Shown here one piece after another: positions 1-35,906 of a stretch of DNA of 35,906 nucleotides. Source of the DNA: Phycisphaerae bacterium. GTDB taxonomy: Bacteria; Planctomycetota; Phycisphaerae; UBA1845. Position 1 is the stretch's first letter, and the number at the start of each line of letters is the position of its first letter. The notes under the pieces are model-generated. The model did no database searches, was not told where the DNA came from, and saw nothing but the letters and a program-made list of their open reading frames with translations. The position numbers and the translations under genes were made by a program. Where the stretch lies: assembly GCA_029260165.1 (NCBI GenBank), contig JAJDDT010000104.1, forward strand, positions 1 to 35,906. The letters run 5' to 3'.

Positions 1-72
1 CGGCGGTATTCGTCGTCGAATCAGATTCCACTGCGCGTCCGTCAAGTCGCTGGGATAAGCATTCCTCGCCAT
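1..72 (-). CDS. IS5-like transposase, N-terminus only
   Basis: The reverse strand reads from an ATG at 72 to the window edge without a stop, giving 24 residues. They include YPSDLTDAQW, the opening signature of IS5-group transposases (DUF4096-type helix-turn-helix region that precedes the DDE nuclease). The start is well fixed: an in-frame TGA lies two codons upstream and an AAGGAGTG Shine-Dalgarno sequence sits about 8 bases before the ATG. The rest of the element lies outside the window, so whether it is intact cannot be judged. I saw no clear terminal inverted repeat between 73 and 180. It is too short to appear as an ORF of usual size. The family call rests on the opening motif alone. Confidence 0.7.
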   Translation of the reverse strand, partial: MARNAYPSDLTDAQWNLIRRRIPP

Positions 73-180
73 GGATCAGGCACTCCTTGCCAATTTCCAT
101 CCTTATCGGCGATATCCCTGCTTCTCACACACCCTCTCAGACTGCCTTACACTGCTGTTTTGCCGGACCATTGGACAGGA

Positions 181-867
181 ATGATGGACTGCACGAACTG
201 CGGGGCACCGTTGCCCGTAAAATCGAACCTTTGCAACCATTGCGGGTCGTTGAATGACGTCGATCTGCGGGCCGTGCGCGCGCCAACGGTCAAAGGCCCC
301 CATTCGGATCGGGACTGCCCGCATTGTCACTGCAAAATGGGGTCGGTCGATCTGCGCATCGGGGATGGGTTTTTCATCGAACAGTGTGACCGGTGTATGG
401 GGATCTTCTTTGATCCGGATGAATTGGAGACTCTTTTGGACCAATCGGTGTCGAAGGTGTTCGAGGCTGACCTGGAGCGAATGTCGGTTTTGAGTGAAGA
501 GGAAAGCCCGGATTTCACCAGGGTCAAATATGTGAAATGTCCTGTGTGTCGGGAGATCATGAATCGGCGGAACTATGGGGCGCGGTCGGGGGTGATTGTG
601 GACGTGTGCAAGCCTCACGGGGTGTGGCTCGACGGAGGTGAACTTCGAAGGCTCCTGAATTGGGTTAAGGCGGGCGGTCTGTTGCATGATCAAGCCAAAA
701 AGGAGCGTGACAAAAAACTGGAACAACGAAAGAAGCGAGCAAGAGAAATCGAGGAAAGAGTGGAGGATTCAATCCATGGGGGTTATAGGGGATTCCACTC
801 GACGCCTGAGCGGGACTACCTGGGCGTGCCGTCGGTGTTGCGGTTGATTCTTGATTTGTTGGGTTGA
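181..867 (+). CDS. Triple zinc-finger (zf-TFIIB type) protein
   Basis: Predicted soluble protein of 228 residues with three metal-binding modules. An N-terminal ribbon has CTNCG...CNHCG (about residues 4-23). Two zf-TFIIB-like modules follow: CPHCHCKMG...CDRCMGIFFDPDEL and CPVCREIMNRR...CKPHGVWLDGGEL. The last has the typical x-G-x-W-x-D-x-x-E-L ending but uses His in place of the final Cys. The C-terminus is a highly basic and acidic helix (KKERDKKLEQRKKR region) that could bind nucleic acid or form a coiled coil. An AGGA lies right before tandem ATGs at 181 and 184; an in-frame TTG at 160 has no ribosome site. zf-TFIIB proteins are widespread in bacteria and mostly uncharacterised, so no function is assigned. 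It stands alone, with unrelated neighbours. Confidence 0.85.
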   Translation: MMDCTNCGAPLPVKSNLCNHCGSLNDVDLRAVRAPTVKGPHSDRDCPHCHCKMGSVDLRIGDGFFIEQCDRCMGIFFDPDELETLLDQSVSKVFEADLERMSVLSEEESPDFTRVKYVKCPVCREIMNRRNYGARSGVIVDVCKPHGVWLDGGELRRLLNWVKAGGLLHDQAKKERDKKLEQRKKRAREIEERVEDSIHGGYRGFHSTPERDYLGVPSVLRLILDLLG

Positions 868-1012
868 GTGTTCGGGGATTGGGATTCACGTCTCGCGCGG
901 GGGCTGGTTTTCCTGAAAATATGTTCTCTTCCCTTCGCACACGAGATATGAATTCTCTGAATCCGTGAAAGGATGTAGCGCTGCACGAATCGATTTTGTC
1001 CCACAGGAATGG

Positions 1013-1711
1013 TTACGGACCCGCGGGCGTAACGTGGTTGACGACGAGGACGTCTTTGGTGACGTTTTCTGCCGGGAGGTGGAGCTGGGTTCGGGAATTG
1101 ATCTTGAGGTCCAGGGATTTGAGAAGGGATTGGTATTGGGTGAGGGGGCGGGGATTGAAATGGGCGGGGTTCGGTTCGGAGCAATTGGGGAGATAGTCCA
1201 TGATGAGCCAGTGTCCGTCGGGGGCGAGGTGGTTGGCGACAGACGCGAGGGAGGTTGACCAGTCGTCTTCCGAGATGAGGTGCATGAGGACGTCGATGGT
1301 GATGATGATGTCGAAGCGTTTTCCGGGGAGGTTCAGGGTGGTTAGTGGGCTGACGTGGAAATGGGCATCGGGCGCTCGTTTCCTGGCCTGGGTGATGGCG
1401 GTTGATGAGAAGTCCACGGCGGTGGTTTGGTAGCCTGCGTCGGTGAAGGCGGCGGTCAGTTGTCCGGAGCCGCAACCGGCGTCGAGAAGGCGACATTGTG
1501 TGGGGTCCGGGACGATCCGGGCAAGAGTTTCGAGGATGTGGTTGGTTTTCAGGGCGTATTGCTCGGCGTTCTGGTCGTCGGTGAGTTCGATACTGCCGAC
1601 GGCGCGGAGGCTGCCGACGAGGTTTTGGTGCCGGGTTTCCCAGTATTGGTCGGGGTTGAAACGGGAGGTGCGGCTGGTGAGGCGGTTGAGGATTTTGGTG
1701 ATGGTTTTCAT
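1013..1711 (-). CDS. Class I SAM-dependent methyltransferase
   Basis: 232 residues. The Rossmann-fold SAM-binding motif I is LLDAGCGSGQL (about residues 69-79), followed by an acidic strand end TAVDFS (motif II), and later DIIITIDVLMHL and LAPDGHWLIMDYLP, which match motifs IV and V of Methyltransf_11/25-type enzymes. The substrate cannot be told from sequence. The gene is transcribed alone, divergent from pabB with a REP-like palindrome in the gap. Its coding strand is C-rich although most nearby genes are G-rich, which reflects the local strand skew. No strong ribosome site is visible before the ATG; AGGC about 12 bases upstream is the best. Confidence 0.85.
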   Translation of the reverse strand: MKTITKILNRLTSRTSRFNPDQYWETRHQNLVGSLRAVGSIELTDDQNAEQYALKTNHILETLARIVPDPTQCRLLDAGCGSGQLTAAFTDAGYQTTAVDFSSTAITQARKRAPDAHFHVSPLTTLNLPGKRFDIIITIDVLMHLISEDDWSTSLASVANHLAPDGHWLIMDYLPNCSEPNPAHFNPRPLTQYQSLLKSLDLKINSRTQLHLPAENVTKDVLVVNHVTPAGP

Positions 1712-1766
1712 GGGCGCTCTGTTGCCTGAGAAAATCGGCGGTTGATTCGGATTGGTTTTGCCTTCT

Positions 1767-1792
1767 CGTCACCCACAAAGGGGTGACGCTAC
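1767..1792 (-). repeat. REP-like palindrome with GTAG tetranucleotide
   Basis: CGTCACCC (1767-1774) pairs perfectly with GGGTGACG (1781-1788) around a 6-base loop, and CTAC follows at 1789-1792, so the reverse strand reads GTAG followed by the hairpin. This matches the GTAG-plus-hairpin design of REP sequences. It lies in the divergent gap between the methyltransferase gene and pabB. Closely similar copies occur at 8255, 10612 and 33971. Confidence 0.75.
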
Positions 1793-1891
1793 ATCGGGTT
1801 GAGCGAATGGTAACGGTATGCGGGGATATCGAATGATTTTCGGACGCACTTGAGTTGGGGTGGGGTCGATTGGGGTTTATGATGGCAGGCG

Positions 1892-3286
1892 ATGTCGGTT
1901 GGCGGTTTTTCAGATGACGTGATGGTTCGGCGGTTGGACGGTGGTCCCGGCGTGGAGGCGGCTGTTTGCCGGTTTGCGGCAGAACGTGGGGCGTTTTGTC
2001 TGGAGAGTACCGCCCCGGAGCATCGGGACGGGCGATACTCGATTCTGGGGTGTGAGCCTGTGGAGGAGGTGGTTTTTGCGCGGGCGGATGGGGGTTGGCT
2101 TGAGGAACTAAAGCGGCGGGTTGGGCGGGGTGAAATCCATCCCCCACGCCTGAAGACGCGGGATACCCGGGATGGGTTGGCGGTGCCGGCTGGGGGTTGG
2201 GTTGGGTATGTGGGGTATGAGGCGGGTGCGGTTCTGGAGGGGGTGGTGTCGTCGCACGAGCGGGTGTTGGGGACGCCTGATGTGTGGTTTGGGCGATATG
2301 CGGCGTTTGCGGTATTTGACCATTGGGATGGTCGATGGACGGTGGCTGGTGAGGCAGCGGACGTCGATCGGCTGACGGGGTTGCTGGCGGACGCGCGGGA
2401 GCCTGTGGCTGTTGATTGGGACGAGGCGGTGGCGGGAGAGTTGGTGGGGACGATGTCGCGGGGGGCGTATGTGGAGCGCGTGGAGCGTGCGAAGGAATAC
2501 ATCGCGGCAGGGGATATTTATCAGGTGAATTTGACGCAGCGGTTTTCGGCGGATTGTGGGGCTGATGGTTTGGCGATTTATCGAAGGTTGCGGCGGGCGA
2601 ATCGGGGGGCGATGTCGGCCTATTTGCGGGTCGGGGAGGCGTGCATTTGCAGCAGCTCGCCGGAGCTGTTCCTGCGGATGGGGGGCGGACAAGTGGTGAC
2701 GAGGCCTATCAAGGGAACGAAGCCAAGGTCGGGGGATGTGGTGTTGGATGAGGTGAATCGCAGGGGGTTGACGGAGAGCGAGAAGGATTTGGCGGAGTTG
2801 ACGATGATCGTGGATTTGCTGCGGAACGATTTGGGGCGGGTGGCGGAGTGGGGGAGCGTGCGGGTTGAGGAGATGGCGGAGTTGGAACGGCATCCGACGG
2901 TGTTTCATCTGGTGGCTACGATTTCGAGCATGATGCGTGCGGGGATGGATTGGGCGGATTTGCTGCGGGCGACGTTGCCCGGGGGTTCGATTACGGGGTG
3001 TCCGAAGATTCGGGCGATGCAGATTATTGATGAGCTGGAGGTGGGACGGCGGGATGTGTATTGCGGGGCGATCGGGTATATCGGGTTGGATGGGTCGCTG
3101 CAGATGAATGTGGCCATCCGGACGATGGTGGTTGAGGGTGGTCGGGTGCATGTGTATGGGGGTGGTGCGATTACGGCTGATAGTGAGGCGGGGGATGAGT
3201 GGATGGAGGTTGAGGCCAAGATTTCGGGGATGGTTCAGGCGTTGCGGGGTACGGAAGTTCGGGTTCAACAGGAGCGGATGGCGTGA
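1892..3286 (+). CDS. pabB: Aminodeoxychorismate synthase component I
   Basis: 464 residues, normal for this family. It adds an amino group to chorismate to form 4-amino-4-deoxychorismate, the first step of the p-aminobenzoate branch of folate synthesis. It carries PIKGT (near residue 272), whose lysine is typical of PabB; anthranilate synthase TrpE has Ala there. Other chorismate-enzyme motifs are DLAELTMIVDLLRNDLGRV, GGSITGCPKIRAMQIIDE and YCGAIGYIG. The first roughly 130 residues form the poorly conserved N-terminal domain. It is the first gene of a five-gene operon, and the next gene, a PabC-like lyase, starts inside its stop codon. No glutaminase partner (PabA) is present, so it may be encoded elsewhere. 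The ATG at 1892 has only a weak AGGCG upstream. Confidence 0.93.
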   Translation: MSVGGFSDDVMVRRLDGGPGVEAAVCRFAAERGAFCLESTAPEHRDGRYSILGCEPVEEVVFARADGGWLEELKRRVGRGEIHPPRLKTRDTRDGLAVPAGGWVGYVGYEAGAVLEGVVSSHERVLGTPDVWFGRYAAFAVFDHWDGRWTVAGEAADVDRLTGLLADAREPVAVDWDEAVAGELVGTMSRGAYVERVERAKEYIAAGDIYQVNLTQRFSADCGADGLAIYRRLRRANRGAMSAYLRVGEACICSSSPELFLRMGGGQVVTRPIKGTKPRSGDVVLDEVNRRGLTESEKDLAELTMIVDLLRNDLGRVAEWGSVRVEEMAELERHPTVFHLVATISSMMRAGMDWADLLRATLPGGSITGCPKIRAMQIIDELEVGRRDVYCGAIGYIGLDGSLQMNVAIRTMVVEGGRVHVYGGGAITADSEAGDEWMEVEAKISGMVQALRGTEVRVQQERMA

Positions 3287-4155
3287 ATCAGACGGTGTGG
3301 TTGAATGGTGCGTTTGTGTCGGCGGATGAGGCGCGGATTGGTGTGTATGACGGGGGTTGGCTGCATGGGGCGGGTTTGTTCGAGACGATGCGTGCGGAGG
3401 GGGGGAAGGTGTTTCGACTGGCGAAGCATGTGGGGCGGTTGTGCGCGTCGGCGGAGAAGTTGATCGCGCCGGTGGACGTGGACGCGTTGCCCGGGCAGGG
3501 GGCGATTGGGGAGTTGTTGGAGCGGAATGGGTTGCGGGAGGCGCGGGTGCGGATGACGGTAACGGCGGGGGACATGTTGCAGGCGGGGCAAGCGGGTGAT
3601 GGTGTGCGTCATACGGTTTGTGTGACGGTGTCGAAGTTGGCAGGCTATCCGAAGCCATTTTATGAGAAGGGTGTGTCGGTGGCGATTTCGAGCTATCGGC
3701 AGTTGAAGGTGGACCCGTTGGCGGGTCATAAGACGACGTGCTATTTGCCGCGGTTGATGGCGCTTCGGGACGCGCGGGGCGTGGGGTGCGAGGAGTCGCT
3801 GTGGTTTACGCATGAGCATATGTTGGCGGAAGGGTCAATTAGCAACGTGTTCGTGGTGAAGGGTGGGGTTGTGAAGACCCCCGGGTTGGACACGCCGGTG
3901 TTGCCTGGGGTGGCGCGGGGGGCGGTGTTGGAGTTGTGTCAGGAGATGGGAATTGTGGTCGAGGAGGGGTCGGTCACAATTGATGAATTGTTGGATGCGG
4001 ATGAGGTTTTTTTGACGAACGTGATCATGTGTGTGATGCCGGTGACGTCGGTGGAGAAGCGGGCGATTGGTGGGGACGAGCCTGGGAAGTTGACGAAGCG
4101 GTTGTTGGACGGGTTTGTTGATTTGGTGGCGAAGGAGTGTGGGACGGATGGGTAA
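3283..4155 (+). CDS. pabC: Class IV aminotransferase, probable aminodeoxychorismate lyase
   Basis: 290 residues, PLP-dependent fold type IV. The start is a GTG overlapping the pabB stop by 4 bases (GTGA), with GGAG 8 bases upstream. GHKTTCYLPRLMALRDA (around residue 148) supplies the PLP-binding lysine, and LAEGSISNVFVV is the conserved cofactor-phosphate region. LHGAGLFETMRAEGGKVF near the N-terminus is characteristic of the PabC/IlvE/DAAT group. Sequence alone does not cleanly separate PabC from branched-chain or D-amino-acid aminotransferases. Translational coupling to pabB makes the lyase that releases p-aminobenzoate and pyruvate the best assignment. Confidence 0.85.
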   Translation: MNQTVWLNGAFVSADEARIGVYDGGWLHGAGLFETMRAEGGKVFRLAKHVGRLCASAEKLIAPVDVDALPGQGAIGELLERNGLREARVRMTVTAGDMLQAGQAGDGVRHTVCVTVSKLAGYPKPFYEKGVSVAISSYRQLKVDPLAGHKTTCYLPRLMALRDARGVGCEESLWFTHEHMLAEGSISNVFVVKGGVVKTPGLDTPVLPGVARGAVLELCQEMGIVVEEGSVTIDELLDADEVFLTNVIMCVMPVTSVEKRAIGGDEPGKLTKRLLDGFVDLVAKECGTDG

Positions 4156-5278
4156 GCGACGGGCAAAAGTTGCGACGACGGTTGGGGATGTTTGTGCGGT
4201 GATGGAGCGGGCGGCACCGTTGGGGTTGGCGCAGGATTGGGACAATGTAGGGTTGTTGGCGGGGGATCGCAACGCGGCGGTCGAGCGGGTGCTGATGTGC
4301 ATTGATATGACGGGGGCGGTGGTGGATGAGGCGATCAGGAAGCGCGTGCAGTTTGTGATGGCGTATCACCCGGTGTTGTTCAAGGCGGTGTCGCGATTGA
4401 CGTGGCCAAGCGACGAGACGGATGGGTTGGTGTTTCGGTGTGTGGCGAATGGAATCGCGGTTTATTCGATGCATACGGCGTTGGATGCGGCGGAGGGTGG
4501 GACGAATGATGTGTTGGCGGATATGTGCGGTGTGGGCGAGACGGAGCCGTTTGAGTATGTGGGGGGCGAATCGGGGAAGGTGAAGGTGGTGGTGTTTGTG
4601 CCTGAGGGTGAGGCGGACGCGGTGGCGGGTGCGATGTTTGAGGCGGGCGCGGGTTGGATCGGGGATTATGAGCGTTGTAGTTTTCGGATTCCGGGGACGG
4701 GGACGTTTTTGGGGGGTGAGGAAACGGAGCCTGCGATCGGGTTGGCGGGTCGGTATGAGACGGTGAAGGAAGTGCGGGTGGAGATGGTGGTGAAGCGGCG
4801 GGATTTGCCGGCGGTGGTGGAAGCGTTGCGGACGGCGCATTCGTATGAGGAACCTGCGTTTGATGTGTATCCGTTGGTGGGTGAGCCTGTGCGGGGGATT
4901 GGTCGGGTTGGGACGCTGACGAAGGCGACGACGTTGAAGGGGTTGGTGCGGAAATTGAAGCGGGCGACGGGGGCGGTGAATGTTCAGACGGTTGGGGATG
5001 TGGATGGTGCGGCGAAGCGGGTGGTGGTTTGTGTTGGGGCGGCGGGGAGTTGGCTGTTTGCGTTGGGGATTGGTGCGGGTGATGTGGTGGTGACGGGGGA
5101 GATTCGACACCATGATGCGCTGGCGATTGCTCGTCGAGGGGCGTCCGCGATTGCGTTGGGGCATTGGGCGAGCGAGCGGCCTGTGTTGGCTCCGTTGGCG
5201 GAGCTGTTGGGTGGGATGATGGATGGTGTGCGGGTTGATGTGAGCGAGGCGGACTGCGATCCGTTCGGGGCGGTTTGA
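4148..5278 (+). CDS. Nif3-like dinuclear metal-centre protein
   Basis: 376 residues from ATG 4148, which overlaps the pabC stop by 8 bases and has AGGAG 10 bases upstream. The family makes toroidal hexamers with two metals per subunit. Metal-site motifs are visible: [18 protein letters not shown] (a variant of the usual HHPLIF) and, near the C-terminus, [15 protein letters not shown]...ALGHWASE. The length and a central insert (roughly residues 130-250, ending in [14 protein letters not shown]) match the long YqfO subclass. The family is often labelled GTP cyclohydrolase type 2, but its true role is unsettled. Here it lies between p-aminobenzoate genes and queC, two pathways that both draw on GTP-cyclohydrolase products, so a pterin- or GTP-linked role is plausible but only inferred. 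Confidence 0.88.
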
Positions 5279-5280
5279 GC

Positions 5281-5994
5281 GTGGCGGGTGATGCGGTGAA
5301 ACCGAAGGCGGTGGTGTTGTTGTCGGGTGGTTTGGATTCTGCCACCGTGGGGGCGATTGCGCGGGAACAGGGGTTTGAGATTCATGCGTTGTCGTTTGCG
5401 TATGGTCAGCGGCATGCGGTGGAGTTGGCTGCGGCGACGCGGGTGGCTGATGCGATTGGGGTTGAGCAGCATTTGGTGCAGTCGATTGATATGCGGATTT
5501 ATGGTGGTTCCGCGCTGACGGACAATGTGGCGGTGCCTGTGGGGCGGGACGAGGCGACCATGTCGAGTGAGATTCCGGTGACGTATGTGCCTGCGCGGAA
5601 CACGATTTTCCTGGCGCATGCGTTGGGGTATGCGGAGGTGGTTGGGGCGTTTGATCTGTTTATTGGAGCCAACGCGGTGGACTACAGCGGGTATCCGGAT
5701 TGTCGGCCCGAGTTCGTCGAGCAGTTTGAACGGTTGGCGAATGTGGCGACGGCGTCGGCGGTGGAGGGTCGGGGGACATTTCGGGTGCATGCGCCGCTGA
5801 TGGCGATGACGAAGGCGGAGATTATCAAGGAAGGGGTTCGGTTGGGGGTGAATTATTCGATGACGCATTCGTGTTATGACCCGTCGGAGGATGGGTTGGC
5901 GTGTGGGGGGTGTGATAGCTGTGTGTTGCGGGCGAAGGGGTTTGTGGCGGCGGGGGTTGATGATCCGACGCGGTATGTGGATGGGGTTTCGTAA
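5281..5994 (+). CDS. queC: 7-cyano-7-deazaguanine synthase (preQ0 synthase)
   Basis: About 237 residues. QueC converts 7-carboxy-7-deazaguanine to preQ0 using ATP and ammonia, on the way to queuosine in tRNA. The N-type ATP pyrophosphatase loop is [13 protein letters not shown] near the N-terminus, followed by [12 protein letters not shown]. Zinc ligands lie in [20 protein letters not shown], the expected C...CxxCxxC pattern. The GTG at 5281 gives the usual N-terminus; a TTG at 5275 overlapping the nif3-like stop is also possible, and no strong ribosome site separates them. The next gene begins on the last base of its stop codon. No queD, queE or folE is present in the window. Confidence 0.93.
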
Positions 5995-6665
5995 TGGTGG
6001 ATGGTGATTATTCGACGGCGTTGAAGGCGGGGGTTGCGTCGTTGGGGCTATCGTTGAGCGATGAGCAGGTGGGGAAATTGTGGGTGCATCGTGAAGCCAT
6101 GGTGGCGGAGAATTTGAAGTTCAACTTGACGCGGATTGTGGAGCCTGTGGACGTAGCCGTGAAGCATCATGCGGATTCGTTGGCGTTGGCTGCCTGGGCG
6201 GAATCGGCTCGCGTTCGTGTGCGACGGGTGTTGGATGTTGGGACGGGTGCGGGTTTGCCGGCGATTCCTGTGGCGGTGGTGAAGCCGAAGTGGGTGGTTG
6301 TGGCGATTGACGGGACGGGGAAGAAAGCGCGGTTTGTTTTGGAGACGGCGGCTGCGATGGGTTTGAAGAATTTGAAGGCGGAGCATGGTCGATCGGAGGA
6401 GTGGAAAAAAGGGCGGTTTGATGTGGTGGTGTTCAAGGCGGTAGGGGCTGCGGGGAAGTGTTTGGGGTTGGCGAAGGCGCATCTACCGGCGGGTGGTCAT
6501 GCGGTGATGTTCAAGACGGTTACTGAGGGGGAGGAATGGGACGAAGCAGGCGAGGTGGCGAAGCAGTTGAAATATGACGTTTGCAAGCGGTTTGATTATG
6601 AACTCGTTTGTGGTGATGAGATATTGAAGTGGGCGTTGTGGGTTTTTCGTCGGGGTGGGCGCTAG
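5994..6665 (+). CDS. rsmG: 16S rRNA (guanine527-N7)-methyltransferase
   Basis: 223 residues, typical for RsmG (GidB), which methylates N7 of G527 in the 530 loop of 16S rRNA. Family hallmarks are NLKFNLTRIVEPVDVAVKHH, followed by RVLDVGTGAGLPAIPVAV (SAM motif I) and DGTGKKARFV. The ATG overlaps the queC stop (TAATG). It is the last gene of the operon and no intrinsic terminator follows directly. Its final 50 codons have a diverged second copy at 8360-8511, fused in frame behind the beginning of aspS. Confidence 0.92.
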   Translation: MVDGDYSTALKAGVASLGLSLSDEQVGKLWVHREAMVAENLKFNLTRIVEPVDVAVKHHADSLALAAWAESARVRVRRVLDVGTGAGLPAIPVAVVKPKWVVVAIDGTGKKARFVLETAAAMGLKNLKAEHGRSEEWKKGRFDVVVFKAVGAAGKCLGLAKAHLPAGGHAVMFKTVTEGEEWDEAGEVAKQLKYDVCKRFDYELVCGDEILKWALWVFRRGGR

Positions 6666-6748
6666 GGAAGCGGTTGGACCGATTGGTGAAGTCTCGAGCC
6701 GCTTGCTATGTTCTACGGAGCCATGTAGTTCACACGCTTAACTTGTTT

Positions 6749-6766
6749 TGCCGCAACGATGCGGCA
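6749..6766. other. Stem-loop downstream of the pabB-rsmG operon
   Basis: TGCCGC and GCGGCA form a perfect 6-base stem around the loop AACGAT, about 85 bases after the rsmG stop. No T run follows it on either strand, so it is not a standard intrinsic terminator. It may mark the 3' end of the operon transcript or be part of the cytochrome promoter region immediately downstream. Confidence 0.4.
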
Positions 6767-6769
6767 GTG

Positions 6770-6798
6770 TAGACAGACAAGTATTGGGGGGTTATAAT
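6770..6798 (+). promoter_or_regulatory. Near-consensus sigma-70 type promoter of cytochrome gene
   Basis: TAGACA (6770-6775) matches the TTGACA -35 consensus at five of six positions. After 17 bases a perfect TATAAT (6793-6798) follows. The inferred transcript start near 6805 gives a 5' leader of about 65 bases before the cytochrome ATG at 6871. This suggests the cytochrome is expressed separately from the upstream operon. Confidence 0.7.
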
Positions 6799-6870
6799 CC
6801 AATTGGATCGTCCGGTCTGGGCGGTTTTGGACCTTGCCAGATTCGGTCGACTTGACAAGGAGCCTGTATC

Positions 6871-8163
6871 ATGATCACACAAAAATCGAAGTCTCGGTCC
6901 GTTGGTTTCGTCGCGGCAGCGGTTGTATTGGCTGTCGGAAGTCTTGGAATTGTCTCGGGGTGTCTGCCCGTGATTCCGGATCCGGGGAACAGCGAGCCAA
7001 TTGCGAGCAAATTCGCCGGGGCAGTCGCCTGTATGCCGTGTCACTCCGGAATGCACACGGATTGGTTGGCGACGGGCCATGCCACTGCGCTGGAATCTCT
7101 GGAAGCGATCGGCCAAGGTGAAAACACCGCGTGTCTCATGTGTCATACTGTTGGTTTTGACGACGGTGGGTTCATCAGTCGAGCGGAAACTCCGGACCTT
7201 GCCGGCGTGCAATGTGAGAATTGTCACGGCGGTTCAGCAGACCATGCTGCGAATCCCGGCGATCTTGCACTTCGTCCCGTTGTCGATTTGTCGGCTACGG
7301 TCTGCGGTGCGTGCCACACCGATGCTCATCATCCGACGTTTGACGAATGGCAACTTTCGGAGCATGCGGTGGCGTTGGAAGGGTTACGTTCCAACCCGTT
7401 CGCGCAGGACACTTGCCTGGAATGTCACTCGCAAGACTATCGCCATGCCATTGAAAGGCAGGAGGCGGGTGAGAATGTCGAGGTCCCAACCCTTGCGACC
7501 GCCAAACTTTCGATCGAGTGTTCGACGTGCCACGCTCCGCACGGCGGCGTTGCACTGGACCATCAGTTGCGCCAGCCAATCGCGAATCTGTGCGGCGAGT
7601 GTCACACCCAGGAGGAGGCGGCGTTGGGTGATACGCCTCACCATCCGCAGTTTGAAATGCTGACTGGCACTGGCGCGTTTCAAGCTGATGGAAGCGGTTT
7701 GGAGCAGACACACGCTCACAGCGTGCTTGCGGTTGCCGGGGGCGAGGCGTGTGCGCAGTGTCATGTGATCGGGCACGAGGTCGAGGACCCGAGCGAAGGG
7801 GACCCGAATGTCACGGGGCACACGTTCAATCCGTTCGACGAATCGATCACTGAGCACCAGGCGGATCAATACACAGGATGTCGGGACTGCCACACAGACA
7901 CCGTCGCGGATGGTCTGCGAGTCGCGGTGCAAACCGACCTGGCCGCGCGACTTGATGCGCTGGCTCCGATATTTGACGTAGCCAGTGATTTGTTTATTGA
8001 TCCTGAGACCTTGAGCGAAGCGGACCAGACGAGGTTGGCGACCGCGAAGTTCAACTTCCAGTTCGTCGGTGCTGACGGAAGTCGTGGCGTTCACAACCCG
8101 GCCCTTGCGAGTGGTGCACTCGATGTGGCGGAGCGGATCGTCAACGATCTGTTAGGACAGTAA
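6871..8163 (+). CDS. Nine-heme c-type cytochrome lipoprotein
   Basis: 430 residues. A hydrophobic signal segment ends in the lipobox IVSGC (Cys31), so the mature protein should be lipid-anchored outside the cytoplasmic membrane. Nine CxxCH heme sites begin at about residues 54, 88, 115, 145, 182, 217, 241, 294 and 337. Repeated patterns such as WLATGHATALES and WQLSEHAVALEG, and extra histidines near the sites, suggest bis-His ligated hemes as in cytochrome c554 and related multiheme families. The C-terminal GVHNPALASGALDVA resembles the HNPxYA-type end of NrfA/octaheme relatives. It is probably an electron carrier or small-molecule reductase; the substrate is unknown. AAGGAG lies 11 bases before the ATG. 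No cytochrome maturation or quinone-linked partner gene is adjacent. Confidence 0.9.
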   Translation: MITQKSKSRSVGFVAAAVVLAVGSLGIVSGCLPVIPDPGNSEPIASKFAGAVACMPCHSGMHTDWLATGHATALESLEAIGQGENTACLMCHTVGFDDGGFISRAETPDLAGVQCENCHGGSADHAANPGDLALRPVVDLSATVCGACHTDAHHPTFDEWQLSEHAVALEGLRSNPFAQDTCLECHSQDYRHAIERQEAGENVEVPTLATAKLSIECSTCHAPHGGVALDHQLRQPIANLCGECHTQEEAALGDTPHHPQFEMLTGTGAFQADGSGLEQTHAHSVLAVAGGEACAQCHVIGHEVEDPSEGDPNVTGHTFNPFDESITEHQADQYTGCRDCHTDTVADGLRVAVQTDLAARLDALAPIFDVASDLFIDPETLSEADQTRLATAKFNFQFVGADGSRGVHNPALASGALDVAERIVNDLLGQ

Positions 8164-8182
8164 GGTTGCGAAGCGCACGAAA

Positions 8183-8365
8183 GCGTTCGCGACAGGTCGA
8201 AGACGCCCTTGTTTGTTGGGCGAGGTTTTGTCATCTGGGCCGATGAGATATTTCCGTCACCCACAAGGGGTGACGCTACATTGGGAGGCGTTTTGGTGGC
8301 GGTTGAATACAACAAGCGGACGCATCGTTGTGCGAGTTTGCGGAGTGCGGATGTTGGTCAGACGG
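8183..8365 (+). repeat. Duplicate of aspS promoter/leader and first codons
   Basis: This 183-base segment aligns without gaps to 10540-10722, which covers the aspS upstream region, its ribosome site, its GTG start and about 23 codons. I counted 10 substitutions by hand, all within the first 100 bases; the last 85 or so bases are identical. The match stops at AGACGG, the point where the sequence switches to a copy of the rsmG 3' end. Confidence 0.9.
8255..8279 (-). repeat. REP-like palindrome with GTAG tetranucleotide
   Basis: CGTCACCC (8255-8262) and GGGTGACG (8268-8275) form a perfect 8-base stem with loop ACAAG; CTAC follows at 8276-8279, i.e. GTAG on the reverse strand. It lies within the duplicated aspS leader, 16 bases before the GTG of the chimeric ORF. 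Confidence 0.75.
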
Positions 8366-8511
8366 CGGCTGAGGGGGAGGAATGGGAGGCGGTTGGTGAG
8401 GCTGCGGAGCGGTTGAAGTATGACGTTTGTCGTTCGTTTGATTATGAGTTGGTGTGCGGGGATGAGACGTTGAGGCGGGGGTTGTGGGTGTTTCGTCGTG
8501 GGGGGCGGTGA
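8296..8511 (+). pseudogene. Chimeric ORF: aspS 5' end fused to rsmG 3' end
   Basis: A 71-codon open frame keeps the aspS ribosome site (GGAGG) and GTG start. Its first 23 codons are identical in sequence to aspS, and from 8366 it continues as a copy of the last 48 or so codons of rsmG, in frame to a stop. The rsmG part is clearly diverged (EEWEAVGEAAERLKYDVC against EEWDEAGEVAKQLKYDVC), while the aspS part is identical to its parent. Parents share the microhomology AGACGG at the junction. The product lacks the aspartyl-tRNA synthetase catalytic core and the SAM-binding site, so it is unlikely to have either activity. It could still be translated because its start signals are intact. Confidence 0.85.
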
Positions 8512-8539
8512 GAGGGTAGGGATCGAGGGAACAAGGGAT

Positions 8540-9373
8540 CTAGGGATCGAGAGGGGTGAAGGGTTGGCCGCATTCGGGGCAGCGTGGGGTTGTGAGGTGT
8601 GTGATGTTGTAGCCGCAATAGGAGCATTTGGTGGGATCGTTGTCGACGAATTTTGGATTCGCGGTAATGAGTTGGACGAGTGTTTGGGGGATGGACGTAA
8701 GGGTTCTTGCGCGGATTTCGTTGAAGGAGCCGACGGCGATGATGATGACGCCGAATTCGGCCAGATGGGTTCCTATCAAGGCGTTTTGGACGTAGGCGAT
8801 ACGTCCCAAGAACTCAATGGCGAAGAGGACGGCGATTGCAAGTTTTGCACAGACGAGCGCGTCGTGGCCTCGGAAGATGCACATGGTTATGTACGCGGCG
8901 ATCACGATGGGTACGATACAACAATTCCAGTCATACAGTGACATAATCGATGGGCTGCTTGCTAAGAAGTCGATCGAGAGGTAGGCAGTCCAGAGAATCG
9001 CGGGAAGGGAAAACCAAACGCAAATGACGCTGCACGCTTTCAGCGAGCTCAGAATGTTTCGTGACGGGATCACAAGCGGTAAGAACACAAGCGTGCCGAA
9101 AACGTACCGAGCCACGTATCCGCAGTAGGCGTGGAAGAGTCCCCCCCAATCAACTGGCGAGCTTAATCGTCTGACCAAGAGGTCCAAATCTGTACGGTGC
9201 CCCGAAGCCGAACTGAATGCAGGCAAGAACATGGCGAGGGAGAGCACAAGACCGCCGATGAGTTGCGTTCGCCATGCGCGCTTGAGTGTGATCGCCGGCA
9301 GGAGCGTACATGCCTTCTCTGAATCGGTTGTGAGGCAGTTGCCAGATCGGGTTTCGTGGTGGGACGTCGGCAT
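8540..9373 (-). CDS. Membrane protein with C-terminal zinc ribbon (copy 1)
   Basis: 277 residues from the ATG at 9373, chosen because CAGGAAAC lies just upstream and no other in-frame ATG is near. Several hydrophobic segments (for example IGGLVLSLAMFLPAF, YVFGTLVFLPLVI, IVPIVIAAYITMCIF and AKLAIAVLFAIEFLG) predict a multi-pass membrane protein. The tail carries CSYCGYNITHLTTPRCPECG, a CxxC...CxxC ribbon often seen at the ends of planctomycete membrane proteins. The function is unknown. A paralogue with an almost identical tail lies directly upstream on the same strand. The frame stays open far upstream of 9373, but that extension overlaps the paralogue and is not convincing. Confidence 0.75.
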   Translation of the reverse strand: MPTSHHETRSGNCLTTDSEKACTLLPAITLKRAWRTQLIGGLVLSLAMFLPAFSSASGHRTDLDLLVRRLSSPVDWGGLFHAYCGYVARYVFGTLVFLPLVIPSRNILSSLKACSVICVWFSLPAILWTAYLSIDFLASSPSIMSLYDWNCCIVPIVIAAYITMCIFRGHDALVCAKLAIAVLFAIEFLGRIAYVQNALIGTHLAEFGVIIIAVGSFNEIRARTLTSIPQTLVQLITANPKFVDNDPTKCSYCGYNITHLTTPRCPECGQPFTPLDP

Positions 9374-9383
9374 CGGCGTTTCC

Positions 9384-9409
9384 TGCCATCCACGATGGGG
9401 TGGCACTAA
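9384..9409 (-). repeat. Variant REP-like palindrome
   Basis: TGCCATCC (9384-9391) pairs with GGGTGGCA (9398-9405), allowing one G-T pair, around a 6-base loop. CTAA follows, so the reverse strand reads TTAG plus hairpin rather than GTAG. Layout and spacing match the other REP-like units, but the stem bases differ. The tetranucleotide contains the stop codon of the upstream zinc-ribbon gene (9406-9408). Confidence 0.55.
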
Positions 9410-10311
9410 AGGGGCTGGGTCGAACTTGTTGGGATTGTACACGGTTGGCCGCATTCGGGGCAGCGTGGGGTTGTCAGGTGGGTGATGTTGTAGCCGCAAT
9501 TCGAGCAGCGGGTGGGGTCGTTTTCGAGGGGTAGTCGCCTGCAGGTGATTATGGCTGTGATGGTTTGTGGGGTCGATGTTTTTGCGCGGATTTGAATTTC
9601 GCGGAAGGCGGCGTAGGTGATGATGGCGGCGCCAGTGAGGGCAACAAATGTACCGTAACCAGTAATCGGTGATGTTAAGAGCGCAACACAGCCGATCGTG
9701 AGAAACGCGGTCACTGCAGCGCGGACACATGGCTCCGCTTTTCGTCCGTGACGCACGAGCGCCACCAGCCAAATGCAAGACATGACAAGAAAGGTTGCAC
9801 CGAAAACGGTCGGTATGACCCACCAGATGCTCTCCGAAACACTGAAAAGTGCCGAGATAGTGAGCGGAATGTCTATCAAATAGAACCACGGGATGGCGAT
9901 TATGGGGAATATGATCGCCAATGTTGGATGAATGGCGAGGGGGCCTGAAACGCGGCCCAAGTGTTCTAATTCTCGCCTTCGGACGGTGTATCCTATGAAG
10001 ACAAGAATTCCCATAAGAGCGGGCGTACCGAAGAGAATAACAGGTCCGATGTATGCCATAAACAAGGTCGACAAGGTGTGTTCGGCTTTGGCAATGGCGG
10101 AGTAGGTCTCCAGTGCGAGACTTGCGGTCGAGACTGCTTCTCGGCCATCCGTCGCGGTCATTGGAAGGAAGAAGGAGCACGCAAGCAAGGCTCCGCCTGC
10201 GCGCTGTAGTCGAGAGGCTGCAATCGAGACCGATGGTTGAGGCTGATCCGCTGCATTTGTGAATGGCATCGCGTTATTGCTCGTTGGATTAGTTTCATCG
10301 GTTGGTTGCAT
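9406..10311 (-). CDS. Membrane protein with C-terminal zinc ribbon (copy 2)
   Basis: About 301 residues from ATG 10311; ATG 10269 (287 residues) is equally possible because neither has a clear ribosome site. Hydrophobic segments such as AGGALLACSFFLPM, LFMAYIGPVILFGTPALMGILVFIG, TLAIIFPIIAIPWFYLI and VIPTVFGATFLVMSCIWLVAL predict multiple membrane passes. The C-terminus has CSNCGYNITHLTTPRCPECG, nearly identical to the tail of the downstream paralogue in DNA as well as protein, while the membrane domains are only distantly similar. The N-terminal residues are Thr/Asn/Gln-rich. The function is unknown; the ribbon may mediate protein contacts on the cytoplasmic face. Confidence 0.7.
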   Translation of the reverse strand: MQPTDETNPTSNNAMPFTNAADQPQPSVSIAASRLQRAGGALLACSFFLPMTATDGREAVSTASLALETYSAIAKAEHTLSTLFMAYIGPVILFGTPALMGILVFIGYTVRRRELEHLGRVSGPLAIHPTLAIIFPIIAIPWFYLIDIPLTISALFSVSESIWWVIPTVFGATFLVMSCIWLVALVRHGRKAEPCVRAAVTAFLTIGCVALLTSPITGYGTFVALTGAAIITYAAFREIQIRAKTSTPQTITAIITCRRLPLENDPTRCSNCGYNITHLTTPRCPECGQPCTIPTSSTQPL

Positions 10312-10450
10312 TGACTGGCGTTGTGATGCGTTGGCTGCATTCGGGGCAGCGCTCGGATTCATTTGCGGTGGGGTCGTAGCCGCAGTGGGTGCAGATGGGG
10401 GGGGCGTGTCGTTGATGAGTCGTCGCCGTCTGGTTGGGCATGGGGGACAT
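10295..10450 (-). CDS. Possible small zinc-ribbon protein or gene remnant
   Basis: A 51-residue frame contains CTHCGYDPTANESERCPEC, a full CxxC...CxxC ribbon of the same class as the two neighbouring proteins. It is in a different frame from the downstream membrane protein and overlaps its proposed start by 17 bases. No ribosome site precedes the ATG at 10450. The motif is too specific to be chance, so this is either a small free-standing ribbon protein or, more likely, the surviving tail of a third paralogue whose membrane part has been lost. Confidence 0.45.
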   Translation of the reverse strand: MSPMPNQTATTHQRHAPPICTHCGYDPTANESERCPECSQRITTPVNATNR

Positions 10451-10539
10451 GTCGTGGCTGGTCCCATAATGCTGCGATTGCGTGAAAGGTGGTTTGGGCG
10501 TAGAAAACCGGTCTGTTTGGGGGCTGCATGCGTTGGAAT

Positions 10540-10722
10540 GCGTTCGCGACAGGTCGAAGACGCCCTTGTATGTCGGGCGTTGTTTTGTCATCTGAGCCGA
10601 TGAGACATTTCCGTCACTCACGAGGGGTGACGTTACGTTGGGAGGCGTTTTGGTGGCGGTTGAATACAACAAGCGGACGCATCGTTGTGCGAGTTTGCGG
10701 AGTGCGGATGTTGGTCAGACGG
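10540..10722 (+). repeat. Parent copy of the duplicated aspS leader segment
   Basis: This stretch spans the region upstream of aspS, the REP-like palindrome, the ribosome site and the first codons. It is the partner of the copy at 8183-8365, aligned without gaps and about 95 percent identical by hand count. Confidence 0.88.
10612..10636 (-). repeat. Decayed REP-like palindrome in aspS leader
   Basis: CGTCACTC (10612-10619) and GGGTGACG (10625-10632) form the same stem as the other copies with one G-T pair, and TTAC replaces CTAC after it. It ends 4 bases before the GGAGG ribosome site of aspS, so a hairpin here could affect translation start. Confidence 0.65.
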
Positions 10723-12461
10723 TGACGCTGGCGGGCTGGGTAAATTCGTATCGTGATCACGGTGGGATGGTGTTCATCGATCTTCGCGATCATGAGGGGA
10801 TCACGCAGTGCAAGTTTAATCCGCAGACGGATCCGAAGGCGCATGAAATCGCGCGGGCGTTGCGGAATGAGGACGTGATCGCCATTCGTGGGGACGTCGC
10901 CACGCGCGGCGACAACATCAATCCGAAACTGCCGACGGGGGAGGTCGAGGTTGAGATTCGCGAGGTCGATCTGCTGGCCAAGTCGGAGCCTGTGCCGTTT
11001 GAGGTGTCGGACCATGTCGAAGCGAGTGAGGAATTGCGGCTCAAGTATCGCTATCTGGATATGCGTCGTCCAAAGATGCAAAAGATCCTGCGGTTGCGAC
11101 ACAAGCTGGCCAAGACGATCCGCGACTTTTTCGATGAGGAAGGTTTCGTTGAGATTGAGACGCCTTGTCTGACGAAATCGACGCCCGAGGGGGCGCGGGA
11201 TTATCTGGTTCCGTCGCGTGTTCAGCCTGGGAATTTTTTCGCGCTGCCGCAGTCGCCTCAGATTTTCAAACAGCTGTTCATGATCGCCGGGTTTGATCGG
11301 TATGCGCAGATCGTGCGTTGTTTTCGCGATGAGGATTTGCGTGGGAATCGTCAGCCTGAATTCACGCAGCTTGATATGGAAATGGCGTTCGTTCGTCGCG
11401 ATGAGGTGATGGACGTCGTGGATAAGTGCGTATCCAGAATTTTCAGGAACGTGCTTGAGATCGATCTGAAGCTGCCGCTGCCGCGAATGAGTTATTTCGA
11501 GGCGATGGACCGATTCGGGGTGGATCGTCCTGACACACGGTTTGGGCTGGAATTGCAGGATATTACGGAGATTGCGAAGAAGACGGAGTTTTCGATCTTT
11601 CAGAAAGCGATTGAGGCGGGCGGAATCGTCAAGTGCATCGTGGTCCCCGGTGGTGAGTCGCTGACGCGGAAAGTGACCGACGGGTTGGCAGAAGAGGTCA
11701 AGGGGATTGGCGGTGGGGGGATGCCGATCACGAAGATCACCGCGAAAGATGGCGGCGTGGCGTGTACGACAGGTGTTGCCAAGTTTGTGCAGCCTGTGGT
11801 TGACGAGTTGTGCAAGGCCACTGGTGCGAAGGCGGGCGATGCGATTGTGTTCATGCCGGGTTCGTACCGTGACGTTTGCAAATACCTGCACCACTTGCGT
11901 ACGCGGTTGGCGGAGATCACCTGTGTGATTCCGGAAAATTGTTGGGATATTCTGTGGGTGGTTGATTTTCCGCTGGTCGATTGGGACGAGGATGAGAAGC
12001 GATGGAACAGCATGCACCATCCGTTTACGGCACCGATGGAGGAGGATGTGCATCTAATGGACAGTGATCCGGGGAAGGTGCGGAGTGAAGCCTATGACCT
12101 GGTGCTGAACGGTGAGGAGATGGCTGGAGGCAGTGTCCGTATCCATCGTCGCGAGGTGCAAAAGAAGGTGTTCGAGCTGTTGAACATCAGCGAGGAGGAG
12201 GCGAAGCTGCGGTTCACGCACCTGATGGATGCGTTGACGTATGGTGCACCGCCGCATGGTGGGATCGCGTTTGGTCTGGATCGCTGGGTGATGAAGGTGG
12301 CGGGCGTGGACAGCATCCGCGAGGTGATTGCGTATCCGAAGACGCAGCGTGCGGTTTGTCCGCTCACGGACGCGCCGTCGTTGATTGATTCAAAGCAGTT
12401 GCAGGAGTTGGGGATTGATCTTCGCCCCGAGGTGAAGGCGAAACTGGAAGACAAACCGTAG
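10653..12461 (+). CDS. aspS: Aspartyl-tRNA synthetase
   Basis: 602 residues from GTG 10653, which has GGAGG 7 bases upstream; a TTG at 10638 would lie before that site. Class II synthetase of bacterial type. The N-terminal OB-fold anticodon-binding domain contains LAGWVNSYRDHGGMVFIDLRDHEG. Motif 2 is in YAQIVRCFRDEDLRGNRQ. A GAD insertion domain follows, around GGGGMPITKITAKDGGVACT. Motif 3 is GGIAFGLDRWVM near the C-terminus. It charges tRNA-Asp, and in many bacteria without AsnRS also tRNA-Asn; this sequence does not settle which. Its first codons are duplicated upstream in the chimeric ORF. No terminator is visible before the convergent gene that ends 9 bases downstream. Confidence 0.95.
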   Translation: MAVEYNKRTHRCASLRSADVGQTVTLAGWVNSYRDHGGMVFIDLRDHEGITQCKFNPQTDPKAHEIARALRNEDVIAIRGDVATRGDNINPKLPTGEVEVEIREVDLLAKSEPVPFEVSDHVEASEELRLKYRYLDMRRPKMQKILRLRHKLAKTIRDFFDEEGFVEIETPCLTKSTPEGARDYLVPSRVQPGNFFALPQSPQIFKQLFMIAGFDRYAQIVRCFRDEDLRGNRQPEFTQLDMEMAFVRRDEVMDVVDKCVSRIFRNVLEIDLKLPLPRMSYFEAMDRFGVDRPDTRFGLELQDITEIAKKTEFSIFQKAIEAGGIVKCIVVPGGESLTRKVTDGLAEEVKGIGGGGMPITKITAKDGGVACTTGVAKFVQPVVDELCKATGAKAGDAIVFMPGSYRDVCKYLHHLRTRLAEITCVIPENCWDILWVVDFPLVDWDEDEKRWNSMHHPFTAPMEEDVHLMDSDPGKVRSEAYDLVLNGEEMAGGSVRIHRREVQKKVFELLNISEEEAKLRFTHLMDALTYGAPPHGGIAFGLDRWVMKVAGVDSIREVIAYPKTQRAVCPLTDAPSLIDSKQLQELGIDLRPEVKAKLEDKP

Positions 12462-12470
12462 GAATCCGGT

Positions 12471-13232
12471 TCAGGCGAGTGCGATCAGGGCGATGATAAT
12501 CGCAGCGATGGTGACGGTCACTGCGACCAAGACCATTAGCAGCTGGAACGACTGATTGAGTTGAGCATTGCTCGGTTGGCCTGCGTCGCGCAGTGCCTGG
12601 AAGAGGATTTTGGCCATCTCGATTTGATGTGTGTTTGGCTTGCTGACGGGCGGTGGTTGAACCCGTTCCTGAAGTATCGGTGCGAGCGCGGGATTTTCGC
12701 TGAGCAGGGCGACGAGATCGTTGTAGTCTGCTCGTTGTTTTTGTGGGTCTCTGGGCCAATCACTTCTTTGGGTTCGCAGTTTGCTGTAGGCGATGTCTTC
12801 GATGCACGCGACGGGAACGACGCCGACGTCGGGGATCGTGGTTTGGATGGTCTTGTCGAGACTGGCGAATCCGGTGGTGTCGAAGATGAGATCGAGTCGC
12901 GCGCCGCATCGATGCCGGAGCTTGCGAATGGGCATGTTTGTTTCGTCGGTGCAGTCCCGGAACCCGAATTCGTGGGCGCGGGCTTGAATGATCTCAGCGG
13001 CGGACTCATCCACGACAAAATCGATGTCTTCGGTCGATCGGTGTTCAGCCAGATAGACCGCGACGGCGTGCGCGCCGAACAGCGCAAAGGGGACGTTGAG
13101 TTCGTCGAGCATGCGCAAGGCATCGCGCATGGCGTCCTTGAGATGAGACGGGTCGTCTCGGTGCAGATTCATGACGCTCTCGCCGAGATTGAGATACGAT
13201 CGAAGCCTGATGGACGCGGTTGCGGCGGACAT
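12471..13232 (-). CDS. Nucleotidyltransferase-like protein with C-terminal membrane anchor
   Basis: 253 residues. LFGAHAVAVYLAEHRSTEDIDFVVDE (about residues 51-76) fits the nucleotidyltransferase-fold pattern of AbiEii/MNT-like proteins: G-A/G-x-A, then R-x-T-x-D-I-D, with the acidic pair for metal binding. ARLDLIFDTTGFASL supplies a later acidic strand. The last 25 or so residues (FQLLMVLVAVTVTIAAIIIA) are strongly hydrophobic and predict a single tail anchor, which is unusual for this fold. GGAAGG lies upstream of the ATG and a TAGAAT -10-like box (13272-13277, reverse strand) precedes it. No antitoxin-like partner is adjacent, so a toxin role is not supported by context. Confidence 0.75.
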   Translation of the reverse strand: MSAATASIRLRSYLNLGESVMNLHRDDPSHLKDAMRDALRMLDELNVPFALFGAHAVAVYLAEHRSTEDIDFVVDESAAEIIQARAHEFGFRDCTDETNMPIRKLRHRCGARLDLIFDTTGFASLDKTIQTTIPDVGVVPVACIEDIAYSKLRTQRSDWPRDPQKQRADYNDLVALLSENPALAPILQERVQPPPVSKPNTHQIEMAKILFQALRDAGQPSNAQLNQSFQLLMVLVAVTVTIAAIIIALIALA

Positions 13233-13305
13233 GGGCCGACCTTCCGTGAATGGTATCCAAAACGTCGTCTTATTCTAGCAACCTGCTTCGATCGAATCGA
13301 GGATG

Positions 13306-13953
13306 TTATTGATCGCCGCGTGACGGGATGACGTCGATTTCGACCCTGAAGCGGCTGTTGCCGATTTCGGCGAATTCAAATCGGACGTTGATGGCTGACC
13401 CGCAGTTGAAGTCCACACCCAGCAAGGCTTCAAAACCGGCGGCGAATCCCTGATTGGGAATCGCGGCTGCGGCGGAGGCAAGGTTGGCGTCCGAGAAACC
13501 GACACCGTCTATTAGGGCGGGTTCATCGATCATGGGAGCGAACGCCCCGGGGTTAGTGTCGATGAGGTTGATCAGCGATCTGCTGCCGACCGACAAGACG
13601 CGGGCACAGGGCAGGGTTGTCAGGCCCGTGGAGCTGTTGGCTTCGAGGGTGGCGGAAGCGTTGACGGCTTGAATCTGCGTGTCGGGGCTGAACTGAAAAA
13701 AAACGGGTGTTGTGCGTTCGTCGGTGTTGTCGAAGACACCGGTGGTGAAGACGGCGCGAAACGGCGTGTTGTTTTCAAAGTTGACGTTGATGTTGCCGCG
13801 CAATCCGGAACCGAGAGGTGCCCCTGCGACAGACCCGCCACCGTCGGGACCGAAAGAAGCTGTCTGGTTGAGAAAGGGATCGAGGTCGCAGCCCATCACC
13901 GTGATAAGGATGAGCGAGGCGACAAGTGTTGCGGATGTTGATTTTTTTTTCAT
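13306..13953 (-). CDS. Small lipoprotein of unknown function
   Basis: 215 residues. The N-terminus is a lipoprotein signal: MKKKSTS, a hydrophobic stretch and the lipobox TVMGC (Cys22), followed by a Gly/Ser-rich linker. The rest is a probable beta-rich extracytoplasmic domain (INVNFENNTPFRAVFTTGVFD). Two further cysteines (in LPCARV and FNCGS) could form a disulfide. No family is recognised. It lies 66 bases downstream of the sugar-nucleotidyltransferase gene on the same strand and may share its transcript. Confidence 0.75.
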   Translation of the reverse strand: MKKKSTSATLVASLILITVMGCDLDPFLNQTASFGPDGGGSVAGAPLGSGLRGNINVNFENNTPFRAVFTTGVFDNTDERTTPVFFQFSPDTQIQAVNASATLEANSSTGLTTLPCARVLSVGSRSLINLIDTNPGAFAPMIDEPALIDGVGFSDANLASAAAAIPNQGFAAGFEALLGVDFNCGSAINVRFEFAEIGNSRFRVEIDVIPSRGDQ

Positions 13954-14019
13954 GTCATTGCAATCCCGGTTTATCCATCGTTCAGATCGGCTGGCGACGA
14001 TTTTCAGCTTGAATGAACT

Positions 14020-15321
14020 TCATCGGGTCATCGGGTCGGCGGTTTGTGGGACCGGTACTACTTCGGGGGCGGTCTCTCGCGCCGCCTGGACCGGCAGGGT
14101 GTCGGGTTCAAAGTACGCGACGATTTGGGGCAGTTTACAGAACAGCTCGCGTTCGGCGTCGGTGAGGGCTTTGTCGCGACGCTGCATGACGATATCGACG
14201 GTCTTGACGAGTCGTTCCGCGTCGCCCTCTTCGACGTTGCCATCGGTCATCCAGGTGAATGATCGAACGAATGCGGGCAACAGTTCGCTACAGGCAACGT
14301 TGGCTGCGAATCCGAGGACCGACCCCGTACCAATGGTTTGGCCTATGCCGGTTTTCACATGGTCGGTGATGACCGCTCCGAAAAACATTTCGCCGGTGTC
14401 GACGTCAGCACCGTTGATCGGCACACGGACCGAACCGTAGGTGTTTTTGAGGTCGGAGTTGATTGTTCCAGCACCAAGATTGACCCATTCGCCGACGAAT
14501 GAGTGCCCCAGAAAACCATCGTGTTGCTTATTGGCGTATCCCTGAAAAAGACAGGCGTCGATTTCTCCGCCGATCCTGCAGCCTTGTCCTATTGATGTTC
14601 CACCGTGGATGCGTGCGTGGGGATTGATGACGCTGTCGGAGCCTATGTGTGCTGGTCCTTCGATAATCGTGTGGGATTGAACCACCGTGTTCGCGTCGAT
14701 CGTGACACGCCCGCTTGAGGCATCGATCACAACGCATGGGCCTATGTTGGCTGACTCCGCGATGGCGATATTGGGTTCATCCATCAGGACGGCGGTCGGG
14801 TGAATCGTGCCATGGACACCGTTGAGATGGTCGATTGTGTCGCGTTCAAGAAACCTGACACTGTTGGAAACGAGATCCCAGGGGTATTCGAGCATTTGCC
14901 CTTCGACCTGTTCGTGCGGTGCGAGTGCAACGAGGTCAGCCCAATTGGATCGATCGAGGAAGTCACCCTGGTGCAGTTTGGAAGCGAGCGTTTCGTCGCA
15001 AACGACGTAGGCGATGTTGTTGCCGCAGGTGGCGACAAACGGTGCGGACGCAGGCTCAACAGGACCGTCGGCAAGCCAGCGCGCGTTAACGAAGATGTCG
15101 CCGGGTTTGGCGGGTTCGTTGATGGGAAGTCCGAGGCGTTCCTGTGCAACGTCTGCGATCCAGTCGCGTGTCCATGCGCCGGCGACCGGTCGGCTCCAGT
15201 CGTGTTGGACACGCTGAGCAATGTTGAATCTTCCGCACTGAAGCTCTGCTACAGACCGCCAGTAGACGATGGGCAACAGGTTTGCGAATCCGGCATCTTC
15301 AAATAGAACGAGTCTGGTCAT
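14020..15321 (-). CDS. GlmU-like putative sugar nucleotidyltransferase
   Basis: 433 residues from ATG 15321. The N-terminal part, opening LVLFEDAGFANLLPIVYWRS and including VAELQCGRFNIAQR, matches the NTP_transf_4 group of putative sugar-phosphate nucleotidyltransferases. From about residue 165 there are hexapeptide repeats of a left-handed beta-helix (IAESANIGPCVVID, IEGPAHIGSDSVINPHARI, SIGQGCRIGGEID), as in the acetyltransferase half of GlmU. NLGAGTINSDLKNTYGSV is the GlmU-like loop. It probably acts on a hexose phosphate for envelope or storage carbohydrate, but the substrate is unknown. There is no Shine-Dalgarno site, and the -10 box lies only 9 bases before the ATG, so the mRNA may be leaderless. 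Confidence 0.82.
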   Translation of the reverse strand: MTRLVLFEDAGFANLLPIVYWRSVAELQCGRFNIAQRVQHDWSRPVAGAWTRDWIADVAQERLGLPINEPAKPGDIFVNARWLADGPVEPASAPFVATCGNNIAYVVCDETLASKLHQGDFLDRSNWADLVALAPHEQVEGQMLEYPWDLVSNSVRFLERDTIDHLNGVHGTIHPTAVLMDEPNIAIAESANIGPCVVIDASSGRVTIDANTVVQSHTIIEGPAHIGSDSVINPHARIHGGTSIGQGCRIGGEIDACLFQGYANKQHDGFLGHSFVGEWVNLGAGTINSDLKNTYGSVRVPINGADVDTGEMFFGAVITDHVKTGIGQTIGTGSVLGFAANVACSELLPAFVRSFTWMTDGNVEEGDAERLVKTVDIVMQRRDKALTDAERELFCKLPQIVAYFEPDTLPVQAARETAPEVVPVPQTADPMTR

Positions 15322-15330
15322 GATACCCGT

Positions 15331-15362
15331 ATTATAACGGCAAGGCAGGGTTCGGTCTTGCC
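15331..15362 (-). promoter_or_regulatory. Promoter of sugar-nucleotidyltransferase gene with inverted repeat
   Basis: A perfect TATAAT lies on the reverse strand at 15336-15331. Transcription would be expected to start near 15324, about 3 bases before the ATG at 15321. Just upstream, GGCAAG (15339-15344) and CTTGCC (15357-15362) form an inverted repeat with a 12-base spacer, covering the -35 to -10 interval where an operator could lie. No good -35 hexamer was found. Confidence 0.55.
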
Positions 15363-15410
15363 CCGGGACGCGCCGTCGCGTCCGAAAATATGCTGTCGAA
15401 GCGGAATGGC

Positions 15411-15444
15411 AAAAAAAAGGACCTGCCAATAGGAAGGCAGGCCC
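15411..15444 (-). terminator. Intrinsic terminator of candidate ncRNA
   Basis: Reverse strand: CCTGCC and GGCAGG form the core stem, extended by two G-C pairs beyond one mismatch, with an 8-base loop, then eight T (15418-15411). Confidence 0.8.
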
Positions 15445-15655
15445 AAAAAAACAGTCCAACGGGAAACCGCCCATGCCGGTGGGAGGAAATTGCCAGAACC
15501 CCAGATAAAAAGTGGGTGGCCGCTCGGGTGCGCTGACTTCCCGTCTAGCGGGCTTGCCATTGCAACTCCAAATTCACGGCCTCCGCCAGGATTCCGCATT
15601 GGTTCAGCACAATCAAGCTCCCTGCCAAACACAGCAGTCGCTTCGCTGGACTAAC
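15411..15655 (-). ncRNA. Candidate structured noncoding RNA of about 240 nt
   Basis: On the reverse strand, TATAGT (15666-15661) is a good -10 box, followed by 240 bases without a convincing ORF and ending in a strong intrinsic terminator with eight U. The ends of the transcript pair: AGTCCAGCG (15652-15644) with CGTTGGACT (15461-15453), 9 base pairs including one G-U. Smaller stems lie inside, such as CCCG-CTAGA-CGGG and GGCCG...CGGCC. A closed rod with its own promoter and terminator is compatible with a 6S-like or other regulatory RNA, but I recognise no diagnostic 6S, SRP, RNase P or tmRNA motif. Assignment to a family is open. Confidence 0.5.
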
Positions 15656-15763
15656 GTCTAACTATAGCATCGGACAGGCCCGAAGCGAGCCTCAAATTCC
15701 CTGATGTTTCACCGAAACCGAGCCAACCCAAACAGAATCCATACATTGATCCCGTCAGGGCCG

Positions 15764-15800
15764 AAAAAAAGGGCGATCCCCGGTTGCGAGGATCGCCCTT
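15764..15800 (-). terminator. Intrinsic terminator of the large acidic lipoprotein gene
   Basis: Reverse strand: GGGCGATCC and GGATCGCCC make a perfect 9-base stem with a 10-base loop, followed by seven T (15770-15764). It lies about 33 bases past the stop codon at 15833. Confidence 0.9.
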
Positions 15801-15832
15801 CAGACGAAGCAATGCACGAATTCAATTGGGAC

Positions 15833-18800
15833 CTATTCGGTCTCGGTGAAGACGCGTGAACGGTTTTCGAATCCTTTCATCAACAGCACGAACGGATCAC
15901 CGACCGGCGCGACGAACAGGTGTGCGTCGGTAAGCATCCGCTGTTTGGCCAACGGCCCCAGACCATCGACGTCGATCCGCGCTTCGACATTGAATACCTG
16001 GTCCATCACCAGGTTGATCATTGCGATGGCGCTGAAGATGTCCAGGTTTGTCTCCTCAGTGAACCCCCTGGTGCCGTTGAAAAACTCGGGAGGCACGAAA
16101 GCGGTCAACAGATTAATGGCTGAGTTCGGTCGACCAAATCTGAATGCGTTCAGCCTTGGCAGGTAAATGCGTTCGACCAGCGTGGTGCCGTCGAGTGTGC
16201 GCGGTGTCGGTGACTCAAAATCGACATTCTCGAACAGAACAGCCTGACCATTGTCGGCTCGGCGGTAATAGAGACGAATATCGGTCGATCGCCAGTCACC
16301 CGGATCGAACAGCGTCGGGCGGAACGGTGCGGTTGGTTCGTTCTCGTCCTGCACGTTGTTGCCGTTGATGTCGTCATAGTACGGATCGCCGGCGGGATCG
16401 TATCGATCGTTGGGCACCTCTGTACCGAAAACGCGGTTGAACCGATCGCGACGGATATTCAACCCAATGATGTCCTCGGCTGAGACGACAATCAGATTCG
16501 GATCGATGTCGTGAAAACCACCGAAGTCGTCGTCGAAATCATCAAACACGTCATCGGTGATTCCGTCGGAACCGTCGTCCACCTGCGCCGGCGGAGCAAG
16601 GTCGTCCGTTTGCGAGTCGTCCCGTGGCGGCATGTCATCGCCCGGTGCCGGTGGTTGCGTGTCATCAAGGTTCGTCATGTCGTCCGGTGGCGGAAACTCG
16701 TCATCGAACGGCGGAAATTCGTCGTCAATCGGCGGAAACTCGTCGTCGATGGGTGGAAGGAATTCATCCGGCGGAATATCCGTCAGGAACTCGTCCACGA
16801 ATTCGTCGAGACGATCGAAATCCTCGAATTCATCATCATCGAAGTTGTTGAAGAAGTCTTCGAATCGGTCAGGGCGATCAAGTCGTTCGCCGAAGAAGTC
16901 CTCCGGATCGTTCAACGTCGCATCCCGCCCCGTTTTTTCGTTGAACAACGCGAACAGACCTGTCTCGTGCGAGTCCGGCAGAAACGTCAGCAGGTATCGC
17001 CCATCCCGGTTCACGGTTCCCTGCCCCGTGAGTCTGTTGTAGTTGATTCGGACAGGCTCACCGTTCGGACGAAACGCAAGGACGAACAGTTGCTGATGCG
17101 GTCCACCACCGGGAATCTCCTCTGTCGCGGGTTCGTCCTGAACAGGGTCCGTCGGGTCTGCCGGAGGGTCGTCATTGACGATGTCGTCCATCGGAATATC
17201 CGTCGGTCGCTCATCGATGATATCGTCGATGAACTCGTCGATCGACCCGTCGCCCGGTTCCATAAACGGATCGTCCCGTTCATCTCGCGGGGAATCGAAC
17301 GGATCGAAAGGCTCGTCGAAAAACGGATCCGGCCCGAGTATCTCGAATGGTTCGGGGACGAAATCGTTTCGGATCACGCTCACCTGCGTACCCGGGTAGA
17401 AAACACCACGCTCGGAGACGAAATCGATGAACGGTTGACCGTTGACCGGGAGGAAAACCTCTTCGTTGTTCATGTTTCGACGAACCGGTCCTCGTGGTGA
17501 GTGCAGGAATCGCCCTGTCTCGCGGACGATGAACTCGACGAATCCTCGCTCGTCGGTGCGCTGCGTGAAACCGAGGAAGAATGCCCCATTCCCGGCGGCA
17601 TTGTATTCGACCGTCTCAACGCGACCATCGCGCGTGAAGTTGATGTTGACCGTGACCGCGGAGGTGGCAGCGGTGTTGTCATTCGCGAATGGGTCGCCGT
17701 CAGCGACAACATAAAAGGCGGACTCCCCGGAACGACTGAACGGCAGGTGTGCCTTCGCATTGCGAATGCGCTCGGACAACTCGGCCACACCTTCAATGCG
17801 ATTATCCACGATGCTGCCGAACAATCGAGCAAACGTCGGTGGCACGGTATCGCTGAGCAGGTTTCTGATGAGCCTGCGAAGCTGACCTTCCTGTCGATCG
17901 AATTCCTCCGGATTGAGTTCTCCGAATCCTTCATTGAAGAATTCAAAGAAAATGCGTTCGAGGTTGATGGCTTTGCCTTCGCCGTTGGTGGTTTCAAAGA
18001 TATTCAGCGGAGGACCTGGGAAATTCGGATCGAAGATGAAATAGGTCAGCCGCGCCCCGAGACCGTCATCGATGCTCGTGAGAAGATCGTGCAGATCACC
18101 GATCGTGATGTGTCGATCGGCGAGATGCAGCCTGGCCATCGCGCGAAGGAGATAATCGTGCAAAACCGGCAGATCAGGCCCGGGACCGTCGTCCTCGTCC
18201 TGGAATTCCTCCTCATCTTCGATGAAGTTGCGATCCGGTTCGGTGTTGCTCACGAAATAGACCGTGACGTCTTCGCCGAACTCAGCCGCTCCGAAATCTT
18301 CAAACTCCGGGTCCGCCTCACGGAATGGTTCTTCAAACGGGTCACCCTCGTCGAACAGCGCGCCCAGCGTGGTTGTTTCAACACCTTCGAGATTCGCGAG
18401 AGCAGAGAGGTCCAACCCTTCCGGTTGATCGGCGATCGGAAAACCGGCCCGGAGGAACACCTCGGCGGCAGCGAGCGCGACCTCGTTGATGTCGTTCGCC
18501 AATGCAAGCCCGAGATTTCCCTCGACGACGTCCATACCACCACGCACACCTTGCGGGATGAATGTGTCGAACAATTCCGACAGTCCATCAGGCGTTAACG
18601 TCGCGATGTCTGCAAGGGTCAGTTCCTGATCAATCCCGGTTTCCTCGAAATGGTGCGCGTAGGCCGCCACGATGCGTGCGACGACTGTCGCGGGGCTGAC
18701 CGGCAGGTTCCCCGCGTTGATTCCCTTGTCCCTCAGAAGCTCGCGCAGTTTGGCCAACACGATGGTCGTAAGCGGATCAACCTCGACGCCGCTGAGTTCG

Positions 18801-19267
18801 CCCACGGTTCCACCATCGGCGCTGGGAATCTGAACACAGCTCTCAACGTCGCAATCCCCGTCCTTGCCGATGTCGCCGCAGACGGTGAAATCAGATCCGA
18901 CAGGGAGATTGTCCGCCGTGAAGGACCCGTCCAATCCGAGCGGAACCTCGCGAATCGGGCGACCGTTCGGGTCCATCAGATCGTTGCCGTCAATATCCTT
19001 GAAACGAACGCAGGAGTTCTCGGTATCAAACTCCGGTGGGATGTTCTGGGCGGCAGATGTCGTTGACAGCGAACCACGCGTGGACGCGGTCGTGACCATC
19101 TTTCCACTGATGCTGCCTTCAAAGCTCAACGCATTCTGCGTGGCGGACCCACCCCCGCCGCCTGTGGGGTTGTTCCCACACCCGACGAGGGTCCATGCGC
19201 CAAGAACGGCAAACACGGTGCCCATGCGTCGAAAATTCCTTCCGGTTTCCCTGCGTCTGTCTCTCAT
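15833..19267 (-). CDS. Very large acidic lipoprotein of unknown function
   Basis: 1144 residues from ATG 19267, with GGAG 10 bases upstream. The lipobox is TLVGC (Cys30), followed by a Gly/Ser linker. An N-terminal domain (about residues 50-150) looks like a beta-sandwich with a possible calcium loop, DIDGNDLMDPNG. A helical middle part contains EVDPLTTIVLAKLRELL. A long Asp/Glu/Phe/Pro-rich section (roughly 700-950) includes tandem DDEFPP[IFP] units and many DDFDD clusters. A second calcium-like loop, DINGNNVQDENEP, and a folded C-terminal domain follow. The protein must be strongly negative and could bind calcium or other cations at the cell surface. No known family is recognised. It ends at a strong terminator and is transcribed alone. 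Confidence 0.85.
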   Translation of the reverse strand: MRDRRRETGRNFRRMGTVFAVLGAWTLVGCGNNPTGGGGGSATQNALSFEGSISGKMVTTASTRGSLSTTSAAQNIPPEFDTENSCVRFKDIDGNDLMDPNGRPIREVPLGLDGSFTADNLPVGSDFTVCGDIGKDGDCDVESCVQIPSADGGTVGELSGVEVDPLTTIVLAKLRELLRDKGINAGNLPVSPATVVARIVAAYAHHFEETGIDQELTLADIATLTPDGLSELFDTFIPQGVRGGMDVVEGNLGLALANDINEVALAAAEVFLRAGFPIADQPEGLDLSALANLEGVETTTLGALFDEGDPFEEPFREADPEFEDFGAAEFGEDVTVYFVSNTEPDRNFIEDEEEFQDEDDGPGPDLPVLHDYLLRAMARLHLADRHITIGDLHDLLTSIDDGLGARLTYFIFDPNFPGPPLNIFETTNGEGKAINLERIFFEFFNEGFGELNPEEFDRQEGQLRRLIRNLLSDTVPPTFARLFGSIVDNRIEGVAELSERIRNAKAHLPFSRSGESAFYVVADGDPFANDNTAATSAVTVNINFTRDGRVETVEYNAAGNGAFFLGFTQRTDERGFVEFIVRETGRFLHSPRGPVRRNMNNEEVFLPVNGQPFIDFVSERGVFYPGTQVSVIRNDFVPEPFEILGPDPFFDEPFDPFDSPRDERDDPFMEPGDGSIDEFIDDIIDERPTDIPMDDIVNDDPPADPTDPVQDEPATEEIPGGGPHQQLFVLAFRPNGEPVRINYNRLTGQGTVNRDGRYLLTFLPDSHETGLFALFNEKTGRDATLNDPEDFFGERLDRPDRFEDFFNNFDDDEFEDFDRLDEFVDEFLTDIPPDEFLPPIDDEFPPIDDEFPPFDDEFPPPDDMTNLDDTQPPAPGDDMPPRDDSQTDDLAPPAQVDDGSDGITDDVFDDFDDDFGGFHDIDPNLIVVSAEDIIGLNIRRDRFNRVFGTEVPNDRYDPAGDPYYDDINGNNVQDENEPTAPFRPTLFDPGDWRSTDIRLYYRRADNGQAVLFENVDFESPTPRTLDGTTLVERIYLPRLNAFRFGRPNSAINLLTAFVPPEFFNGTRGFTEETNLDIFSAIAMINLVMDQVFNVEARIDVDGLGPLAKQRMLTDAHLFVAPVGDPFVLLMKGFENRSRVFTETE
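16689..16751 (-). repeat. 21-base tandem repeat inside the acidic lipoprotein gene
   Basis: Three consecutive 21-base units (16689-16709, 16710-16730, 16731-16751) encode the heptapeptide DDEFPPx with x = I, F or P. Units differ at few positions, and a degenerate unit follows at 16752. Such an array can gain or lose copies without a frameshift. Confidence 0.85.
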
Positions 19268-19548
19268 TCGATAGTCTCCGATATGTGTCTGTACTAACCC
19301 GTCGGCTCGCTCACACCCAATGACCACGCGGATGACGGGTGTCCATAGTCGACCGTCGCCGCCCGCGAAAACAGCCTCGGGCGGCCCTTCGGGTGTGTAT
19401 CGAAAGCTGGTCCGGCAACCTTGAAGAAATGCAATTTCGCTTCATCTCCCGTCCGGGTCATCAACGATCGACGAGCGGTGGCGAATTTACCAATGACCGC
19501 AACCGGCCTACAGTGATCGCGGTAGCAATACTGAAAGGGGTGGTCTTG
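19268..19548. other. Divergent intergenic region, promoter area
   Basis: 281 bases separate the divergent acidic lipoprotein and pilT-like genes. No ORF with coding character was found. A weak plus-strand promoter candidate is TTTACC near 19488 with TACAGT about 17 bases later. The in-frame extension of pilT through this stretch to TTG 19339 lacks family similarity and is not used. Confidence 0.4.
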
Positions 19549-20637
19549 GTGACAGGGTCCGATAAAAACGAATTAGGGAAATGGCTTCTGGGAATGACGC
19601 CCGCGGAGGCATCAGACCTGCATCTGGTCGCAGGTTATCGGCCCATGTATCGACGTCATGGTTTGCTGCGATCGGCTCACGATACAGCGCTCTCAGGCGG
19701 TGCGATTGAGGCGATGCTGCGGGCTGTGTTGGCGGATTACCAGCCGGAGCTGTCGTTCGATGGGACGGATCTGGACTGCTCGCTGGCGATTCGCGACGGC
19801 GACGTGTTGCACCGATTCCGGCTCAACGTTTTTCGAGCGGGCGGGAACGTCGGTGCCTGTTTTCGCGCGATCCCCGAAGATGTACCGAATTTCGAGTGGA
19901 TGGGAATACCCGAGTCGCTGGTGCAGAAGCTGGTCTCGTTCCGCAATGGTCTGGTCATCATCACGGGGATCACCGGGTCGGGAAAGACGACGACGCTGGC
20001 GGGCTTGATCGAATGGATCAATCAAAACCAGAGTCGGCGAATCGTGACGATCGAGCAACCCGTCGAGTATGTGTTCAAATCGAACGGCACCTCTGTCGTG
20101 TCGCAACGAGAGGTCGGAACAGACGTTGCGTCGTTTTACGATGGGCTTGTTCACGGACTGCGGCAGGATCCGGACGTGATGCTGATCGGCGAGATTCGCG
20201 ATCCGGAGACGGCACGCATGGCGCTCAGTGCGGCTGAGACAGGCCACCTGATTTTCGCGACGCTGCACACGCAGGATGCCAAGGGCGCGATCACACGATT
20301 GGTCGATTTCTTCCCACGCGACGCACAGGACGACGTGCGCACCCAATTAAGCCTGTCGCTGAGGAGCGTGGTGGGTCAGCATTTATTGCCAGCTGCGATG
20401 GAGGGTGAGCGGCGGGCACTCGCCGTCGAGGTACTGCATGTTACCTACGGTGTTCGGTCAGCCATTCGACAGGGGAAAATCGAGAGCATCGACACCGCTA
20501 TTCAAACCGGGAAAAAGGAGGGGATGATTCCGCTCGATGAGTCACTGGCAAGGTTGGCGTCGGCGGGCAGGATTTCGTGGGAAACCGCACAGAAATTCGC
20601 CAACGATGCGCAGGGTCTTCGGCGTTACGTTGGTTGA
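19549..20637 (+). CDS. PilT-like type IV pilus ATPase
   Basis: 362 residues from GTG 19549, which has AAAGGGG about 8 bases upstream; this matches the usual PilT length. These secretion-type hexameric ATPases drive pilus retraction at the cytoplasmic face of the inner membrane. Walker A is GITGSGKTTTLAGLI, followed by the Asp box VTIEQPVEYVF, Walker B DVMLIGEIRDPETARMAL and the His box GHLIFATLHTQDA. The C-terminal VRSAIRQGKIESID resembles the AIRNLIRE region of PilT. PilU or a PilB-like role cannot be excluded without alignment, but the short N-domain favours PilT. No other pilus gene is adjacent. It converges with the next gene, with 5 bases between stop codons. Confidence 0.88.
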   Translation: MTGSDKNELGKWLLGMTPAEASDLHLVAGYRPMYRRHGLLRSAHDTALSGGAIEAMLRAVLADYQPELSFDGTDLDCSLAIRDGDVLHRFRLNVFRAGGNVGACFRAIPEDVPNFEWMGIPESLVQKLVSFRNGLVIITGITGSGKTTTLAGLIEWINQNQSRRIVTIEQPVEYVFKSNGTSVVSQREVGTDVASFYDGLVHGLRQDPDVMLIGEIRDPETARMALSAAETGHLIFATLHTQDAKGAITRLVDFFPRDAQDDVRTQLSLSLRSVVGQHLLPAAMEGERRALAVEVLHVTYGVRSAIRQGKIESIDTAIQTGKKEGMIPLDESLARLASAGRISWETAQKFANDAQGLRRYVG

Positions 20638-20642
20638 CCCGC

Positions 20643-21971
20643 TCATTTCGTTTTCGATTCCGAAATACAATAGAGATGCGTCTCGCCGCGGAGGTACAGA
20701 TCGCGACCAACGATGACCGGTGAGGCGGAAAAACTGTCATCGAGCTTGTTCAGGGCGATTGGCTTGAACTCCGTCCCATGTTTGAGGACGGCTGTGTTGC
20801 CGTTTCGGCTGACGATGTAAATATGACCCGCCGCTGCCACCGGGGAGGCGAAAATGAGGTCGATCCCTTTCAGTCGTTCGGGTCCGAAGTGCAATTTTCC
20901 CGTGCGCGCGTCGACCGACGAAACGAACGCCTGCAGATGTTTGGTGTAGTACAGTTGGTCATCGTAAAGCAGCGGGGACGGGACATAAGGTGTGTGGCGA
21001 TCTTTGGTCCAGACGATCGCCGACGTGCCGGTGATGTCTCCCGTTGCCTTGCTGAGATCGATGGCCAACATCGCCTGCCAATCATAACTGTTCGCGACAA
21101 AAACCAGTCCATGACCCGCCACCGGGGTGGCGACGACATTCCGCGACAGCCCCGCGCATTCCCAAAGAACGTCACCATTGTCGAGGTCGTATGACCGGAC
21201 GCGATTCGTCGCGGGGATGACGACCTGCGTCTTTTTGCCGTGTTTCACGATCAATGGTGATGACCATGAGGTCATTTCATCGCGAGACTTACGCCATTTT
21301 TCCCGGCCCGTGCATTTTTCCAATGCGACCACGAACGAATCCCCCTCATGATCCCAGTTCACGATCAGGGTGTCCTCGTGAAGCGCGGTCGAGCTTCCCT
21401 CACCGTGGCTGTGACGCGTGAGCATGTCGCCGAGGTCTTTCTCCCAGACAGGTTCCCCGTCGGGAGTCAGGCAGTACAGCCCACTTGATCCGAAGTAGGC
21501 AAACACATGCTCACCGTCGGTGATGGGCGACGCCGACGCCCAACCCCCTGTTTCGTGCGTGCCATCGTGAGGCTGCTCGTCGCGCAGCGTTTTTTGCCAG
21601 AGGACGGAACCGTCGCGGCGATTGATGGCGAGGATGTCGAATTTGAACCGTCGATCGGGTGCAACGTTGTCGTGGGCACCGTGATTGCGGTCGAACTCAG
21701 CCGCAATGTGCTCGCCGTGTGGGATGGCTGTCGTGACATAAATTCGATCGCCCCACACAACGGGCGTGCTGTGTCCGGAACCGGGAATCGGGGTCTTCCA
21801 TCGGATGTTTTCGTCCTCGCTCCAGGTGGTTGGCGGATTCCCGTGCGGGGCAATACCCGTGCCAACAGGTCCACGCCAACTGCCCCACTGCTTCCCGGGA
21901 TCAATATTTTCAGAAAAAACCGTTGTGCAAAAAATGCAAACGCATAGGCAGGACCAACGGGAGTTCACCAT
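20643..21971 (-). CDS. Exported PQQ-like beta-propeller protein
   Basis: 442 residues. A hydrophobic N-terminus (WSCLCVCIFCTTVFS) is a probable signal peptide. The mature start contains WGSWRGPVGTGIAPHGNPP and WSEDENIRWKTPIPG, the characteristic opening of planctomycete PQQ-binding-like propeller proteins. Repeats such as GDRIYVTTA, GEHVFAYFGSSGLYCLTPDG, GHGLVFVANSYDWQAMLAID and GRDLYLRGETHLYCI are the propeller blades. These proteins resemble BamB in fold, but the copies in this phylum are numerous and their ligands unknown; enzymatic PQQ use is not shown. The start is clear, with AAGGAGGG before the ATG at 21971. Confidence 0.88.
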   Translation of the reverse strand: MVNSRWSCLCVCIFCTTVFSENIDPGKQWGSWRGPVGTGIAPHGNPPTTWSEDENIRWKTPIPGSGHSTPVVWGDRIYVTTAIPHGEHIAAEFDRNHGAHDNVAPDRRFKFDILAINRRDGSVLWQKTLRDEQPHDGTHETGGWASASPITDGEHVFAYFGSSGLYCLTPDGEPVWEKDLGDMLTRHSHGEGSSTALHEDTLIVNWDHEGDSFVVALEKCTGREKWRKSRDEMTSWSSPLIVKHGKKTQVVIPATNRVRSYDLDNGDVLWECAGLSRNVVATPVAGHGLVFVANSYDWQAMLAIDLSKATGDITGTSAIVWTKDRHTPYVPSPLLYDDQLYYTKHLQAFVSSVDARTGKLHFGPERLKGIDLIFASPVAAAGHIYIVSRNGNTAVLKHGTEFKPIALNKLDDSFSASPVIVGRDLYLRGETHLYCISESKTK

Positions 21972-22349
21972 GGGACACCCTCCTTTTCGGGCTAAAATCG
22001 ACGATCATGAATCATTCTGGCTCCTGTTGCGTCCCTGTCCAGGCACGGGAGTGTAACAATTCAATCCACAGTGAACGCGCGTTTGACATCGCGACGTCGG
22101 CGGCGCGCGTAATAAAGCCGGGATCGCTTGCCTTGTTTGTGCTGATGTTGATAGGATGCACGCAGTCGCGGGCGCGGCGTGTTCCAAAACCAACGCAGGG
22201 GATTGTAGCGAAAGAGAGACGCTTTTCGGCGTCCTCTCTTTTTTTAGCGCGCGCATCAGGTCACGATGTTGTGTTGAAGCGGCTGCGACATTGGATAAGA
22301 TGCGGTCGACGGATCGCAAGCGTCGGGAATCGTGGCCTGGAGGGCGGAG
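21972..22349 (+). other. Leader region upstream of topoisomerase VI genes
   Basis: This 378-base gap holds a TTGACA (22083-22088) with an AT-rich GTAATAA about 19-21 bases later, then a strong terminator at 22211-22245, about 105 bases before the top6B start. A short transcript of roughly 130 bases or an attenuated leader is therefore possible. A plus frame through here contains LALFVLMLIGC, a lipobox-like string, but has no ribosome site and runs into top6B, so it is not called as a gene. Confidence 0.4.
22211..22245 (+). terminator. Intrinsic terminator upstream of top6B
   Basis: GACGC pairs with GCGTC around the loop TTTTCG; beyond a single bulged C the stem extends by GAGA/TCTC and AAA/TTT. 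Seven T (22239-22245) follow. No annotated plus-strand gene ends just before it, so it either ends a short transcript or acts as an attenuator for the topoisomerase genes. Confidence 0.75.
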
Positions 22350-24260
22350 ATGAGCAAACCCAAATCTGCGACAACGCAGAATGACAAATCACAACTGTCG
22401 CTGACGTTTCCCGGCGACGCAGGGCCCACAGTGACGAGAGTGTCTCCCAGAAAGCGATCCTCCCCCAAAAAGAACGGTGGGACCAGGCGAAGCCAACGGG
22501 ACTCGACACCCGTGACAGCGGAGAAAATGGCCTCTCAGCAGCGGGAAATCTCCGTTTCGGAGTTTTTTGCCAAGAATCGGCATCTTCTTGGTTTTGACAA
22601 CAAGCGAAAATCACTGCTCACGACGGTCAAGGAGGCGGTGGACAACAGTCTGGATGCGTGCGAGGAGGCCCGCATTTTGCCGGATTTGTTCGTCGATATC
22701 GAGCAGTTGGAAGAGGATCGGTTTCGGGTGACGGTGCGGGACAACGGTCCGGGGATCGTGAAATCGCAGATTCCCAACATATTCGGCAAATTGCTGTACG
22801 GATCGAAATTTCACCGGTTGAAGATGTGCCGCGGGCAGCAGGGGATCGGCATCAGTGCGGCTGGCATGTACGGGTTGATCACGACGGGCAAGCCCGTCAG
22901 CGTGGTGAGCCGCACGTCGAAGCGTGCGAAGGCGCACCATTACAAACTGGCGATCGACACGAAAAAGAACCGCCCCGACATCGTGCATGACGACGAGGTT
23001 GAGGTGGATTGGGCCCATGGCACGGAGGTCGAAATCGAGTTGGTGGCCAGCTATGGAAAAGGCAGGCAGGGGATCGATGAATACCTCGAGCAGACGGCCA
23101 TCGTGAATCCCCATGCGGAGATTACCTATCAGCCACCGATCGGGGAACGAATTGTCTATGCGCGGGGCAGTGATCAGTTGCCGGTCGAGACGCGTGAGAT
23201 CAAGCCCCACCCACACGGGATCGAGCTGGGTATTTTGATCAAGATGCTGAAAGAAACGCAGTCGCAGAAGATCGGCGCGTTTTTGAAGGAGGAGTTTTCG
23301 CGGGTCAGTCCGAGCGTCGTCAAAAGTGTGTGTGAGAAAGCGAAGATCACGCCGGCGACATGGGTGAGGCAGGTTGATTCGCAGACGGCTGAAAAGCTCT
23401 ACAAGGCGTTGCAGGAAGCGCGGATCATGGCGCCGTCGACAGATTGCCTGGCACCTGTGGGCGCGGATCAACTGTTGGCGGGGCTGTTGAAGGGAATCAA
23501 GGCGGAGTTCTACACGGCTTCGACGCGCTCGCCGACGGTTTATCGCGGCAATCCGTTTCAGGTTGAGGTGGGTTTGGCGTATGGCGGAGAAATACCTGCG
23601 GATCAGTTGGCGCGGTGCAATCGGTTCGCGAATCGTGTTCCGCTGTTGTATCAACAGTCGCACTGTGCCGTGTTCAAATCGGTGGCGGAGACGAATTGGC
23701 GGTTGTATGGGATGCAGCAGTCTTCGGGGGCGTTGCCGTCGGGTCCGCTGATTGTGGTGATTCATTTTGCCAGCGTGTGGGTACCGTTCACGTCGGAGTC
23801 GAAGGAAGCCATCGCGGATTACGATGAGATTCGCAAGGAGATTGGATTGGGATTGCGGGAGTGTGGTCGCAAGTTGAACACGTTCATACGTCGCCGCAAG
23901 AAGACCCAGCGTGAGTCGCAACGGCGGAGCATTTTTCTGCGGTACATTCCGGAGGTTTCCAACGCGTTGCAGGCGATCACGGGTCGCGAGTCCGGGGGTA
24001 TTCGCGAGCAGTTGCAGGAGATCGCGAAGTATCGCACCGAGTTGGCGGATCGGGAGATGGACGATCGTGGCAATATCGTCAGAAAACGTCGGGACTCGCT
24101 GGATGATGAGCACACGGTGATTGTCGAGCGCGACACACCTACGGATGTGGATGATTCGTTGTTCGAGGGTGACGAGGTCAAGCGGATCAGCGAGAAGGGT
24201 TCCAGGGCTCCGCGTGCGAAGGCGAAACGTGGCAGGAAAAAACGGTCAGTGAAGAAATAA
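22350..24260 (+). CDS. top6B: DNA topoisomerase VI subunit B
   Basis: 636 residues from ATG 22350, which has GGAGG 6 bases upstream. The subunit binds and hydrolyses ATP to gate strand passage in the A2B2 type IIB topoisomerase. GHKL motifs are clear: [14 protein letters not shown] (N box, about residues 91-104), DNGPGI (131-136) and [14 protein letters not shown] (162-175). The transducer domain contains [19 protein letters not shown] with its conserved switch lysine. Compared with archaeal subunits of about 530 residues, it has a basic, Ser/Thr-rich N-terminal extension of some 60 residues and a Lys/Arg-rich C-terminal tail ([11 protein letters not shown]). The A subunit follows 20 bases later, the same order as in archaea. 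Confidence 0.95.
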
Positions 24261-24280
24261 GCATCAGGGGGAGAAACGAC

Positions 24281-25447
24281 ATGGCCAGGAAAAAGACCGT
24301 GAAGAAGGCGACAAGTAGGGCGAAATCAACGGCAAAAACCGGCAAGCGCTCAAAAAATGGCAACCCGACGGCGACGAAGGAAAAGATCGTTGCGTTGGCG
24401 GAGTCGGTGCTGTCGCACATTGACGCGGCTGGCAACCCGTCGCTGAATGTGCCGATTCGATCGTTGTCGAATGTCTCGTTTAACAAGCGCAAGCGGATCA
24501 TCGAGTTGGGTGACGGGAAAGCCAATCGTCCGTTCTTCGATCTGAGCAACGCGAGGCGGTTCATGCAGACGCTGTTGATGTCGAGCGAGCTTCTCAAGCT
24601 GCAGGATCAGGAAAAGACAACCAGCATTCGTGATATGTTTTATCACTGCAAGCACACGATCGAGGGCACGCGTGAGGAGACGTTCAACGATCAGGACGAG
24701 TCGGACCCGATCATCGAGGATCTGGAGGTCACGCTCAGAACGCTGCGGGAGGAGCTTCGTGTTTTCGCCAATCCCGACGGTGCCATGGTCGGGCCTATGG
24801 TCGTGAGGGATCGCGGGGACGAGATCGATCTGTCGCGGATGGGCAGCGGTGGATGGGCGGTGCCTTCGATTGTCGAGCCTGAGACGATTCAGTTCGTCAA
24901 GAGCAAAGCCAAATATGTGCTGTTGATCGAGAAGGCGGCGGTTTGGGCGCGGTTTAACGAGGACCGTTTCTGGGAATCGCAAAAGTGCATGATCATCCAC
25001 GGTCGGGGGCAGCCTCCTCGTGGTGTGCGACGGTTGTGCTTTCGGATGGTGCAGGAGTTGGGGTTGCCGCTGTATGTGCTCGTGGACAACGATCCGTGGG
25101 GATATTACATCTACAGCGTGATCAAGCAGGGTTCGATTAATCTTGCGTTCGAATCCGCACGGATGGCGGTCCCGACGGCGCGGTTTATCGGCATGAGCAG
25201 CTACGACGCGGTTGAATTCGATATTTCGCCGTCGGTAACAATCCGGATGAATGACAAGGATATCGCGCGGGCCAAGGAGATCATGGCGTATCCGTGGTTT
25301 CAGGATCGTCGCTGGCAGCGTGAGATCAAGCACATGCTCAAGCTCGGCGTGAAGCTGGAGCTGGAAGCGTTGTCGAACAAGGAATTCTCGTTTATTGCCG
25401 ATACCTATGTGCCCGCGAAACTAAAAAAAGGCAAATGGCTTGACTGA
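24281..25447 (+). CDS. top6A: DNA topoisomerase VI subunit A (Spo11-like)
   Basis: 388 residues. This subunit makes the double-strand break through a 5'-phosphotyrosyl link. The winged-helix active site is KTTSIRDMFYHCKHT with the probable catalytic Tyr121. The Toprim domain shows VLLIEKAAVW (Glu217) and VLVDNDPWGYYIYS (Asp269 and Asp271), the metal-binding acidic set. The C-terminus WQREIKHMLKLGVKLELEAL matches the Spo11/Top6A family. The first 30 residues are a Lys-rich tail (KKTVKKATSRAKSTAKT), possibly for DNA binding. AGGGGGAG lies upstream of the ATG, and the gene is surely cotranscribed with top6B. All key residues are present, so the enzyme should be active. Confidence 0.95.
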   Translation: MARKKTVKKATSRAKSTAKTGKRSKNGNPTATKEKIVALAESVLSHIDAAGNPSLNVPIRSLSNVSFNKRKRIIELGDGKANRPFFDLSNARRFMQTLLMSSELLKLQDQEKTTSIRDMFYHCKHTIEGTREETFNDQDESDPIIEDLEVTLRTLREELRVFANPDGAMVGPMVVRDRGDEIDLSRMGSGGWAVPSIVEPETIQFVKSKAKYVLLIEKAAVWARFNEDRFWESQKCMIIHGRGQPPRGVRRLCFRMVQELGLPLYVLVDNDPWGYYIYSVIKQGSINLAFESARMAVPTARFIGMSSYDAVEFDISPSVTIRMNDKDIARAKEIMAYPWFQDRRWQREIKHMLKLGVKLELEALSNKEFSFIADTYVPAKLKKGKWLD

Positions 25448-25494
25448 TGGCGAGGTCGGGGTGATACCGGAGTCGGCTGGTTTGGAGATTTCCT

Positions 25495-26046
25495 GTGGAC
25501 ACGAAGAATTTGTCGCCGGCGTTGGTGCCGTTGGTTGATTATCTGGACAACCTGACCGAGCGTGCGTCGGTCGGGGAACTGCAAGCCCGGCTTGAATCGC
25601 TCGATATCACCGTCGATGACGTCAGGGATTTCGTCCAATTCGGCGAGACGCGGTACCGTCGCAATCTGATCTGCCGGGGCGGGTTTTATCACCTGCTGGC
25701 CATCTGCTGGAAAAGCGCCCAGCGAAGCCCGGTACACAATCACGCACATTCGACGTGCGGTTTCCGCGTTTTGACGGGCGTTGCCACGGAAACGTCGTTC
25801 GAGTTTTCACCTTGCGGTTTGGTCAAGCCCACCGCGACCGTGGATATGGTCGCGGGCCAGGTTGTGGCGACTCAGGATGCGAATATTCATCAGGTCTCCA
25901 ACCTTCAACCCGAAGTGGACGATCTGATCACACTGCATATTTATTCACCCCCGTTACTACGGATGGACACCTACTCGATTACGGATGATCAGGTTAGTGA
26001 GTATCGACCCGTCATATTTGAACACGCGCACGGCAGCGGTATCTGA
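25495..26046 (+). CDS. Cysteine dioxygenase, type I
   Basis: 183 residues from GTG 25495, with GGAG 8 bases upstream. It is a cupin Fe(II) enzyme that oxidises cysteine to cysteine sulfinate. HNHAHSTCG supplies iron ligands His81 and His83, and DANIHQVSN supplies His132. YRRNLI matches the substrate-binding YxRNL of the family. Cys88 stands five residues after the second His and Tyr150 lies in HIYSPPLL. These match in spacing the Cys93 and Tyr157 that cross-link in mammalian enzymes; many bacterial versions have Gly at the Cys position. The exporter gene follows after 14 bases, suggesting joint work in removing excess cysteine sulfur. Confidence 0.9.
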   Translation: MDTKNLSPALVPLVDYLDNLTERASVGELQARLESLDITVDDVRDFVQFGETRYRRNLICRGGFYHLLAICWKSAQRSPVHNHAHSTCGFRVLTGVATETSFEFSPCGLVKPTATVDMVAGQVVATQDANIHQVSNLQPEVDDLITLHIYSPPLLRMDTYSITDDQVSEYRPVIFEHAHGSGI

Positions 26047-26060
26047 TCGCGAGTTGATCG

Positions 26061-27245
26061 ATGGCTGACGCAAGCCCGACCGGCAACTCCATCGCGGCTG
26101 GATACGGTCTAAGCCCGGAGGCGTTCCTGTCGCTCGGTTCGATGGAGGGCATGTACGATGCGATCGTCGAAACGCCGATCAAGCCCGAGGCTGTCAAACA
26201 GGACATCTGGCCCGGGTATCTGGCAGCGGGTGTGACGGCGGGGATTGCCTATGTCGCGCTCTCCCTGATTGACCAACCGATCAGTACAGCCATTCTGGCG
26301 ATCATTCTTGGGGCGGTTGTGTGCAATCTTCTGCCTCTGCCGACGAGCATCGCACCGGGTTGCAAGCGCATCGTTAAGAAGGGGATTCCCATCGCGATCG
26401 TTCTGATGGGCGCGGGTTTGAATCTGGCGCGCGTCGGTGAGGTCGGTGCGTCCGCCATCGCGATCATCGTGCTCTGTTTGACGTTTGCTGTTTTCGCGGG
26501 GTATCGCCTCGGTCGATGGTTTGGTCTCAGTCGTGAAACGTCCCTGTTGATCGGGGCGGGGACGGGTATTTGCGGCAACAGTGCGATTGTCGCGGTCGCA
26601 CCACTACTTGATGCGAAGGACAAGGACCTTGTTCTTTCGATTGGCACGGTGAATCTTTTCGGTCTGCTGGCGATGTTGGCGTGTCCGCTGATTGGTACCT
26701 GGTTGGGAATGACACCCGAGTCGTTCGGTGTTTTTGCCGGGACGACGATTCACGCGGTCCCTCAGGTTGTGGCAGCCGGCGTGTCCTATCACACAGACGC
26801 GGGAACGATCGCGACAGCCACCAAGCTGCTGCGCGTGACGATGTTGGCACCGATGGTCATGGTGTTGGCGGTGATGTACGCCCGTCGTCATGCGACTGAT
26901 GTGGTCGCAGGCGGCAAACCCATTATTCACTATGCCCGACTGGTTCCCTGGTTCGTGTGGGGATTCGTCGTCATGGCGTTGCTCAACACATTTGAACTCC
27001 TGCCGCAATTGCATTTTGCACCAGGCTCGCTCGTGTCCGACGGTGAGAGTCGAACGGTCCTGCCCATGGCGGACATGTTCAAGAATGCCGCAAAAATCCT
27101 GCTCACGCTTGCGATGGCTGCCGTCGGCCTGGAAATCAACGTGCGTCAGTTGGCATCGGTGGGCGGAAAAGCCATCCTCGTCGGCGGGCTTGTGTCCGTC
27201 GCATTGGGCTCCCTCAGCATCACGCTGATCACGCTGCTGATGTGA
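26061..27245 (+). CDS. YeiH-family membrane exporter (putative sulfate exporter)
   Basis: 394 residues with about ten hydrophobic helices. It belongs to the YeiH/UPF0324 family: signatures include VLMGAGLNLARVGE, LIGAGTGICGNSAIVAVAPLL and GVFAGTTIHAVPQVVAAG. The roughly 60-residue N-terminal stretch before the first helix is cytoplasmic in character (EAFLSLGSMEGMYDAIVE). Family members are annotated as putative sulfate exporters, though direct transport evidence is limited. Its place right after cysteine dioxygenase, whose product breaks down to sulfite or sulfate, supports export of an oxidised sulfur or organosulfonate product. The ribosome site is weak. Confidence 0.87.
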   Translation: MADASPTGNSIAAGYGLSPEAFLSLGSMEGMYDAIVETPIKPEAVKQDIWPGYLAAGVTAGIAYVALSLIDQPISTAILAIILGAVVCNLLPLPTSIAPGCKRIVKKGIPIAIVLMGAGLNLARVGEVGASAIAIIVLCLTFAVFAGYRLGRWFGLSRETSLLIGAGTGICGNSAIVAVAPLLDAKDKDLVLSIGTVNLFGLLAMLACPLIGTWLGMTPESFGVFAGTTIHAVPQVVAAGVSYHTDAGTIATATKLLRVTMLAPMVMVLAVMYARRHATDVVAGGKPIIHYARLVPWFVWGFVVMALLNTFELLPQLHFAPGSLVSDGESRTVLPMADMFKNAAKILLTLAMAAVGLEINVRQLASVGGKAILVGGLVSVALGSLSITLITLLM

Positions 27246-27272
27246 CCTGCCCGCAACGACAATGGCGACGCA

Positions 27273-28673
27273 CTATGTCAGTTCCCATTCCGAACGATAT
27301 TCCGGGACCGTGACGTCGAGACCCAATTCGTCGCGAATCGATTCGCCCAGGCTGTTGGCTGCCTCTTCCTCGCCGTGCGTGAGGAAGACCTGGCGGACCG
27401 GTTTTTGAAAGTGGCTGATCCATTTGAGCAATCCATCGCGGTCGGCGTGGGCGCTGAAACCGTGAATCTGTGCGATGCGTGCGCGAACCGCGCGATTCTC
27501 GCCATGAATTCGAACTTCACCTGGTTTGTTGAGGATTTCGCGTCCGAGCGTGCCCCGTGCTTGATATCCAACGAACACGATCGTGCTTTCCGGACGCGAA
27601 ATGTTGCTGATGAGGTGATGCTTGATCCGTCCACCGGTACACATTCCGGAACCGGCAAGGATGATGCACGACCCTTTGATTCTGTTGATCGCCTTCGATT
27701 CGTTCGTCGATCGAATAAGCTTCAACCCCGGGAAGCGTAGCAGTGACTCGCCGGAATCGACAATCGCGCGGGCTTCGTCATCGATGTACGATTTGTGTCT
27801 GCCAAAGACGTCCGTCACATTGACCGCCATCGGGCTGTCCAGAAACGTCAGCAGGTTGGGAATGCGATCCTCCTGCACCAGTCTGGCCAGGTAATAAATC
27901 AGTTCCTGTGCGCGCTCGACGGCGAACGTTGGGATGATGATGTTTCCGCCTGCATCAACGGTCGTGTTGATCTCCTCGCACAGTTGATCTTCGACGTCTT
28001 CATGCCGCCCGTGTGCGCGATCGCCATAGGTCGATTCCATGACCACGAAATCCGCACGATCCAGGAGCGACGGATCGCGAATGATCGGTTTGTCCCATTG
28101 GCCTATGTCGCCGGAGAATACGATCGTGCACTTTTTCCCCTCGCGGTTGATGTGCACTTCCAACATCGACGACCCAAGGATATGACCCGCGTCGTGAAAG
28201 GTCACGGACACGCCATTGGCCACGTCGACAGCATCGTCGTATGCGACCGATGTGAACAGCTTCATCGTGTCAGTCACATCATTGGGTGAGTAAAGCGGTT
28301 CGACGGGATGCTTCGATTTGCGATTTTCGCGTTTGTGTCGCCTGCGTTTGAATTTGGCGTCCTCTTCCTGAATCTTGGCGGAATCAGACATGATGATGTC
28401 CGCCAACTCGACCGAGGCACCCGTCGCGAAAATCTTCCCGGAAAAACCGTTTTTGACCAGTCGCGGAATCAGCCCGGAATGATCCAGATGTGCGTGCGTC
28501 AACAGCAGGCAATCGATCGTGTCGGCTGGTATCGGTGGTTGTTCCCAGTTTCGTCCGCGAAACTCGCGCTCCTGAAACAGCCCGCAGTCGATCATAATTC
28601 GCGTGTCACCCAGATCGAGCAGATAACGCGAGCCTGTCACTTGTCGGTTTGCACCGAGAAACCGCAATTTCAT
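27273..28673 (-). CDS. Beta-CASP metallo-beta-lactamase-fold ribonuclease
   Basis: 466 residues from ATG 28673, with GGAGGT 9 bases upstream. The MBL core shows THAHLDHSG (metal-binding HxHxDH), DAGHILGSSMLEV, FSGDIG and the DxH-type ESTYGDRAH. The beta-CASP part and RNA-specificity tail include PTFAVERAQEL, GSGMCTGGRIKHHL, QARGTLGREI and IHGFSAHADRDGLLKWI. The family (CPSF-73/YSH1-like) processes or degrades RNA in the cytoplasm, and all metal ligands appear present. It ends 28 bases from the convergent exporter gene with no obvious terminator. Confidence 0.92.
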   Translation of the reverse strand: MKLRFLGANRQVTGSRYLLDLGDTRIMIDCGLFQEREFRGRNWEQPPIPADTIDCLLLTHAHLDHSGLIPRLVKNGFSGKIFATGASVELADIIMSDSAKIQEEDAKFKRRRHKRENRKSKHPVEPLYSPNDVTDTMKLFTSVAYDDAVDVANGVSVTFHDAGHILGSSMLEVHINREGKKCTIVFSGDIGQWDKPIIRDPSLLDRADFVVMESTYGDRAHGRHEDVEDQLCEEINTTVDAGGNIIIPTFAVERAQELIYYLARLVQEDRIPNLLTFLDSPMAVNVTDVFGRHKSYIDDEARAIVDSGESLLRFPGLKLIRSTNESKAINRIKGSCIILAGSGMCTGGRIKHHLISNISRPESTIVFVGYQARGTLGREILNKPGEVRIHGENRAVRARIAQIHGFSAHADRDGLLKWISHFQKPVRQVFLTHGEEEAANSLGESIRDELGLDVTVPEYRSEWELT

Positions 28674-28858
28674 GGGCGAGGTACCTCCGGTTTGAATTCG
28701 CCCAGGGTACACGCATTCCTCCGTCAGACAAGATCACTTCCCCGTCTTTTCAAACCACCGCGCAGGATGCCCGATCATCGATTCATCCAAATGGCTCTTT
28801 CTCTGATGATCGCTGATCCTGGAATCGCCTTCTACTTCGTCTCCGGAAAGCGCGTGGA

Positions 28859-29200
28859 TCATATCGGCCTGGACGCAGGCTCAAGCGCGACGGCTGTCCC
28901 GTAGGCGAGCAGTTCCGCCGCCCCGCCCATCAGGACCGATGTTGTGAACCGACAGGTCACGACCGCGTCGGCCCCCAGCGAGTTGGCTTCGTCGATCATG
29001 CGATCGATGGCCTGCTCGCGCGCTTCTGCAATCAGTTTTGTGTACTCGGTAATCTCTCCGCCAACGATGTTGCGAAACAGCGCCAATATGTCCTTGCCCA
29101 TGTGCCGGGCGCGAATCGTGTTTCCGCGAACCATGCCCAGCGTCCTGCTGACTTCCTGCCCATGAACCGTCGGCGTTGTCACGACGATGATACGTTTCAT
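28859..29200 (-). CDS. YbjQ/UPF0145 family protein
   Basis: 113 residues, close to the usual 105-110. Family features are the opening IIVVTTPTVHGQEV, GMVRGNTIRARHMGKD and DEANSLGADAVVTCRF, ending in AAELLAYGTAVALE. Members form pentamer-like rings and are described as heavy-metal-binding, but function is unproven. The ATG overlaps the stop of the anti-sigma factor gene (ATGA), so it belongs to the sigma/anti-sigma operon. This raises the possibility that it is part of the response or of its signal. Confidence 0.88.
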   Translation of the reverse strand: MKRIIVVTTPTVHGQEVSRTLGMVRGNTIRARHMGKDILALFRNIVGGEITEYTKLIAEAREQAIDRMIDEANSLGADAVVTCRFTTSVLMGGAAELLAYGTAVALEPASRPI

Positions 29201-29634
29201 AGTTCCACGTCCTTATACTTGTCGGTCTTTCGCGCCCGCAGTCGCTCGATCAGGACCGATCCGCCAATCAACACGCCCGCGATCGCAACCGCCCCGATGC
29301 CGATGCGCTCCCAGGTACCGACCGACTCGTTGCTGACAAATTTGCTGATCGCCAGCCAGGCCAGAATCGCCAACCCGGCGATTCCAATGATCCATCCCAA
29401 CCCGCGACTTGTCCTGATGGCTGACACACTCATCATCATGCTCCATTGTTGCTCCGTTGGCTGCGGATGGTTTATTGATCCAAGCTCGGACTGAATCGTG
29501 CGCAACTGCTCGAACTCCGCCCGACAACGCGTGCAATCATCAATGTGCAACTCCACGCGTTGACGATCCTGTTGCGTCAATTCACCATCCAGATACCCGC
29601 TGAGCAACGGTTCAATTTGGTCACAAACACTCAT
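29197..29634 (-). CDS. Anti-sigma factor with zinc-finger domain
   Basis: 145 residues. The N-terminal zf-HC2 anti-sigma domain has LLSGYLDGELTQQDRQRVELHIDDCTRC (about residues 9-36), where H-x3-C-x2-C with an upstream Cys forms the zinc site. Two hydrophobic helices follow (GLGWIIGIAGLAILAWLAI and IGIGAVAIAGVLIGGSVLI), so the protein is membrane-anchored with little outside the membrane. It starts 4 bases after the ECF sigma gene and should hold that sigma factor inactive until a membrane signal arrives. Confidence 0.88.
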   Translation of the reverse strand: MSVCDQIEPLLSGYLDGELTQQDRQRVELHIDDCTRCRAEFEQLRTIQSELGSINHPQPTEQQWSMMMSVSAIRTSRGLGWIIGIAGLAILAWLAISKFVSNESVGTWERIGIGAVAIAGVLIGGSVLIERLRARKTDKYKDVEL

Positions 29635-29638
29635 CGGA

Positions 29639-30118
29639 CTACAACTGATCCTTCAAACGGTCTCTCAACGTCAACCGTGCCCGGTGAAGCCTCGACATCA
29701 CTGTCCCCGGCGCGATCGACAACACGTCCGCAATTCGCGCGTACGAAAATCCATGCACGTCACGCAGCAACAGAATCTCGCGGTGCACAGGCTCCAACTT
29801 CCCAAGCTCCCGGCGAAGCGCCTCCCCCAGTTCCCGACTCGCCAATTGATCCTCCGCACTACGCCTCCGCCCGTCGGTTGCGTCAAACAGTTCGTCATGC
29901 TTTCGCTTCGAACGATCTCGAATCCGGTCGATGCATTTGTTCCGCAAAACGCGAAAGAACCAGGCGGCGGGATCGCGCGCTCCGCGAACGGCGTTCTGAT
30001 GCTGCAAGGCAGCGCGAAGTCCGTCCTGCACCGCGTCGGCAGCGTCATCCGGATTACCGAGCATGTACACGGCAAACACGAACCCTTTCCGGCGGAACTG
30101 TTCCAGCAACGTTGTCAT
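29639..30118 (-). CDS. ECF-type RNA polymerase sigma factor
   Basis: 159 residues from ATG 30118; TTG 30172 or GTG 30136 would lengthen it, and no start has a clear ribosome site. Region 2 is GNPDDAADAVQDGLRAAL and WFFRVLRNKCIDRIRDR. Region 4 is LEPVHREILLLRDVHGFSYARIADVL with SIAPGTVMSRLHRARLTLR as its helix-turn-helix. It redirects RNA polymerase to stress or envelope genes and is controlled by the anti-sigma factor encoded just downstream. The operon is sigma, anti-sigma, ybjQ-like. Confidence 0.9.
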   Translation of the reverse strand: MTTLLEQFRRKGFVFAVYMLGNPDDAADAVQDGLRAALQHQNAVRGARDPAAWFFRVLRNKCIDRIRDRSKRKHDELFDATDGRRRSAEDQLASRELGEALRRELGKLEPVHREILLLRDVHGFSYARIADVLSIAPGTVMSRLHRARLTLRDRLKDQL

Positions 30119-30270
30119 GTCCGGGCGTCGATCCACATGTCCGCAACTACCCGCCGCAGGCTCCGAGGGCAAGAACCGTCCTGCCGACTACCCAAATGAC
30201 GTCGCCGACCCGGATATATTCCACGGGAGGTGTCAGAAAAGGTAAGGTCCGAAAATGAAGCGCAGAACCG

Positions 30271-31065
30271 TCAGTTCTGCTCGCTGAAGAGTTGTTTCAA
30301 ATCGCGAAGATGATGTTGCGCGGTGGCTTCCTCATCCTTGTTGGCCGCGAGTGTCAGGGCGTGATTCAACGTACTCGCAGCCGAGGTCAGATTCCCCGCC
30401 ACAAACAACATCCGACCAAGCTCGGAATGCAGCAGCGATTCTTCCGGGTGTATCGCCACAACCCGTGTGAGCGCCCGCACACACCGGGTCCAGTCCTGCT
30501 GCTGAGCGTACATCGAATACAGATTGCCGAGCATCCGGGTTAACACTGTCCGCGTCCCGATCGAGGCGAGATGTTCCTCGGTCAGCTCGAAATCCGCCCC
30601 GAAAATACCCTTGACCATCTGCTCGCACTGCTCGCGCGACTTCTCCTGCCCACCATTGAAAGGATCGACCAGGATTTCCTCACCAATTCCCTCATAGCAA
30701 ACCATGAAGTGACCCGGCATCGACACACCGTGGAATGGCCAGCCCAACTGATGAGCCAGATCAAGCCAAACCGTCGCAAGCGAAATCGGTATTCCGCGAT
30801 GCGTGTCAATCACCCGGTTCAGGTAATGATTGGCGGGGTTTTGAAAATCCTCGTAATTTCCCCGATACGCTTCCGCGTCGATCAACACCTCGCGAAGCGC
30901 ATCCACACGGTCCGAACCACTGTGCGCATCCAATCGGTCCACCCGATCAGCCAATCCGTTCAATCGCTCCAGGTAGCGCGCCGGTGCGACCTCCTCATAC
31001 TCATCGCGTGCAAGCAACAATGCCGCATGCGCAAGCCGGAAATCGTCCCGATTGCGCTGCATCAT
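30271..31065 (-). CDS. SirB1-family transglutaminase-like/TPR protein
   Basis: 264 residues from ATG 31065; a TTG at 31083 is also possible. The N-terminal two thirds match SirB1/transglutaminase-like proteins: NYEDFQNPANHYLNRVID, THRGIPISLATVWLDLAHQL and GVSMPGHFMVCYEG, with ILVDPFNGG. The His of PGHF and the Asp of VDPF are conserved, but the catalytic Cys of true transglutaminases is not at its usual place, so enzyme activity is doubtful. The C-terminal third has TPR-like helices (LLHSELGRMLFVAGNLTSAASTLNHAL). The biological role is unknown. Confidence 0.83.
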   Translation of the reverse strand: MMQRNRDDFRLAHAALLLARDEYEEVAPARYLERLNGLADRVDRLDAHSGSDRVDALREVLIDAEAYRGNYEDFQNPANHYLNRVIDTHRGIPISLATVWLDLAHQLGWPFHGVSMPGHFMVCYEGIGEEILVDPFNGGQEKSREQCEQMVKGIFGADFELTEEHLASIGTRTVLTRMLGNLYSMYAQQQDWTRCVRALTRVVAIHPEESLLHSELGRMLFVAGNLTSAASTLNHALTLAANKDEEATAQHHLRDLKQLFSEQN

Positions 31066-31182
31066 GTCGTCAAATGGATGCAATCCTTCGCGGATGGGTC
31101 AGCCCTCCTCTTCAAAACACGAGACACAATGATTCGTTGCACAAAAGAAAATGAATAAACACCCCTTGCTCATTATAGGCGC

Positions 31183-33780
31183 TTACTTCCCCGTCGAAGA
31201 ACCCATTTCCTCCGCCTCCAGAATCCATTCACCGAAATCCACGTTTCTGGAAACCGGTTCAGTCTTTTCGGACGTTACGCTCGATTTTGAGAATCGACGA
31301 CCATCGCGCATCCGACCACCACTCAACGGCTTCAATACGCCTGGCAATGCCTCCCTTGACGCATCCGCCAAACCCTCCAACGCCACCGGCGAGTGCGTCT
31401 GCGTGATCGCCGGTACGCGTGCAAGAGTTTTGGATAACCGCGTTTGCACATGTTTGGCCTCATCCACCCATTCGCGTAGCGTCTGTGATGATTTTGACGT
31501 CTCTGCCGACAACTGCGACAGCCGCCCGTTGGCTTCGCGACTCACCTCCGCAAATCGCGTCACGTCGCGGTTCGCCTGCAAACTCGCCTGCGACAACCCA
31601 CTAAACACCTTGCGAACCGCACGACACACCTTGTCCAACTGAACCGCCTGCGTTTTCGCATCGTTAATCACGCGCTGCGGGTCAGCCATCATGCTGTTCA
31701 ACTGATGCGTGAAAGATTCGGTTCGCGTTTCAATCTGCTGCATACGCGATTGCACGTCCCCCAGATGCTCCAGGAATCCGCTCAGTCGCTCGTCACTGGC
31801 ATCGAGCATCTCCGCCCGTTCCAACACGTTGGCCAACAACTGCGAAACCTCGCGACCCGCTTCATTGGCCTCCTGTGTGACAGCCGATACCGTCTCAATC
31901 AGCTTCGACGACCGTACCATCTGCTGATTGAGTGTCTGTGACGCCGACTGACCCGCCCTGACCGATTCGTCCAACGACGTCGCCACGTCGTGGTTGGCTA
32001 TGCGCACCTTCTCAAGTTGATCCAACTGCTTCTGTGCCGACACCTGTTCATCCGCAACACGCCTGCGGACCTTCTCGGCTGACTCGATCGTGTGCACAAT
32101 GTGCGAGGTCGTTTCATCCGCCAGCGGCATCGCCTGTGTCAGCTTGTTGTGACCCGCCTCCGCCTGTTTGACAATCATAGTCAGACGCTCGACGGCTGCA
32201 TCCGCACGAACAACCACACCCTCAGATTCACCCAGTAACCTGGTAATATCATCGATCCGACGCTTCGCGGTCGCGTCGTGATTTGCAAGTTTCCCCGAAA
32301 CCGCCTCAGCCTCCTCACGGAACGATTCCAATTGTCCGACGGTTTCGTCCGCCCTTTTCGTTCGTTCCGAAAGCTGACGTGTGCGCTCCTGTGCGGTCGT
32401 CGTTAACGTCCACACATCCTGAATCGTGCACTCGATTTTTTCGATCGCCAGACGCGATCCGTCCAGCGCTTCCTTCAACGCCATCTCCGCAGGCGTCGTC
32501 TTCGCCAACGTCTCCTTCAACGCCCTGTTCGACGACTTCGCGATTTCCGACGACGATTGCAACTGCTTCAGTTGATCGAACACGACCACCTGTTGCTTCC
32601 GCTGTTCGCCAAGTGCGTCACTACCCTTCTGTGTTGCATCCGACAGCATCCGCACCGTCTCACCACCCGCCTGAATCTGCGATGCCAACCGCTTCTGATG
32701 CTCCGCGAACATCGCCTCAGCCTGTTGCGACTTCGCTGCCGACTGACGTGTCAATTCGTCCATCTTTACGCCAGCCAACTGCTCCAGGCGGGCAGTCTCT
32801 CGCGTTGCCAATTGCGTAATCTTCTGCCCCGAATCCTCAACGAGCCTGCCTTGTTTCTCGAATTCAGGCATACGCTCATCAATGCGCGAGGTTGCCTTGT
32901 CCGCGACAGCCTGAACACGCTCAACACCATCGTCTCCCAACCCGGACACCTTCGAAATCGCGCGATCACGGATATCTGCGATAACCTGAACCACCTCACC
33001 CAGACTCTTTTCGATCATTCCCTCAAGACGTGTTGCAAGCGACGCGCCGACCTCCGCCAACTTCTGATCCACCATCGCAGCCAGGCGGTTCTCAGCCTCG
33101 CGCGTGATCGCGTCCATCCGCTCACGATCCCGCGCAACCGTCTCCTCCCACTTCTCAACACGCTTGATCGCAGAATCCTGAACCCGCGCGACACCCTCCT
33201 CCGCCAACGTCGATGCACGATCCATCATCTTGTTAATTTGCGAGCTTCGTGCGTCAAAACGCGACCGTTCCTGACCAGCCCACTCCTCAACGCGGTGACG
33301 ACCAGCCGCCACATTCTCTCCAAACTTCGCAACCGATCCCTCAAGAAGCCGATCGTGTTTCGCTGCCAACTCCCCCAGCTTTTCATCGGCTGCGTTCTGC
33401 AACTTTTTCGCGTGGTCAGCCAATTCCGAGGAAACGTTCGACCGAATCTCGGTCGCCTTCGATATCACCCGCAGAAGATCCTCACGCGCCTGCGTGCCAG
33501 CCTCCACCGAATCCAGCAGCAGCGATATCCGATCCTGAGACGCCTCGCCCGCGTCAGCCAACCCGTCCAGCACCCCCTCAAGCCGACCAACGATCTGATC
33601 AGCCTCACCACAGCGAACCTCCGCGCGATCGAGCATCTCGGATACCGCGTCGCAACGCTCCCCGGGACCATCGACCATCTCGGGCTGACCTGCTTCGGGT
33701 GTGGTGGGAGCGGAAATTTCCTCGTCCGCAACGACCTGATCTTCCGTGACTGCTTGCGCCGACTCCATTTCGACTGCCAT
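31183..33780 (-). CDS. Long cytoplasmic coiled-coil protein
   Basis: 865 residues, with AGGAG 7 bases before the ATG. There is no signal peptide or membrane helix. After an acidic, Pro-containing N-terminus of some 40 residues, almost the entire length is heptad-rich helix with high Ala, Glu, Gln, Arg and Ser. Examples are EKWEETVARDRERMDAITREA, KVRRRVADEQVSAQKQLDQL and LNQQMVRSSKLIETVSAVTQE. Repeated AT/AE-rich stretches recall chemoreceptor cytoplasmic rods, but the conserved signalling hairpin is not seen. Pro-rich kinks occur near the C-terminus. It could be a scaffold or cytoskeletal-type filament protein. I do not recognise a family. Confidence 0.8.
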   Translation of the reverse strand: MAVEMESAQAVTEDQVVADEEISAPTTPEAGQPEMVDGPGERCDAVSEMLDRAEVRCGEADQIVGRLEGVLDGLADAGEASQDRISLLLDSVEAGTQAREDLLRVISKATEIRSNVSSELADHAKKLQNAADEKLGELAAKHDRLLEGSVAKFGENVAAGRHRVEEWAGQERSRFDARSSQINKMMDRASTLAEEGVARVQDSAIKRVEKWEETVARDRERMDAITREAENRLAAMVDQKLAEVGASLATRLEGMIEKSLGEVVQVIADIRDRAISKVSGLGDDGVERVQAVADKATSRIDERMPEFEKQGRLVEDSGQKITQLATRETARLEQLAGVKMDELTRQSAAKSQQAEAMFAEHQKRLASQIQAGGETVRMLSDATQKGSDALGEQRKQQVVVFDQLKQLQSSSEIAKSSNRALKETLAKTTPAEMALKEALDGSRLAIEKIECTIQDVWTLTTTAQERTRQLSERTKRADETVGQLESFREEAEAVSGKLANHDATAKRRIDDITRLLGESEGVVVRADAAVERLTMIVKQAEAGHNKLTQAMPLADETTSHIVHTIESAEKVRRRVADEQVSAQKQLDQLEKVRIANHDVATSLDESVRAGQSASQTLNQQMVRSSKLIETVSAVTQEANEAGREVSQLLANVLERAEMLDASDERLSGFLEHLGDVQSRMQQIETRTESFTHQLNSMMADPQRVINDAKTQAVQLDKVCRAVRKVFSGLSQASLQANRDVTRFAEVSREANGRLSQLSAETSKSSQTLREWVDEAKHVQTRLSKTLARVPAITQTHSPVALEGLADASREALPGVLKPLSGGRMRDGRRFSKSSVTSEKTEPVSRNVDFGEWILEAEEMGSSTGK

Positions 33781-33934
33781 CGAGGAACTCCTTCATCATG
33801 CCCAACACCGCTCGTACCAGACGAGGACGACTGCTCCTGCGGATCTCACAGGCGAACAGCCACCAATAAGCGGCGTTGTCACGAACTATCGGCAGTCATT
33901 ATGGGGCACTGAAATTATCGGGCAGAAGTGACAG

Positions 33935-33965
33935 GCGATGTTCGCCAATTGAAGCTTCTTCAATT
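33935..33965. other. Two adjacent stem-loops in intergenic region
   Basis: In the 281-base gap 33781-34061, GGCGA-TGT-TCGCC is followed at 33947-33965 by AATTGAAG-CTT-CTTCAATT, a perfect 8-base stem with a 3-base loop. No T run follows on either strand. They lie just before a REP-like palindrome, and a related string (ACAGGCGACGTTCGC) recurs after it, so the palindrome is flanked by similar sequences. Confidence 0.45.
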
Positions 33966-33970
33966 CAAAT

Positions 33971-33995
33971 GTAGCGTCACCCCTTGTGGGTGACG
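33971..33995 (+). repeat. REP-like palindrome with GTAG tetranucleotide
   Basis: GTAG (33971-33974) is followed by CGTCACCC (33975-33982) and GGGTGACG (33988-33995), a perfect 8-base stem with a 5-base loop. It is in the opposite orientation to the copies at 1767, 8255 and 10612, and intergenic like them. Confidence 0.78.
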
Positions 33996-34061
33996 GGAGA
34001 AACAGGCGACGTTCGCGAACCCGGGACGCGGCGCCTGCAGTGAAACCGCAAAAACAGGGTA

Positions 34062-34601
34062 TTATCGGACTAACCAGCCATCCATATCCAGCAACCGTCG
34101 CACCGCGTCAGCCGCCTGCCAGTCAGAATCCGAATGGACGACCCGAATCGGCACCAAACGGCGATCAGGCCCGCAGGCGTCGTGAATCTCCTCGATCAGA
34201 GCGCGAAGCCCGACCCATTGCGACAACGGAATGTCCGTCGAATCCAGCCGCGTCGGAAGATCCACGCCAATCTCCGAACTGACCCGCGATGCCACAGGTC
34301 CGAAAAGATGCAGCATCCCACTCTCCAGGACAACGAATTGGGAATCATCATCCCGGACAGCCGTCAATGTCGTGCCCGGCGTCGAAGAAACCGGTTTCAG
34401 TGTGACCTGAATCCCCGACAACCGCTCAAGCCCCGTCAAGCCGTCCAGAAACGTCCGAACGTGATCTCGGGCGGCGGATTCGTCTCTAAGAAAGTCAATC
34501 CCCGGCGTGACAGGCTCGAACCATGTCAGCAAAAGTGCCGCCCCCGTCATGGACAACGCCAAACCCGCCAACGTCCTGAACATCCGTGTTCGTGGCTGCA
34601 T
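34062..34601 (-). CDS. Small exported or membrane-anchored protein
   Basis: 179 residues. One N-terminal hydrophobic segment (TLAGLALSMTGAALLLTWF) after basic residues is a signal or anchor. The remainder is soluble in character, with DESAARDHVRTFLDGL, LSGIQVTLKPVSS and LSQWVGLRALIEEIHDACG. There is no recognised domain and no lipobox. AGGA lies upstream of the ATG. It may share a transcript with the coiled-coil gene 280 bases downstream on the same strand, but a REP-like palindrome separates them. Confidence 0.7.
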   Translation of the reverse strand: MQPRTRMFRTLAGLALSMTGAALLLTWFEPVTPGIDFLRDESAARDHVRTFLDGLTGLERLSGIQVTLKPVSSTPGTTLTAVRDDDSQFVVLESGMLHLFGPVASRVSSEIGVDLPTRLDSTDIPLSQWVGLRALIEEIHDACGPDRRLVPIRVVHSDSDWQAADAVRRLLDMDGWLVR

Positions 34602-34732
34602 CGCGATCCTGCCTGCGATCCCATCCTCGTTCGCTTCTCAACGTCGACGTTGTAATCACAAAACACGAGGAGCACAAACCCCGCGACGATGACAATTTAT
34701 CATCCCGGCCGGGCGACCCTGTGAGTTTTTCG

Positions 34733-34762
34733 TTGACAACAGCCCGGCCAATGCATAACAAT
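34733..34762 (+). promoter_or_regulatory. Promoter of the cysH leader
   Basis: A perfect TTGACA (34733-34738) is followed after 17-18 bases by TAACAAT (34756-34762), a partial -10 box. The expected transcript start is close to 34768, leaving a leader of about 250 bases before cysH that contains the cysteine-rich peptide and terminator. Confidence 0.7.
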
Positions 34763-34846
34763 ACCGTCATGCAGGTTGGCCAACGAAATCATGTTCGCCT
34801 TGGAAATACGCTTCGCGCCGGTTACGCGCCGGCCGGGGGGGTCTGC

Positions 34847-34885
34847 ATGTGTTGTTGTATCACCCAACATGGAGAGACTGCCTAG
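34847..34885 (+). CDS. Cysteine-rich leader peptide of cysH attenuator
   Basis: A 12-residue frame, MCCCITQHGETA, with three consecutive TGT cysteine codons directly after the start and a G-rich ribosome site (GGGGGGG) 5-6 bases upstream. It lies between a promoter and an intrinsic terminator, all ahead of a cysteine-biosynthesis gene. This is the layout of amino-acid attenuators, where ribosome stalling at the sensing codons sets the RNA fold. An in-frame ATG at 34769, almost at the predicted transcript start, would give a 38-residue leaderless version containing CMCCC. The stop TAG at 34883-34885 overlaps the first base of GCGGG, the possible antiterminator arm. Confidence 0.72.
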   Translation: MCCCITQHGETA

Positions 34886-34936
34886 CGGGAATTCGGCAAC
34901 AGCCAACAGTCAATAACGAAGACACGACAACTTCCA

Positions 34937-34967
34937 CCCGCAGGCAGCAATGCTCGCGGGTTTTTTT
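34937..34967 (+). terminator. Intrinsic terminator/attenuator before cysH
   Basis: CCCGC (34937-34941) and GCGGG (34956-34960) form the outer stem; an inner AGC-AAT-GCT stem closes the loop, and seven T (34961-34967) follow. It lies 49 bases before the cysH start with no gene ending before it, so it must act on cysH expression. CCCGC can alternatively pair with GCGGG at 34885-34889, at the leader-peptide stop codon, which would prevent the terminator from forming. Confidence 0.82.
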
Positions 34968-35015
34968 GTCCCCAAACGAACCGAAAGAAGCTCGAAAAAC
35001 GTCGGAGAACCATTC

Positions 35016-35729
35016 GTGGAAACGCAAACCACCGTCACCGGAACTCAGGTTTCAGTCACCGAGGACAGTCCCGCCGAGGATATCATCGCATGGTCCCTCG
35101 AACGATTCGATCCTCCGCGCATGGTCCTCACCACCTCGTTCGGTATGGAAGGCTGCGCGATGATCGACATGTACGCCAGGCACGATATCCCCATCGATAT
35201 CGTCTACCTCGACACCATGTTCTTCTTCAAGGAAACCTACGAACTTCGCGACCGCATGATCGAACGCTATCCGCACCTCAACTTCATCAACAAAGGCACG
35301 ACACTCACCCCCGAAGCGCAGGGCGAACAGCATGGCCTCGAACTCTGGAAGACCAACCCCGACCTTTGTTGCAAGCTTCGCAAGGTCATTCCAATGGGCC
35401 CCGCACTGACGGGTTACGACGTCTGGATCACCGGTCTCCGTCGAAGCCAATCCGGCACCCGAGCCAACCTGCGCACCGTCGATTGGGACTGGCAATACCA
35501 GATCCTCAAGGTCAGCCCCATCGCTTCCCTCGACCGCCCGAAAATCTGGGAGTATGTTCAACAGAACAACGTGCCCTACAACGCACTGCACGAACAGGGA
35601 TACCCGACCGTTGGCTGCACTCATTGCACCAGCGCGGTCCCGGGATCGAAAATCGGTGAATACTCGCGGGCCGGACGTTGGAACGGTGCCACCAAAACCG
35701 AGTGTGGCCTGCACGGTGACGGCATCTAA
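35016..35729 (+). CDS. cysH: Assimilatory adenylyl-sulfate (APS) reductase
   Basis: 237 residues from GTG 35016, with GGAG 8 bases upstream; the ATG at 34950 lies inside the terminator hairpin and is not used. The enzyme reduces activated sulfate to sulfite for cysteine synthesis. DLCCKLRKV and GCTHCTSAV supply the CC...CxxC cysteines of a [4Fe-4S] cluster, which marks the APS-using type rather than PAPS reductase without a cluster. The catalytic Cys is in KTECGLHGDG near the C-terminus. The N-terminal fold shows TTSFGMEGCAMIDM and YLDTMFFFKETYELRD. No cysN, cysD or sulfite reductase gene is in the window. Expression is probably controlled by the cysteine attenuator upstream. Confidence 0.93.
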   Translation: METQTTVTGTQVSVTEDSPAEDIIAWSLERFDPPRMVLTTSFGMEGCAMIDMYARHDIPIDIVYLDTMFFFKETYELRDRMIERYPHLNFINKGTTLTPEAQGEQHGLELWKTNPDLCCKLRKVIPMGPALTGYDVWITGLRRSQSGTRANLRTVDWDWQYQILKVSPIASLDRPKIWEYVQQNNVPYNALHEQGYPTVGCTHCTSAVPGSKIGEYSRAGRWNGATKTECGLHGDGI

Positions 35730-35768
35730 GGAATTGCGAATCGTCGCCTCCTAACGCGATTAGGCAAT

Positions 35769-35792
35769 GTAGCGTCACCCCTTCTATGAAGC
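35769..35792 (+). repeat. Truncated or interrupted REP-like palindrome
   Basis: GTAG and the left arm CGTCACCC (35769-35780), plus the loop start CTT, match the other copies, but the right arm GGGTGACG is absent. Instead CTATGAAGCCGGGGT follows, which forms a different, weaker hairpin with the ACCCC. The break is in the loop, so another sequence seems joined or inserted there. Confidence 0.6.
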
Positions 35793-35906
35793 CGGGGTTG
35801 TCAAGTGTTTTTGGTCGATTGGTTCAACCTTCTATCCGGGCTGCCGCGGCGGGAGCGTCTCCCGTTGTTCGCACGCGGGCCCATTTAACGGTTACGATGG
35901 CGACGC
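35793..35906. other. Unassigned window end
   Basis: This stretch has no recognised gene. It contains the perfect stem CGGGAG-CGT-CTCCCG (35850-35864). A short plus-strand frame ends at TAA in CATTTAACGG, and an ATG at 35897 begins a frame that leaves the window. It could be part of an element joined to the broken REP-like palindrome, or the promoter of the next gene. Confidence 0.3.

Follow-up and report, generated by a model that had tools for sequence, protein, structure and literature searches.

The DNA upstream of cysH in this Phycisphaerae bacterium very probably encodes a ribosome-mediated transcription attenuator. It would sense the supply of charged Cys-tRNA and regulate cysH, probably together with the sulfate-reduction genes that follow. 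This reading is built on sequence comparison and RNA modelling. The window, which is the whole stretch of DNA that was analysed (35,906 nucleotides), contains three features of attenuators of the trp/his type: a Cys-rich leader open reading frame, an intrinsic terminator and a predicted antiterminator that excludes the terminator. All features of the locus are on the forward strand.

The gene behind the leader, cysH (35016–35729), encodes 237 amino acids. It starts with GTG and is preceded by GGAG at 35004–35007. The protein contains a PAPS-reductase domain (PF01507, E 6.3e-44) and scores 220 bits against the NCBIfam model TIGR00434, which has a cut-off of 165.1. The product had been labelled an APS reductase in an earlier note on this DNA. 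It passes the general cysH models and falls within the APS/PAPS reductase family, but it scores under the cut-off of the APS-specific NCBIfam model and may reduce either APS or PAPS. The genome contains one cysH-family match. The contig in the window ends 177 bases past cysH. In a genome of the same genus (G001; L032), the genes behind cysH are a sulfite reductase gene and a glutamyl-tRNA reductase-like gene. This gene order, read in the same-genus genome, therefore suggests that cysH belongs to an assimilatory sulfate-reduction operon.

The predicted promoter is sigma-70-like and consists of a -35 box, TTGACA (34733–34738), which is found by direct reading and by a promoter scan, and a -10 box, AACAAT (34757–34762), with an 18-nucleotide spacer. 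It is the sole match in a scan of both strands of 34400–35100 and agrees at 10 of 12 positions; 0.3 matches are expected from shuffled sequences. Most relatives have a TTGAC-type box with a spacer of 16–18 nucleotides, and most have TANNNT as the -10 box. The earlier note had reported the TTGACA, a terminator with seven T and the GTG of cysH at 35016; all are present, and its positions are correct throughout. The hexamer CTGTGA occurs a few bases 5' of the -35 box (34719–34724) and is found in the same place in L003, L010, L014, L015, L025 and L067, while L011 has TTGTGA there. CTGTGA is possibly an operator and possibly an accident. Elsewhere in the window, a 6S RNA is located on the reverse strand (15460–15643; Rfam RF00013, 48.6 bits compared with a gathering score of 46.4); no other Rfam family reaches its gathering score in the window.

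The leader is shared with close relatives. A search for the cysH protein in 100 genomes, this one included, gives matches in 60, of which 50 have an E value below 1e-80. The upstream region is readable in 49 of these 50 (that of G047, L070, reads N). For genome G010, a locus on another contig (L067) was used instead of L072, which is without upstream sequence. In 48 of the 49 readable regions, that of the window included, a Cys-rich frame precedes a hairpin with a T run. The exception, L071 (G072), contains a Cys-rich frame but has a weak hairpin and neither a convincing promoter nor a convincing terminator; it is doubtful and was excluded from the 48 loci. In L055 (G043), the cysH homologue carries one in-frame TAG.

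The leaders are far richer in Cys codons than chance predicts. Four or more Cys codons within a stretch of nine are found in 45 of the 48 regions, whereas dinucleotide shuffles reach this number in 28 of 960 cases; for five or more, the counts are 34 of 48 and 2 of 960. A T run directly preceded by a hairpin of -15 kcal/mol or lower is present in 46 of 48 regions, compared with 17 of 960 shuffles. A long leader with alternative folds and a sulfur gene behind it would also be expected of a metabolite or tRNA riboswitch, such as a T-box or a SAM riboswitch, in which the Cys frame would be accidental. The excess of Cys codons makes this reading extremely unlikely, as does the Rfam search of 34600–35100, which gives no family with an E value of 1 or less.

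Under the attenuator reading, the control codons in the window are TGC at 34844–34846 and TGT-TGT-TGT at 34850–34858. These flank an ATG at 34847, where the earlier note had placed the start of a Met-Cys-Cys-Cys leader. The ATG-TGT-TGT-TGT frame (34847–34858) is present and ends at the stop codon TAG (34883–34885). A 12-codon leader from this ATG, MCCCITQHGETA, would serve the same attenuator, with GGGGGGG, which precedes the ATG, as a G-rich ribosome-binding site. Other loci with a Met ahead of the Cys run are L003 (G001), L008, L052 and L059–L061, and L023 has it as MCCW. However, Met directly precedes the longest Cys run in 8 of the 48 loci, the window included, and other codons occupy this position in the rest.

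The position of the start relative to the promoter is more consistent. In the window, the Cys frame stays open upstream as far as an ATG at 34769, which lies 6 nucleotides past the -10 hexamer. Promoters were counted if they were of the TTGAC type with a spacer of 16–18 nucleotides, and the promoter and frame counts cover the 47 of 48 loci where one was found. Of the 48 loci, 42 (42 of the 47 with a promoter) have an in-frame ATG or GTG 4–12 nucleotides past the -10 box, and the other two frames, used as a control, have a start in this interval in 3 of 94 cases. The six remaining loci comprise three with starts 51–58 nucleotides downstream, one with a start at 17 nucleotides, one without a promoter and one in which no start was found by the scan. 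No stop codon interrupts the Cys frame between the promoter and the Cys run in 44 of 47 loci; the other two frames are open over this stretch in 38 of 94 cases.

Because the promoter-spaced start and the open frame are conserved and Met before the Cys run is rare, the real leader is most likely a leaderless or near-leaderless frame of 38 codons, MQVGQRNHVRLGNTLRAGYAPAGGVCMCCCITQHGETA (34769–34885). The predicted transcription start, at about 34769, is assigned to the A of this ATG on the basis of the 6-nucleotide spacing from the -10 box. These same counts leave the 12-codon start as an improbable variant. Elsewhere in this genome, a promoter followed after 4 to 10 nucleotides by ATG occurs 39 times, compared with 8 times for a backwards control; 30 of the 39 were read. 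This pattern hints that near-leaderless starts may be used at other genes. Two loci of this genome, L160 (contig C36) and L177 (contig C84), show the promoter-to-ATG pattern and encode near-identical 11-residue peptides (MLEFLETLKWA and MIEFLETMKWA).

The intrinsic terminator occupies 34936–34967. Its stem-loop (34936–34961) has a predicted energy of -16.0 kcal/mol and runs into seven T at 34961–34967. A simple terminator scan of 34400–35100 does not include it in its list. Assignment of this terminator to an upstream gene was ruled out in the window, because the neighbouring open reading frame (34062–34601, no Pfam match) is on the opposite strand. The earlier note had paired CCCGC (34937–34941) with GCGGG (34885–34889), which overlaps the last base of the TAG. 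This complementarity exists, but the predicted antiterminator is about twice as long. Its 5' strand, CUGCCUaGCGGG (34878–34889), spans the leader stop codon, and its 3' strand, CCCGCAGGCAG (34937–34947), overlaps the 5' arm of the terminator. Together they form 11 base pairs with one bulged A (CUGCCU-a-GCGGG on the 5' side). The overall fold of 34760–34975 is ordinary compared with expectation (z = -0.62); the support for the switch is comparative.

Covariation was assessed in an alignment (A1) of 38 of the 48 loci, from which 7 near-duplicates and 3 hard-to-align loci had been dropped beforehand. In the terminator helix, 97.9% of cells are paired, compared with at most 60.3% when the helix is slid by 1–3 columns, and both sides change in 6 of 9 pairs. 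In the antiterminator, 77.4% of cells are paired, compared with at most 50.6% for the slid versions, over which it has the advantage of having been drawn from the same sequences. The antiterminator contains 60 double-change cells, compared with 30.3 in shuffled alignments (0 of 500 shuffles as high), and both-side changes in 12 of 16 pairs, compared with 8.8 (9 of 500 as high); these statistics ignore kinship. Three of the 16 pairs are poor and fail in 18, 19 and 21 of the 38 sequences.

An alignment-free test gives a congruent result. For 40 of the 48 loci (8 near-duplicates dropped), the end of each leader was paired with its own terminator hairpin and with those of the other loci, and pairing with any portion of the hairpin was permitted. 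The cognate duplexes have a mean of -30.4 kcal/mol, compared with -25.6 (sd 0.54) for swapped partners, and 0 of 20,000 permutations are as good, with kinship ignored. The own terminator is sometimes outdone, with a mean rank of 8.4 among 39. As judged from these comparisons, the terminator and the antiterminator are both conserved with covariation. The earlier note had proposed aligning the cysH leaders of related genomes and would have given up its reading had relatives kept cysH without Cys codons or covarying stems. Among the relatives, the Cys codons, the terminator and the alternative pairing are all kept, with compensatory changes.

The same results bear on translational control of the mycobacterial type, in which a polycysteine leader would couple ribosome movement to the translation of cysH and the hairpin and T run would be incidental. 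Cysteine-responsive translation attenuation by leaderless polycysteine upstream frames in mycobacteria (Canestrari 2020) is described in PMC9031893 and PMC13236596, and one locus (L138, G156) has a polycysteine leader near a distant cysH and no terminator by eye. A hairpin with a T run nevertheless lies between the leader and cysH in every one of the 48 loci where the leader is clear, far above shuffles, the terminator covaries and the antiterminator covaries with it. In these 48 loci, the leader stop is 117–423 nucleotides ahead of the start of cysH homology. Translational control is accordingly a slim prospect, less probable than the 12-codon start.

In the proposed transcription attenuator, transcription would begin at or beside the AUG of the 38-codon leader, as the promoter spacing suggests, and ribosomes would load at the bare 5' end of the leader mRNA. 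When Cys-tRNA is ample, the ribosome would clear the four Cys codons, arrive at the UAG and cover 34878–34889. The segment 34936–34961 would then fold as the terminator, and RNA polymerase would halt at the U run, as the structure implies. When Cys-tRNA is scarce, the ribosome would stall at Cys codons 26 and 28–30 and leave 34878–34889 free. The free strand would capture 34937–34947 before the 3' arm of the terminator has been transcribed, so that no terminator forms and cysH is transcribed. Attenuation of this general kind was the proposal of the earlier note. Its Cys-codon leader, terminator and alternative pairing are supported, but the leader most likely starts further upstream than it had supposed and the predicted antiterminator is longer.

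Modelling of the window RNA as it grows, up to the terminator loop, gives the antiterminator when the ribosome is on the Cys codons and none when it is on the stop codon. Across the 48 loci, modelled capture of the terminator arm is weaker by a mean of 5.6 kcal/mol with the ribosome on the stop than with the ribosome stalled at the last Cys codon. The difference exceeds 2 kcal/mol in this direction in 38 loci and in the reverse direction in 4. By a cruder measure, the probability that the arm is paired upstream, the separation is modest (mean 0.77 for the stall, 0.58 for the stop).

For the full-length window RNA, all three ribosome states tried have the terminator as their minimum-energy fold. 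Since the complete RNA favours the terminator whatever the ribosome state, the proposed switch must be kinetic. The growing RNA also forms the antiterminator when no ribosome is present, and a protector hairpin is therefore not evident in the window's own copy. Among the 48 loci, 27 show capture that is more than 2 kcal/mol weaker with no ribosome than with a stalled one, and 2 show the reverse.

The element generally accompanies close cysH orthologues. This genome contains a single strong covariance-model match (9.7e-13), located before its only cysH. Its next matches (0.0037 and 0.023) were read and are unlike Cys leaders. They are two of the sixteen sites that were read (L112–L127); the other 14 come from a search of the class. 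None of the sixteen resembles a Cys leader, and L119, L122 and L123 are Cys-rich only out of the apparent protein-coding frame, which was taken as chance. The class search gives matches in 192 of 397 genomes with an E value of 0.01 or less, but this count was discarded as overstating the element, because the sites read from it are unlike Cys leaders. Among 392 genomes of the phylum, the Cys model under strict filters at E up to 1e-6 identifies this genome and G435 alone; the known positive relatives are evidently outside this sample, and the search bounds the range of the element only loosely. No plasmid homologues of 34733–35729 were found.

Among distant cysH loci (35–57% identity), a Cys-rich leader is present in 4 of 20: G351 (family f8), G281 and G343 (both family f10) and G156 (family f20). 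By eye, G351 and G281 have a similar terminator, G343 has a T run but no clear stem, and G156 lacks both. The cysH matches of f5 (35–37% identity) have a Cys leader in 0 of 10, two of these having under 210 nucleotides of upstream sequence. The leader is thus mostly missing from distant cysH (present in 4 of 30), which is why the element is linked to the close orthologues. In G156 (L138), the polycysteine leader ends in HLCACCCCCGTCC close before cysH; this is perhaps a translational variant.

The match in G435 is a Leu-rich leader before leuA. The leuA gene was searched in 50 genomes, 14 upstream regions were read and eight loci (L181–L187 and L180 of G435) were scanned for a promoter and a leader. 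A leaderless leader of 12–60 codons passes the scan in six of the eight, namely L182, L183, L185, L186 and L187 (all f5) and L180; an example is MSVSAYNSTLRVSGAAELGLALGLLLVGLRVGSSAG. L181 (f3) and L184 (f6) do not pass. By eye, all eight show an inverted repeat with a T run behind it. In the six other leuA regions, including that of the window's genome (L189), no Leu-rich leader is found by the scan. From their promoters, leaders and T-run hairpins, the six loci that pass, all in other Planctomycetota, probably hold leucine attenuators built in the same way.

The cysteine and leucine versions share a plan of TTGACN, a spacer of 17 or 18 nucleotides, a TANNNT-like box, about 8 nucleotides, ATG, control codons, antiterminator and terminator, with the leucine antiterminator presumed. 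We are inclined to think that leaderless leader-peptide attenuation is a general means of amino-acid sensing in the Phycisphaerae and perhaps in other Planctomycetota, with Cys leaders before cysH in families f1, f2, f8 and f10 and Leu leaders before leuA in family f5 of the same order and in a more remote planctomycete lineage (G435).

Enterobacterial attenuators of the trp/his type combine control codons with a mutually exclusive antiterminator and terminator, and their leader stop adjoins the antiterminator. The cysH element shares all of these features. It differs in its use of cysteine, its predicted leaderless start and the lack of a clear protector hairpin in the window copy. The leader RNA of Sinorhizobium meliloti trpL starts with the ATG of the leader peptide and acts by terminator-based transcription attenuation (PMC7298713). 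It resembles the cysH element, as predicted here, in being a leaderless transcription attenuator with a terminator, and is distinguished by its amino acid (tryptophan), its target (trpE(G)) and its host (an alphaproteobacterium).

Polycysteine leaders without conserved terminator hairpins are reported from mycobacteria in PMC1262725. The planctomycete leader resembles the mycobacterial upstream frames in being a Cys-run frame, leaderless by prediction here, before cysteine or sulfur genes. Unlike them, it has a covarying intrinsic terminator and antiterminator, and because the terminator is conserved it is not classed with them. In the Rhodobacterales, uORFC-8-2 before cysS is a short upstream frame with Cys codons, stems and a U-run terminator, for which ribosome-mediated attenuation is proposed (PMC8632094; the word 'leaderless' is absent from its main text). 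In common with the cysH element, it has a terminator and a short frame containing Cys codons. Going by its description, it is set apart by its target, the cysteinyl-tRNA synthetase gene cysS rather than cysH, its two tandem Cys codons and its phylum. The earlier note knew of no polycysteine leader with an intrinsic terminator in Planctomycetota. That pairing had already been predicted in the Rhodobacterales, and the claim stands only in part.

PMC4833913 counts leader genes in Planctomycetes by distance only. Among top-ranked results in the open-access literature, no report was found of cysH attenuation by cysteine codons or of amino-acid attenuators in Planctomycetota. Polycysteine leaders, a Cys attenuator with a terminator and a leaderless attenuator are each known; what looks new is that they occur together, before this gene and in this phylum. 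If the attenuator reading is correct, the element would be, within that literature, the first attenuator of this type found for Planctomycetota and for cysH.

The unusual planctomycete cell plan has made the coupling of transcription and translation a question in these bacteria. An attenuator of this type would imply both transcription-translation coupling and the translation of leaderless mRNAs in Planctomycetota. The leucine versions suggest how a single architecture might be adapted to sense a different amino acid.
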